Origin: Plazaster borealis
Taxonomy: Eukaryota; Echinodermata; Asteroidea; Forcipulatida; Labidiasteridae
Length of the DNA: 64,000 bases
Direction of reading: 5' to 3'
NCBI GenBank assembly: GCA_021014325.1
Contig: CM037461.1
Span: 8,895,501 to 8,959,500, forward strand
Position numbers and translations under genes: made by a program. The notes beneath the pieces are model-generated. The model worked only from the letters and a program-made list of their open reading frames with translations. It did no database searches and was not told the origin of the DNA. Position 1 is the first letter of the stretch; each line of letters begins with the position of its first letter. Below are positions 1 through 64,000 of this stretch, piece after piece.

Positions 1-760
1 AAATTTACAGGGTTTTTTCAGACAAAACCCAACAAGCAATCACCACTGAAATAAGAATGGTAAAACATAAACAAAATCCATAAAAAGTGTTTTTTCTTTT
101 CTTTTCTTTTAACTTTATAAAGGCAATGACAGTAATTTATAACAAATAGCTTGTTTTAAATGGGCCTCCGTAGTTTTACAAAATTATGTCTCAGTGATTA
201 GGTTTTATAAATTGTATTACAAAATAATCTTTTTGAATGTTATTTTAAATTAATTTACAAACAAAAACCACTATCATAATCAAGTCTAAGCTTTGGAAAT
301 TAAGTACTTTTCCTTGACAGGAAATTAAGTCATTGATTTGTTGGTAATGGCTAACAACTAGCCGACATCTTAGTACTTTTTGTTAAATATAAATCACGCA
401 AGTATAATTTATAGAAAAGTTTACAATATGATCCAGGAGTACTCTATAAGTTATCAGTGTTAACATTTCTTAAAAATTACTCCAAATTATCATACTCACC
501 AATTGTTTGTTGACTTTACGAGGAACAGTTGTTAACTCTGGTTAAACAATAGCACAAACTTTTAGCCAATCACATGTGCTCAACATGTGCTCAACATCCA
601 CTAAAGCGCCACCAAGAGGCATTTTGTTCTGTTATGGATACCAAGATGTGCCATTCAGTTGGAATAAAAAGAAGTTAACCTAAAAATGTTCTTCTTTTTA
701 TATAGCCATTATCAAATTTCAGCTACAAGGCCTTTATACTTCTTTAGGGTCTTAACTACA
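1..760. other. AT-rich sequence without a recognisable gene
   Basis: No open frame with recognisable protein content and no clear repeat structure was seen in this stretch. It is AT-rich with short homopolymer runs. Confidence 0.5.
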
Positions 761-768
761 TGCAGGAA

Positions 769-1275
769 ATGGCGGCCATTTTGAAATCCAAGATGGCGGT
801 CAAATTTCAATACGTTTGTGGAAAATTGTTCTTTTTAGATCCTTGGTGGTACAAACTTTTCAATTTGCTACTTATTTGGAACTCATATATATCACTCCTA
901 ATGGTTGTGGGAAAATCTTAAAATGGCGGCCATTTTGAAAACCAAGATGGCCGCCAACTGTTATTTCTAGAGTAAATGTTTGCTTTCAGATAATTGATAA
1001 TCCAAATAAAGCATTTTGACACTAGTTCAAACTCTATACTGTCTCGAACGCTAATGTTATGGGCAAACATACTTAAAAATGGCGGCCATGTTGAAATCCA
1101 AGATGGCCACCAAATTTTATGAAATTTGGGGAAGATAAATATTTTGAAAATCTTTGGTAGTCCATATAAAGCATTTTAGCACTAATTTGGATCTCATACG
1201 TTGTATAACACCAAAGTTATGGTCAAAAATCACAAAAAATGACAGCCATTTTGAAATTCAAGATGGCCGCCAAAT
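769..1275. repeat. Diverged tandem repeat, about 155-bp unit, four copies
   Basis: A core that reads ATGGCGGCCATTTTGAAA followed by CCAAGATGG(C/T)(C/G)GCCAA recurs near 769, 922, 1079 and 1240, so the period is about 154 to 161 bases. The core is itself a partial inverted repeat, because GGCGGCCAT faces ATGGCCGCC. The spacer between cores is AT-rich and also shows weak similarity between copies (for example the words ATAAAGCATTTT before copies 3 and 4). This is a degenerate minisatellite or satellite-like array; no coding capacity is apparent. Confidence 0.7.
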
Positions 1276-3229
1276 TACGCAACCAAAAAAATGTTACCAA
1301 TGGAATTCTTGCTAAGTAAGGCATAAGCTACAAAATAAGACCAAAATTTCCATCCTTGGCAAAAAAAACCGCAAAAGTACATAAGTGCCCAGACTAATCG
1401 TTTTGATGATTATCTGGAACCCTTTCAGTTGCTGTTAAGGATTGACGAGAAATGATTTACATTTCGTTGAAATCAAGATCAAGATGGTCGTAAAAATAAA
1501 ACTACCTTGCATTCAGACAGCAGGAAGTTAAACCAGATACGGTTTATCTTTGGTTTTAAGAGGTCAAACAGCACCGTGACCCAACACAATAACGTCTGGT
1601 TTATTCACAAAAACACACAAATGGCCTGTCTTAATAGTGAATACTGACAGTGATAGTGCACGCTGGCAACTTTCAAAACTTGCTGTCATTTTTTTTTTGA
1701 AACTGGTTTTTAAAAACAGAGCAGGTGTAACGTTAAATACCTTGCATTTTTAGATTGCGTTTTTTCGCAATGTCCTGATGCCATCCGATCGTCCCGAAAG
1801 TGTCACAATGTGTCGTTTCGTCCGCTTTCCATTGGGTTTTTTCACAGGTTATCGGCACTGCAAACAATGGAAAATGCACAATAATTTCCCCTGTTTGAAC
1901 TCCTTATACACAGCCATTTTGCATGATATTCTTCCTTGTATTTCTGCTGGCATTTCCACGTCTTTGTTGTCATGACTTTCAACGTTTGTTTTCACAATCA
2001 ACTTCTTTGTGGATTGATGTACTGCACACATGTCCTGACTGCATCAGAGCATGTGCGTGAAGGTATTTCTGCCAGGCACACAACGAATTCTCCTATTGGT
2101 TGATGAGTAGGACATGGATATTATTGGCCAATAGGAAAACATGAGCTACATGTTTTAATAGGGGGAAATGGCAATCTGGGAGCTGAAAATTTATATTTAT
2201 ATTTTTCGTGATCTGTAAAATTCTTGATACTCCTCAATTCACTGTCCGATCATTTCGTTTATTGACGTGATGATTTTCAAGCAGGAATCAACTGATATGG
2301 ATGAAAATGTAGTGTTATTATACACAATCGTATTCATATTGATCACAAAGGTTTGTAACATAACAAGTCTTTCAGGTCAACAGTCACCGTGGAGGACGTT
2401 TAAGCATGGAGGTATCTACCTCCATTGTTTAAGGCAAACTTGCTCTTTCAACTTACTTTATAAAATAAAACATCGGGAAGATATTCTAAGAGTGACAAAT
2501 AATTTGTCTTTTAAACCGCTGCGCTGGGCCTCGCACGTCGGCAAGGCGCATTTTTAGTTTTTTGTGTTATGCCTCGAAGTTACCATTTCCACCCTAGAAA
2601 CCGCAGACAATTCACGGCAACAAACTGCCTTCCCCTTTATTTCCAACTGCCGTCGGTGCCCTTTCGTAAAATTGTAAGATGCATACCAAATGTCCGGTTG
2701 TGTGTTTACATTTTTACGGTTTGGATAAACGTCGAAAGATTCACTTGAAAGTTCTGCAAAACACTGCGATCATACAATTCACACAACGCACGCAGTCGCT
2801 TCGTTTCCAATTACAGGCTCATAGTCTTCGTTATCTGGTTACTTTGCGTTCTACAAAAAAGGCAAGATCGAAGTTGTACCACGCGCCAGAGCTAGCTCAT
2901 CAGACCGAAAGCTTTCTATTTAGGATTCAAACGTCCTAAAGGATATCTGCAAAACCTACCATGTGTATTAAGTTTTAAAAATATTTATTTAGACGATTTA
3001 GTAGAGACAAAAATTAAATAAACAAACAAACAAACAAGTAGGCCAATTCATATGTTATAATTTGTGTTATAACTATCTACATTTCACTATTAATCACACA
3101 TTTGACTATTCATCACACAATACAATCTCTTCAGCCAGCGTTGGAAACCTGTTATACTTCAAGCGACACTCGAAGCAGTATTTTTGTTGCCAGACTATTT
3201 GTCAGACCGGTTCGACAACACACAAAGTC
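1276..3229. other. Intergenic, no gene recognised
   Basis: Only short open frames without recognisable content occur. An (AAAC)n microsatellite lies at about 3018-3037. A stretch at about 2400-2550 (hairpin around GGAGGTATCTACCTCC, then a CCGCTGCGCTGGGCC word) has a weaker relative at about 6640-6760, so both are probably copies of one old interspersed repeat. Confidence 0.4.
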
Positions 3230-3317
3230 AAAACAACCAAAGAGCCTGTCTAGCATGAGCTGAATCTGGGGGCGCCCCAGGATTCAGCTCATGCTAGACA
3301 GGCTCTTTGGTTGTTTT
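3230..3317. repeat. Near-perfect 88-bp inverted repeat (hairpin)
   Basis: The left arm 3230-3266 and the right arm 3281-3317 are exact reverse complements over about 37 bases. The 14-base centre is GC-rich and nearly self-complementary itself (TGGGGGCGCCCCAG), so the whole block could fold into one long stem. The flanks do not show an obvious target-site duplication. It could be a foldback element, a recent inverted duplication or an assembly or library artefact. Confidence 0.9.
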
Positions 3318-3546
3318 AAAGAACGCTGGCTTAGAGGTCGGGGCACCATACCCACGAAAATCAGCAGGCTCAACCTCCTATCAATGATGTCATTGTCGGC
3401 CAATCACCGTGCAGGAAAACCATGCTGTCTAAATGTGTTTTTTCCTGACTGCCCGGACTAGCTAAGATCCGGTCTCGCTTTTAACATTTCCATGTAGAAA
3501 ATGAAATAATCTATCCATGTATACTATTTGGGGACTGTTGGCGACA

Positions 3547-5934
3547 TTGATAAGGGACAATCTGCCGTGTTTTTGTGATTTGTTTTCTTTCTTTTTGATT
3601 TACGTACAAATTTATCTTTTTAAAATTGAAGTGGAACCGATTTTTTTCATACAAAACGACAGAAATGCTCTTTGTTTTATTTAAATGGTGCATTATTTTT
3701 GTTGAGACTTTTTTGATGCAGACCTGCCATTTCCGTCCCTCTCTTTGTCAATTGTATGGTACCCCACTCACTTGCTCTCTCTCTGCCAGTACAGGGCAAA
3801 TAGCTGTGTTAACCGATTGCACCAATTGGGGGGGGGGGGGCTGGCTGCCCAAAAACCAGCTCATCATTTCTACATGTTGTGCAGTTGTTCTCGTTGTGCA
3901 CGGACGACTTCCAGCGGTTCTTTTCCACACCAAAACCCGTACTTCCATTAGTGAATTTAAGCTCTCACCAAAGCAAATCCAACTTTCTGCTCTGACCTTT
4001 TATATTTTACATGTTAATACCAACATGAACCACTTTAAAAGGATCTACACTCTGTCAGGGATTGGAGCAGGGTTCCCAGACTCCACAGCAACAGTCAGTG
4101 ACGCCATGATACCTTGTGCATAGATGAAGGTAAAAGAAAACTGGTAGAATTGTAACACTCAATTTGCAAAACGTCAGAATAGTTGTGGACTCCTTCAATA
4201 CCAATCACGTTGTTTGGAAGCTAAAATAATGTCAAAGAATCCAATAACATATCACTATGTTGAAGAAAATTGTTTAACTTCAGTTCAACCTAAATACGTC
4301 ACACCAAAACAACATGCAACATAAAATAGTCTTAGTGTAATTATCTTGCAAACGCATAATATTGTTTGTAAACTCAATTCAATGTGTTGTATTAGTTGAT
4401 GTCCCAATGAAAATCATACACGTGAGGTGATATGGCTACGTAGGACGCCACCACAAGGGAAATGTTATAATTTAATTTAATGCACACAAGTATATGCATC
4501 AATGCATGAAAGCCATGAACAAACGTACACTTTTTGGACACATTTCGATGTTTTTGTTGAACGCAAGACAAAAATGAGCGAGGTTTATTTTATTCGTTAA
4601 TTATTTTATATAATTATATATTTACGCGCGCAAGTTTTTAAAACTGCGCGCGCAATTCTACACTATTGCGCAAAATTGCCATTATGCAGATAAAACAGTT
4701 TGCGTGCGCACCACGCAATTTTATAAAAATGCGCCTATTAAAATTGATAACGGGACAATCTGCCGTGTTTTTGTGATTTGTTTTCTTTCTTTTTGATTTA
4801 CGTACAAATTTATCTTTTTAAAATTGAAGTGGCACCGATTTTTTTCATACAAAACGACAGAAATGCTCTTTGTTTTATTTAAATGGTGCATTATTTTTGT
4901 TGAGACTTTTTTGATGCAGACCTGCCATTTCCGTCCCTCTCTTTGTCAATTGTATGGTACCCCACTCACTTGCTCTCTCTCTGCCAGTACAGGGCAAATA
5001 GCTGTGCTAACCGATTGCACCAATTGGGGGGGGGGGGGGCTGGCTGCCCAAAAACCAGCTCATCATTTCTACATGTTGTGCAGTTGTTCTCGTTGTGCAC
5101 GGACGACTTCCAGCGGTTCTTTTCCACACCAAAACCCGTACTTCCATTAGTGAATTTAAGCTCTCACCAAAGCAAATCCAACTTTCTGCTCTGACCTTTT
5201 ATATTTTACTTGTTAATACCAACATGAACTACTTTAAAAGGATCTACACTCTGTCAGGGATTGGAGCAGGGTTCCCAGACTCCACAGCAACAGTCAGTGA
5301 CGCCATGATACCTTGTGCATAGATGAAGGTAAAAGAAAACTGGTAGAATTGAACACTCAATTTGCAAAACGTCAGAATAGTTGTGGACTCCTTCAATACC
5401 AATCACGTTGTTTGGAAACTAAAATAATGTCAAAGAATCCAATAACATATCACTATGTTGAAGAAAATTGTTTAACTTCAGTTCAACCTAAATACGTCAC
5501 ACCAAAACAACATGCAACATAAAATAGTCTTAGTGTAATTATCTTGCAAACGCATAATATTGGGTGTAAACTCAATTCAATGTGTTGTATTAGTTGACGT
5601 CCCAATGAAAATCATATACGTGAGGTGACATGGCTACGTAGGACGCCACCACAAGGGAAATGTTATTATTTAATTTAATGCACACAAGTATATGCATCAA
5701 TGCATGAAAGCCATGAACAAACGTACACATTTCGATGTTTTTGTTGAACGCAAGACAAAAATGAGGGAGGTTTATTTTATTTGATAATTATTTTATATAA
5801 TTATATATTTACGCGCGCAAGTTTTTAAAACTGCGCGCGCAATTCTACGCTATTGCGCAAAATTGCCGTTATGCAGATAAAACAGTTTGCGTGCGCACCA
5901 CGCAATTTTATAAAAATGCGCCTATTAAAATTGC
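3547..5934. repeat. Tandem duplication, two units of about 1.2 kb
   Basis: Unit 1 (about 3547-4744) and unit 2 (about 4745-5934) are nearly identical over their whole length, with a period of about 1198 bases at the left side and 1187 at the right because unit 2 lacks about 11 bases near 5728. Differences are scattered single bases, and a G homopolymer near 3829 and 5028 differs in length. Each unit ends with a GCGCGC-rich segment (4624 onward and 5811 onward) rich in alternating CG. The open frames inside (3626-4123; 4824-5150) change frame after the G run and resemble no family I recognise, so I do not call them genes. Confidence 0.88.
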
Positions 5935-7460
5935 GATAAAATGTTTCGACTCAAATCACTGCGAGGCGATTGTAACAAATAAAACAAGTTTCAAGTCACT
6001 CCGCCACCGCATGGATGAGCAACAATCGCAACAAAGTAGTTTTCACCAGAATGAAAATCAAACTCAAAGTAAATTCACAACTGGCAAGCAGTGCAGTTCA
6101 AACGAAACAAAAATAAACAGTTTCATACTCGATAGGCGATAATAATGAAATTGCATAACTGCAAAGTGCAAATATAGACCTAGGCCTACCTACGTTAAAT
6201 GGTTTAATCAATTATGTTTTGTAAGCCTATGCAATGCATTGTGTTTTGCTCCAAGTTCTAGAGTTTCAAATTTTTCTTAATGTAAGGCACATTGGGAATG
6301 TGATTCATATTCATAACATGCTTCATTGTTTTTGAATAGATACTCCTGACTGTCCTAGCTTTTTATAATGGTCATGGTGTGGGACTCCAGTCCCCTGCAG
6401 CTAGTGACTGGACTCCTTCATCATGCGTGTCCAACTTTGGTCCAACGGACTCCAGAGTCAAGCTCGGTTTTTGCTACCTAGAATTCAAATGAACACCCGA
6501 CGAACGAAAAAGGAAACATCCCTATCTCTTCCTCGTTCAACGTTACTTCCTTTTTAAATTTTTTGTTGCCGGCATTTCTGGTGTTCCCCAGAGACTGTCT
6601 CGCAACATTAATGTTACAGTTACACCATCATGAGTATGACCATGGAGGTATAGTTCCTTCCTCCAAGACCAAGTTCAAGGTTAGGCCTACACCAAGTTCC
6701 AAATGTCAGATTAAAAAAATGATAATTGTCTCAAGAAGCCGTTGCGTTGGGCCTACGAACCATATTCCATTGACGTAAATGTGGTTAAATTATCTGCGCA
6801 CTACTACCGCAAGAAATACTACAGGATATCCAGTACTTCACACAGTCGCTGTCCCGTCCGTCCCCGAAAATGAGGATTTATAAGGACAAGAAAGTATGTA
6901 TGTATTGGCTCTACTCCCGCGCCCGACACGGCGGCTGGACGAGCTGAATAACTACCACCAGGGTGGCTACGTGGTACGTGCACTACCGCCAAACACATTA
7001 TAGGCTACGTCCAGAAAACGACTCAATATACATCAAATTAAAATAATATATGCAAATTTCGTGATCGGATTTAGATGTGGTAACATACTGCAAAGAATTT
7101 TACAGCAAATTAATCAGTTATTTACTATGTACAGATTAATTCAGTTATTTGTGTTAAACACATTGATAGATTTTGTGATAAATTAAATGTGTGAACTAAA
7201 CTTGTGAGCTAAATTCAAAGAAATTCATTAAAAGACAAAGTTTTAATTACAATCTAACACCCAGGACTGCCAAATTTTCGAAACGATCTGTATATAAACG
7301 CATGCTGTACATTGAGTAGTATACAGGTGCGGTGAAGAGGAAATGGTCGACGAAGGGAGATCAAGAGGATTGACTGATTGTGTGTGTGCATTGAATTAAT
7401 TGATGTTTAAAATTAGAAATATAATAACTATTAATTAATTAATGAGCGTATGTTGATGTA
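5935..7460. other. Intergenic, no gene recognised
   Basis: No supported gene. Short open frames exist but lack recognisable motifs and have no matching splice structure. The 6640-6760 part resembles 2400-2550 weakly and may be an old repeat. Confidence 0.35.
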
Positions 7461-7790
7461 ACGTCAGACAATGACGGTAATAGAACGTTGTTGTCTGACG
7501 TCAGGTTTGGGGTTTTCTAAGGACATCTAAAAGACGTTAAACTTCTGATCGTCTGTCTATGTAGTTCTTTTGTCTGTATTTGACGTCATGTTTGGGAACT
7601 TTGTCGACGTCTAAATGACGTTCATTTATTGAATGTCTGTCGACGTCGGATTGTGGTCGAAATAACGTTGTATCATGGTCGATAACACGTCATAAAAACT
7701 TTCACATAGAACCATGAGCCGACCGTCATCCAATGTCAGGATTTAATGTTGATTTAACGTTATTATGACCATCGTGTGCCAGCTGGGTTC
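7461..7790. repeat. TGACGTC / AACGTT-rich degenerate repeat
   Basis: The words GTCTGACGTC, TGACGTCA, GTCGACGTC and AACGTT occur again and again over about 330 bases, separated by about 15 to 60 bases. The pattern looks like the terminal or subterminal part of an old DNA transposon built from short internal repeats. No transposase-like frame lies next to it. The assignment to a mobile element is inference. Confidence 0.4.
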
Positions 7791-8289
7791 TTACCATTTA
7801 CATTTTTTTTGAACTGCATCTGTCCCACAACGAAACCCACAAAACGAACGGAAATGTTTATGAAAAGCCTTGCAAGGTCCGTGCAAACGTCGTGTAATCG
7901 CCGTATGCTTTAAACAAAAATATTAAGCAATTTCTATGGCTCCGTAAACCAAACCATGCAGGATGCATCATATCCAGGATTTAGTCAATATGCCACTCCC
8001 TGTCACTGCCTAAATGTATTTTGTATGCACTTGAAGACTTGTTTATTGAGGTCTATTGATCTCATTCACACCTTTAGTCTATAGGCTGTTCTATGCTGGC
8101 AAAAACCACAGGAATGTGAAACACGAACATGGTGTTTACAACAGTGTACAGCAAGATCGTGAACACGGTTGCTAATCCCCCAATGTTGTCAAACACGATA
8201 TTCGTTGGTATAAAACATGAAACGAGATTGGATGAACCTAATTATAATGTTTCGTGGTTTGCGAAAACCGTGTTCGTGTGCCAAATAAC
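7791..8289. other. Intergenic, no gene recognised
   Basis: Nothing supported in this stretch; it leads into the decayed recombinase-like exon that follows on the minus strand. Confidence 0.3.
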
Positions 8290-8584
8290 TTTTGGCAGTA
8301 CTGTATTTGCCATGTACATTAAGGTCTTGCATCAGTAGAAGTTTGCCAACCTAAACACGTTCTAGAAAAGGGGCTCATTTGCCTGTAGTTTTCCAAGTGT
8401 ACCTGCTTTGTGTGGCCAAGGTGCCTACACATCCAGTGTAGTTGAGTTGTGGAGAGGTACATTGCTTGAGTTAGTGTCGCCATATACTTCCTCATCTTTG
8501 TACTCGTTATCCTCTTTGGTGCCTTCAGGCTGCACTCCTCGCAGATGTTCTGAAGGGAATTGTAAGCACGAAGCACCGAATCCC
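8290..8584 (-). pseudogene. Decayed copy of the catalytic exon of the C2H2/tyrosine-recombinase-like gene
   Basis: Read on the minus strand, the exon starts after a splice acceptor (TTTTTCAG then GGGATTC) at 8584, exactly like the last exon of locus A at 11550. The protein runs parallel to that exon: MRKYMATLTQ, then HLGHTKQVHLENYRQMSPF. The arginine in MRKYMAT, the LGH and the final tyrosine-containing part are the positions expected of the C-terminal catalytic part of a tyrosine recombinase fold. Just after MSPF the frame shifts by one base and an in-frame TAG follows, although GKLLLMQDLNV-like residues can still be read. No other exon of the gene was found upstream on this strand, so this is a single-exon relic. 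Confidence 0.75.
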
Positions 8585-9174
8585 CTGAAAAATATAAAGC
8601 ATTAAAATTAAATAACTAGGCCACACTCGAGACATTTAGGCGAGATGCACATAAATTAAAAATTTATCAAAATCCTGAAATATTTGTATACTGTCAATGT
8701 TAAGTGGGATCAACTGACCATATGTAACTTGACTTGTGTGACTTTTAACATTAAAGTTATTAAAGTAACTTTACTTCAATTTCCCTCAAATTCAGTTCCC
8801 TGCCAATTGTATAATTTAGAAATGTTTAAGCATCTTTCTTTTTTGTATTTGAAATTAAAAAGGCACAGTTTGTGATCTGACGACCTCATTGCTTTACAAG
8901 TATTTTGTCTTTCTTTATAATACAAATGTTAATGAGTAACCAGCGCAAAAAAGCGATGCAATTTTATAAGCTTGATATTAATTAATATGACACAAAAATA
9001 CTGACCCAGAAAACACTCAAGTAAAAAAAACAGAGCATTACCAGTAACACTTCAGTGTTATTCAACAACTCAACTCAACAAACGTTTTGCAAAATACAGC
9101 AAGAACAGTAAATCAAACAGGTTTTCAAGAAAGTTTTCTTGATTCTTGATTCTTGAAAAAATGGAAAGAAATTA
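8585..9174. other. Intergenic, no gene recognised
   Basis: AT-rich sequence without supported genes between the decayed exon and the duplicated flank that begins near 9175. Confidence 0.3.
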
Positions 9175-9590
9175 AAGACATTTTGACAAACAGTTTGTAG
9201 TGTATTAAACCAGTGATTTTCTCAGCTCAATGTACCTCGTCAAGTTACTTTGATATCAGCCCATTTTAAAAGAATGCCTCCATCACAACTACGGAACGTC
9301 AACAACCAACCCAACTGGCTTCAGGCAAACCCCTAAATATGGGGTTTTACGATACATGGCAAGTTTTCAAGGTTGTTATAGAACACAATATATCTGCAAA
9401 ACTTGTCTTTTTACAGTATTTTATAATAAATAAAAAAATCAAAAAATTGTATCCACACAGTGGGATCTGTAGCCTTAGAGAAACAAAATAAATGTTCAAA
9501 ATTAATACCAAATACGTGTAACTTTTATAGACCCATGACTACTCAGATGTATACTAAGCATAAATTTTGTTACTCAACTTAAGTTATCGA
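9175..9590. repeat. Direct repeat copy 1 (partner at 10413-10790)
   Basis: This segment and 10413-10790 share long near-identical runs in the same orientation, for example GACATTTTGACAAACAGTTTG at the left and the block that ends near TACTAAGCATAAA at the right. Copy 1 has about 40 extra bases near 9318-9365 that copy 2 lacks. Copy 2 lies at the 3' end of locus A, so the pair probably records a local duplication of the 3' flank of that gene. The foldback element 9638-10369 lies between the two copies. Confidence 0.8.
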
Positions 9591-9637
9591 TTCTTGTGAA
9601 ACAATGGAAAGAAATTAAAGACATTTTATATATTTAT

Positions 9638-10369
9638 TTGGTTTGCGGTAACACCATGTGTGTACCTACTTGCCAGGTAGAGTTTGTTCTTAGAGAACTG
9701 TCTTGCTTAATTCTACTACCGCGGAGTAGATTGTTCGGGTGTTCGGGAGACTTCTCAGTTCTGTAAAGAACTGTCCTGTTTATTAACTATTACCTGGGTG
9801 GAAGGTATAGAATTAGGCTGGGACTACTACTTTAGCTTATAGGATCGTAATTAACTGTACTACCGTGGAGTCAGTTCTTGGATTGGTCTCAACGTTTCAA
9901 CTAGCTTGCTCTAGTCATCGTCAGGAGACTGAAGAGGTAAGAGATGAGTGGGCTTATTTATAGGGGTTCAGAGGATCCAGTGTGAGTCAATCGATGCTCT
10001 GATTGGTTGAGTAGTTGGCGGGCTCAGGGCTATTGTTAGGGTTGCCCATTGTGTGAGAAACCCCTTGGGTGTAGTGAGGCGTGTCAGTAGGCTGGGGGTT
10101 GTTAGAGGAGGGTGGTAGAATAGTGTGCCAAATACTGCTGATGAAATAACCGATATCTTGTGGCACAGTGTCGTGTCTGTGTATTTCGATTGCTCCCCTT
10201 ACCTTCCGCCCAGGTAATAGTTAACAAACAGGACAGTTCTTTTCAGAACTGAGAAGTCTCCCGAACACCCGAACAATCTACTCCGCGGTAGTAGAATTAA
10301 GCAAGACAGTTCTCTAAGAACAAACTCTACCTGGCAAGTAGATACACACATGGTGTTACCGCAAACCAA
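9638..10369. mobile_element. Foldback element with about 169-bp inverted termini
   Basis: The left arm 9638-9806 begins TTGGTTTGCGGTAACACC and is mirrored by the right arm 10201-10369, which ends GGTGTTACCGCAAACCAA; the arms agree along nearly their whole length. The middle (9807-10200) has no gene. Read on the minus strand, the middle and arms contain words I associate with Penelope-like elements (ACTACCGCGGAGTAGA, and a CTGACGA...GAAAC core at 9924-9894). The insertion could be a short inverted-repeat transposon or an inverted, truncated Penelope-like copy. Flanks are AT-rich on both sides, so a target duplication cannot be defined. Confidence 0.8.
9894..9924 (-). other. Hammerhead-ribozyme-like core (candidate)
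   Basis: On the minus strand CTGACGA at 9924-9918 is followed by a small stem (GACTAG facing CTAGTT) and then GAAAC at 9898-9894. That order, CUGANGA - stem II - GAAA, is the core of a hammerhead ribozyme, and hammerheads are known from Penelope-like retroelements. I could not define stems I and III with a cleavage triplet, so the call stays tentative. Confidence 0.3.
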
Positions 10370-10412
10370 ATAAAATATATTGATACCTCACCATGCAATG
10401 CCTCAAATCCTA

Positions 10413-10790
10413 TAAAGACATTTTGACAAACAGTTTGTAGGTTATTTTAAACCAGTGATTTTCTTAGCTCAATGTACCTCGGCAAGTTACTTTGATGTCA
10501 GTCCATTTTAAAAGAATGCCTCCATCACAATTACGGAACGTCGACAACCAACCCAAATCAAGGTTGTTATTTATAGAATACAATATATCTGCCAAACTTG
10601 TCTTTTTACAGTATTTTATAACCAAAAAAGAAAATCAAAAAAATTGTATCCACACAGTGGGATCTGTAGCCTTAGAGAAACAAAATAAATGTTCAAAATT
10701 AATACCAAATACGTGTAACTTTTAAAGACCCATGACTACTTAGATGTATACTAAGCATAAAGTTTGTTACTCAACTTTACTTCAGAAATT
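10413..10790. repeat. Direct repeat copy 2 (partner at 9175-9590)
   Basis: This is the second copy of the block described at 9175-9590. It overlaps the last codons and 3' flank of locus A (minus strand), which suggests that this copy is the original and 9175-9590 the duplicate. Confidence 0.8.
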
Positions 10791-11550
10791 ACTTGTCCAA
10801 CATTCAGTTGGTTTTTGAAACATTTTTCTTCTTTACGGCATCTTAGTCCATCCCACTGTTTGCTCTTCTTTTCTGAAGTAGATTTGAAACTTTTTTCACT
10901 ATCAAGCTCCACGAACGCCTGTGTAGTTCCCCCCCCCCCATTTTGCCTACTCAATTGAATGGCTTTGTCACACTGCAGTTTGCCCGAGGTTATATTTGTC
11001 TTGAAGTTATCGTCCAAGTACTTGTGGAGCTCTCCAAGCTCCACCACTGTCCAAGGCTGTCTTTGAGTTTTTCCGACTGTCTTCTTCCTCATCTTCTTCT
11101 TGGGCATTTCTTGATCACTGGATTCTTGTCCACTATCAGAAGTTGCATGTTCAACGGCTCTCTGTTCCTGTGTTAGCGCTTGGCTGTAACTGGATGCGTC
11201 ACCTAGTCGCTCTTGGGCTTTGTCAGACAAAATTTTGGCAAAATCTATGTCACTCAACTTTTTGCCTACAAAGTTTGATTGGACATTTAAATCCTGCATT
11301 AGCAACAATTTTCCTATTTTAACTCGCTCTAGAAAGGGACTCATTACTCTGTAGTGATTTAAATGGACAGTTTTAGAGTGCCCAAGATGTTTACAAACCC
11401 AATCCATTTGGTTGGGGGTCAAGTCCATCACTTGGGTCAGTGTTGCCATGTATTTCCGCAAGTTAACGCTTGTGATTCGTCCAGGCGTGTTTAGATCACA
11501 CTCTTGGCAGACCTTCTTCAGTGAGTCATAGGCTCTGAGAACAGAATCCC
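10751..11550 (-). CDS. Locus A exon 4: recombinase-like catalytic region and SANT-like tail
   Basis: After the acceptor TTTTCAG at 11551-11552, the exon reads DSVLRAYDSL, RITSVNLRKYMATLTQ, CKHLGHSKTVHLNHYRVMSPF and KIGKLLLMQDLNV. The order Arg (LRKYMAT), LGH and a Tyr two residues after the next His matches box II of tyrosine recombinases, with the usual second histidine position occupied. A charged linker with PKKKMRKK, a possible nuclear localisation signal, is followed by a SANT/Myb-like stretch. A C/G homopolymer near 10931-10940 codes for a glycine run inside this tail and may hide a length error. The stop is at 10751. Confidence 0.7.
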
Positions 11551-12054
11551 CTGAAAAGGTTAAACAGACACATCTTCATGTATACAAGACTGTAGTGTAA
11601 CCTATGAAAACAACTTTGAAAAGGAAAACAAAAAGTGAACGAAGACCTGCTATGCATGGTGGTGGTAGACGTAGGTTAAAGTTGGCGGAAACACAATGTG
11701 TAATGTTGGCTCTGAATCTTCTCAATCACAAGCAGTCAGCAATTCCCATTGTTTATGACTCATTTACTATCCCACCACCATTACATCAGGTTGCCTAATC
11801 ATCCACAATCCATGTTAAACCTGATTTCCTGTGCAATTTACCTCGATTTCCGTTTAAGATATAAACGGTTTGTTTTAGAAATTTCCACCATGAAAAAGAA
11901 TGGGAAAAGGATTATGACAATATGTCATTACGCCACACACATTTCACAGATTTCTAAGATATTTGGGAAACCTCTGTGTGCATATGCTACAGCATTTTTA
12001 AAGCAATTTGTTGAAGCATTTCTGAAGAAAAAAACTGTCACGAATTTTACATAC

Positions 12055-12181
12055 CAGCGTTTGGGAAGAGATACTTGTTTGTCTGTTTCACTTCAGCTTT
12101 CTTTCTTGTTTCACTGTTTGCCAGATAGGCAAGCGCTTTCTGGCAGTCTTTTGGTATTACAACTGGCACTCTATGTCCAAC
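12055..12181 (-). CDS. Locus A exon 3
   Basis: This 127-nt exon follows the acceptor TTATTACAG and ends at CTG|GTATGT. It reads VGHRVPVVIPKDCQKALAYL and later TNKYLFPNAG. The VPVV and YLFPN words are the family's typical start of the tyrosine-recombinase-like catalytic region. Entry phase 0 matches exon 2 and exit phase 1 matches exon 4. Confidence 0.7.
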
Positions 12182-12401
12182 CTGTAATAACATTAGCATC
12201 AGATAATACAAATAAAATAATTTGTGGACATACCCATTTTGTTATCACCCACCTGAACTAATTAGGGTCATTTCCCAACTGCAATAAAATCACACAGCCA
12301 GGAGAGGTCTCAATTCCCTGTATTTTTTTGGCATGGCTAGAATAAACTTAACAATATATTAGGGATAGAAGAAAAAAATAGAATGTTGTGGCAATAATTA
12401 C

Positions 12402-12522
12402 CTTCCCTCTCGTTTCCAGTAAATCATGACTTTGAAGCAGGTACTGCTCTGTCTCATTCAACTGTCCCATCAGGCCACTGTCAACATAAACAATGGATTT
12501 TCGCTGCAAATAGCTCTTCAAG
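12402..12522 (-). CDS. Locus A exon 2
   Basis: This 121-nt exon lies between the acceptor CTGTTTCAG and the donor AAG|GTAATT. It takes two bases of a codon from exon 1 and ends in phase 0. The residues (LKSYLQRKSIVYVDSGLMGQ and on to RGK) correspond to the linker between the helical core and the recombinase-like domain of the family. There is no stop in the used frame. Confidence 0.65.
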
Positions 12523-13017
12523 CTGAAACAGGTTTGGAAGGTTAGAGGTTAACTATGAACAGCTTGATTTAACCTGAACAATAAAGTCCAATAAAGACAT
12601 TTATAACCCTAACCCTCCAGGATTTTTTTTTGTGGCTAGAGACCCCCACTGAACACAACAGCATGCAACACTTATCAAAGTGAGAAGCCTGCCCAGTGTA
12701 AAAAGATCCAACAGGTTAACTATCCCAAGGACAAAATCTAATAGCTTCAGAATTGGTAGTTTATGCTGCTGCTGTTGATTGCTCAATTTATCAAAAGGGC
12801 ACCAGACTTGCACACCTCATGCACTATGATGCATTAAAGACATTACTTGAATAAAAAGTAGTCTTATTTTAATGTTTTCTATCATTTAAAACCATTGCTA
12901 ATCATAAAGCATGCTGCCACACTGAAAATAAATCACAATATTATCCATTTGGTGGGTGTGGGACATGGTAAAAACATACTCAGCAATCAATCAATCAAGA
13001 TTCAATATTTAACTTAC

Positions 13018-15101
13018 TGTATTGCTTCCAGTTCCCCTGAACGCCTTTTGTTGTATGTGAGCAGTCTGGCTTGACTGTACTGAGCTACTTGCTGATAACT
13101 ATACCAGGTATCCCCTTGGTACAGCTCCTCATCTGCCAGCTTCTTCTGCAGGTGTTTGGAGAGTTTTTCAACATCATCTGGCTTTGGCAATCCTTCAACT
13201 GTATTCAACTTCCTCTCGTTCAAAAGCTTTCTTGCCAACCGTGTTACCCTGTCTGACCAGTCATGTTTTATAGATGTCAAAAAATCCTCAGCTTCTTGCT
13301 TTGCTTCTTTCCACTTTTCACAACCCCTCTTCTTATCTAACTCTTTGATCAAGATCACTGCCTTGGTGTGGGCCATACGGACAAGGTCATACTTAATCTT
13401 AATTGCATTTGAAGGACTTTGCAAGTCTTCCTCGTCATCCATTTTACGGACTGCTGTGTCCGAGGCCGCTTCAACAATTTTGTCTACATGAGCAGGTCTA
13501 AGGTAATCCCACATATACTTTTCCGATGTCATATTACCGGAAGTGTCGGCCTTCTCTTCTTGTTTTCTGGTGTACAAAAGTAACTTTGCACAGTGTCGCA
13601 TGTGTTGTGAGGCATAATACTTTCTTTTGGTTTTGTTGTCGATATTTCTCTTAAGCCAGGATTCACCCAGGGCAACAATCAAAAGGTCATGTTGTGCAAT
13701 ACGCCTGACCTCGTCTGCAGTCATTATGCTGAATACCTCTTTCTTCAATAATGGGGATATCGACAAATCAATTTTCTCTGCAAGAATGTCACTTTGAAAC
13801 AACAGTTCCTGTTTCCTTGGAATGTTACGCCCTCCTGAGTCAAACTTGTAACCAGGGCAGGTTTTTTGGTGCTTGGGTAACGATCAAAGTAGAAACCAGT
13901 CAAGACACTTGGGGCAAGGTCCATAATTCTTATGGTTAAAGTTATTTTGGGGTCTACGATAAATCAGTATTACACCTGCCTTGTCTGCGATAACTTTAAG
14001 ATTGTGCTTATGATCTCCTCTGGCCTTCAGCATGTCGTTCAAGGGTAAAGTGTCAGCAAGCTTCTCCTTACATAAAAGCGCCTTGATTTCTTTTACTTCC
14101 TTTTCTTTTGAATGCCGAGACTTTGTGTGGGAAGGAATGTGCTGCACAATTTTTCCACAGTACAGGCACGCATGGCAACTGTTTTGTACACGATTCCTTT
14201 TTTTGTCTCTTGCCACTAGATGTAGTCATTGATGTGGTGATTTTCCTGATATAAATGGCTGGTATATTGCTATCTCTAAAAATGTCTTCTTCTTTTGGAT
14301 CAAAGGCTTCATCTACATCTCCAGTTGTGTTGTGTTGTGTTGCTTCAGGGATTGACACTTCACTATCCGAGTCATCATCACTTGTGGCAGAGAAGGGGTC
14401 ATAATCACTGTCGAACTACTGTCAGAATTATTGTCAGAATTGAACCTATCTGCATCAACTGACATATCTTCTACAAGCACACGTGATTTTCTCTCATGAT
14501 AGTATAGTGGGAAGATGATGCTGTCACTTGATTCTGAGGCACCAGGAGATGGAGGAACAGATTCTGTGTCTTCTCCTGATGCCTCTGACACCTCACCTGC
14601 ATTTTCCACTCCATCTTCAGATGAAGATTGACCTCCTGTCTTGACTACAGCGTCTTCTGATGTCGAGATTTCATCTTGGCATTCTACTTCATGCTGTGAC
14701 GATGGTTCACCTCCAGTCTTGACTACAGCATCTTCTGATGTCGAGATTTCATCTTGGTATTCTACTTCATGCTGTGACGATGGTTCACCTCCAGTTTTGA
14801 CTACAACAGTTTCTGATGTCGAGATTTCATTTTGGTATTCTACCTTATACTGTGATAAAGGTTCATCTCTAGTCTTTACTGAGGAGTCTTCCGATGTCTC
14901 TGAGATGTGATCTGGGAATTCCACTTCACGTTGTGATGAAGGTTCTCCTCCAGTCTTTACTGAAGAGCCTTCCGATGTTTCTGAGATATACTCTGGAAAT
15001 TCTTTTTCACAATGTGATGACAATTTACCTCCAGTCTCGACTGCCACTGCAAGGTCTTCTGATGTTGGCAAGATGTCATCAGTGCATTCCATGGACTTCA
15101 T
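13018..15101 (-). pseudogene. Locus A exon 1: acidic repeats, zinc fingers and helical core
   Basis: The ATG at 15101 opens a frame of about 260 residues that is rich in Glu, Asp and Ser and contains five to six copies of a 26-residue repeat. It must change frame near 14390 to reach SDSEVSIPEATQ-like residues, and again in an A run near 14200 to reach the first finger (CLYCGKIVQHIPSHTKSRH). The second finger begins CPKCLDWFLL and is interrupted by TGA at 13884-13886, after which HQKTC continues in the same frame. The core from 13802 down to 13018 is open (262 codons) and includes YNKRRSGELEAI just before the donor A|GTAAGT. An in-frame TGA lies directly upstream of the ATG, so 15101 is the best start. 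Confidence 0.65.
14636..15075 (-). repeat. Coding tandem repeat, 78-bp unit (26 residues), five to six copies
   Basis: On the minus strand, the residues VVKTGGEPSSQHEVEYQDEI followed by STSEDA recur with a 78-base period. The central two copies are nearly identical (for example around 14640-14795), and the outer ones are more diverged. The unit length is a multiple of three, so copies keep the frame. The segment is acidic and probably disordered. Confidence 0.8.
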
Positions 15102-15126
15102 GCTGCATCAGAGAATCTGTTCAGGT

Positions 15127-16607
15127 AAAACAAAAACAAGATAAAACCATCTAGTTCTATTCACTTCCAGCCAAATGCTAAATATAACCCTGTATTTCAT
15201 CTGGAATTATACACTTCATTAACATCAATACTGTGCTCCGAATGCAACAACACTTGCAACAAAAACCTTCCTGGGCATTGGGCTAATATTCCTGTCAACG
15301 AACTAAAACATCTGTGTACATTTCCAGTAACACTTACGTAGATGTCATTCAGCAAATTGTGTACTTAAAATGCCAATTGTCACATTAATTCAAAACTAAG
15401 ACAGGTTAATCTGATATTTCTTGTAATATTAGGTTAATTAAACTAATAAAATAAAATATTACTAAAAAAACACATTTTATTTTAGACTTACAGTTTCTGT
15501 GTACCCATGCAGCATCTTCAAGGACGCACTGAAGTGTTCGATCCTGGCGTTTCCTTTCCAGAAGACCTGAGGGGAAAAAGCTGACAATTTATTTTAACTC
15601 AAAACGCATTTTCACAGTATCTGAACTGAAAAAACCTGTCACTTTATTTAGCAAAGTCATCATGGAGGAACATGTACATGTAAAGGGGTTTTCCCAACTT
15701 CAGTACTTGTTTTTTTAATGACTTGGCAGGGGTTATTTGCCTTCTTTACCCATTTTATCAGGATCAGGAAAAACTAGTACAAACTACGTACACATACAGG
15801 GTAGTGAGTTTTGATAAAATTGGAGAACATAGGATTCAAAACAATTGACCCAAGTCCAAAACAAAGAAATCAATATATGCTTTTCATCTGACAGTTAATC
15901 TTGGTCAAAGAGTAAAAATAAACTGATGAGAAAAAAAATAATAAAAAATGATGAGAACAAATAAACTGAAAAAAAAAATGAGAATGAAGGAGATAATGTA
16001 TAGTAAATTTAGTCAAGTTCAAAATACAAAAGGTTAAATTGTTTGTCCAACAGTGTTAGTGTTAGTCCTTCATAAAATAAGGAACAAAAGATGATATTGA
16101 AAAAAAAAATTACTTTAACATTAGCTATTTGGATAAATTACATGTATGTTGTTTCAATGCAATGATAATGGTCTTTAACTAAGTGTAGGCCTAATTGATA
16201 ATTTGTTTTGTTTGTTGTTTCAGAACATTAAAAAAAACCTGGGTTGTTTCAGCCTTTCTTTAGTATGATTATTTAGATGTTAACCACCAGGCCTTTTGGT
16301 AACTCAATGATTAAAAAAAAGGAATACTAACAACTGACTTGTAAATTTCAAAAATAAAAAACTTAATTTAAACTCAGTGACTACCTTTTTTCAAATTAAC
16401 GAGTGAATCATTTATTAAAGAAATCTTTGAACACAGGATCAAATAAAAATTTAACTATAAATTCAAACAACAAAAGATTAGTTATGTCAACTTCATGCAG
16501 GTGAGTTTCCATCAAAGTCAAACTACCATTTTAATGGAAATACATGTACTGTAGTACATGAAAACGTGAACGAAACAATTTGGAAATTTTTTGGGGAAAT
16601 CAATTAC
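15127..16607. other. Intron-like AT-rich sequence with one candidate minus-strand exon (15492-15566)
   Basis: Most of this stretch is AT-rich and empty. A 75-nt minus-strand segment 15566-15492 has a good acceptor (TTTTTCCCCTCAG) and donor (ACT|GTAAGT) and is open in two frames. One frame reads FWKGNARIEHFSASLKMLHG, which could continue a PWWP fold, but its phase does not match the exon at 16608-16673 directly. An extra exon or a lesion between them would be needed. Confidence 0.35.
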
Positions 16608-17188
16608 TTTTGCCCTTTTTCTTTCAGCTCCTCAAACTTTCCAGGAAATGGCAACGTTATCTTCACCTTGAATCTGTCAAATTAAAATGTGCATACTATG
16701 TTATGGTTTACTGGACTACAAAACAAGGAATATTGCAAAGCTGTCTAAGTAAGCTAAGGTATTATTTCAAACAATTTCTTTATAAAGACAAACGTAAATG
16801 CTTTTAACACCACTCAACTTCAGACCATCATCATAAGGATGTTTTCAAGTCAGGCTGTACAACTGAGACTTTACTATTAAATATAATAATTCTTGCATAC
16901 AAATTAGCTGGAGGAAAAAGAAAGGGGAAAAAAACACCAAAGAATGTTAATGTACATAGACCTACATCTATTTAAAGAAAATTCAAAGTATTTTAATCTA
17001 AAAGAGAGACATGTCATGTGGAATGGCAAATGAGAACAGTGCAGTGGGCCTAACGTAACTAAACTAGGTTACTTACATTGCTTTATCAGAATTACAGTAG
17101 ACTTGGCAGGACTTGCCATCTACTTCAATAATTTGAACAGGCCAAAACGCTGAAACACCCGGTAACTTTGCCCAGCAAAATTTACTTC
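16608..17188 (-). CDS. PWWP-like domain fragment in two spliced exons
   Basis: Minus-strand exon 17188-17077 (acceptor CTTACAG, donor AAT|GTAAGT) and exon 16673-16608 (acceptor TTTGACAG, donor AAA|GTAATT) join in phase. The first reads SKFCWAKLPGVSAFWPVQII, the second FKVKITLPFPGKFEELKEKG. The pattern WAKLPG...FWPV is that of a PWWP domain, the methyl-lysine and DNA-binding module of chromatin proteins, with the PWWP core itself written as SAFWP. These may be upstream exons of locus A, because they share the strand and lie about 2 kb ahead, but an in-frame TGA just before the locus A ATG leaves that unproven. Confidence 0.5.
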
Positions 17189-18326
17189 CTGTAAGAAAAA
17201 AGAAAGAAACACTAAATAAATTAGAGTTAGACATAGCTGGCCTATGCACATGATGCATGTGTCACTAATAATTTTTGCAGCAAATTTTTTACTGATTTGA
17301 AGTGCAGTGTCACAATGTAGATTAAAAATGCATTTAATTTTACTTACCTGTGGACAAAATGAGACAGTCCAAAGTTAATCTTACCTTTTGAACTTAATGG
17401 AGCAACCTTATTTGCATATAACCTAGTTCTGACACCCAAGTGGAATTTCATCAGGCCATGGACTTCTAATGTACATCATTGTGTGCATGTTATATTGGTT
17501 AAAGAAACTATTGTTTTGTTGTATACATGTACTTACTTTGGTTTTATAGTTTGGTTCTTGGGCTAGGTATAGGCCTACTGTGTAGGACTTAACCTAGAAA
17601 TGCTAAGAGGACAGAACAATAAAACAGCAGTTCCATCTAGGGCTGCAGAACTTAGTTTGAAATTGTCTCTTTATTTCTAACATAGTTAGTGGTAGAAGGG
17701 AACAGTCGAATAATGAGTTAGATTGTATAAGAGGGCGTGGTTCAGTACTTAGAATGAGTGGAAACCCCAGTGAGGGAGATACAGAATGTACATGTAGATG
17801 AAATGTGAATTTGAGTGTGAACCAAATTCTGAGAGTGAGAGGTTGTGAGAGGGACTGCTAGCCACTGACCATCCATCAACAGATTTGTGCATCAGTTGAC
17901 ATAGATTACAGATGTCAAAGCCTTTGCCCAGTAGATACTGCCACTGGGGCAAATCAGAATCTGCATGCGGCATACTGGCCGTACTACATACATGTATGGA
18001 GGCAGCACAACCCCAACCAGCACAACTTTTACGTGAATGTCGCATTGGAAATCCTCGGCCGTTGATAACGGGAGAAGTTGCCAGTTTATTGAAGAGAGAG
18101 AGTGATAGGACCGAATATCTGCTGTGAGACGGGGCTACCGAAGCACTACCTGTGAACAATCAGAAAGCCTTCATTGCCACGAGTGTATGCCAGGCAGAGA
18201 CAGAACTGGGTCCACGACCGAGGTCACCTTGTGCTCCCAACAGTTCAACCCGTATTATTGGCAGAGTATAATTTCTATACTATGAACAATTAATTAATTG
18301 GTGAATTTTGTGAAACGCCAGTAAAA
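17189..18326. other. No gene recognised; probable outer part of a 5' LTR toward the right end
   Basis: There is no supported coding sequence. The right-hand part runs without a break into the LTR-like direct repeat that begins at 18327, so the real 5' LTR may start somewhere in this stretch. Its left border could not be placed. Confidence 0.35.
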
Positions 18327-18694
18327 CCACGAACATTAAAACCAAGAGTAGTTTTGACGTGTTGAGTTGCAGTGACAACCTTTTACTTCAAATTGTGTGG
18401 AAAGTTCCACGTAACCACGGTTCAGTTTTCGTGTGGAATTACAAGAGCCAAATCACTTTGAGAAAGTGAAATAAAACCCAAGGCTTGCGTGAATAAAATA
18501 CAAGCCTAAAGATGAAACAAGCGGTGATTTAACGTTTGCTAAATTTACTTTTGAGCTTTTAGTTTAAGTCGTTATTCCTGTGTAAATAATTGTAATTATT
18601 GAATAAAATTGTTGTTTCAAGTTAAAGAAGAAAAGTAAAGGATTCTGGACATTGAACTTATTTTCTGTCTGCTTTTTTTGATCTGGTACCGACA
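18327..18694 (+). repeat. LTR-like direct repeat, left copy
   Basis: It ends in TGGTACCGACA just before the primer-binding site, as expected for the 3' end of a 5' LTR. AATAAA occurs near 18602. The true left edge of the LTR probably lies further left, because the right-hand copy is truncated at its 5' end. Confidence 0.8.
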
Positions 18695-18696
18695 AA

Positions 18697-18714
18697 TGGG
18701 GGCTTGTCCGGGAG
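18697..18714 (+). other. Primer-binding site, tRNA-Pro-like
   Basis: TGGGGGCTTGTCCGGGAG follows the left LTR by two bases. It differs at few positions from the classic proline-tRNA primer site of gammaretroviruses (TGGGGGCTCGTCCGGGAT), so reverse transcription was probably primed by a tRNA-Pro. Confidence 0.75.
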
Positions 18715-18938
18715 AGACAGAAATAGAAAAAGGAAAACTAAATTGAGTGAAATATACTTTCAAAGTTAATAGGTCCTTACATTCCTGAATCCTTGATAAG
18801 TTGCTTGTTATGGTTAACCTAACGATATTTGTCTGTATAATTGTATTTGTACAGGTTGGGTACTGCTCCTCCATACATGTAGACACTGCAACAACGAACG
18901 CATTGCAAGGTCATGGTAAGTGGCTAGTGAATGTGAGA

Positions 18939-19298
18939 ATGGAGAAAGATATAGGGAGAATCCGAGCAATAGGAGAGGCATGTAATTTAAGTGGTTCAGA
19001 ATTACTTGAATTTGTAAGAAATGAGCGTACAGAGAGAGAAAGGCTTACAAGAGACGAACGTGCATATCAGCTTGAGCTTAAGCGCCAAGAGTTTGAAATT
19101 AAAAGGCAAGACCAGGAACTCCTTAAAATGCAAATGAATCTTGAAACCATCAAACAAGAAAATTTAAACACCTCAGCGACAAATGGTGAAACTCCTGGCC
19201 ACCAAAGTAAAGCTCGCGCTCCCAAATTGCCATTTTTTGACGATGCTAAAGACGACGTTGATGGATATCTTCAACGCTTTGAATGCCACGAACATTAA
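18939..19298 (+). pseudogene. Truncated Gag N-terminus
   Basis: The frame is open from 18810, but the ATG at 18939 (MEKDIGRIRAIGEACNLSG) is the likelier Gag start, because what precedes it is a short hydrophobic stretch unlike Gag. A charged coiled coil follows (RNERTERERLTRDERAYQLE) and then APKLPFFDDAKDDVDGYLQR, which is a common start of the capsid-like region in Gypsy-type Gag proteins. The protein is cut off at the deletion junction near 19286, and its last residues are LTR sequence. Confidence 0.7.
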
Positions 19299-19653
19299 AA
19301 CCAAGAGTAGTTTTGACGTGTTGAGTTGCAGTGACAACCTTTTAATTCAAATTGTGTGGAAAGTTCCACGTAACCACGGTTCAGTTTTCGTGTGGAAATA
19401 CTAGAGCCCAATCACTTTGAGAAAGTGAAATAAAACCCAAGGCTTGCGTGAATAAAATACAAGCCTAAAGATGAAACAAGCGGTGTTTTAACGTTTGCTA
19501 AATTTACTTTTGAGCTTTTAGTTTAAGTCGTTATTCCTGTGTAAATAATTGTAATTATTGAATAAAATTGTTGTTTCAAGTTAAAGAAGAAAAGTAAAGG
19601 ATTCTGGACTTTGAACTTATTTTCTGTCTGCTTTTTTTGATCTGGTACCGACA
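19286..19653 (+). repeat. LTR-like direct repeat, right copy
   Basis: This copy matches 18327-18694 along its length with about six substitutions, and ends ACCGACA at 19653. Its left end is the deletion junction with gag. Confidence 0.8.
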
Positions 19654-19796
19654 TGCAGTTCCTACCTCCATGCATAAACAGTGCATGATAATAAAAGGTC
19701 TTCTTCTGTACGCCCAATTATCACTATCAATCCATCATATCAATAATCAAATGAATAATATAATGTGACAATCATGAGTTTTGTTCAATGTAAATG

Positions 19797-22700
19797 TTAA
19801 AGGAACATTACAGAGTTGGTTTTTGCTAACAAAACAGTGTAAGCACCCTATATAATCCACCATATACATAAACTGACAAACCTGTAGAAATTTGAGATCG
19901 ATCGGCCATCTGGGTCAGGAGAAAATAGTGAAAAAAACGATTACACATTTGCATGTGTTATACAATGCATGAATAAAACGCTCATGAGCGATAAACTCCA
20001 ATCGGAAATTAGTTTTATTTATTTCTCATCAAATGTGATGCGATCTGGGAAAACCCGTCGGATGTCGCCGAATCCGTACTGAAGATAATCGAAAAATAGT
20101 CCCCACAACTATTTTTTTCACATTTTGAGTTTTCGGTTTTATTTTGTTGATTAATATCTTTTAATAAGTTGAGTAAAATATATAATACAAATTCCCTTGT
20201 TTTATGTGTAAAAATGTAGTTTTAGGTTGACAGGTTATTAAAAAGTTGCTATTGTTTTTTGTTTCCGCCATATTGTTTGAAAGGACAGCCGTGGCTGTGT
20301 ACATGTACAAGTGCAGCCGATCATAACTCGAGATTGCTTTAGCGTACAGGGCCGAATCACACATCAAAATCAAGCCTAAACACTGTTGAACAAGCCTATT
20401 ATTTCTCCGCAATCGTGTGTACATCCATATACACTGTACATTACATCGCGCGATCGATGTTTACATGTATTGTGACCCTTGGCCTCTTTGCATTTTTTTC
20501 ATTGTGACCTTTTACTTGGCCGCTCAAATTTTGCACCAATTCCAGTGTAATTTTGTTGCCGTATCTTATTTCATTGAGCATTAATAAACAAGATGCTTTG
20601 AGGTACATTTGTGACTTGTTAACATGTGATTTGGTGACTTCTTGGAGGTGTTTTTAGCTTGTAAACTTGGCGAGTTTGAGGGCTTACGTGTGCAAGCCGC
20701 CGTGTGTTGTTGGATTTTTGCGGCGATCCAAGATGGCAGCCTCCGTGGACTCGGAGTCTCGAAATGCAACGCAAGTTGCAGCTTGCATAGACGAAGCGAG
20801 AGGGCTGAATTTGTATTCTTCAGAAGATGATCAAGCTTTGAAAGAAGTCATAGTTGATTATTTCACAGCTAGAGATGCTAGTGATGAATCAGATTCGTCG
20901 GACGATGAGGAGATTTCCGATGACCAGAATGGGGATGCCACCATCGATCATGATTATGATGGTGATGACGTTGACATGATAAGTGACGCTGATCCAGATG
21001 AAAATGAATATGATCAAGGTTTGTTTTGGGTCCTCTTTTTGTTGATAAAAATACAGTGTAATTTTCATAATTTGTATAAACTGAAAATCCAGTAGGTGGT
21101 CTTCAAGCATTGCTTTGGGTCTTTTTGTAATTTCGGGAAATGTTTGGTTTGGTGGCTTGGTGGTGTGGTGAGAATCATATTCAAGATAATTAATAGCAAA
21201 TTGAGATTTCTAAACAGGGTAGAATGGTTCCCTAGGTTACGTATAGCTGAAGTAGTACTACGTCACGAGTAGTGTCAACATTTCAAAAAAATTGAGAACA
21301 GCGCATAAGTTACTGGGTCTAATATAGCTCAGTGTTTTTTTATTTGCACATGTAAAATATTTTCATTCCTATTATTTAAAAAACAAAATTATCATTTTGT
21401 TATTATTATTAATATTATCCTTATCCTTTTTTAGATGATGGGCGCCCTGTTATTGAGGACGTGGATGATATTTTGCCACCTCTTCCACCTTTAGAGGACC
21501 ATGATGACCCACAAGTTGAAGCTGCTGGTGAGTTCAAGTGCAGCTGTAAGCACAATGCAGGTAATCCCTGTTACACAATGTTTGCTGATGGAGAAATTGA
21601 GGCGATTCATTGCTGTTTTCTAGAAATGACTCGTGGTGAATTGGATATAGCAATCTTAGCTAAACTGTCATGTGGTATGCACTTGTCTGATGTGACTTCA
21701 AGATCTAGAAGAGCCAATAGAGAAAGGAAAACACAGAGAACAAACTTCTACCACCACAGCAAAATAATATGTCGTGATACGTTTAAGTATGTCCACGGTA
21801 TTGGACAAGACAAATTGAACAACCTTATCAAACACTACAAAGAAAACTGAGTCATCCCTCGCACACACGACAACAAAAAACGTCGACCATATAATGCAGT
21901 GACGACTGATGACAACATATACGTGGCACATTTTGTATAAAACTATGCTGAGACTCATGCTATGCATTTACCAGGCAGAGTACCAGGCTACTGGCATACC
22001 GACTTAAAACTATTGCCTACAAACTGTTCAAAGAGAATAGTATACGATAGTTACTATGCAGCCGTCACACAGACAACGCATCGTGCTGTATCATTGGTTA
22101 CATTTCGCAGGATCTGGCGGGAAGTTGTTCCATTTGTTGTCACAATGAAACCTTCCACTGATTTGTGTTGGTTCTGTCAGAAACATCAAATGAAAATAAG
22201 TAATGCAGCAAATAGAACGGATGCAGAGAAAGCAGAACTTCATAAAATTGCCACTGACCATCTGCAACAAGCAGGCCGAGAACGCTTGCTGTACAATGAA
22301 GTATGCAAGGAGACTAAAGATAATCTGCCTGTTGGATTAGATTGTGGTCAACACCCCCCGTGCAGCTTTGATGGAAAAATGCACTATAGTATGGACTTTG
22401 CACAGCAAGTGCATTATCCGTCAAATCCCCAGCAACCTGGCCCTGTTTTCTTTAAAACACCAAGGAAGTGTGGAATTTTTGGGGTTGCGTGTGAGGCCCT
22501 TCCCAAGCAAGTAACTTTTCTTTTGGATGAAAGTGTGCAGACTGGTAAAGGCGCTAACTGCGTAATCAGCTTATTTCATTTTTATCTTGACCACTATGGC
22601 CTTGGAGAGACTGACATGCATCTGCACGCAGACAATTGCTCAGGGCAAAACAAAAACTCATACGTTATGTGGTACTTGCTTTGGCGAGTATTAACCGGCA

Positions 22701-24289
22701 GGCACACGTCCATAAAAATGAGCTTCCTACTGGCAGGACACACCAAATTTAGCTGTGATTGGTGTTTTGGTTTATTTAAACGCACGTTCCGTAGAACTAA
22801 AAGTAGATTGTCTAAATGACAATGCTGATACTGTATCAAACTCGAGTACAGCTGGAGTGAATGTCCCACATCTCTGTGGACAGGAGGATGGGACTGTGCT
22901 TGTGAAGGTGTATGATTGGTCATCCTATCTAAGCCACTATTCAACAAAGTTAAGCTAATAAAGTCGAACCACCATTTCCACTTTGACCGCTCATCTACCA
23001 GCGTAACTGTTAAGCGTTTTTGTGACACGGAGAGTTCGGTTCAGGAACTTATTAAAGTCCCCGGTATGCTGCCAGCACACGATGAAATGCCAGAGCAGAT
23101 TCAGCCAAAAGGGCTTGATGCCAAGCGAAAACTCTACTTGTATAAGGAGATATGCGAATTTGTCACAGAGGACAAACAAGATCTTGTGTGCCCTCCACCA
23201 GTTATTGAGGAACCGGAGAGTGATTCAAGCACAGGTGATAGTGATTCAGATGAGGAGACAGCACCACCGCCTCCAAAACGTGGGCGTCAACCACGTGGAC
23301 CAAGACCAAAACATTAACAGTAGACAATATCTAGGAAACTATAAGAAATCAAAGCATCCACCATTTTAAAGATAGCCCCACCCTACCCCAGTAGCAGAAT
23401 AATCTATCAAATACAAAGGCTAAACATAGCTTGGGGGTTAACGTCTTGATGTATTGTACACCATGTGACACAACAGGAAAAACATGGAGACTTGTGTGGT
23501 GGTAAAACTTGATTCAAGTGAAATTTTCAATAGTTACAATTATTCAAACATTGGCCCCCCTCTTCTGTTGGAAAGGGCCACACCCCTAAAAAGGAGGGGT
23601 TTTAGATTGTAGGATTTCCTGGTGTTTGGTATGTGGTTATTTAATTTGACAACCAACATGAAGTCATTAAAGCTCATGCAAATATACAAGTAAAATGTTC
23701 AACAATTTTCTTTAATTAATTTATTCGCATAAATCTAGCTTCCCTCTTACAATGAAATGAGGCCACGCCCCTAAAAAGGAGGTGAGTTGATGTGGTTTGG
23801 CGACAGAAATGTAGGTATTATGATAACAGTTATCATAATATCCAGATTAATAGTTACTATTAACATACAAGCATAGGTCATTATAACAAAAAGACCCCCA
23901 AAAAGGTTGTTTGACGAAATTATAATTTTTGCAATGTTTCAGTCACATTGTCAATATTCAATTTGACCTTTAAAGCTTGATTTCTCAAAACGAGGCCAGC
24001 TGGTCTTACGAACTTCATTAGAGCGTAACTTGAGTTGTGGACATCCTATAACTATAAATAAAACAGTTTTGAAATAAGCAAAGTGTCCCCTTTAATTTCA
24101 TGTATATAACTCAGAAATGACTAATTTCACCATGTGAAGGGTTTTCCCAGATCGCATCACAAATGTGGCATTTCAGACAGAAATATTTCTAGGGATGTTT
24201 TCTATCATCATCATTAGACCGTGTAAGTTTTATGTAAATCTGTGATGTTAAAGAAAATTGTAATTACCAGTTCTGTAACGTTCTTTTAA
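19797..24289 (+). mobile_element. DNA-transposon-like unit with TTAA borders around a DUF7869-like gene
   Basis: The left end TTAA|AGGAACATTACAGAGTTGG (19797-19819) is mirrored by the right end, whose complement reads TTAA|AAGAACGTTACAGAACTGG (24289-24267), with 19 of 23 positions alike. A second inverted word, GTGATGCGATCTGGGAAAAC, lies inward at about 20035-20056 on the left and 24140-24161 (complement) on the right. Both ends carry TTAA, the target duplication of the piggyBac and Kolobok superfamilies. The only long coding region inside is the DUF7869-like gene. I infer that this gene was the transposase of the unit. Its superfamily is not known to me. Confidence 0.55.
20733..23317 (+). 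pseudogene. DUF7869-like (transposase-like) protein, two exons, broken
   Basis: Exon 1 (20733-21018) starts at AAGATGGCAGCC and codes for an acidic N-terminus (DESDSSDDEE). The donor G|GTTTGT and the acceptor TTTTTTAG at 21434 join in phase to exon 2. Exon 2 has a Cys/His-rich start (CSCKHNAGNPCY), then MKPSTDLCWFCQKHQ, MDFAQQVHYPSNP, KTPRKCGIFGV and HADNCSGQNKN, words typical of a family annotated as DUF7869 in many invertebrates. The aspartates in MDFAQ and HADNC could be part of a metal-binding RNase H-like site, which is inference. The C-terminus is acidic and ends in PPPKRGRQPRGPRPKH. Breaks: TGA at 21848-21850, TAA at 21938-21940, frameshifts near 22800 and 22945. Confidence 0.75.
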
Positions 24290-24649
24290 TAATGTGGCGA
24301 AATATATCTATTAATCTTTTGTTTTCCCTGTAGATGTTATTAGAGGGAAATCGGTCTCAACCCAAAAATGTGGTAGAAACCGTAGATCGCTAACTTTACA
24401 AAAAGACAAACAATATTCGAGCGGCTGAATAAATGTTTGTGTGGGCATCCGTTTTAGGAAAGTATATCCTAATTTAAAGGCAGAGGACTGGCTAGAATAA
24501 TAGACAAGGGAAACAGATATTAATTCTGGAACAATTTAAAAGAGAGGATTTATTGCATCATAAAACAAGGGCAGTGCTTGCACTCCCAATCACATAAATC
24601 GCTCAGCAGTTCACAACAAATATTTGGCAGTTTCCACAATAATAATAAC

Positions 24650-24766
24650 GTTCGAATCCCACCCGAGTAATAAGCCTGTGATATTTTTTCACAGGACTCG
24701 GGAAAGTACTGAGTATACAGTGCTAACACACATCGGTGTATGGGTAAAAACCAAAAAAAAAAAAAT
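24650..24766 (+). mobile_element. 3' part of a SINE with A-rich tail
   Basis: GTTCGAATCCCACC at 24651-24664 matches a tRNA B box, and is followed by a region with CACAGGACTCGGGAAAG and a poly-A run at about 24753-24765. The A box is not recognisable, so the copy is 5' truncated or diverged. Confidence 0.6.
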
Positions 24767-26261
24767 TTAATAATAACGTGGCTAATTATTAATCGTCCCT
24801 TATACAACGTTAATTACTGGACCTCTCGGCTCTCTCACAAGGAGGTGCTATAGGAACAGTTATTTTAATGTGATCGGACCTCCGTGAGGTGTCCAATTTG
24901 TTAAAGTAGAGCAGGGGAATATTTGATAAATAAAGCAATAATAAATTACAAGTGAAGAAAGTCAATTGTGGTTTTTCTTACCGATAGTCAATCCCTAAGC
25001 ACAGTTCCAGGCACAGACAATCCAAAAACTACAATTAAATTCAGGAACACGGCTAACTAAAATATTGGACTTGTTTACATGTAAGCAGCAACTTGACAAG
25101 TGAGTGTCAAAACTTTATCATCCTCACTTAGCAACAACTTGAAACTCCCGCGGCCAAACCGTGCTATAAGACTCGCCCAATTATGCGCTGCAAATATCGC
25201 TGCTTATGCCAAAGCGCCCCAAAACAAGATAAATCGCGCCGCAAAAATTAACAAGCTCAAAATCGCCAAACACTGCGCGGTGCGCACAAACAAAATGCGG
25301 AAGCGCCCAATGTAAAAATCACGCGCGCCTAACTGCATAAACGCTGAGGCCGGCTGAAGCTAGATAAACACATGGAAAAATACTTGAACAAATGTACACA
25401 AAGAATGATCATAAAGATTAAAGCACAAGGTAAAGAATTATGCAGTAAACTAATTTTCGTTACAATAATATTAATGATAGATTCAAATTGTGAGACTCAA
25501 ACTCAAATGTTTTTTTGTGAACATGCTATTTTATTTGCATTGCTAAAGCACCTCTTTTGAACTCATACGAATTCAGTATAAAAATGCACTTAAAAAAGGT
25601 AAAATACCATGACTAACGAAAAAAGAAGATAATGAAATGTATTGTTATTGTACATACAACAACATAAATAATTATAATGTAGACTGAAGATTAAAAAAGC
25701 CAATATCAATGAACACTAATCTTACCAACACAAACCTATAAAACATAGATTAAACACAGTATGACATTAATGATGAGTATTACCTTTGGAAATCTTCATT
25801 GTAGCCGTCATTTTCTCCACTTCATCCACATCACAATTCTCAAGTACATGTAGTACATGTAGTACAATTGAATGCAGAAAACATGGCGTATCACACGTTG
25901 CGCGGCCGCGAGAAAATGTAGTCAACCTTTACCCCACATTCTCAACAACCCCCTCATAGAAAGCGCACAGCACCACAATTGCACTCCGGGATCAAGGTTA
26001 CTAAAAGACTTCACCAAAAGAGGGCGCTGTTGAAAACCTTCAGCAGTGATGCTCAACGGGCATTACTCGACGGGCATTACATGGACGCGCCTGTCCATAT
26101 GTTTTACTTATGTGGCTTCTCAGGGAGTGTCCGTGGGAGACACACAAAGCCTTTTTGAACACAAATCGAACATTTTCTTGTGTGGCTTGACACATAAGAA
26201 AAAAAGGACACACAAGAATATTTTCTACACAAAAAATGACACACAAGTATAGCTCCGTAAA

Positions 26262-26312
26262 CCCGGACGGACAGACTGACGGACGGACGGACAGACGGAC
26301 GGACGGACAAAA
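26262..26312. repeat. (GACG)n tetranucleotide microsatellite
   Basis: The sequence alternates GGACGGACAGAC and GACGGACGGACGGAC over about 50 bases, followed by AAAATCGGTATTACATAGGC. Imperfect units interrupt the run. Confidence 0.8.
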
Positions 26313-26850
26313 TCGGTATTACATAGGCTCTCATTCTGCTAAAGCAGCTCGCCAATAAGAAAATTGCCTTAAGTTTTAAGCACCCACATTGGGTACTGTT
26401 GGTCTAACTTGATTTCAGCATTAGCGGCATTTTGTTCAGTAAGTGAGTTTTTCTTCCTCTTATTAGATCAGTTATATATAAAACAGCGAGTATAAATTTG
26501 TATGCCAACAAATTCTGCGAGAGGATTGAACCACTGATTTATTACATCTGTTTCTCCTCAGTAATTCTTCTATGGTGCAGGACAAGTAAAAAACAAGCCC
26601 CCATGGCACCCTGGTTCCCCTGAAGTCTAGTTAGATTTAAGATTCTAAAGGATATTGCTTAGTCACTAGGTTTGGTATTTGAGTGGGTAGCTTACAATTT
26701 TGTGATTAGAGTAACTTAATGAATATTGCCCGAGACACCGAAACACACATCAACCAGAGATATATTTAAAACAAATAGATCTAAATAAGTAAAATTTCAA
26801 AACACTAATGCATGTAAACCCACTTTTTCTTAATAAGAACGTGCCTGTGC

Positions 26851-26970
26851 AATCCGTTCACTTCATTAGTAACAAAGAGTCTTAATCCGTAGGAACCGTC
26901 TCATGTACAATGATAAAAAGCACTGACGGTTCACTTCATTAGTAACAAAGAGTTTTAATCCGTACAAACA
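26851..26970. repeat. Short tandem duplication, about 79-bp period
   Basis: TTCACTTCATTAGTAACAAA followed by GAGT(C/T)TTAATCCGTA occurs at about 26858 and again at about 26932. The two copies differ at one base in the shared block. Confidence 0.7.
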
Positions 26971-27054
26971 ATATCACATGTATACAGGCTGAAAGGAATT
27001 TTCAAAATTTCATTTTCATTTCTCATGTGAAAATTAAGAAATGTTAACATTTAA

Positions 27055-27410
27055 ATTAAAGACACTGGACACTATTGGTAATTGTCAAAGACCAGTCTTC
27101 TCACTTGGTGTATCTTAACATATGCATACAATAACAAACCTGTGAAAATGTGAGCTCAATTGGTCGTCGAAGTTGCGAGATAATAATGCAAGAAAAAACA
27201 CCCGAAGTTGTGTGCTTTCAGATGCTTGATTTCGAGACCTCAAAATCTAAATCCGAGGTCTTGAAATCAAATTCGTGGAAAGTTACTTCTTTCTCGAAAA
27301 CTACGTTACTTCAGAGGGAGCCGTTTCTCACAATGTTTTATACTATCAACAGCTCCCCATTATGCCAATAATTATTTTGAGTAATTACCAATAGTGTCAA
27401 CTGCCTTTAA
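27055..27410. mobile_element. Short inverted-repeat element (MITE) with TTAA borders
   Basis: Left end TTAA|AGACACTGGACACTATTGG and right end (complement) TTAA|AGGCAGTTGACACTATTGG, both followed by TAATT. The inside has a second inverted pair around CGAGACCTCAAAATCTAAATC / GAGGTCTTGAAATCAAATTC. The element has no gene. Repeats of this type are, to my knowledge, common in echinoderm genomes. The AGG...TTGG end pattern and TTAA border resemble those of the unit at 19797-24289. Confidence 0.75.
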
Positions 27411-28052
27411 AGGAAGTGAACATGTCATTGTCAGATTCATACGGAAAGTTCAAGCAATAAACCATTAGGGAAACTGACTGGGTACATATTTAATTAATTA
27501 ACACCCCCAACCCACCCCATACTCCGACCCAGTAGCTATTCCTTTGCATACAGCCAATTTAGTGACTGCTCCTGTGCCATTATTTAAGTCCGGCTATACA
27601 CAGTCATGTACAATTGGGGTTCAGCACCCACGCCCAACGAAGTTTGGATTGAATGCCTTATTTGAATTACCCGCGATTACACCAGATCCCTTTCATTGTC
27701 ATGTTTTGTGTCTGTGTTTTTTGTTTTGTTTTCTGGTGGGGGATACTGTAAAAGAAATCTAATGGCGGATCCGTACAAAGAGTGAATACACACACATGTA
27801 CTTATCCAGAAAGCTGATGTGAATTGGAATGAATAATGCATTCTTACTCATTTATTAGTAACAGTTGACAAAGGATACGGTTCTGTACCCCTTCATGATT
27901 GGGTGACAGCGCGGTGGGCGGGCTGTATTGTACTTCAAGGATTCTGATTGGATAGGATGTTGTGTACCGTACACTACGTGTGATAAACCGTCAAAACGAA
28001 AGAACGCTAATGCGACGTCAAATTCTAGATGTAACACATCCCAACTTGAAAG
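27411..28052. other. No gene recognised; left flank of the Gypsy element
   Basis: Nothing with recognisable content lies between the short inverted-repeat element and the 5' LTR at 28053. Confidence 0.35.
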
Positions 28053-28247
28053 TGTAGTGAGTTACAGAGTTATGTAATAAATCACTCAGGCGTGCCCGTG
28101 GCCGGCTCGTGTGCGGTGCGCACACACAGCCGTGTTACGGGGCAGTCTGGTAAAAGGTACAACTGAGTCAACACGTCTCGTCTGTCTTGTATCTTACCGA
28201 CTATGCCAGCAGCCAGCTGGGTAAGCCACGCTGCGGCAAATACAACA
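28053..28247 (+). repeat. 5' LTR (195 bp)
   Basis: Begins TGTAGTGAGTTACAG and ends AAATACAACA. AATAAA-like TGTAATAAATC lies near the start. It matches 36969-37163 with about eight differences. Confidence 0.88.
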
Positions 28248-28265
28248 TTGGCGACGAGGGTAAAT
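28248..28265 (+). other. Primer-binding-site-like sequence
   Basis: TTGGCGACGAGGGTAAA directly follows the 5' LTR. The word TGGCGACGAGG occurs after the 5' LTR of many invertebrate Gypsy-type elements; the matching tRNA was not determined. Confidence 0.55.
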
Positions 28266-28783
28266 TCATAATTCTCGTTGTAAAACTTTGTTTCATTTCG
28301 TCGTGTGTTTCCAAAACCGCAAGACATAATTCTGAAGTTATAGAACTGCGTGGTTAGTTCGGATATTGACAGATATTATGAAATTCAAGATTTTTGATGT
28401 TTAAGTATACCGGTATTTTCTGCGGTTGCTGGGAGTACCAAATTATAGGCTATACCTATTTTGTGCATATGTACTATTTTGTTGTACGGTTACTTTATTA
28501 TTGTATAAATATATAAAACTGCTCACTTCTGCTTGCGTGGTGCAAAATTGTTTTCTGCATTTCCGGAATATTAATTTACCGGACAAAAATCTAACGTACA
28601 TAACTGTTAGTCTGGTCAAACTGCTGTGCTGTCATTCCCAGCAGAAGGCGTTAACAGTAAAAGTGAGTGACTGTCCACAAACGGACACAATTATTGAGCA
28701 GTTTTATTACTTAGTGTAGCGTAGATTTAATAAATTTACAACAGACCAATACACGTTTGGCTGTGTATCAGCGGTGGTCCATC

Positions 28784-30689
28784 ATGACAAGCATAAATAA
28801 GGCCAGTGTTAAAGAACTAACTAAATTGCCAGGAATTGGAAGCAAATTTGCTGAAACCATAGTATCGCTGAGGGAAGAAAAGGGATTTGTAACCATTGAC
28901 GACTTTCATGAGACCCCCACCTTGCAATCCAAACTAAACGAATTAGCTGACAAACAACTGATAAATCTTGAATATGCCGATAACCCGACTAATGAAAATG
29001 GTGAAAAAAGCCCTGGTACGGATAAAAATGAAACCGCTAAAACAATCAGTATGCTCGCAAATGAAATGCAAATTTTCATGAAAGTAGTTGAAACTAACAC
29101 AACAAAAACTATCAATGCCATTCAGGAACTCAGTCAGAAGTTGGACGCAAACAAATCTACAAATCCAACCCCACCATTGTTAGAGAATGGGCAGAAATTC
29201 TCTGTTATGCAAAATGCACAACAAACAACTGGGGACCAAATGATTGATGCAACACTAAAAGTCATTGGGGAAAAAGCCCCAACACTACCACCACACATAC
29301 AAGACCATACCCAGTCTAACAAAGGTGCTACTGGGGAACAGAAGTATGATCCCACAAAAGCCAGTAATGCGAATTCTGTGATTGCGTCATCCGAACAAAA
29401 GCCAGTCATCACTACTCCAGGAGTGCACGTTCCGACCATTCAAATGCCATACCAGACTTGGACAAATGAACAAAAGCCATTCAAGGGCCCAGAAGAAGAC
29501 AAAGCCCACACTAACCAAAATGCCAGCACGGCTATTCTATCAAAACAAGTCGGCATCCAAACTAAAAAATGTTCCAAGTCAACACCTTAATTCCACCCAG
29601 CCGCACAGTACAAGTGTGACAACACAGCCTAGTTCTGCCCGCCCACCAAATCGTCTATTTCCAAAGATAGTACCTTATGATGGGATCGGGGATTTCCATG
29701 CTTTTATTATGAAATTTGAAGTAATGGCCGAATGTTGCCAATGGGATGAAAACGTCAAGCTACTACTGTTGGTTGGCGCGCTAACCGGGAAAGCACTCGA
29801 TTGTTATGCGTAGCAAGAACCTCAAACCATGCGCAATTATCAGCAAATTAAAATGCAACTTATGAAGATGTTTGGGGAGATACAAGATCCTATTGTTTAC
29901 CGCGCAGAGATCACCTCTATCCGCCAAAGAGAAAATGAGTCGTTAGTAGAATTCGGACAGCGAGTGTGACAGTTAACCACGCGCGCCTATCGCGCGGCCA
30001 ATACCGACATATTTGAAATGATGGCCGGGGAAGCATTTCTGAGGGGATGTACTGATGTAGTAGACGCAGCGGAACTAGCACTCTACCGCAACCCAAAAAC
30101 TCTCAATGAAGCAATACAGTTCACTCAAACTGCGCAGCATAACCATAAATTGCTTTCCCGATCTAGCAGGCCAAGAGTGCGAAACGTTTCATTTAGTGAG
30201 CAAACTTTGACGCAAACACCAGCAGTACAACAAGTCGATGTAAAGCAAGCGGGGAATGACCAGATCGACATCAGTTTGGACTGGTCAGATCTCAACCAAA
30301 ATATGCGTGAAATACTAGTCCACCTTAAGAATATGCAGATGGTAAACACAACCTCAAATCGTGAACAATTTCCACCGCGCTCGCCTCCGCCACGGCGTAC
30401 CTCACCATATCGGGTAGGCTTTGAAGCTCCGCCAAATCGGCCCTCCTCGTCACCCAGCCGAGGAACATTGGAACCCACTAGTTCCTCACCAAATGATAGG
30501 ACGCTGCCGTACCGTGCTCCTACTCCGCAGACATCCCCCTCTCGACTAGTTTGCTTTAAATGCAATCAGCTGGGACATTTTGCAAGGGATTGCCCCCAAC
30601 GCAAATTCCAATCTCCAACCCGAAACATTACTCCTCCTAGGTATTCCGCCCCTGCTCGTAACAATCATGCGCTTCCTTTAAACGGGTAA
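28784..30689 (+). pseudogene. Gag polyprotein with N-terminal ComEA-type HhH and C-terminal zinc knuckle
   Basis: The ATG at 28784 opens a frame that begins MTSINKASVKELTKLPGIGS, followed by VSLREEKGFVTIDDF; INxAS..EL..LPGIG...A..I...R...GF...DD is the signature of the helix-hairpin-helix domain of ComEA-type DNA-binding proteins. A long polar linker follows. The frame changes between about 29500 and 29590; the capsid-like part then reads PKIVPYDGIGDFHAFIMKFE, LTGKALDCYA and later FEMMAGEAFLRGCTD. Two in-frame stops (TAG at 29811, TGA near 29967) interrupt it. A proline/serine-rich stretch leads to the CCHC knuckle CFKCNQLGHFARDC near 30552 and the stop at 30687. An HhH at the start of Gag is unusual. 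Confidence 0.8.
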
Positions 30690-31495
30690 GGACCGGGTGT
30701 ACTGGCCAACAGTCGGTCACTGATTGCACAGGTACAGGCCAACAAACAAATCTAGGTGCGAAAGAAACCCCCCAACAATTACGGGAACTACAATTCTCCA
30801 CAAACGCAGGTACTAGCTTGATTATTCCGGTTTCTGTACACGGAATACACACACATGCCGTTGTTGATACTGATGCCCAAGTTTCTATTTTGAGTGATGA
30901 CTTTTCAAAAAAATTAGATCTACCAAACTCCTCCGAAAAAATCTTACTCAGGGGAGCAGCAAAACAGAGTACCATAGTCGCCCAAAGGATCCCCAATGTG
31001 ACACCAGAAATAGAAGGTCAAATTTATCACTGGGATTTATTATCTGCCCCCATTGAAGACACATTCATTCTGGGTTTAGATTTTTTGAAATCACATGCAG
31101 GAGTTATCGATCTAGCCGAAGATACAGTACAATTAGGAGGCCTACTAATTCAGGCACAGATGAGAAAAAACGGAAGAGAGAAATATACCATTAGGAAGAT
31201 AGTACTTGATAAAAAAGTTGTGGTTCCTCCTAACACTATAGTGAAAACAAAGGTTGAACTTAACTCCGATAAAGAGAAGACGTACATAATCCATGCTCCA
31301 GAACGTTATCACAAAGGGCTTCTTATTCCACATATGCTAGTTTCACTCAAGGGTACTAACCCTTCCGTAACTAAGGTACCCATAATGCTTCGTAACGATA
31401 GTGATAAGTACATACGGTTGAACAGGGGCCATATCATAGGTAGAGCAGAGGAGGTTCAAGACGTGTATGATAATGCAGAGACTGACTGGACTTAA
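30690..31495 (+). pseudogene. Pol: aspartic protease region
   Basis: The protease frame is shifted relative to gag and is open across the end of gag, so a gag-pol frameshift is likely. The active-site stretch reads HAVVDTDAQVSIL, where the family has D-T-G/S-A; the aspartate in place of glycine would probably abolish activity. FILGLDFLKSHAGVIDL is the usual second protease motif (ILG). The frame ends in TAA at 31493-31495, and the reverse transcriptase region continues in the same frame at 31496, so this is one nonsense codon inside pol. Confidence 0.8.
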
Positions 31496-33193
31496 AACAT
31501 GGACCGGAACCAGCTTTTGTTGGAACCGGACCTTACCTTGGACAGCGCAGAGATTGACCAGCCATTTCAGGACCCAAATTTTTCCGGGACAAATGTAAAG
31601 AATGACTGTCAGCATACCCCGCATAATAGAATTAGGCAGATTAGTGAACTACCTTTGCATATTCTAGATCTGTGGAAGCGATCGTGTGAACATATATCCC
31701 CAGACCAAACACACATTCTAGCTAACACCTTGGTAGAGTATGCTGATATTTTTTCAAAGGACGATATGGATCTGGGTAGATTTTCAAAAATTAAACACTC
31801 GATCCACACAAGTGGCTTTGCTCCAATAGGACAGAAAATGAGGCGAACACCACTGGGATTTGAGGGAGAAGAAAAATCCCACTTAGATACCTTACTGACA
31901 ACAGGGGTTATAAAACCATCTTCCTCAGAATGGGCTTCTCCACCGGTCCTTGTAAGGAAAAAGGACGGAAAAGTTCGTTATTGCATCGATTACAGGGCAT
32001 TGAATGAGGTGACAATCAAAGATGCTTTTCCCCTTCCAAACATTGATGAATGTTTGGATGTTTTGGAAGGAACTGAATTTTTCACCACGCTTGACATGAG
32101 CAGCGGGTATTACCAAATAGAAATTTCAGAAGCGGACAGACACAAAACGGCCTTTATTACCAAACATGGCCTATATGAATATCAACGAATGCCATTTGGT
32201 TTATGTAATGCCCCCGCAACATTTCAAAGAGCCATGACCTTGATTCTTAGGGGAATTAATAACAACGAGGCCTTAGCATATCTAGACGACATTGTCATTT
32301 TGGGAAGGAGTTTTGAAGACTCGTTAGCGAATTTGGTTCGAGTACTAGACAGGTTTCGCCTACACAATCTAAAACTTAAACCCGAAAAGTGTCAAATATT
32401 TCAACGAGAAGTTCTTTTTCTTGGAAAGCTAGTTAGCTGTAAGGGTGTTTCTCCCAACCCAAACAGTGTCACTGCTGTGGAAGAATGGCCGCCGCCAAAA
32501 ACAAGTAAGGAAGTGCAGCGATTTCTAGGTCTTGTCAACTACCACAGGGCACACATTATACACATAGCCGAGCTAGCCCAGCCACTTTATGATCTGACTA
32601 AGAAACATACACCATTCACGTGGTTGGAAAAGCATGAGCATGCGTTCAACCAACTGAAATTGGCATTAACTACTTCACCTGTACTCTCATTTCCTTGTAA
32701 CACCGATGACCCATTTATTTTAGACACAGACGCTTCTGATACCACGATTGGGGTAGAGCTCATTCAGGTTCAAAATGGGGAAGAAAAGGTAATTTGCTAT
32801 GCCAGTTATACCCTCTGTCCGTCCCAGAGAAGATATTGTACTACCCAAAAAGAACTTTTGGCAATTGTCCGATTTACACGACAATTCCGTCACTATTTGC
32901 TGGGACGGAAATTCTATGTGAGAACTGACCATAGTAGTTTAGCTTGGCTTATGAACTTTAAGTATCTCTCTGGAATACTTGCCAGATGGATGGAGGAATT
33001 GAGCCAGTATGAAATGGTAGTTCTCCATAGGAAGGGGGTGGACCACACCAACGCCGATGCTCTTTCTCGAATACCAACCGGCATTCCCTTGCTACACCTC
33101 AGGGTGCGATGTAAAAGATCTTCCCTGTGGTGGTTGCAAATTTTGCACACATATTCATTCCCAATGGAAAAGGTTCGAGGACGATGTCGATGA
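31496..33193 (+). pseudogene. Pol: reverse transcriptase and RNase H
   Basis: The reverse transcriptase shows VRKKDGKVRYCIDYRALNEV, TTLDMSSGYYQI, MPFGLCNAPATFQRAM and AYLDDIVIL (the YxDD catalytic motif). RNase H follows with LDTDASDTTIGV, KELLAIV and RTDHSSLAWL, and the end HTNADALSRIPT is typical of Gypsy elements. After about 33085 the open frame is no longer the conserved one; CDVKDLPCGGCKFC and the following integrase lie in another frame. The catalytic residues of both enzymes are intact within this stretch. Confidence 0.92.
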
Positions 33194-34810
33194 TGTTATG
33201 TCGTTGGCAGTCCAACAAATTAGCACTATTGAGACAGGAGGTTCAGGGAAATTTTCAGAGAGCGATGAAATTCCAGGCAACTAGTGTCCGCTGGATGATT
33301 TGGAAACCTCGCTTTTCACCAAATACACTAGTGAAAGATTAAAAGAAATTCAATTGCAAGACGATGACCTGAAATACATATTGCATTGGATGGAGCATTC
33401 AATTACACCTGCCCAAAATGAAATCCAAATCCTTTCTCCAACCGTGAAATACCTATGGCCCAATCTGTCCCTTCTATGTGTAGTTGATGGTGTTTTGTAC
33501 ATAAGATGGGTAGACGATCAATTCTCCAAACTACTTTTTGTAGCTCCTAGAAAGTTGAAGCAGGAGATAATGAGTCTCTGTCATGAAACAAAACTGGCAG
33601 GACATCCTGGAATAAGCAAAACATTGCAGAAAATCAGGCAATCTGCTTTCTGGTATGGAATGAGTGCAAATGTGTCCCTCTTTGTCAAGTCCTGCAAGGA
33701 ATGCAGCATATACAAGAAGCCATGTAGAAAGGCTAAAGCTTCCATGTCCCTATACCACTCAGGGGCGCCAGTTGAGCATATACATCTTGACATCCTGGGT
33801 CCGTTTTATCTTTCAGTAACTGGAAATAAATACATACTCATGCTTGTCTGCCAATTTACGAAATGGGTCGAAGCTTATCCCCTCCCAGATCAGAAAGCTA
33901 AAAGAGTAGCTAAGGCCACCGTGGATAACTTTATTTCCAGATTTGGGTGCCCTTCACAAATTCACACTGACCAGGGCAGTAATTTTACGAGTTCCCTCTT
34001 TCAGGCCATATGTGACTTATTAGACATTGCCAAGACACGCACGACACCTTACCACCCTAGCTCAAATGGTCAGGTTGAAAGGTACAACCCGTACCATATT
34101 ACAAATGATGAGGTGCCATCTGAAAGGGAGCAACACAAAATGGGATGAAGACCTTCCCATACTCACTGGCGCCCTTCGCGCTCTCCCAAATCGTACTACC
34201 GGTTTCACTCCGAACCTTATGATGCTAGGAAGGGAAGTAAGACAACCCCTCAATCTGGTTTTTGACATTAAAACTACCCCCTAGTGAACAGCCCTGTGAA
34301 TATGTTACTGAACTCAAGGAACGGCTAAACACAGTCCATTCTTTGGCAAGAAAGTCAATTGGTGGGTCGCAAAAATATCAGAAAAAATATTACGACTACA
34401 CCAAAAATCAAACTGCCTTTAAGGAAGGGGATGTCGTGTACAAATTAAACAAAGGTCACAAAGCTGGTCATTCAACTAAACTACAGCCAGTTTGGAAAGG
34501 CCCCTTCCTTGTCATTGAAGTGCTGTCCCCTTTGTTATTCCGTTTAAAGGGTAAAAAGATAAGTTCAGTAGTACATCATGATCTTATTAAGAAATGCGAG
34601 GGCAGGGAATTTCCATTCTGGCTCCGGAGACAGCGCAGCCAACTTCTTGGCAGCGACTCTCAGCAAAACGAGCAGGATCACTCAGAAAATCTTGAAACTG
34701 AATCACTGTTTTCACCCAACTCAGAATACCAGGTTGACCAAATGACCTCCACAAGGAGCGGAAGAATAACTAAACTACCGTCTCACCTAGCTAATTACCA
34801 TATGTATTAA
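33100..34810 (+). pseudogene. Pol: integrase
   Basis: The frame starting near 33057 carries LPCGGCKFC, is interrupted by TAG at 33282-33284 and continues in the same frame. The zinc-binding part reads CHETKLAGHPGISK and later CKECS. The catalytic core has HLDILGPF, HTDQGSNFTS and GQVERYN, which supply the three acidic residues. A frameshift near 34085 and a second near 34270 follow. The C-terminal part (from 34262 to the stop at 34810) has GDVVYKLN and KGPFLVIEVL, a GPY/F-type module that in this group helps target site binding. The integrase is therefore split into three frames. Confidence 0.88.
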
Positions 34811-34877
34811 CACAAATAGATGCCTTCCAGTTGTTTATCGGCAGAAGTCGAGAGATGAACATAACTAACTTCGTAAT

Positions 34878-36463
34878 ATGGGTATATTTGTGCTGTTTTA
34901 CAATTTTTTTTATAAATCTCTAAGAAAAATGGAAGAGGCAGATTTTGTTCCAGACTACTCAGTGACGACTGATGAGGAACAACTTTGGCCATCTGAACCT
35001 CATTCACCAGAAGTGCCTGGCCATGGCGAGCAAGAACTCCCACCGCGGGAGCCAGTATCACTGGGTCCCTCATTGCCAGAGGAGCTATGCCATGTCGATC
35101 TGAGCAAGAGGAACTTGCTTGACGACATCTCAGATTTGGAGCCCATTCCGGTGCCCGTTTCTCCCACACCACCCAGCTCACAGGAAAAACAATTAGGTCT
35201 CAAACAGGTACGTAACCGGAAGCAAACCTGCCCCCAACCGGGATGTGACCACTAAACAAATCGACTAAAACGACACGTTGTCAGACAACATGTGTGCGGC
35301 AGTACATGGTGGGAATGTCACCGCTGGGAGATAGCAGCCCACGTGAACTCTCATGGTCCGTTTCTCCCGGAACGCCACCTTCCAGAACTGGCGACTCTCG
35401 TCAACGCATTTATAGAGCACATCTGTCAGCGTCTAGGGTTAAGAATTGTCGCTGATTTGCTGAATTTTGTTGCCCAGCATCAGTTGGGTGACGAGTATTC
35501 TACATTCATGGCGAAGGAGGCACGTTTATGGGATGCCTTTGATGGTTATGTAGGGCTGCCCACAATAGCCAGACGGAATCTACAGTCGCCCTCACGCGTC
35601 TCTTCCATATTCCATTGGAGGACGCTACAGCGTCTTCTGATCAACCTTCCGCCTATTGCAAGCTTTGCTGACTCACACTGTCACCTTGATCGGCTCTTTT
35701 ATGTTTCTAATCACGCTGGGTGCCTCAGTGACTTTTTATTACGCAACGGCATCGCCAACCAAGGTTTCAGGGGATGCATTGCAGTATTCTGTGATGAGGG
35801 CACCTTGTGTGATGAAAGGCGAGTGAGAGAGCTGATCGCCGACGATAATGTATTCGGTTCTGTGGGGTTCCATCCCAAAAACGCACAGAAATTTAATCAA
35901 GATGTAGAGTTTGCAATTCAAAGCTTTTTGGAGCACCCAAAAGTTTCCGCCTTGGGTAAGATAGGCCTCGATTATGCACGTGGATATGATCGGCACAAGA
36001 CGGCTCAGCAATCGGTCTTTCGGCATCTGTTGAGAGCGGCTGCTGAGTTGAATGTGCCGCTGGTAATCCACTCTAGAGATGCTGAGGAGGACTGCCTTTA
36101 AATCACACGAGTTCCCTACCCAGGCTGCATAAAAGTCATCTCCACTGTTATATGAGTTACTGGGCGGGAGCACAGGTGTGGTTGGCTACATTCCCAAACT
36201 TATTCATTGGGTTTACTAATGCAGTCACCCGTGGTAGTCCAGGCCCCGTAAATGTAGCCATGCACATTCCCCTCACTAAGCTTCTCATCGGAACGGATGC
36301 CCCTTACTTTCCACTCCAAACAGACAGGAAGGCCAACTTCAGTAACCCTACGATGGCAAGATTTGTGGCCAGTAGGGTAGCTGAAATCAGAGGGATACCT
36401 GAAGATGACGTATTGCTCCAGACTCTAAAGAACACAGAGGAAGTATACAACATTAAATTCTAA
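34878..36463 (+). pseudogene. Zinc-finger plus TatD-family nuclease carried by the Gypsy element
   Basis: The gene lies in the place of an envelope gene. Two starts are possible (34878, 34929); the second avoids an odd aromatic leader. An acidic, proline-rich N-terminus leads to a C2H2-like finger (CPQPGC at 35229, then RLKRHVVRQH) interrupted by TAA at 35253-35255; the frame goes on to a second Cys/His-rich part. The TatD domain starts at about 35660 with ADSHCHLDR (metal-binding HxH), then GSVGFHPKNA, VIHSRDA and, after a frameshift near 36098, HLHCY, FIGFTNAVTR and GTDAPYFP, ending at 36463. TatD proteins are metal-dependent DNases. The usual glutamate of the GEIGLDY motif is lysine here (AAG at 35958-35960), so this copy would probably be inactive even without the two breaks. 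Confidence 0.85.
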
Positions 36464-36955
36464 TTCTCAGGAAACCTACTCAACTATACCAAACTTGCAA
36501 AATACATATATTTGCAGCCAAGGAGATTATATTAAATACATGTACTTCTACATTAAAGTTATGAAAGAACCAAAGAACCAAAGAAATTCTGTTTAATATT
36601 TGTGTATAAGTTAAAGATAAATTTAAATGTTATAAGAACAAAATAAGAAGATTAACCAGAAGATAAATCGGCCATCTTTTGTTGATATTATTTCCTTCTC
36701 TGTGACATTCATCACATCACGGACGAGAAGTCCGGCACTGGTAGAGAGAGTAGTGTACAAGTTAACAGATGCTAAACATAAGAATGACGAGAAGTCTACA
36801 TGCGGCGTCTTTATATAAGCACGGAGGAGAAGGCGGACAATTTTAAAATTGCATTTGGCCGACATATTTTGTATTGTTAAGGAAAAAGTTACGGGATTTA
36901 TTACTAAAAAAAGTGTTTTGAAAAGTTAAGGCATTTATATAAATTTAAGCAAATA
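36464..36955 (+). other. 3' untranslated part of the Gypsy element
   Basis: AT-rich sequence between the TatD stop and the polypurine tract without recognisable genes. Confidence 0.5.
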
Positions 36956-36968
36956 GGACAGGGAGGAG
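36956..36968 (+). other. Polypurine tract
   Basis: GGACAGGGAGGAG lies directly before the 3' LTR, where plus-strand synthesis is primed in LTR elements. Confidence 0.75.
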
Positions 36969-37163
36969 TGTAGTGAGTTACAGAGTTATGTTATAAATCA
37001 CTCAGGCGTGCCTGTGGCCGGCTCGTGTGCGGTGCGCACACACAGCCGCATTACGGGGCAGTCTGGTAAAAGGTACAACTGAGTCGACACGTCTCGTCTG
37101 TCTTGTGTCTTACCGACTAGGCCAGCAGCCAGCTGGGTAAGCCACGCTGCGGCAAATACAACA
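36969..37163 (+). repeat. 3' LTR (195 bp)
   Basis: Begins TGTAGTGAGTTACAG and ends AAATACAACA, like the 5' LTR at 28053-28247, with about eight substitutions. Confidence 0.88.
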
Positions 37164-38813
37164 AATACATGCAAGGTTTCAGCTCGATTGCACATTTTTT
37201 CTGCATTTATTAATCTTGTATTACTGCACCTTTAAGTTCACGCGATCCACGATGTGTATCGTCAAGAATTTATCGTGATATTCAATAATATTGCGATTAA
37301 TTTTTGATGACGTCAATCTTCTACAAAGCTCACAGAGCAAGTTGTAGAACCGACCGTAAACATTCCACTTTGCTCCAATGACCTACACTTTTGGTTTTAC
37401 TCTATATTGGGTGAAAACCTGGGCCTATTACTTACACGCATTTACTGAGTTAACTACTGCGCATGACAGACTGTTCCATATCTGTGCATAACTAATTAGA
37501 TCACGCTACTCGCATGCATGCAACATGTGATAACACGCGGAACGATCTCAACACTATAGCGCATTGTATGTGTTTTCAGTGCAATTCTTTTCACACGCAA
37601 TTTAATTTAAGAAAGAACGAGTCGATACCGGATTTCAACCGGAAGCTAAGGTCAAATAGGTAACATATCTGTGGAAAAGTTTGAGAGGACTTAAGGACAT
37701 ACAACCTGATGTTAAAATTAAGAGTAAGGTGTTTGTAAAATGTATGAATATTTCTTAAAGTATGAATCGTGAACTTTTCAACTTCCGGTTTGAACAGGAA
37801 GCTGAGGTCAAACGATATAAGACTCTGTGTAGTATTTGCTTAATTTTTAAAGACCTCTCAGATGATGTGTAGATTGTTATAACAGCGTTTGTACTTCTTG
37901 AGTTACGAATTTTTAAAGAATTAAACTTTGAGTTACTGTATTTTAACACTTGATGACGTCATCATGACGTCACAACTACTTGATTAAGGTTTTATTAAGG
38001 TCCTTACATGGTGTAAATTTGAAGTCGATTTGATGATATACAGAAGTTAATGTTTTTTGCCGGGAAAATTATTTTTAAAGAATTACACAAGGGCAAACTT
38101 TGACCTTTCGGTACGACTGGAAGTAAAGGTCATGTGAATTTGGCGTTAACTTTTCAAATGTTGCCCGTATCTTGATCTATCATATGCACAAATATGAAAA
38201 TGTAGCTCAAATATTCAGAGACATACAGGCATTGGCATATGGTCACTTTTTGAACTTAAATGACTTGTAACTTGACACCCGATGACGTAATCGTGACGTC
38301 ACAACTTACTCAGCTTCTGATACTTATGTTCTAACTTCACCTGAAGTTTCAAGTTGATCAAAGGTTCGCAAGTATGTGTTTGCTTGCGGACAAAGCCCAC
38401 TGAGAAGAATAAGCAAAACTATAAAATAAAATAAAAAATTAAAAAACGAACAAAAATAAAGAGTTGTTCGGGCTTAATGCCCGAACACCTAAAAAAAAAA
38501 AAAAACCCTGAACAATAGCAAACACCTAATAAAATAACATTTAAACAGTATGAAAAAACCACACTGAATACAGGAAGGGGCATTTTGCTCAACATAGATC
38601 AATTTTGTTTATTCTGTTCGCACGTGAACCTGTCTGGCAGCCATTGTCCAAACTATTTCCTTATTCAAAGTATCCCTTTGCAAATCCCTGGTCTCTTCCC
38701 TTTCCTTCAACCACCAGAATAATTTTCATCTAGATAAAAAAAGTAAAGATATCCATGGGGTTCACATCTGAGACTAGCTGTATGCATAGGCCATGTGAAC
38801 TAATATACAGTAC
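37164..38813. other. No gene; contains a hairpin-ended old repeat
   Basis: Short repeats of the kind GGAAG...GAGGTCA and TGACGTCA-containing words recur between 37620 and 38330. At 38466-38490 a hairpin (TTCGGGC-TTAAT-GCCCGAA) is followed by CACCTAA and an A run; a similar hairpin (TTTCGGC...GCCGAAA then CCCCTAA) ends a block at 41819-41847. Both look like 3' ends of one interspersed repeat type, Helitron-like or SINE-like. Confidence 0.4.
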
Positions 38814-39643
38814 CTGTTTATACTGGTCCAGTGCCTTTTCCTCATGTGTGCAACCCCACTGTGTAGCCTTCGATGAGAATTTGGATCCATAACACACATT
38901 TTTGATGAGACTTATTGATGGCAATGCTGGGTAGGTATGACAAGCCTGGTGGAACTTGCTAGCTGTTATCCTTCCAGCTCGCATCTGAAACCAGAGAAAA
39001 GACTTGCTTTGGGATCTTGTAGACTTTTCTATCACCTGAGACTGCGCTGCACTAACATTGATCTTAGCGAATGTCTCCCTTGATTCGGCCAGTAAATCTT
39101 GGTAGCCCAGTGAGACAAGTTCTTCTTGGTACAGTTCAGTCAGTGGCTTGGGCAGATTGAGAGTTTCTGTCTTTGGCCGGTAATTGTGATTGTTAGGTGG
39201 AATAAGTGATAGGATGGCAGGACTAGTCTTTGTAGAGTGCAGTTGTTCATAGAATTGCCTGATTTGTGCTGGTGATGGGACATAAGTAGCTTTCGCAGTA
39301 CCAATTGCATTGGATGTAGGTACAGAAGATTGAATTCCACTTATCTGTGCATATATTTTCTTTTTTTTTGTTTTACATGAGGTAAAGTCAATGTCTCTCA
39401 GTTCATGATATGGCACACTTGACACAGGAGTTGGCATAATCCACCTACAGGGAGCAGGCGACATGTCTTTGACTTCACTAGGCGTACTCCAGCATCTATT
39501 GCAAACAGCAAAGCCCCAGCATGAGAACAGGCTTCACCAAAGCCCGCCATGCAGTTGCAGTGAGCTGTTGTTACTGTGCCATTGTTTGTTGCAGCCACCC
39601 AGGGTGTCAATGGAGCCTCATCCAAGCGCTGAGAGTGGTTTAG
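38814..39643 (-). pseudogene. SWIM zinc finger plus YqaJ-type nuclease, one exon with frameshift
   Basis: The minus-strand exon lies between the acceptor TTCCATACAG at 39644-39651 and the donor AACAG|GTACTG. It starts [18 protein letters not shown] and shows the SWIM motif [20 protein letters not shown] (CxC...CxH). After a frameshift near 39460 it continues with [17 protein letters not shown] and DIDFTS, and then, about 150 residues on, with [20 protein letters not shown] and [17 protein letters not shown]. The latter is the start of a YqaJ/lambda-exonuclease-like domain. Such SWIM-YqaJ proteins are numerous in cnidarians, echinoderms and fish and are thought to belong to, or derive from, mobile DNA. 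The catalytic D...ExK part would lie in a following exon, which I did not find. Confidence 0.75.
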
Positions 39644-39651
39644 CTGTATGG

Positions 39652-41189
39652 AAAAAAAAACATCAAATATAAATCAGCGATCCCCATGACCTAGTAAGAT
39701 AGATATTATTATAACAAAGTATTCCCAAATTCAAACCGGCGCACATTGCATGCAGTAGCCACATCTGGATACTGCATGCATATTCATAAGAATGAGTAAA
39801 CAAGACTTCTGCCACTGACCAATGGGGTCTCGCCTTTCGCGCGCATTATAGTAATGAGTCATTGGCTTCAACACAAAACCATCAAGGTGTTGATTCGGTG
39901 AGCACGTATAGCTCACATGAGCACGCGCACACTGATACTGCACACAGACTCATGCACGTAGCTGGTATCTCGGGTGGGTAGCGCGGCGCAAATAAAATAA
40001 AAAATAAAACAATACAATATAAAAATTAAACTAGAGGTTAAGTGTTCGTAAAAACGAACACAGAGGGGTTTCGGTGGGTGGAACAAAAATAGAATATTTG
40101 AGTTCATACTTACATGTGAGGTCCAATGCTTAGTTTGGTTGTTAACCATTTGAACGTAAGAAAAGGTCAAAGAGGGCTATGCTTCAAAAGTATGTCAAAA
40201 GTGTAAAATAATGACCTTATGTGTCTCAGGAGATATTATCTGTATTTTTAGAACTTTCTCTTACTAACCGAAAGTTAAAGTTGTAGTAGGTCTTCATATC
40301 CATAATACATTTGACATGTGCTGTGGTACAACAAGGCACAAAGATTATGACTTTATGATATGTGCTTCAGCAGATATGATTTTAAAGTTGAACTTGGTGT
40401 TTAGATCGTAAGGAAAGGTAAACAGGTTTAGGTTTTTTTTTTTTTTTTTTTTTTTTTGTATGAGGAAAGGTAAAGTTGAGGCAATATTTATAATCAAATG
40501 CAATGACTTTAATTGCTGAAGGTAGTAACAATACTTTGAAAAGATCATAAGGTTGAGTGTGTGCGTACATGTAAAAGTACAGTGTTTTATAATATTTGAT
40601 AGATAGTTGGTCTTGAAACATATTCTACATAACACCACAACAAACATGGAAATGGAAAATTAACACCTAAAATGTTTTGAGTTTCAAAGCCACCCACACT
40701 TTATTTTGTGCTTTAATCTGTTAAGATGTTGCTTGTAATAAATATGATAGATTATATTAAAAGAAACTATTGTTTTTGCCATGACAATGTTTGTTAGTGT
40801 ATTGGTCTATTATTTGTAACTGCTTTATTAATAATATAAACACACTGATGGACTACCTAATGCTAGATCAAAATGAAATAGATTGTGCGGTGAGAAAACT
40901 GTGAAGTTAATGTTCTTGGTAAACTTTTATAGCGCCCTGTTGGGTTTAACTATTTACCTCAGGCCGAAGGGTTGAGATGAATGAGCTTAACTAATTCGAG
41001 ACAACGGAGGCGGAACACTTTTGAAAGTTGGGGGGCAAATCCAGAGTATGTGTTTTTCAAAGTTGGGCCAACAATTTAGAAAAATAAAAGTTAACACTAT
41101 CGATTTAAAGATAAGAATCAAACTTAAATATTAAAAAAAGAATAATGTTTTTAATTTGTGGGGATAAAAAAAAAAAAATATGTAATCGG
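39652..41189. other. No gene recognised
   Basis: AT-rich sequence with a poly-T run of about 24 bases at 40433-40457. Short open frames around the T run are low-complexity artefacts. Confidence 0.35.
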
Positions 41190-41262
41190 TCATATTCCCG
41201 AACACGCGACCTTCAGAAGTGGAGTCACGACCGCTAACCACTAGGCTATGAGGCCATGTCCC
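41190..41262 (-). mobile_element. tRNA-like SINE head
   Basis: On the minus strand, CATAGCCTAGTGGTTAGCG resembles a tRNA D-arm with A box, and GTCGCGTGTTCGGGAATA resembles a T-arm with B box about 45 bases later. The acceptor stem does not pair well, so this is a tRNA-derived repeat and not a tRNA gene. Confidence 0.5.
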
Positions 41263-42062
41263 AAGACAGCATTAATAACACACTATAGTTTGTTACATAT
41301 ACATGTACATCGGGATGTGGGAATGGACAACTCGCCACGTAACCGAGAGACGACCAGAAAAACTTAAATATCATCAACACAAGGGGGGAAACCTGAAACT
41401 AACACAATTTATTGGTAAATGGTGCAGCTATAGACTGATTTTCGTGTTTGGGTTTTCATTAATCTGTCGATTTGTACAGAATTTACGTGAATTCCGTGCC
41501 GCGTCACAGGCTATTTAACGTGTACTTAAGGAATAGTATGGCAAGTCGGCACCGAAAATTATGAAGTTGTCCGCTCGCAATTTTTTTTTAAACATCTATA
41601 AAACAGGGAAGAATGACGCAATGGTGACGTCAAGTTTTGGAATAACTAAGTTATAAGCTTCAATTTGGAGTGTAATGTGTAACGATGGGACATTGTTTAG
41701 TACAAGATTATTTCATAACAAAATTTGTGTACAAACCTTATGGGAATAGGGCCGTAAAGAAAAATAATAATAAGAATAATAGAAAAATTAAAAAAAATCT
41801 CTACGATTACAATAGGCGTTTCGGCTGTTAGGCCGAAACCCCTAAAAAACTCCAGCGCCTTGATCAAGGCTATGGGGATGGTGGGGCCAGTACTACCGAC
41901 TACCTGTTTTTTTTGTTATTTTACCCACACGACCAATCCTAAATCGAAGTAAAAGTGAAAAACACATACCTTTGCGATCACCCAGGAAAAAATTCCCATT
42001 GAATCCCATCGAGTCCCATTGATATTTTGAGTAAGACCCAACTGGTGTCAATGGGATCCCAT
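41263..42062. other. No gene; (TCCCATTGA)-type repeat words at the right end
   Basis: No supported gene. From about 41994 to 42090 the words TCCCATTGA, TCCCATCGAG and their complements CAATGGGA, TTAATGGGATTC recur, so the left edge of the second Gypsy element abuts a small inverted-repeat-like block. Confidence 0.35.
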
Positions 42063-42089
42063 TAATTTAATGGGATTCTATGGGATACC

Positions 42090-42913
42090 CATCAAAAGGT
42101 TGGACACAGTGTTTACCAGGGTGGGAGATTTTGGGTTGAAGATAAAGGGAAAGAAATGTAAGCTCCTCCAGAGCCAAGTTAATTATCTAGGCCATGTGGT
42201 AAACTGCCAAGGCATCTCGGTGGACAATGACAAAATTGAGAAAATACAAAACTGGCCCGTCCCCGAGAACGCTGAAGGGAAAGAAATGTAAGCTCCTCCA
42301 GAGCCAAGTTAATTATCTAGGCCATGTGGTAAACTGCCAAGGCATCTCGGTGGACAATGACAAAATTGAGAAAATACAAAACTGGCCCGTCCCCGAGAAC
42401 GCTGAACAGTTGAGATCGTTTTTGGGACTAACGGGGTACTATAGAAGATTTGTTAAAAATTTCTCAAGATTGGCAGCTCCATTGCATGCGCTGGTTCCTC
42501 CGGTCCAGGCCAAGGGTAAACCAAAGAAGGGTATTCCAAAGTTCGATTGGGGAACTGAGGCTCAGGAGGCTTTCGGCGAATTAAAGAGGGAACTGACTCA
42601 GACCCCGGTCCTTGCGTATCCAGATTTCACTCGCGCATTTGTCTTAGAGACCGATGCATCACTAAAGGGTCTGGGAGCATGTTTAGCACAAGAAGATTCA
42701 GAGGGGAAAAGACATCCTATTGCTTACGCGAGCCGCGGTCTAAGGGGAGCCGAGGCCAATTACCCAGATTATACCTCTTTTAAGCTGGAACTGCTTGCCT
42801 TGAAGTGGGCTGTTGTAGACAAGTTTAGGGACTATCTTTTAGGGGTGCCCTTTACAATCCTCACAGATAATAATTCCACTTGCACATTTGAAGACGGCAA
42901 AGTTAGGGGCGTG
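42090..42913 (+). pseudogene. Reverse transcriptase C-terminus and RNase H
   Basis: The thumb and connection region shows GKKCKLLQSQVNYLGHVVNC and LRSFLGLTGYYRRFVKNFSR, and RNase H shows LETDASLKGLGACLAQ and ELLALKWAV, then ILTDNN. The 130-bp tandem duplication 42147-42406 puts part of the protein out of frame. After ILTDNN the frame is lost and continues in another frame at about 42888. Confidence 0.85.
42147..42406 (+). repeat. Exact 130-bp tandem duplication inside the reverse transcriptase
   Basis: 42147-42276 and 42277-42406 appear identical, from GGGAAAGAAATGTAAGCTCC to CCCGAGAACGCTGAA. As 130 is not a multiple of three, the duplication breaks the frame. It is very young or an assembly artefact. 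Confidence 0.9.
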
Positions 42914-44074
42914 TGAGATGCGGTGGATCGCACAGTTAGCGCCATTCAATTTTGATGTGAAATTTCGTTCGGGTCGAAGTAACCGTTGTGCGGATGACTT
43001 GAGTCGCTATCCCAGTCAGAGCATGGAGGAAGTAGAAGTGACTATACAGGATAAAGTTCATTCCTGTTCTGTTCCACTCAGAGCTGTCGTAATGGCAACC
43101 AAATTGGAACAGTCTAATGGTAATTCACCTCCTGACACTGTAGGACCCCAGGTGTATTCCCTTCATGGTCCCCAAGACAACTGAAATCATTTCAGAAGTC
43201 AGATCCAGTACTGGGGTTAGTTTTGGAACTTTGGGACAAGAGATGGGCCCCCGGGGAGGCTACACCAGAGGGATATTCTGATTCACCTGAGTTAAAGTTA
43301 TGGCTAGGACAATGGTCTCGGTTTGTTGAACGGGACAATGTCCTATGCAGAAGGGTGATGGATCCGGTGCTGGGGGAGTTATTCCAAGTACTCTTGCCAA
43401 AGAGTTTACAGTCTGGGATAATTGAGGGATGTCATGACGGATGGGGACACCAGGGTGTGACTCGTACATGCTCATTGTTGAGAAGGCGAGTTTAATTGGC
43501 CCCGGATAACGGCGGCTGTGCGTCGTCATATTCACCGTTGCAAGTTATGCACGATTGCTAAGGCTACACAGCCACAAATTAGAGTGCCCATGAGGCACCT
43601 CTTGGCTTTTCGACCTTTAGAGGTTTTGGCAATAGACTTTGTCAAGGTAGACAGGGGTCGAGGTGGTTATGAAGATGTACTAATCATGACGGACGTGTAC
43701 ACAAAGATTTCACAGGCGGTACCTTGCAAGGACCAAATTGCAGTTACCGTGGCGAAAGTTCTCAGGGACCAGTGGTTTACTAAGTTTGGGATTCCAACCC
43801 GGCTTCATAGTGATCAAGGGAGAAATTTTGAGGGAGACATCGTCAGGGAATTGTGCTCACTATATGGGATTAAAAAGTCACGAACCACCCCTTACCATCC
43901 AGAGGGGAACGCCCAAGCGGAACGTTTTAATCGCACCCTTTTCGGTCTCATTAAATCCTTAGATGAGCGAGATAGATACAAGTGGCCAGACCTGGTTTCA
44001 CACCTGGTGTTTGTGTACAACGCCACACCGCACTCTGCGACTGGCATTGCACCGTATACTCTCATGTTCGGAAG
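42888..44074 (+). pseudogene. RNase H end and integrase core of the second Gypsy element
   Basis: The frame from 42888 (GACEMRWIAQLAPFNFDVKF, ADDLSRYP) ends RNase H. A second frame from about 43205 has WDKRWAPGEATPEGYSDSPE and the zinc-binding CHDGWGHQGVTRTCSLLRR. A third, from about 43490, has HRCKLCTIAKA, AIDFVKVDRG, HSDQGRNFEGDI and GNAQAERFNR, which provide the DDE residues. At TLMFGR the sequence stops at the LINE insertion (44076) and resumes at 47821 in the same reading. At least two frameshifts (near 43180 and 43495) break it. Confidence 0.85.
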
Positions 44075-44076
44075 AG
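44072..44076 (+). repeat. Target-site duplication AAGAG, left copy
   Basis: AAGAG precedes the LINE; the same five bases follow it at 47816-47820. Without one copy and the LINE, the integrase reading continues uninterrupted. Confidence 0.85.
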
Positions 44077-44607
44077 GGCGCTGTTTAAAGTGGCTGCCAG
44101 CATATTTTTTTTTGTGCAGCTTATTTTGTTCTAATCTTGTATAAATCTCCTTCTAGTCTTGTCATCAGTTTTTAATCTTTTGTCTATCGTTTCTTCAATC
44201 GTCTGTGGACATTTTGATGACGTTATTTGTGTTCTGCAAGTTTTTAAAAAGTGGTTTTTTGCCACTTTTTGTACTGACAGCTCCTATTTCTTCAGATGTG
44301 CAACGGTCACAGTCAATGGCGTCCAAAATAAATGGTGCTGTACTGCTAGTGCTAGCGATTCTACTCTTTACAAGTGGAGTTTGACCATCGACGTTCCTTT
44401 CATCACATACGAGGATAAACCTTTGTAATAATCCAGTACCGGTATGCATTCCTAAACATTTCCTAAGCCAACCCCAGGCGGTGCCGATTAGACTCTGTAC
44501 TTTTTGATTTTTGACCTACTAGAAAACCGCTAACTAAGTGGTCAAAACATGGCCAAACCTGTTTTGTTATCCCTGGGAATGACCCACCCTTAGACATAAC
44601 AGTCTTT

Positions 44608-46113
44608 ATGGATGTCTTGAAAAACCAGGGCCCTGTCTGCTTGGATACTGGAGTAACAGGTGTAATGACTCAACTTCATCGGGTCTTCATTAGAAACCTT
44701 GAACACTGCAATAGCAACGTTAATAATTCAGTTTGTGGTCTTCGCCGGACTGTACCCAGAATCATATATTCAAGAACACAATTACTGGCTCTTCAGTCCA
44801 AACAAATCTTACCAAAACCAATTTTTGACTGTGTCAAATGCTTGGGAGTTTCCAAACGACGTCGAGGACGCAAAGGAGATATTCGTCTTCATTTAAAGAG
44901 ACAGGTACGTGATCCTCAAAATCCACCAATAACTCTACCATCACTCTTGCTGTGTAACGCTCGCTCAGCCTACAACAAGTTTGATGAACTCTCGATCACG
45001 ATCCTTGAAAACAAAGCTGATGTTTGTGCCTTCACCGAAACGTGGTTCAAACATGACATGCCCCTGGAAATTGTTGCTATCCCTGGCTACACCATGTTTG
45101 CCAAATCAAGACCAAATCGCCCTGGTGGAGGGGTAGCTGTCTATGCCAAACACTACCTCAATCCTTGCCATGTCAACAATGTTATTGTTCCTTTCAACCT
45201 GGAGGTCATGTGGATTAAGCTCCGCCCATCCCGCCTACCTCGGTCGATACCCTGCATCTTCTGTGCCACTATCTACTACCCTCAACCGGACAATGCCATA
45301 GAAACTCAACTTACAGAACATATCTTTTTCACAATTGATCTTCTTTCAACAAAACACACTGATGCAGGCTTCATGATTGTTGGAGACTTCAACCAGCTCA
45401 ACACAGACCCACTCTTGTCTGACCAGCAGTTTCGTCAAGTTGTTGACCAACCCACCCGTGGAATTAATACGTTGGACAAGATCATTAGCAACCTCTGTGA
45501 TATGTATGATAGCGTTCAAATCACTTCCCCCATCGGTCTGTCGGACCATAACACTATTCTCTGGTTCCCAAAAAAGAATCAACCAAAACAGCCCAACTTC
45601 ACCTGTTACCGCTATACCCGTCCAATGCCCGACAGCGCAATGAGAGCTTTTGGCTCTTGGATCTCCAACCATGATTGGAAAGAAGTAACATCTAAACACG
45701 ACATCAATTCACAGTGTGAAAGTTTCACCAATACCATCCTTTCAGCCATTAACACATTTTTCCCCACTCGCAAAGCCAAACTACACTCTAATGATAAACC
45801 ATGGATGTCTGCAGGAATAAAAGCTCTCATTCGTGACCGACAAATAGCTTTTCATAATGGTGACATTTCGAACTGGAAGCGTCTGAGAAATAAGGTGAAA
45901 ATTTCTATTGCCAAAGCAAAAACTGAGTACTATGCGTCCCGTGTTCAACGTCTAAAACACAGCAACCCCTCAGCATGGTACCGTGAAATTCGTGTTTTAA
46001 CTGGTGGTCAACAGAAAACACTCCAGTTCATGTCCCAGGAATTCCACCTCATAACCACTCCAAGATTGCTAATACCATCAACGAACTGTTCATATCAATG
46101 TCATCAGACATGA
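44608..46113 (+). pseudogene. LINE endonuclease region
   Basis: From the ATG at 44608, about 110 residues of basic N-terminus lead to the apurinic-like endonuclease: LLLCNARSAYNKFDEL, ADVCAFTETWFKHDM, GFMIVGDFNQL and SPIGLSDHNTILW. These are the N, E, D and SDH motifs of that nuclease family. The linker to the reverse transcriptase (KAKTEYYASRVQRLKHSNPS) is also typical. The frame is lost near 46030, after which conserved residues are found in another frame. Confidence 0.87.
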
Positions 46114-47560
46114 GCCCTCTCGATATGAATTCCCTCCCAGCATATCTCCCAGCTCCCACCATGTGCCAACAAGTGTTTCCTTGGGAAGTTCATAAGACTA
46201 TGGCCAAGGTTCGCCCAAAAACATCTGGTGGGCCCGACGGTATTTCTGCATGAATCATCCGCAAATTCTCTGTTGAACTAGCGACACCACTCGCCCACAT
46301 TATCAACTCTTCTCTTCAACAAGGCAAAGTTCCAGATGAATGGAAACGTGCGCTAATCATCCCCATCCCCAAAACAAGCCCTCCTTCTGTTGACAGGTTA
46401 CGCCCGATTTCCTTGACTGACCACTTTGCTAAAGTGGCAGAATCATTCATCGCGAAATGGACCCTTCAAGACATTGCCACAAAATTGGACCCAAATCAAT
46501 TTGGTAACCGCAAATTGCTTTCTACAACTCATTGCCTTATCAACATGTTACATCCTTTGTATAAAAACGCAGACAAGCCCAAGTCATCATCATCCATTGT
46601 GTTCACCGATTACGCAAAAGCCTTTGATCGAATTGACCACACTGTTGCCATCTCCAAGCTGATCAACCTTGGCGTGCGTAGAGACATTATTCCTTGGATC
46701 TGTGATTTTCTGTCCTCTCGCCAACAATGTGTGCGCTACAATTCTACCTTGTCTGATTGGTTATCACTGAATGCGGGAGTTCCACAGGGAACAAGATTGG
46801 GACCCATCATTTTCTTGGCTATGATCAATGATGCACAACCTTCTGATCAAATGCACACCTTCAAATATGTTGATGATCTGACACTAGTTGAATGCAGACA
46901 GTCAAATAAACCCTCCAATATCCAACAAGCGGTTAATAATCTAGATGAGTGGTCTGATGCAAACAAAATGAATCTGAATCCTGCTAAATGTATGACGATG
47001 GAAATTTCTTTTATGCGTCACCGTCCTGAAAAAAATAGTATTTTAATTGGTGACCATGTTCTCACAAAAGTTAGTACCGCAAAGGTTTTAGGTATTTTTA
47101 TCCAAGACGACCTTAAATGGGAAACACATGTGCAAAGTATTGAAAAACGAGCCAATGGTAAATTGTATATGCTGCGTTTGCTGAAAAGATACGGTGTACC
47201 ACGTCAAGATTTACAAACCGTTTTCACAGGTTACATCAGACCACTCACTGAATATGCGGCGCCTGTGTGGAGTGGTGCTTTAACTAATAATCAAAAGTCC
47301 CGTATTGAACGTATTCAAAAACGTGCTCTGAGAATAGTGCTTGGAATGTCATACACGACCTATGATCAGGCACTGTCTCAATGCTCGCTTTAATCCTTAG
47401 AAGATCGTCGCCAATCACTTTGTTATTCCTTCTTCAAAACGACTCTTAATAAAACCACTCAATTTCAACGATACTTGCCAGCACCCAAAACTCAAGAACT
47501 CTTAGGCGGACAATCAAAATTCCTGAGTTTCATTGTAAAACTGAAAGAATGAAAAACAGT
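46030..47560 (+). pseudogene. LINE reverse transcriptase region
   Basis: In a second frame from about 46030 the sequence reads VRPKTSGGPDGISA, then an in-frame TGA near 46252, and IPIPKTSPPSVDRLRPISLT. The long open stretch 46413-47393 has FTDYAKAFDRIDH, NAGVPQGTRLGPIIFLAMIN and FKYVDDLTL (YVDD catalytic motif), and a C-terminus with LKWETHVQSIEKRANGKLYM. It ends at a TAA near 47391, but SLEDRRQSLCYSFFKTTLNK continues the typical LINE tail in the same frame to about 47550. Confidence 0.87.
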
Positions 47561-47820
47561 TCGTTGCCTTACCTTGTCCGTAATTTTAATAATAGTTGAC
47601 GTTTGCTTCTTTTTTGCTTTGTTTTCCTAACTAATACTATTTCCTTGTGCTATCTTTCTTAGGGTTTTTTTTTGTTTTGTTTTTTTTAATCTCTGTCGTT
47701 TTCCATTGTACTTTCTTTAATTTTGTCAACACTTTTATTGTAAATTACTTGCAATTTGGCTGATGCCGTGATTTGTAATTTTGTTAATAAACCATTGAAT
47801 AATAATAATAATAATAAGAG

Positions 47821-48437
47821 AGCCACTCATCCCTTTAGATCAAATGCTCGGACGCACAGACTCGGACTGGGGACAAGAATTTGTAAAAGAACAATCCCAG
47901 CTGTTGAATCGTGCTGCTGATATTGTTAAGGACAGGGTAGCCAAGAGAGCTAGTCGTTATAAAGCATGGTATGATTCCAAGGGTCATTTGGTTCGTGAAC
48001 TGCCTGTACCAGGTTTGCAGGTACTGATGCGTAGATGCGCATTTGGGGGTCGCCATAAGTTGCAAAACAAATATGAACGAGATCCGTACATTGTAGTGTG
48101 GGTAAACCAGTCTGGGGATGTATGTCGCATCCGACCAGTAAATGGGGGACAAGAGAAAACAGTTAATAGAAAGTATCTACTGTTGCACCCCCTGGCAGAA
48201 CCAGAATCTGACAGTGAAGGATCCGATGAAGATTCATTGTGTGATGTAGTTGTGTCCAACACTGGGGGCTTGCCGGACCAGCCTCCAATCAGTTACCCAA
48301 GGGGGGTAGGCAGTGAAAAAGTAGGGGAGCCATTGTATGACAATGGCTCCAAGAATTATTTTCCACGCAGATCACAGAGGGCGACAAAGGGGTTAAACCG
48401 GAATCCATATCGATTGCCCGAGTCAGTCTTACACTAA
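47821..48437 (+). pseudogene. Integrase C-terminus of the second Gypsy element
   Basis: This reading continues the integrase from 44071: after the target duplication come PLIPLDQMLG, RYKAWYDSKGHLVREL, PGLQVLMRR and YERDPYIVVWVNQ, a GPY/F-like module. An acidic tail (ESDSEGSDEDSLCD) and a basic end follow, with the stop at 48435-48437. The frame is open from the junction to the stop. Confidence 0.82.
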
Positions 48438-48864
48438 AAGGTGTTTTAGAATAAGCATGTTATAACGGTTAATAACTCTGAGTATACCCACACACAGGCC
48501 AATAACATTGCCTGGTGTATGCCTCCGGACCTGGGGAATGCTTGAGTGGAAAGGCTGGGGTATCCGGTTTCCTTTAGGCACACCCAGGCTGGAAGGTCCC
48601 ATCAGGTAGCTTAGTGGTGACTCTTTAAGTAACACTGGTGAATAGGGTTGTTGATGTTCAGGCGTATTTTATGCAGAAGATTGGGGTATCCAGTTCTGCC
48701 AGAAGACCCTGACCTTATGCTCCCTTTAACCATATTAGTTCGATTTTTTTAGTAATCATTGTGATCACGTGATTGAAATGCCACAAGTATATAGTTATCT
48801 AGAAGTGGGGGTATGTTTTCATTTAAAAACAAAATCAGGGATCCTCCTCTTGTATATTAGATTT

Positions 48865-49449
48865 ATGATGACTACTTTTGTACTTTTTGGTCATAGTTTT
48901 GTGAAACGCTTGAAACATAGACGAGGTCCTGTCTATGAGATAGATCTTCAAAGAAGTAAAGTTCCAATTACTTGTTTAGGTGAAGGGGGTCTCTCTCTTA
49001 ACCGAATTTGGAAGAACACACGGAAGTATTTGAGTCAGATAGAGATGGCTCAGCCTGTTATTTTGATTATTGATTTAGGGACGAATGATTTGTGTTCCAG
49101 AGCACTGAGTCCAGAACAGGCCCATGCTTCACTGTGTAAGTTTGTTAATGAGCTTGAGAGGTGGAACATTAAGCCAGAGGCAGTTGTATTTTTGCCGGTC
49201 CTTCCTCGCACTGGGTCTTTGAGGAAATCCCAAGTATCGCTGGACGAATTTAATAAGAAGGCTGAAATTTTTAACCGGTTGTTGGAGTGTTCAACATTCT
49301 GGGAGGATACTTGGTGGGTTTGGCGTCACAGGGGTTTGAAAAGTCCTCAGTTTATTCTTGATGGTGTACATCTGAACCAACAAGGCATGACCCAGTATGA
49401 GAGGACACTTAGGCAGCTGGTGAAGTTCTTCCAATCTCGTGTGTGGTAA
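48865..49449 (+). CDS. SGNH/GDSL-hydrolase-like protein in the second Gypsy element
   Basis: The ATG at 48865 (MMTTFVLFGHSFVKRLK) is preferred over the in-frame ATG at 48769, because the domain starts directly after it. The frame of about 194 codons is intact. GHSF supplies the nucleophile serine (block I), GEGGLSLNRIW the glycine block, IDLGTNDLC the GxND block, and ILDGVHLNQQG the Asp-x-x-His of block V, so all four SGNH positions are present. Proteins of this family are esterases or lipases. Similar proteins are found in many retroelements and transposon-like loci of marine invertebrates, and an esterase domain is known from ORF1 of CR1-type LINEs. Its position after the integrase, where an envelope gene would be, and the intact frame next to broken pol are notable. 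Confidence 0.8.
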   Translation: MMTTFVLFGHSFVKRLKHRRGPVYEIDLQRSKVPITCLGEGGLSLNRIWKNTRKYLSQIEMAQPVILIIDLGTNDLCSRALSPEQAHASLCKFVNELERWNIKPEAVVFLPVLPRTGSLRKSQVSLDEFNKKAEIFNRLLECSTFWEDTWWVWRHRGLKSPQFILDGVHLNQQGMTQYERTLRQLVKFFQSRVW

Positions 49450-49702
49450 CTGATTTGATCAAGATGCCATGTAATCTAAGTAGAAATTAGAATTTGATTT
49501 CTAAATGATTACATTTGTGTGTAAATATGTGGTGATTCTAATGGTTAAGAAAAAAACCCTGTTATCAAGACATTTGCTATTTACCTTATTCTTTTGATTT
49601 AATTAAAAGACCGTTTTGAGGAGTGATGTAAAATTGTGTAATACAAACTGTCTTGCTTACATTAATTGATCTCCAGGGTAGATCACCCAAGTAGAGGAGA
49701 GA

Positions 49703-49924
49703 TGTGGTGATTTCAAGAATCTACTAATCAGTAGTTGCAATAGATCGAGGGCGCTGTGTAATGTTTACGTGTCAGAGGTCAAGATGCGGAATAACACGTG
49801 GTTGTCAAGGGCACACTACGGATTTCAAATAGGTCGTGAATAAGTGCTTTGGGTCCCATTTAATTATAACTTTCTTTATGTGGCGGTTGTATTAAAGTAT
49901 ACAGGGTGTAATTATTTAACTACA
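49703..49924 (+). repeat. Candidate 3' LTR of the second Gypsy element
   Basis: A purine-rich AAGTAGAGGAGAGA ends at 49702 and the following sequence starts TGTGGTGATTTC and has a CA end at 49924 (TTTAACTACA). With the 5' LTR missing there is no second copy to compare, so the borders are a guess. Confidence 0.35.
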
Positions 49925-50547
49925 GTACAGCCCTCATGTTGCCATCGAGGCACGAAGGGAGTGAGACGAGCGAGACCGGCAACGTGTACTCGAACACGCA
50001 ACTCGCGGGGGGCGCTCGCGAGTTTGTAAATCAAACGAGGGCACCCCTCGAGACGAGGGATCCCACGTTCAGTTGGGAAGCAGCAATACGAGACAAACGA
50101 GCGAGGACCCGCGAAACTATCGAGTGCCCACGAAACAAAACGAGCACTGCACATGCAAGGACAATTTTCAGGGATCATCCAACTTTTGTCAAATAGTCAC
50201 ATGATGTTTATAATATATTCCTTGTATTGCAAAGATTTGTAGTTATATGACAGGTTATAAGGTAATATAACGTCGTCTGACTTAGCCCTGGACGATATCG
50301 TAAATTTTGACTGGCGATGTGTCGATATATCGTGGAAAATATTCGAACACGGAAAAACGGTTTTACCACAGGGAGGACATGAGCAATAAAATAAACAAAC
50401 AAGACATGACTGTATGAATAAACCGCTGAGATAAAATCACTGAATTTAATAATAATATTCATGTTCCATGAAAACAGAACGTCTTACAATCTGGTGTGCT
50501 TTTTATCACTGGTTCCGACACTATTAACTCATGGTTTCTCTTCCATG
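49925..50547. other. CpG-rich block, no gene recognised
   Basis: About 49930-50160 is rich in CG and CGAG words, with an inverted pair AACTCGCG / CGCGAGTT. Open frames on both strands across it have no recognisable content. The rest is AT-rich. Confidence 0.35.
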
Positions 50548-50692
50548 ATTGAACGTTGCGATCTCTGCTATTAAGTGCCTTGCTCGAGGGCACAAGTGTC
50601 ATGACTGGGAGTCGAACTCACACTCTGATGATTCAACCATCAGAACTTGAGTCCGGTGCAGTAGACTGCTCGGCCACGACACACCACAATGA
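50548..50692 (-). mobile_element. tRNA-Leu-derived SINE
   Basis: On the minus strand the element begins GTCGTGGCCGAGCAGTCTA, which is the A-box part of a leucine tRNA, with a loop CTCAAGT (CAA-type anticodon position), a variable arm and the B box GAGTTCGACTCCC. After it comes TGCCCTCGAGCAAGGCACTT, a conserved body found in deuterostome SINEs. The first pairs of the acceptor stem do not match those of a working tRNA. Confidence 0.75.
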
Positions 50693-50864
50693 TGAGTTTG
50701 GGAAAAAGTATCTGGGGAATGTTTCAAATTATTGGAGATACATAAAGACTCTACATGAGTATGTTTGTTTCTGTGTTATTTCAGTACCATCCATACCACC
50801 TTGCATTATTTCTTTCATATCCACAGATGCGGAGATGATGGACACTGACGATAGCGACTATGTG

Positions 50865-53593
50865 GTAAGTTGTGGCTGACTTTAAGTACCTTGTATTTCA
50901 CACATTTTAACAATCCTGGCAGGTACACCTTTTAGATGAAAATCTCTGATGAGTGTTTTTCATTACAAATATTACTTCAGTTTAGGAATGTGACACACTA
51001 TGTATATTGAACTACTTCATATCAAACAGAGCGCCGTTACTTCCAAACACAGCCTGAAATCAAGTTTTTATTTGAGTATGCAATTAAAAAGCATTTTAGC
51101 GGAACAAGAATTAGAGTTTTCAAATTTTAGGCTGATGGGAGCATCAGCCTTGACATAAAACGTTGTCTATAGTGTGATCTAGATGTATGTCTGTGCTTTG
51201 GCTAAAAATTTACATTAAATGGATTTCCTCCTGCAAACAAATATTGGAGAACTGTTGAAAAAAAACCTACAATGAAAGTCAGCATGGCACTGCCATAGTA
51301 TTTTAACTTTGAATTTGCTTGTTGTATTTTTAGGATAATCTAGTGTATTGTTTAATTTTGTAGGTATCTGACAAAGATACTACAAGTAGTGATGATAGTC
51401 GTAGTACGACAGCATCTGAGGATGAATCAGGTAATAATATTTCAGTGAAGGTCGAACCATTAGTAAATTTTCTAACCTACGTCCAATTTAGTTAGCATAA
51501 ATTTTGCTTTACAAACATTTTGAGATGATCTGGGCCCAATTTCATCGAGCTGCTTAAGCAGAAAATATTGCTTAACAAATTTATGCTAAGCAAAAATAAG
51601 CGGAATACCAGTCACAGATTGTGTATGTGAGATTTAGGCTGGTAACCCTATTCTGCTAAGCAGAAATGTTTTGTGCTTAGCTACTTTTTGTGCTTAAGCA
51701 GCTCTATGAAATTGGGCCCTGTTAAGAGTACTATTAGCAGATATAAAAATTGCTCTCAAATGTAAAACATTTTTTTAAATACAAAATTAGATTGTGAAAT
51801 GGTAATCTGAAATTAAAAGTAGATTAATTAAACAGATGTTCAAAGTAAAAAGAGGTCAGGGAGTGGGAAATCCACTTGCCTGCTAGATTGGAAACAATAT
51901 TGTCTTTTACCCATTTTTCAAAACTGGGATTATTCCATTACTGATTTTTTACTACATGTATGAGAGTCAACTGTAGTGTTGAAGAGCTTTTAGTTGAGGT
52001 TATTTAGAGTGCTACTTTGCTGGCACTGTCAATTGGTTTTTATATTTCCATGAGGTATTGAAACATTTACTCTTAAAAGTAGTGCAGGCTTTTAGTGGGG
52101 TAATTACATTGATGTGATTATGATTTTCATGGCCACTTGTGTTGATATTTATGACTTGGTCCCTGTGGCACTGGCAGAGATAGGTGCTCGGTATTAGTAT
52201 TCTTGTCCCCTTTACCACATTTTGTATGTAAAGTTCTCCAATGTTTCTTTTTTTCATGCTGTTTTTTGAGAAAAAATATTAACTACTGTATACTTAAGAA
52301 TGTAACTGTAATCCCTTTAAACCACACTGGGACAGTTAATATGTTTTGTGTGTGTAAGGGGCTTTGCACAATCTTTGACCAACTGTGTGGCAAGACCCTT
52401 AATCTGTCATTTACATGTACTGTACAAGTTGCCTCTCAATTTCAATAAAAGCTTTCATCTATTTAATATGATTTAGATTTGTCATGATTTAGATTGTTAC
52501 AGCAGTGGTAAATGTATGATAACAGGAATTGTATTTTGGTCTTGTTGTAGGAAGAGAATTCATGTCCTCTATGCTAATGAAACCGAGTATGAGAAATCAA
52601 AACCATCTGTTAGTTCCCCTGATCAGCCACTTAGTAAGTATTGAAATTATGTTGTATGTCCTTATGACGTTTGTTACATTTAACATGAAATAAATAAAAA
52701 CTGTCCAAACAAATAATACAAATATTTAAATATAATTTACACTTTATAAGTTTACTCCCTAATATAAGACACAAAATTGCCAAGGGGAAACCAGAGGGAA
52801 AATGGGTTTAGGCAAAATATACAAAATTATTTAATTTCCAATCCACTAGGGCCCTACTGGAAGTCTTCTTGTTGATAGTGTGCGCATGGAATTTGTGATA
52901 ATGGTCACAGAGATAGCCATTTGACTAAGATCTAGCAAATGAAACTTCTGGCATACTTTGAGGTGGCTTTCTGTTGCTCAGCTAGCTTCCACGTCAGTGT
53001 TAAACTTGTGGTGCTTTCAGTATATTGGAAGGACAAAGTCATTTCTATGCAGTTTTCTCAGCAGCTACTAACAAATTAAATCCCCACCTTTGCATCTGAA
53101 ATAACTTGTTTAATTTTTAAGTAAAAGAGAAAAATAATTGATGTGCACCTTTCAGTTCATGTATCCTTTTTTAATCAGCCAACACCACAATATGTATTAT
53201 TACCTTTTATAAAGCGTGAACTTTAGGGAGTAACTGAAAAAATCAGAATGTCATGATTTCACTTTTTAAGCACTTAAGCACTTGCTTTCTGAAAGAACTT
53301 TTAATATACACAGTGCTCGCAAATAAATAAGTCTGTTCATAAGACAGCAAAGTATTTTATTTAAATCAATATTCCCATCTGCAAATACGTGATATTTGAA
53401 GATTGTGCTGAAGGGGTTGTGTTTTTAATAATTTTGTTTGAAAAATGTTATGTGTATTCAAATATGGACATATGGACATGGAATGATAAACCTTTGATAG
53501 TTTTAGTTTTTCAAGGTATTAATTAATGAGAGTTGGATTGTATTTGCATTTGCAACTTGTTCATCTTTAATTAATGTTATTTAAATTCTCTAG
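50865..53593. other. Introns 1-3 of locus B
   Basis: Apart from the two small exons at 51364-51430 and 52551-52633 and the inverted-repeat element at 51532-51719, this stretch is AT-rich without recognisable genes. Confidence 0.4.
51532..51719. mobile_element. Short inverted-repeat element with GGGCCCAATTTCAT ends
   Basis: The left end GGGCCCAATTTCATCGAGCT and the right end AGCTCTATGAAATTGGGCCC are inverted copies, and inside each lies GCTTAAGCA, again inverted. The 188-bp element has no gene. Repeats with these ends are, to my knowledge, frequent in echinoderm and other marine invertebrate genomes. Confidence 0.8.
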
Positions 53594-54299
53594 CTGTTCC
53601 TGTGGCTAGCCATACTGATGCTGGAAGACGGGTTTATAACAAGTTGGAGGCATGCTTTTTCTGTGAGAAACTGTTTTAAAGGTAAAATAAACAGACATCT
53701 GATAAATGCTCACGAGGCTGAGGTGTCAAAAGCACTGCAGGGTAGTGACATATCTGTCAGAGAACTTAAACGTTTGAGGCTTAAAGGGAACTTCATGCAT
53801 AAACTCAAAGTCCTGGAAAATAAACAGGGGTCACTCATCGTCCTTAGACGACCTGTCGAAGGAGAGGACATTCCATATGAAATGTGTACACCATGCCCAC
53901 ATTGTCTGGGGTTCCTCAGGAAAACAGAGCTGTGGAGACATCGCAAAACATGTGACTTTAAGGAAGAGGAGCCAAAGTCAAGAAGCCTCCAAGCAGAAAG
54001 CAGAATGCTTCTGACACCTGGACACAACATGCACGACCTTCGCCGATATGTGATCTGCACAATGAAAGCAGATGACATCTCACTAGTTGCCAGGAATGAT
54101 CACCTGATCATGAAATTTGGCCACTATGTGCTACAACAGAACAGTGTTAATCGGGCACAAATAGCATCGCAACAGATGAGGCAGCTTGCACGCCTGCTGA
54201 TGAAGTTAAGGGAGAGTAACAGTGAAATTCATGCTCTTCGGGACTTCATCAAACCCATGAGGTTTGATGACATTCTTAATTCTGTGAAATCCTTAAAGG
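53594..54299 (+). pseudogene. Locus B exon 4: zinc fingers
   Basis: After the acceptor TTCTCTAG, RRVYNKLEACFFCEKLF is read in one frame and KGKINRHLINAHEAEVSKAL in another, so a single-base lesion near 53672 splits the first finger (CxxC then HxxxxH). The second finger reads CTPCPHCLGFLRKTELWRH with a following KTC. The family words LKGNFMHKLKVLENKQGSLI and LIVLRRP precede it, and ARNDHLIMKFGHYV and SQQMRQLARLLMKLR follow. The exon ends at a donor after SLKG (G|GTAAAT). Confidence 0.75.
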
Positions 54300-54469
54300 G
54301 TAAATAAAACGGATATTTCAATCGTCCAAACACTATTCTGCACTTCTTTAGGGCATATACCTATTGTTTAATGAGTTTTTCCATTAATTGTGGTTTTCAG
54401 TTTTTTCGAAAATGTGAAATGAAAAAAAAGGTACTTTGTGGATTTTCCGAAAATTTACGTATAATTCGC

Positions 54470-54669
54470 CGCTGAGGGCGCGCTCAGACGCAAGGCGTTT
54501 TTGATTGGTTGACCAATTTCATGACGACACACCGTGCATTCAGAGTCGGGATAATGACGTCATCTTTGTTTACATTCACCCGTGCACTGTGCGTTCTGAT
54601 ATGATCTTCATGACTGGGATAGTCATTCTTCAGCTAAATCAGTGACTGATCTTAGGTTTTTGTTGTGAA
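54470..54669 (+). promoter_or_regulatory. Promoter-like stretch before the THAP fragment
   Basis: The stretch has CpG-containing words (GAGGGCGCGCTCAGACGC), an inverted CCAAT pair (GATTGGTTGACCAAT) at about 54502-54516 and a full CRE palindrome TGACGTCA near 54555, all within 170 bases upstream of an ATG. Factor binding is inference. Confidence 0.4.
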
Positions 54670-54972
54670 ATGCCTAAATCGTGCACCGTTGGAGGTTGCA
54701 TTTGGAACAGTGACAAAGATTCTTCTGTTAGATTTTGTCTATTTCCCAGTGAGCCAAACGCTTGTCAAGAATGGTTGAGATTCGTAAACACAACTCGATC
54801 AAACTTTCGAGTTGGGAAGTGCCCACTTCTCGGACGACTGCCAGGAAACATCGTCTAAATTGATGGCCTGCTTTGGGATACCGTCCAAGTTCAGACTAAA
54901 AGGGGGATTGATTCCTACACGGAAGTCACCTAACATAGAGACAACCGGATGAAGGAAAAGGAGCGGAGACCG
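54670..54972 (+). pseudogene. THAP zinc-finger domain, frameshifted
   Basis: The ATG at 54670 starts MPKSCTVGGCIWNSDKDSS and continues with FCLFPSEPNACQEWLRFVN, the first half of a THAP domain (CxxxC, FP, W). At about 54820 the conserved second half changes frame: AHFSDDC is followed by IPSKFRLKGGLIPTRKSP. The final C-x2-H zinc ligands are spoiled at the break. THAP domains bind DNA in P-element and Kolobok transposases and in several host proteins. A donor (CCG|GTAAGT) lies at 54972. The gene sits in intron 4 of locus B on the same strand. Confidence 0.72.
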
Positions 54973-55455
54973 GTAAGTGTAACCAGAATGCCACCAGAAT
55001 TACGGTCAGTCTGAGAATAGCTCCCGTGACCCGTCCGTCCGTGAATCGCCTTCCGAAAAATCTTATCGTGAAGAAAGTACTCAAATAGAAAGTTACAAAT
55101 AAACTTTTCCGTTTTCATAAGGATTTGTGTTGGAATTCACCGTGTGTTTGGAAGTCAAAATCAATATTTTGTAACAAAGTGTACCTAGGTACGAGTCGAC
55201 ATGAAAATGATGTCCGGAAATTGGGCATACGTCAGTAATGATTGCACACAATAACCCACTGAAAATGATACGGGTTTTCAAGACTGGTAGACTGAAGTTG
55301 TCATGATGAAATAGAACCCTTGATATGCAAATAAAAATAGGATATTGTTCCATTGGGGGATTTAAGACTTGGGCTGGGTAATGTTTTTATAATTTTAATT
55401 TTTTGTGCACAACGTCCTTGTACAATTTTGCATTTAATTTGTTTTATCCATTAGG

Positions 55456-55927
55456 TAATCGAACAAAGCCTCATCAAGGAAAGCACTTCTACTACTAGTA
55501 CTAACAGCCATGGCGAACAGGCTGGCACATCAAGTGTAGCTGTCTTCCACAGTGTGTCATCAGAAGAGGTTTGTAATGGATTGGAATTGTTTACCAAATC
55601 CAAAAAAATAAAAACACATGTTTGTTTCTCATCAACCAAAGATTGTTGTATGAACTTTGTTTTGGTAGATACAAACAATGATTTGCATTGACATGATCCC
55701 AACCTGTCCAAACCCCTGCAGTCCCTAATTATTATTCTGTTGTGTTCGTTATCGCTCAGTTATTGGTTTCTCATCAGGTACGGGAACAAGCTACGCAAAC
55801 TATTAAAAGATGGAGATGCACCAAAACCAAGCTACGGGAGAGAACATCTGGCCTACAACTTCACCCAAGACAACCTATGTCAGGTCCAAGAGAACCCAAA
55901 CTGAAAGAAAAATGTTCAACCCAGTGA
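55456..55927 (+). other. Two candidate exons downstream of the THAP fragment
   Basis: 55456-55570 lies between an acceptor (TATCCATTAG) and a donor (GAAGAG|GTTTGT) and reads VIEQSLIKESTSTTSTNSHG in an open frame. A second stretch follows the acceptor CTCATCAG at about 55778; one of its frames contains TTYVRSKRTQTERKMFNPVN and ends at AACAAAG|GTATTA near 55932. They may be the linker exons of the THAP gene. The right part of the second exon forms the start of the palindrome at 55881. Confidence 0.35.
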
Positions 55928-56226
55928 ACAAAGGTATTAACACTTAATAACAACATTAAAATTTGATATAAAATATTATCCTTTTGTAGGTTTCGGTCTT
56001 CTGTACAGCTTGTGGGCATTCTCACTGTCACAGAATTTTATTTATCAGATGTTATAACATCTGATAAATCAAATTATGTGACAGTGAGAATGCCCACAAG
56101 CTGTACAGAAAACCGAAACCTACAAAATGATAACATTTGTTATCAAATTTAAAAGGTTGTTAATAAATGTTACCTTTGTTCACTGGGTTGAAAAATTTTC
56201 TTTCAGTTTGGGTTCTCTTGGACCTG
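55881..56226. repeat. 346-bp palindrome
   Basis: The left arm runs from CAGGTCCAAGAGAACCC at 55881 to the centre GATGTTATAACATC at about 56054, and the right arm mirrors it to GGGTTCTCTTGGACCTG at 56226. The inner 65 bases of each arm are nearly identical, and the outer parts have more substitutions and a few indels. The left arm contains the end of a candidate exon, so this is an inverted duplication of local sequence with almost no spacer. Confidence 0.92.
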
Positions 56227-56477
56227 CAGGATGACATTGACATGAAGTGCATTAGAATTCAAGATTAGAGTATGTACTCAAAATATGAACAAAAACAAAC
56301 GCTGTATGTTTAAAGTTGTTAAAAACAAAAACATTTGCTCAAATGTCACTTTATTTCAGGATTAGGTTATACATAATTTGTACAATATCGCACTATATCA
56401 TCAAACCCTACTTGATGACATGGCAAATGTGCATTCCATTACCTTTGTTTACGTTCATGTCATACATGTACAAGGAT

Positions 56478-56719
56478 TTGGCCAGAAATGTTTTAATGAC
56501 AAGCCAGCAGGAACAGTTACAGGGAGGGTATATCTTTGGTAATTACTCAATGAAGTACTTCAATGGGGGTCGTTTCTAAAGATGCTTTACAATATCAACA
56601 GGTCTCCACCGCTCTTAACAAGTACGTTTTTATGGTCATTAATTTTTGGAGTAATTACCAAAGATATACCCTCCCTGTAACTGTTCCTGCTGGCTTGTCA
56701 TTATAACATTTCTGGCTGT
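56478..56719. mobile_element. Short inverted-repeat element with about 70-bp ends
   Basis: The left arm 56478-56549 (GCCAGAAATGTTTTAATGAC ... TTTGGTAATTACTC) is mirrored at 56651-56719. The end part GGTAATTACTC is shared with the element at 27055-27410, so the two are probably distant relatives. The inside is about 100 bases long without a gene. Confidence 0.82.
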
Positions 56720-58282
56720 AACGTCGTTTTTTTTAGAAAAAGGTAATTTTTCACCCCAATATTCGAATCAGAGAAAGGCTTCAGGCATCTGAAAGAACAC
56801 ATTTCTATGCAACAAGGGTGTTTGTTTTGTTCATTATTTTCTTGAAACTTCGATGACCTGAGCCCAAATTTTTACAGATTTGTTATTTCACTGGTGCACA
56901 TTTCATATCAAATAGGGATTTTTAACACTGAACTAGCCAGCTGAACCACTTGCAGTGAATTTTGACTGGTCCTCGGGTGTTTTAACTGGCATTTGGCCAG
57001 CAGACCACTGTTAAAGGGAGAACCCTGTGTACTTGATGAATACAAGATGAAAGTTTGCACAAAAGATATGAACAAAAGATGCACTCTGTATGTACGATTT
57101 AACTACTTCAGCAGTTCAGTAATGTAAACCTACAATGCATGTATTAAATTGTAAAACCCTGCTGGATTACATGGCAAATTAGGTGCCCAAGTTTTGCTTA
57201 AAGTCATGTTAAAAAATCAAAGATCTTGACAAAAATACCTCGTGTACAGTTAAATCATAGAACCAGTTGTTCAGTGGTCACAATGCGATAAGCAATCTAT
57301 TAGCAGCGCTGATTATGTTTACTTCTAAGAAAGTTGCAACTCCTTCCATGGTCCTCCCTCTATGGTGTAAAGTATTAATTTTATTCATGCCATGTGAATT
57401 GTCCTAAATGAATGCTCAGACAAAGAGTACATGATGAGACAATTGTGTTAATAAAAGCCAAGTGGTCTTTCCTACACACTTCTGCTGGAGTTTGTTACTT
57501 ATGAAATGAAAAGAGTACTTTCCATAATTACATGTGTTATGTTTCAGCTTCAAAATTTATTTTTGACTGCGATATGTAGTAAATAATTAATTTCAAGCAT
57601 ACAAAACAGCTGAATGACGTAACAAAACATGAAACCCTTTAAAAATGTTGCTGCGTGTCCAACAAGAAATTGATCCAAATCGGGATATTTAAAGCCCTTT
57701 TATTATACTCGCCCTCAGGATTAGGGTATGTTGTTCTAATAATTTCCATAACACATGATGGTAGTGGAACACGATTAAATCGGCCCAAATATCCCAAGCA
57801 CCATCTCACGACCTGGCGATACGCAACATGACGCAACTTCCTAGGAAGGATATAGAAAAATAAACCATGTCAATTTTAATTTATCAACATTATATAAAAT
57901 AAAAAAATATTAAAAAAAAGTTTACATGTATCAACACTCAGGCCTTGAACTTCGCTCTTGAAGGGGCACAGCAATTTTCCTCTGGCATTGTCTGGTAAGG
58001 GGCACTTCAATGAGGAAAATGTAAATTTGTATTGAAAGGGCACCGCAGCAAAAGCACAGGGCACCACGGCAATTGCTGTGGGTGCCGCGGGTTAATTCGA
58101 GGCCTGAACACTTGGTAAACATTTGTTTTATGTTTACAGTGAAACAATAGGCATATTCAACCATGGCCTCATTTTGCACGGATACCTGTTGGTCTTTTCA
58201 AAACCACACGAGTTAAATAGCAGGCTTTCTAGACCTTCTAAAAAAAATTGAATAATTCTTTTAGCAATAATAACTGACTTAC
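56720..58282. other. Intron sequence without genes
   Basis: AT-rich sequence inside intron 4 of locus B. Only the inverted-ended repeat at 57939-58106 stands out. Confidence 0.35.
57939..58106. repeat. Interspersed repeat with CAGGCCT ends
   Basis: The block begins CAGGCCTTGAACTTCGC and ends AATTCGAGGCCTG, an imperfect inverted pair, and its inside consists of several GGGCAC(A/C) words (AAGGGGCACAGCAA, AGGGGCACTTCAA, AGGGCACCGCAGC). Similar repeats occur in many marine invertebrates, as far as I know. Confidence 0.55.
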
Positions 58283-59263
58283 TGGTTAATTGTCCCCTGA
58301 ACTGTGCGTCTCACATACTGCGTTTGGTATTGCATTTATGCAGTGTCAAGAACCGCCGGGTGTAAACAACACGCCTGAAACCAATTGTGCTGGGTTAAAC
58401 ATTGCTCGTGATCATCAATGTTTATTTGAAGCTCTAACATCTCGTTTGAGATGGCGTTGACCTCCTTACACTTACAGCACTTGCAGTTCTCTAATGGTCT
58501 AGACAACACACTTCCCACAGGTGCACCTGTCAAAAAAAAAACCCATTAAAACATAAATAAGTTGCCAGTGAATGATTTTGCAAACACATTTACAGCTTAA
58601 ACACTAACAATTGCAGTAATTAACCGAGGGGTCATCATGGTCATTTATTGCCATTCATTGCAAAACATGTGTATTCTTGCCCAATTTCCATAATTAAAAC
58701 CTTGTTTATCATTTTATTTGCAGTAGATTGTTTTGCATTATACAAACAAGCCACATTTTAAACGTGGACAACTTTACAATTACTAGCATCATGATCTAAC
58801 CAACTCACATTGAACTGGAAAGGATATGAATGTGTTTACCGCACATACCAACAGGAAAATCCAAACCATGTCAAACTAATGAGGAAGGAAGAAACAAGCG
58901 GTGGCTACCTCCTACTCGGAGCGAGACACGATATTAAAAAAAAAGATCGAATCGCAGACACACTAGTGACGGTGTACATTCAATCACAGTCCCGATCACG
59001 AAGACATTTTCCCACTTGCCACTGCTAATGTACTAATTATACAATGTGTTTTGCGTTATAAAACTCACCAGTCGGTATTTACGATACGGTTCAGCCCCAC
59101 GCACGTCCTGGTCGGGTTGATCCTCTCGATCCTGCTGATGGTCGTCATCTTCGGGAGAGCTGAAATCGCTCGAATCGCTGTCTGAATTAGCTCCACTGTC
59201 ACTGGATGGGGCCAGTATCTCCTCAGGAATGCTGTGTGCTTCACAAGAGCTGTCGCTATCCAT
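58283..59263 (-). pseudogene. P2X7-tail-like cysteine-rich protein, two exons
   Basis: Minus-strand exon 1 (59263-59069) starts MDSDSSCEAHSIPEEILAPS, is very acidic and ends at CTG|GTGAGT. Exon 2 (58526-58283; acceptor TTTTGACAG, donor ACCA|GTAAGT) reads ENCKCCKCKEVNAISNEMLE, then CLTQHNWFQACCLHPAVLDT. The pattern of paired cysteines, a His-x-x-Phe-x-x-x-Cys-Leu stretch and VLxTA matches the intracellular C-terminal domain of the P2X7 receptor, which in invertebrates often occurs as a stand-alone module. A CTCGKC word at the exon 2 start, expected in this domain, is in another frame, and TAA at 58336-58338 cuts the frame before the typical QYQTQYVRR end. So the copy is probably broken. Exons 1 and 2 do not join in the conserved phase. 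Confidence 0.6.
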
Positions 59264-59661
59264 TATTTTTACAGTTTTGGAGTATTATTTGCAAGAGTAA
59301 GCGAGGAGAATAAACGCAGACATTTTCCTTCCTCCATGCATTAACGTGTGTATATAATGCTCAGGTCAACAGGGTCACGTATAGACCTCGATGTGTGTAT
59401 GCACGGTGTGACATCACGCGCTTGGTCTTGCATTTATAATGAGCATGCTGACGACTCCATTCACTATAGAAATTCTTCCGAATTCACCGTGCAGACGCCC
59501 GTGAACACAGCGCAGAAAATTTGCTTTTAGGAGTGAATCGAAATACCGTTCAGTATTAAACTGAGTTGATGTCACAATGGACAATGACTGAGTATATTTC
59601 CAAAGTATAAAGCAGATTCCTACTACTCGTTTTATTTACTCTTTAAGTGGATATACCTTAG

Positions 59662-60170
59662 GAAGTGGGAACACCAGTGGACACACATCCTTCAGCACAC
59701 CATCTCTTGTGTTGAAGTTAGGGCCAAATCTCAAAAGGTGTGCCCAATTGCTTCGTGGGGAAGCACTGAGGGTTAAGGATGACACAACTGCAAATGAGAT
59801 TGACAGGTACTTGGAACTACATTCAGCAGAGTAGAGCAGCTGTCATCAGTTGCATTAAAGACACTGAATAGGCGCAAACAGAACCAACCAGAGAACTTGC
59901 CACTCACAAATGACATGGTTAAGATGAGAAAGTACATGGTCAAGAGTATTGGTGTCGCCACGCAAGAATACATGAAAAGTCCAACCCCAGAATTATACAA
60001 AAAACTCACTGAATTGGTTTGTGCACGTGTCATATCCTTTAATAAAAGAAGGAGCGGAGAAGCATCTAGGTTGCTAGTTGAAACATACACGAGTCAACCT
60101 GATTGGGGGCTACAAGAAATCAGGAAATCCATTCAAGCCTCTCAGAAACGGAGCAGCAACTGTGCCAAAG
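59662..60170 (+). pseudogene. Locus B exon 5: helical core
   Basis: After the acceptor TACCTTAG, STPSLVLKLGPNLKRCAQLL is read in phase with exon 4. Near 59832 the conserved reading moves by one base to LSSVALKTLNRRKQNQPENL, PLTNDMVKMRKYM and VISFNKRRSGEASRLL. The donor is CCAAAG|GTAATC at 60170. Confidence 0.7.
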
Positions 60171-61962
60171 GTAATCTACCACTGTGTTAGCCACTAAGAT
60201 AACTTTTGCATATTATTACAGGCATGCAACTCTTCTGTTGATTTCTACTTTTAAAAAAATCTTTGTTTAAACAAGTTCCTCCTGTTTACCGCCGTCATTA
60301 AGAAATGTGCAAAATATGCCCAAATGTAATAGGAGAATATTAGTCTGGCTTTGCAGTGTTTATTAGCCATGATGTCATGGCTGTATGCTATTTTCGTCAA
60401 GCTCATGACCCACCTACCGCATGCGATACTATTGCAGAACTGCCAACTCTCCCTGATTCTGCAGAAAGTTCCCTGAAAGCAAACCAATCTGTCCATGTTC
60501 TGATGAACAAATTTGAAAATCTCCTTGATTGTGGAACCTTTTTCCCTATTATGTTGAATGTAATTCTAAATATCTTCCTGATTGTTGTACAAAATCTCCC
60601 TGATTGCAAGATGCAAACGTTGGCAGCTCTGCTATTGCACTGAACCTAGCTGTCTGATGTGTTCATCGAAAACTTTTTTCGGACAGAAAATGGCTTATAA
60701 TCGCAAGTTGTCGCAACTCTCTCAAAAAACGGCTCTGGGCAATCCTTTTGGTTAAAAGTTGGTCGCATGACCATGTTTACCTGGTATTAAACGACTGATA
60801 CAGAGCTTTTTGAAGACCGATTGGCTAAAATGCTTTCATAGCAATACGCAAGTTAGCGTGGAAGCTTAAATGTAGTATCTATTAGTGTGCAAGTACGCAC
60901 AACCATTGAGCAGCACGTGCAATTTGACCCCCTGTTGAGAGAGCCCGAGGACAAGGAATAAAAAAATACAAAAGTTAGGCACCTTGTCAAAACTATCCCC
61001 AAGAATATTCAGGGATATCTGTCCCAGTCGTGGTTTTCTGGTCGGGATGAATTGTTATTTAGTTTCTCTCCCGGTCGGCTCTCTCCCGGTGCTGGACCAC
61101 ACTTTCCCGGAGTTTGTTTATACTCCCCTGCTGAGCTCTCTGCGGTTTGGCCCTGATAAGATCTCACACCCTCCAGGGCATGGCTTTTCAGCAACACAGA
61201 GCTTAAAAATCTATCAACCACGATCTATAATTAACCTTTGCCAAAACAATATAATTATGTTCCAAACATCAATCTGTGCTGCTAGTTTTGGAATGGTAGG
61301 ATGGTGTTTAGATAACTTGTATTACAATTGATCCCTTATTGTGAACAAACCCCATCATGATTACATTTGTTTGATTGCGCATCATCGTGGCACAATTATT
61401 ACCCACGTCAAGGTTTTTTTTACCCTTCTTGGAAAAAATACATGGAAGAAGACTGCATGAAAAACCTACATATATAAACAGTAGACACATTCACTCATGA
61501 AAAAAAATTAACACACACAGATTTTTGTTTAAACCACAATGTATTATATTTAAACTCATCACTCAGTTATATGTTACAGGCCTGTGAGTGGACCCTTAAA
61601 AAAAAGCTGAAACACTACATGATGTAAGAATGATCATGGAAGTTAAGGAACGTCAAGTGAGCGTCACGTAAATGCCTCACGTGACTCACGTGAGGCATTT
61701 ACGGTGGTCGAATTGGGGCACCCTAATGATGCAGTAACTAGGCTTATTTCACATTATTGTAGTTTAACAATTGTTGCCAAGTTTATATGACAAAAACGCT
61801 GAAAATGATTTCAAGAATTAAACTGCTAGTTTCACTTCTTAATTTTAATGTACACACACTTTGTCGTTGTTTTAAATGTAATGTAAATCCGAACCTCAAT
61901 AAAAGCAAGTACATGTACACTGTGCAGGTCATTTAAACCTACAATGTTTGACCTCCTTATAT
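60171..61962. other. No gene recognised
   Basis: Between locus B exon 5 and the hAT relic no coding sequence is supported. The region may be intron of locus B if the missing recombinase-like exons lie beyond 64000. The open frame at 60984-61331 has no recognisable motif. Confidence 0.35.
61667..61703. repeat. Perfect 18-bp-arm palindrome with two CACGTG boxes
   Basis: CGTAAATGCCTCACGTGA (61667-61684), one C, then TCACGTGAGGCATTTACG (61686-61703). Each arm contains CACGTG, the E-box bound by bHLH factors. The symmetry is exact. Confidence 0.9.
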
Positions 61963-64000
61963 CTATAAGGCTCTTTTGCATCTTTTGTCCTGGTGGTCAG
62001 CAAGATCCTCCTGTGCCATACGAAATCGCTGCAGTTTCATTGTGACTTTGGATGACAGTGTAGCTGGTGGTTTATCCAAGCCCAGTTTTTTCAACTTTTC
62101 CTGTGTTTCCTTACTTCCAGTGTCTTTCTGATCAGAATATGTGCGATAAGCAACCCTCATATTTCGGCACAAGGTGGTGTTTACTGGGGTGTATGGTGGG
62201 TCAGCTCTGTCAAAATACTGTAATGCTGTTTTGTTGGTAGCCATGAGCTCATACTTGATGGTCTGAATGGCAGAAAAGCTGCCTACTTGTAAGCTAGATT
62301 TCCTCTTGTTCATAACCTCCTGCATAATGCTGAAGGATGACTCAACAGCTGGGCCATGGAAGCAGCTTAGTATGGCAAACACCATTTTGGTCAAGTGTGG
62401 GTATGTGTTGGAATATCCACTCCAAAATTTGACAATGTCTGGGTCTCCTGTTTCAATTGTGTTACCTCCTAATTGAAATTGACGTGCTTCTATATCAAAT
62501 TGTTCCTTGCTATGATCATCTGTCAATACATTACAAACCAACTGGGGTAACTTCAAGAAGTATTTCAGTGTGATAGTATGGCCCTGCAGCATGGATCAAT
62601 GGCTGATATGCTTCTTAAAAGTTCATTGTTCACTGGCATTTTCCTCTGTAGACATGCTGCACATTTGACATAAGCTTTAATTAGTGTTTCGATAACTTCC
62701 TGGGCCATTGTCTTTGGCAAATTTCTCTGAATATGCTTTACAAGAAATACTGCATGATCTGGGAGGTGATTCGTCTTGTCGTCTACCTGCAGCAGAGTTA
62801 GTCTTCTTGATGTTATTTCATTCAGCTTCTCTGGTTTGATGAAACAACACATGAAGTTTTTCAGCAGTTCTGTTTGCTTGTCATTGAGAAGATGAATCAT
62901 AGACGTCTTTGTTTGAAAGAGCAACACATATTTTTTGAGGAGTGGAAGGACTGAAGAAAAATATGGAGTAAGACTTTGGTTTTGGAACCAGTGTAGAACA
63001 GCTTCTGTACAATTCTCTTTGTTCTTTCCGCACCCTCTTTAGTCATTCTCTTTATCTTCAGCTTCATTTTGTTTTGCAGCTCTTTTAGTCCTTTTGCATC
63101 GTCTTATCAATATTGTGCTTCTTGTATACATCAAGAATACATGCAAGGTAGGTGATTCGATCAGTGTCGGAAAGGAATGCAAAATAAAACACCAGATATG
63201 CATCCCACATACGTTCCGTATCAACACTTACATCATATACTGATAGCCATCTATGGCTCACATAGAGTTCAGGGGAGGTACTTTTAATGCCCAATGTCTC
63301 ACATATTAAAAACAGCACTTCTTTCTTATCAGCAGACCATTTGAAGTCGTTGTACAAACTTGTCAATAAAAATTCAACATACTTTTCGAATGGTTCACAG
63401 AAAGCTTTGGCGGCATTGTGTGCATGGTGACAGGAGTCACCATCTACATCAAGCATGTGTGGGGCTTTGTTTCTCCTAATCAATGTTTCTAGGCCTGCTT
63501 TTGAGCCTCGCATCACATTACAGCTATCCATCAGCATGGAAACAAGGTTCTCCCAAGGCAGTCTTAGCTCCTCAAACAACCTCACCAGTTGGTCATATAT
63601 GCTCTGGGTGTCTACTTTCGTGAGTGCAAATGACGACAAGTGCTTGATTACTACTTTTTCCTCTCTTCCCGAGTAGTAACATACCAACACAGACACAACT
63701 CGAAGGTTAGATTGGCTTGTGCATTCATTGATGTTCAAGGAAAAATATGATGTCTGTAGATCTTGAACACATTCATCTTGAAAGGTTTTGCCAAGTCCAT
63801 GTCATTTTGTACGAGGCTGACGTGCGGTCCATCGAAAGACCATCTAATGCTTGCTTATCTTTGGCAAGGGATTTACTCAGTGCGATTATATCAGGAATAA
63901 CAGCATACGGTAACAATTTTTCAGCAGCAAAAGCCAGGACAGTTGCTTCTGCAGTGGACACTCCGTCCATCAGTGAGACTCGTTTTGGAAGGATGCTACT
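61963..64000 (-). pseudogene. hAT-superfamily transposase-like gene, frameshifted, continues beyond the window
   Basis: From the right edge leftward on the minus strand: DGVSTAEATVLAFAAEKLLP (63970 onward), SLNINECTSQSNLRVVSVLV, LPWENLVSMLMDSCNVMRGS, DGDSCHHAHNAAKAFCEPFE, LYVSHRWLSVYDV, then, in other frames, VLLFQTKTSMIHLLND and finally GPAVESSFSIMQEVMNKRKS. The last is the hATC dimerisation domain, and DECTS, DSCNVMRG and SHRWLS are typical of a hAT-like family widespread in marine invertebrates and fish. Frameshifts lie near 63795, 63100 and 62590, and an in-frame stop near 63039. The N-terminus is outside the window, so a BED finger cannot be checked. Confidence 0.8.

Follow-up and report, generated by a model that had tools for sequence, protein, structure and literature searches.

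A TatD-family nuclease as a probable third gene of Ty3/Gypsy retrotransposons in the sea star Plazaster borealis

The interval between the integrase and the 3′ LTR is the place where retroviruses and errantivirus-like Gypsy elements carry their envelope genes. In the LTR retrotransposons Vesta and Juno of bdelloid rotifers, according to the excerpted text of the report on them (PMC5408684), third ORFs coding for a DEDDy exonuclease and a GDSL esterase follow pol and have kept most of their catalytic residues. An excerpt of a second report (PMC9289625) describes an AlkB (2-ODD) RNA demethylase ORF fixed as an additional enzyme gene in one plant lineage of Ty3/Gypsy elements, in orchids, with activity in vitro. 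As regards cellular TatD enzymes, the excerpted text of PMC12709183 presents E. coli TatD as a 3′-5′ exonuclease on single strands human TATDN2 as resolving R-loops and acting on RNA as a 3′ exonuclease and endonuclease, and medaka tatdn2 as required in primordial germ cells. The first-pass annotation of the DNA studied here knew of no description of TatD as a fixed part of a Gypsy element, and no title or abstract opening listed in our searches of the open literature described a TatD gene in a retroelement.

In a 64,000-nucleotide stretch of P. borealis DNA (the window, i.e., the whole stretch analyzed), a Ty3/Gypsy LTR retrotransposon of 9.1 kb occupies positions 28053-37163 (Table 1). A direct repeat of 197 nt (28051-28247 and 36967-37163, seven mismatches) yields, when trimmed to TG...CA, the two 195-bp LTRs that had been proposed from the first reading, with a K80 divergence of 0.037. 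Together with a gag-PR-RT-RH-IN array in Gypsy order, a primer-binding site (PBS) and a polypurine tract (PPT), this LTR pair provides the features by which Ty3/Gypsy elements are recognized. The frames of gag and pol are broken as well as that of the third ORF, and judged from these frames the window copy is dead. Its flanks (AAAG and AATA) contain no target-site duplication, so the copy may have been altered after insertion.

Table 1. Features of the Ty3/Gypsy element in the window.
Feature	Position	Strand	Remarks
5′ LTR	28053-28247	+	195 bp, TG...CA
Primer-binding site	28249-28266	+	starts TGGCGACGAGG; basis: position and TGG start, read by eye
gag, first open piece	28715-29590	+	helix-hairpin-helix, HHH_3 E 1.5e-11 (Pfam)
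gag, CCHC zinc knuckle piece	29970-30689	+	zf-CCHC E 2.3e-8 (Pfam)
Aspartyl protease piece	30662-31495	+	gag-asp_proteas E 4.6e-7 (Pfam)
Reverse transcriptase and RNase H piece	31496-33193	+	RVT_1 E 8.6e-33, RT_RNaseH E 2e-32 (Pfam)
Integrase, zinc-binding and core	33285-34148	+	Integrase_H2C2 E 2.1e-18, rve E 2.3e-16 (Pfam)
Integrase C-terminal piece	34241-34810	+	Integrase_p58_C E 3.6e-6 (Pfam); frame stop 34810
Third ORF, first open piece	34869-35255	+	first ATG 34878; ends in nonsense codon 35253-35255 within C2H2 finger
C2H2 finger	35229-35291	+	recognized by eye; no finger among the Pfam matches
Third ORF, second open piece	35256-36101	+	finger end, helical HWR stretch, TatD first half
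Third ORF, last open piece	36086-36463	+	TatD second half
Polypurine tract	36949-36968	+	ends GGACAGGGAGGAG; read by eye
3′ LTR	36969-37163	+	195 bp

The third ORF lies between the integrase stop and the PPT and 3′ LTR, and hence inside the element, as the first-pass annotation had placed it. The TatD family (PF01026, cut-off 27 bits) was recognized above threshold in two of its pieces, in the frame 35256-36098 with E 4.7e-27 and 95.4 bits (profile positions 2-137 of 253) and in the frame 36086-36460 with E 1.9e-16 and 60.7 bits (148-253 of 253). The gene thus shares the position of envelope genes and matches TatD; no envelope family was among the Pfam matches of the window pieces up to E 1. 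The second open piece is 48% identical to protein P0001 at 99% coverage, and the CxxxxC...H pattern of the finger was seen again in the copy C3b and in protein P0242. All three lesions named in the first reading are present, namely the nonsense codon, a frame change inside TatD near 36086-36101, and a lysine in place of the metal-site glutamate (GKIGLDY, codon 35958-35960). The window furthermore reads LIGTDAPYF, with G where ETDAPYF usually has E.

In order to find further copies, the TatD piece 35256-36098 was used as query against the genome assembly (560.6 Mb, 717 contigs), and 21 candidates were scored. Twenty matching rows grouped into 12 TatD places, comprising one host TATDN2 gene on C20, which is spliced into at least three exons and has normal motifs, and 11 element places. 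These 11 could not be accepted as independent insertions, since the upstream flanks of C20 and C480 are 99.7% identical over about 10 kb and those of C1 and C6 are 99.6% identical; each pair was therefore counted once, leaving nine insertion loci (window, C7a, C1/C6, C20/C480, C14, C3a, C7b, C7c and C3b). Every locus was found through TatD, so relatives without TatD would escape this count; two distant Gypsy copies (window 42109-43982 and L125, RT 34-36% identical) had no TatD match.

A Gypsy integrase stands upstream of TatD in the same order and orientation at seven of the nine loci. Six of them have RT plus integrase (window, C7a, C20/C480, C7b, C7c, C3b) and one, C1/C6, the integrase C-terminus alone, while C3a consists of nothing beyond a TatD fragment. 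LTR pairs flank TatD at five loci (window, C3b, C7b, C7c, C14), with none found at C7a, C20/C480, C1/C6 and C3a. Target duplications of 4 bp accompany the LTRs at C3b, C7b, C7c and C14, the window copy being the exception, and PPT-like tracts are present at the same four loci; the start of the PBS is identical in the window, C7b, C7c and C14 and differs in C3b. At C14 (10856384-10858754), a 200/201-bp LTR pair, a PBS and a 4-bp duplication enclose a TatD fragment with no pol match, and on this structure C14 is an internally deleted copy. As a separate observation on gag, that of C3b (L123:8000-8770) apparently has, when read by eye, a helix-hairpin-helix like the N-terminus of the window gag.

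Whether the gene order recurs in other copies had been posed as a check in the first reading, and it does recur; the opposite case, that no other copy has the TatD gene, is contradicted by the additional loci. Because related elements carry it in the same place, the TatD gene appears to be a tool that the element has kept for long, and no accident. On its predicted domains, it is an enzymatic third ORF of LTR retrotransposons present in independent copies. We consider it very probable, from these comparisons of sequence, that the window element is a decayed Ty3/Gypsy copy from a group carrying a third gene, composed of a C2H2 finger, a helical HWR module and a TatD nuclease, between integrase and 3′ LTR. 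Such a gene adds a new enzyme class to those known from animal LTR retrotransposons. It resembles the bdelloid case in being an enzyme gene after pol, there in one instance also a nuclease; the bdelloid nuclease belongs to the DnaQ-like superfamily, whereas the fold here is that of the TatD metal-dependent hydrolases (PMC5408684, excerpted text). The orchid elements are similar in that a lineage of Gypsy has likewise gained a fixed extra ORF for an enzyme, there an RNA demethylase in one plant lineage, with activity in vitro (PMC9289625, excerpt).

The copies fall into two lineages. Lineage A includes the window, C20/C480, C7a, C1/C6, C14 and, by similarity, C3a, and it has relatives outside this genome in Patiria miniata and Asterias amurensis (P0002, P0005). 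Lineage B includes C3b, C7b and C7c, whose integrases carry a C-terminal PHD finger (Pfam E 2.2e-12 to 6.7e-9; L036:6147-7730 and L037:5976-8186 on the minus strand, L038:2987-3736), possibly a chromatin-reading module; a PHD finger was absent from the Pfam matches of the window integrase C-terminal piece. The third ORFs of A and B are about 25-30% identical and have in common a C2H2-like pattern and a helical stretch that ends in an HWR motif. When the regions upstream of TatD were compared between lineages with hhalign, they matched with E 2.7e-6 and a probability of 88.6%, in a segment that spans the helical stretch and excludes the finger; a reversed control gave E 0.26. Since this profile match beats its control, the homology of the two third ORFs probably extends past TatD.

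A profile search for relatives outside the genome retrieved 115 proteins. The top match, P0242, is a partial gene model of Acanthaster planci, 64% identical to the C3b ORF, that joins integrase, PHD and TatD in one chain; it is the sole protein of the 115 with an integrase domain, in a search whose candidates were limited in length, and the joining may be an artefact of gene prediction, the model being partial. Sea urchins (Strongylocentrotus, Lytechinus, Diadema), the hemichordate Ptychodera, the bivalves Pinctada, Mya, Tegillarca, Crassostrea, Mercenaria and Ruditapes and the gastropod Elysia also gave matches, all at the protein level. Four 'TatD family hydrolase' entries under Sedimenticola or Candidatus Thiodiazotropha (P0247, P0262, P0272, P0278) come from short contigs of metagenome bins; they resemble animal retroelement ORFs and are probably animal DNA in symbiont bins. 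Two scans of viral contigs found no relative, the best 80 of 591 confirmed matches of the contig scan were all in records titled as bacteria, and Rfam gave no match. In PMC6962438, a figure of the giant squid Hox cluster shows a TATDN2 ORF in the company of POGK and ZMYM1, which are transposon-like; this is perhaps another element-borne TatD.

On a broader reading, a large group of Gypsy elements, present across echinoderms, hemichordates and molluscs, would have carried TatD since ancient times as a third gene required for its function, and many of the genes named 'TATDN2' or 'TatD-like' in invertebrates would be retroelement genes that act in the germ line on RNA-DNA intermediates of their own element; we regard this as quite possible, if a little short of an even chance. 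Invertebrate 'TATDN2' annotations call for caution, as they can be retroelement genes.

To place the element TatD domains, we built a tree from nine lineage-A rows, 24 lineage-B rows, 10 bacterial rows and 13 TATDN2 rows, one of them the host gene; five chosen proteins lacking the start motif, the only TATDN3 among them, were dropped beforehand, and the tree has no TATDN1 or TATDN3 rows. Lineage A (100/99), lineage B (100/100), the bacteria (100/99) and TATDN2 (91/83) each formed a group, and the grouping of the host TATDN2 with lineage A was rejected (p-AU 0.0048). The element TatD was accordingly not retained as a TATDN2 orthologue, and the local capture of the host gene that the first reading had allowed for is refuted. 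The same reading had suggested that a phylogeny against TATDN1, TATDN2 and TATDN3 would reveal the source of capture: the element groups do stand apart from TATDN2, but because TATDN1 and TATDN3 are not among the rows, the source can be called only 'TATDN2-like'. TATDN2 proteins are the nearest cellular TatD relatives of the element TatDs in both the protein search and the tree; the host gene differs from them in being spliced and in showing no homologous finger-HWR region. We infer that the third gene descends from an old TATDN2-like animal gene and was kept by the elements for long.

The relation between the two lineages bears on whether the third gene was inherited or exchanged. In the free tree, lineage A was placed beside TATDN2 instead of lineage B, weakly (80/52). 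An RT tree was made of 126 rows, six of them pieces of this genome and the other 120 hits. Its three A rows form a group (88), its B rows require two changes, and the two lineages fall into different wings. Both trees would suit a trade of TatD third ORFs between retroelement lineages, with A and B drawing theirs independently on host genes or on a common pool, and third-ORF exchange is described for bdelloids in the excerpted PMC5408684. A single TatD clade of A and B is neither supported nor rejected, though (p-AU 0.52), and the homology of the helical stretch upstream of TatD, together with the agreement of A and B in the position of TatD, in similar PPTs and in 4-bp duplications, speaks against separate acquisition, which we judge somewhat unlikely.

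TatD enzymes bind their metals through an HxH motif, a glutamate, two further histidines and an aspartate. Among the 24 lineage-B rows of the tree, HxH and the E of E[IV]GLD are kept in all, and a 16-row lineage-B alignment shows no variation at either HxH histidine, at the glutamate or at the two further histidines, with the last aspartate conserved at 90% or above. In lineage A, the E of E[IV]GLD is found in seven of nine rows, the window and C7a (L022:708-1436) having lysine, so that the full ligand set is not present in the window copy; C6 has HLYCF in place of HLHCF. AlphaFold models of a lineage-A protein (P0003, mean pLDDT 85.8, first 37 residues poor) and a lineage-B protein (P0245, mean pLDDT 88.3) both consist of a TatD barrel and a helical module, with a disordered linker in the latter. 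The best PDB matches of both models are TatD DNases. A fold search with the lineage-B model returned TatD and amidohydrolase-type barrels, and no named fold for the helical module.

Selection on the TatD domain, which the first-pass annotation had put forward as a sign of cargo that matters to the element, was addressed by counting differences at codon positions 1/2/3. These were 52/39/123 between C7a and C6, 44/36/79 between the window and C7a, and 58/47/119 between the window and C6, so that third positions hold a share of 0.50-0.57 in lineage-A TatD pairs (p 1.5e-5 to 4e-13 in a binomial test against one third). Such an excess, seen here between lineage-A copies that have diverged, speaks for selection on TatD. 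For comparison, the RT of the window and C20 gave 85/47/216, and C3b against C7b, a far-diverged pair, 280/209/313. The counts stand in for dN/dS because synonymous sites are saturated in lineage A and C7b and C7c are too close; a C7b/C7c row for the N-terminal half of the third ORF, which aligns across a frame difference, was left out. The bdelloid third ORFs, according to the excerpted text of their authors (PMC5408684), do not deviate significantly from neutral evolution, whereas the element TatD shows a third-position excess.

As to its use, the finger and the helical module would tether the protein to nucleic acid, and the two-metal TatD site would then trim 3′ ends or strip RNA from RNA-DNA hybrids. 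The substrates would be the replication intermediates of the element itself, in germ cells, comparable to the R-loops on which the host TATDN2 is reported to act. By analogy, the likeliest use, which we propose tentatively, is to process RNA-DNA intermediates or 3′ ends of the element. Next likeliest, and in our estimate unlikely, is that the TatD protein disarms host silencing: directed to its target by the finger, it would degrade piRNA precursors, small-RNA guides or sensed nucleic acid. A predicted nuclease with a nucleic-acid-binding finger that is under constraint would be suited to this, the RNA activity reported for TATDN2 (PMC12709183, excerpted text) agrees with it, and the fast divergence of A and B (about 30% identical) is of the kind that an arms race would produce. 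That divergence may, however, simply reflect age, and the conserved catalytic core equally suits a fixed step of replication. Under either use, the gene hints at a TatD-linked step in retroelement life cycles, at 3′ ends, RNA-DNA hybrids or silencing RNA.

No unbroken third gene was seen among the lineage-A copies examined in this genome. Lineage B comprises recent insertions, with an LTR divergence of 0.3-1.4%: the 320-bp LTRs of C3b differ at one of 320 sites, those of C7b (374/368 bp) by five substitutions and six gap columns, and those of C7c (374 bp) by three substitutions. Along the element, C7b and C7c share 98.6-98.7% identity; since the identity stops at the LTR borders and the flanks differ, they are separate insertions. 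The C2H2-TatD frame is open in two of the three lineage-B copies. In C3b it runs for 453 codons from the first ATG to a stop 39 nt upstream of the 3′ LTR, and gag and integrase show frame changes; C7b has an open frame of 583 aa with finger and TatD, the N-terminal extension of its third gene lying in another frame; and the third-ORF frame of C7c has one stop. Because recent insertions keep this frame open, the role of an extra nuclease in a retroelement can be tested. In a side observation, the stretch by which the third ORF of C7c is extended at its N-terminus (L037:4979-5979 region, minus strand) matched nine of the 115 proteins of the profile search with E < 1e-3 (P0285, P0292 and P0244 among the matches), an unnamed extra domain.

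These insertions also bear on whether TatD belongs to the Gypsy element at all. It could be part of another mobile element that repeatedly inserts beside Gypsy integrases, given that C2H2-TatD proteins of unseen context exist and that TatD lies without nearby pol at C14 and C3a; with position and orientation fixed at seven loci, only 39 nt between TatD and the 3′ LTR in C3b, and same-type LTRs, PBS and duplication around the TatD of C14, we find this very improbable. Least credible of all is a chance capture of TATDN2 by one element as a passenger with no role, which the broken window copy without target duplication might suggest and which the eight further insertion loci (six with integrase upstream), a host TATDN2 that is spliced, located elsewhere and outside lineage A, the codon-position bias and the recent insertions with open TatD frames all oppose; as a one-off event, it is ruled out by the repeated loci and the tree.

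Several other features were noted in the window. Directly downstream of the element, on the minus strand, lies an open frame resembling YqaJ or viral alkaline exonucleases (38730-39533). The second, distant Gypsy fragment at 42109-43982, with an RT about 34% identical and no TatD match, includes two exact 130-bp tandem copies (42145-42406). Between 44515 and 49449, successive open frames match an endonuclease, a reverse transcriptase and, weakly, a GDSL lipase, in a LINE-like arrangement, and a DUF7869 open frame is found at 21941-22819.
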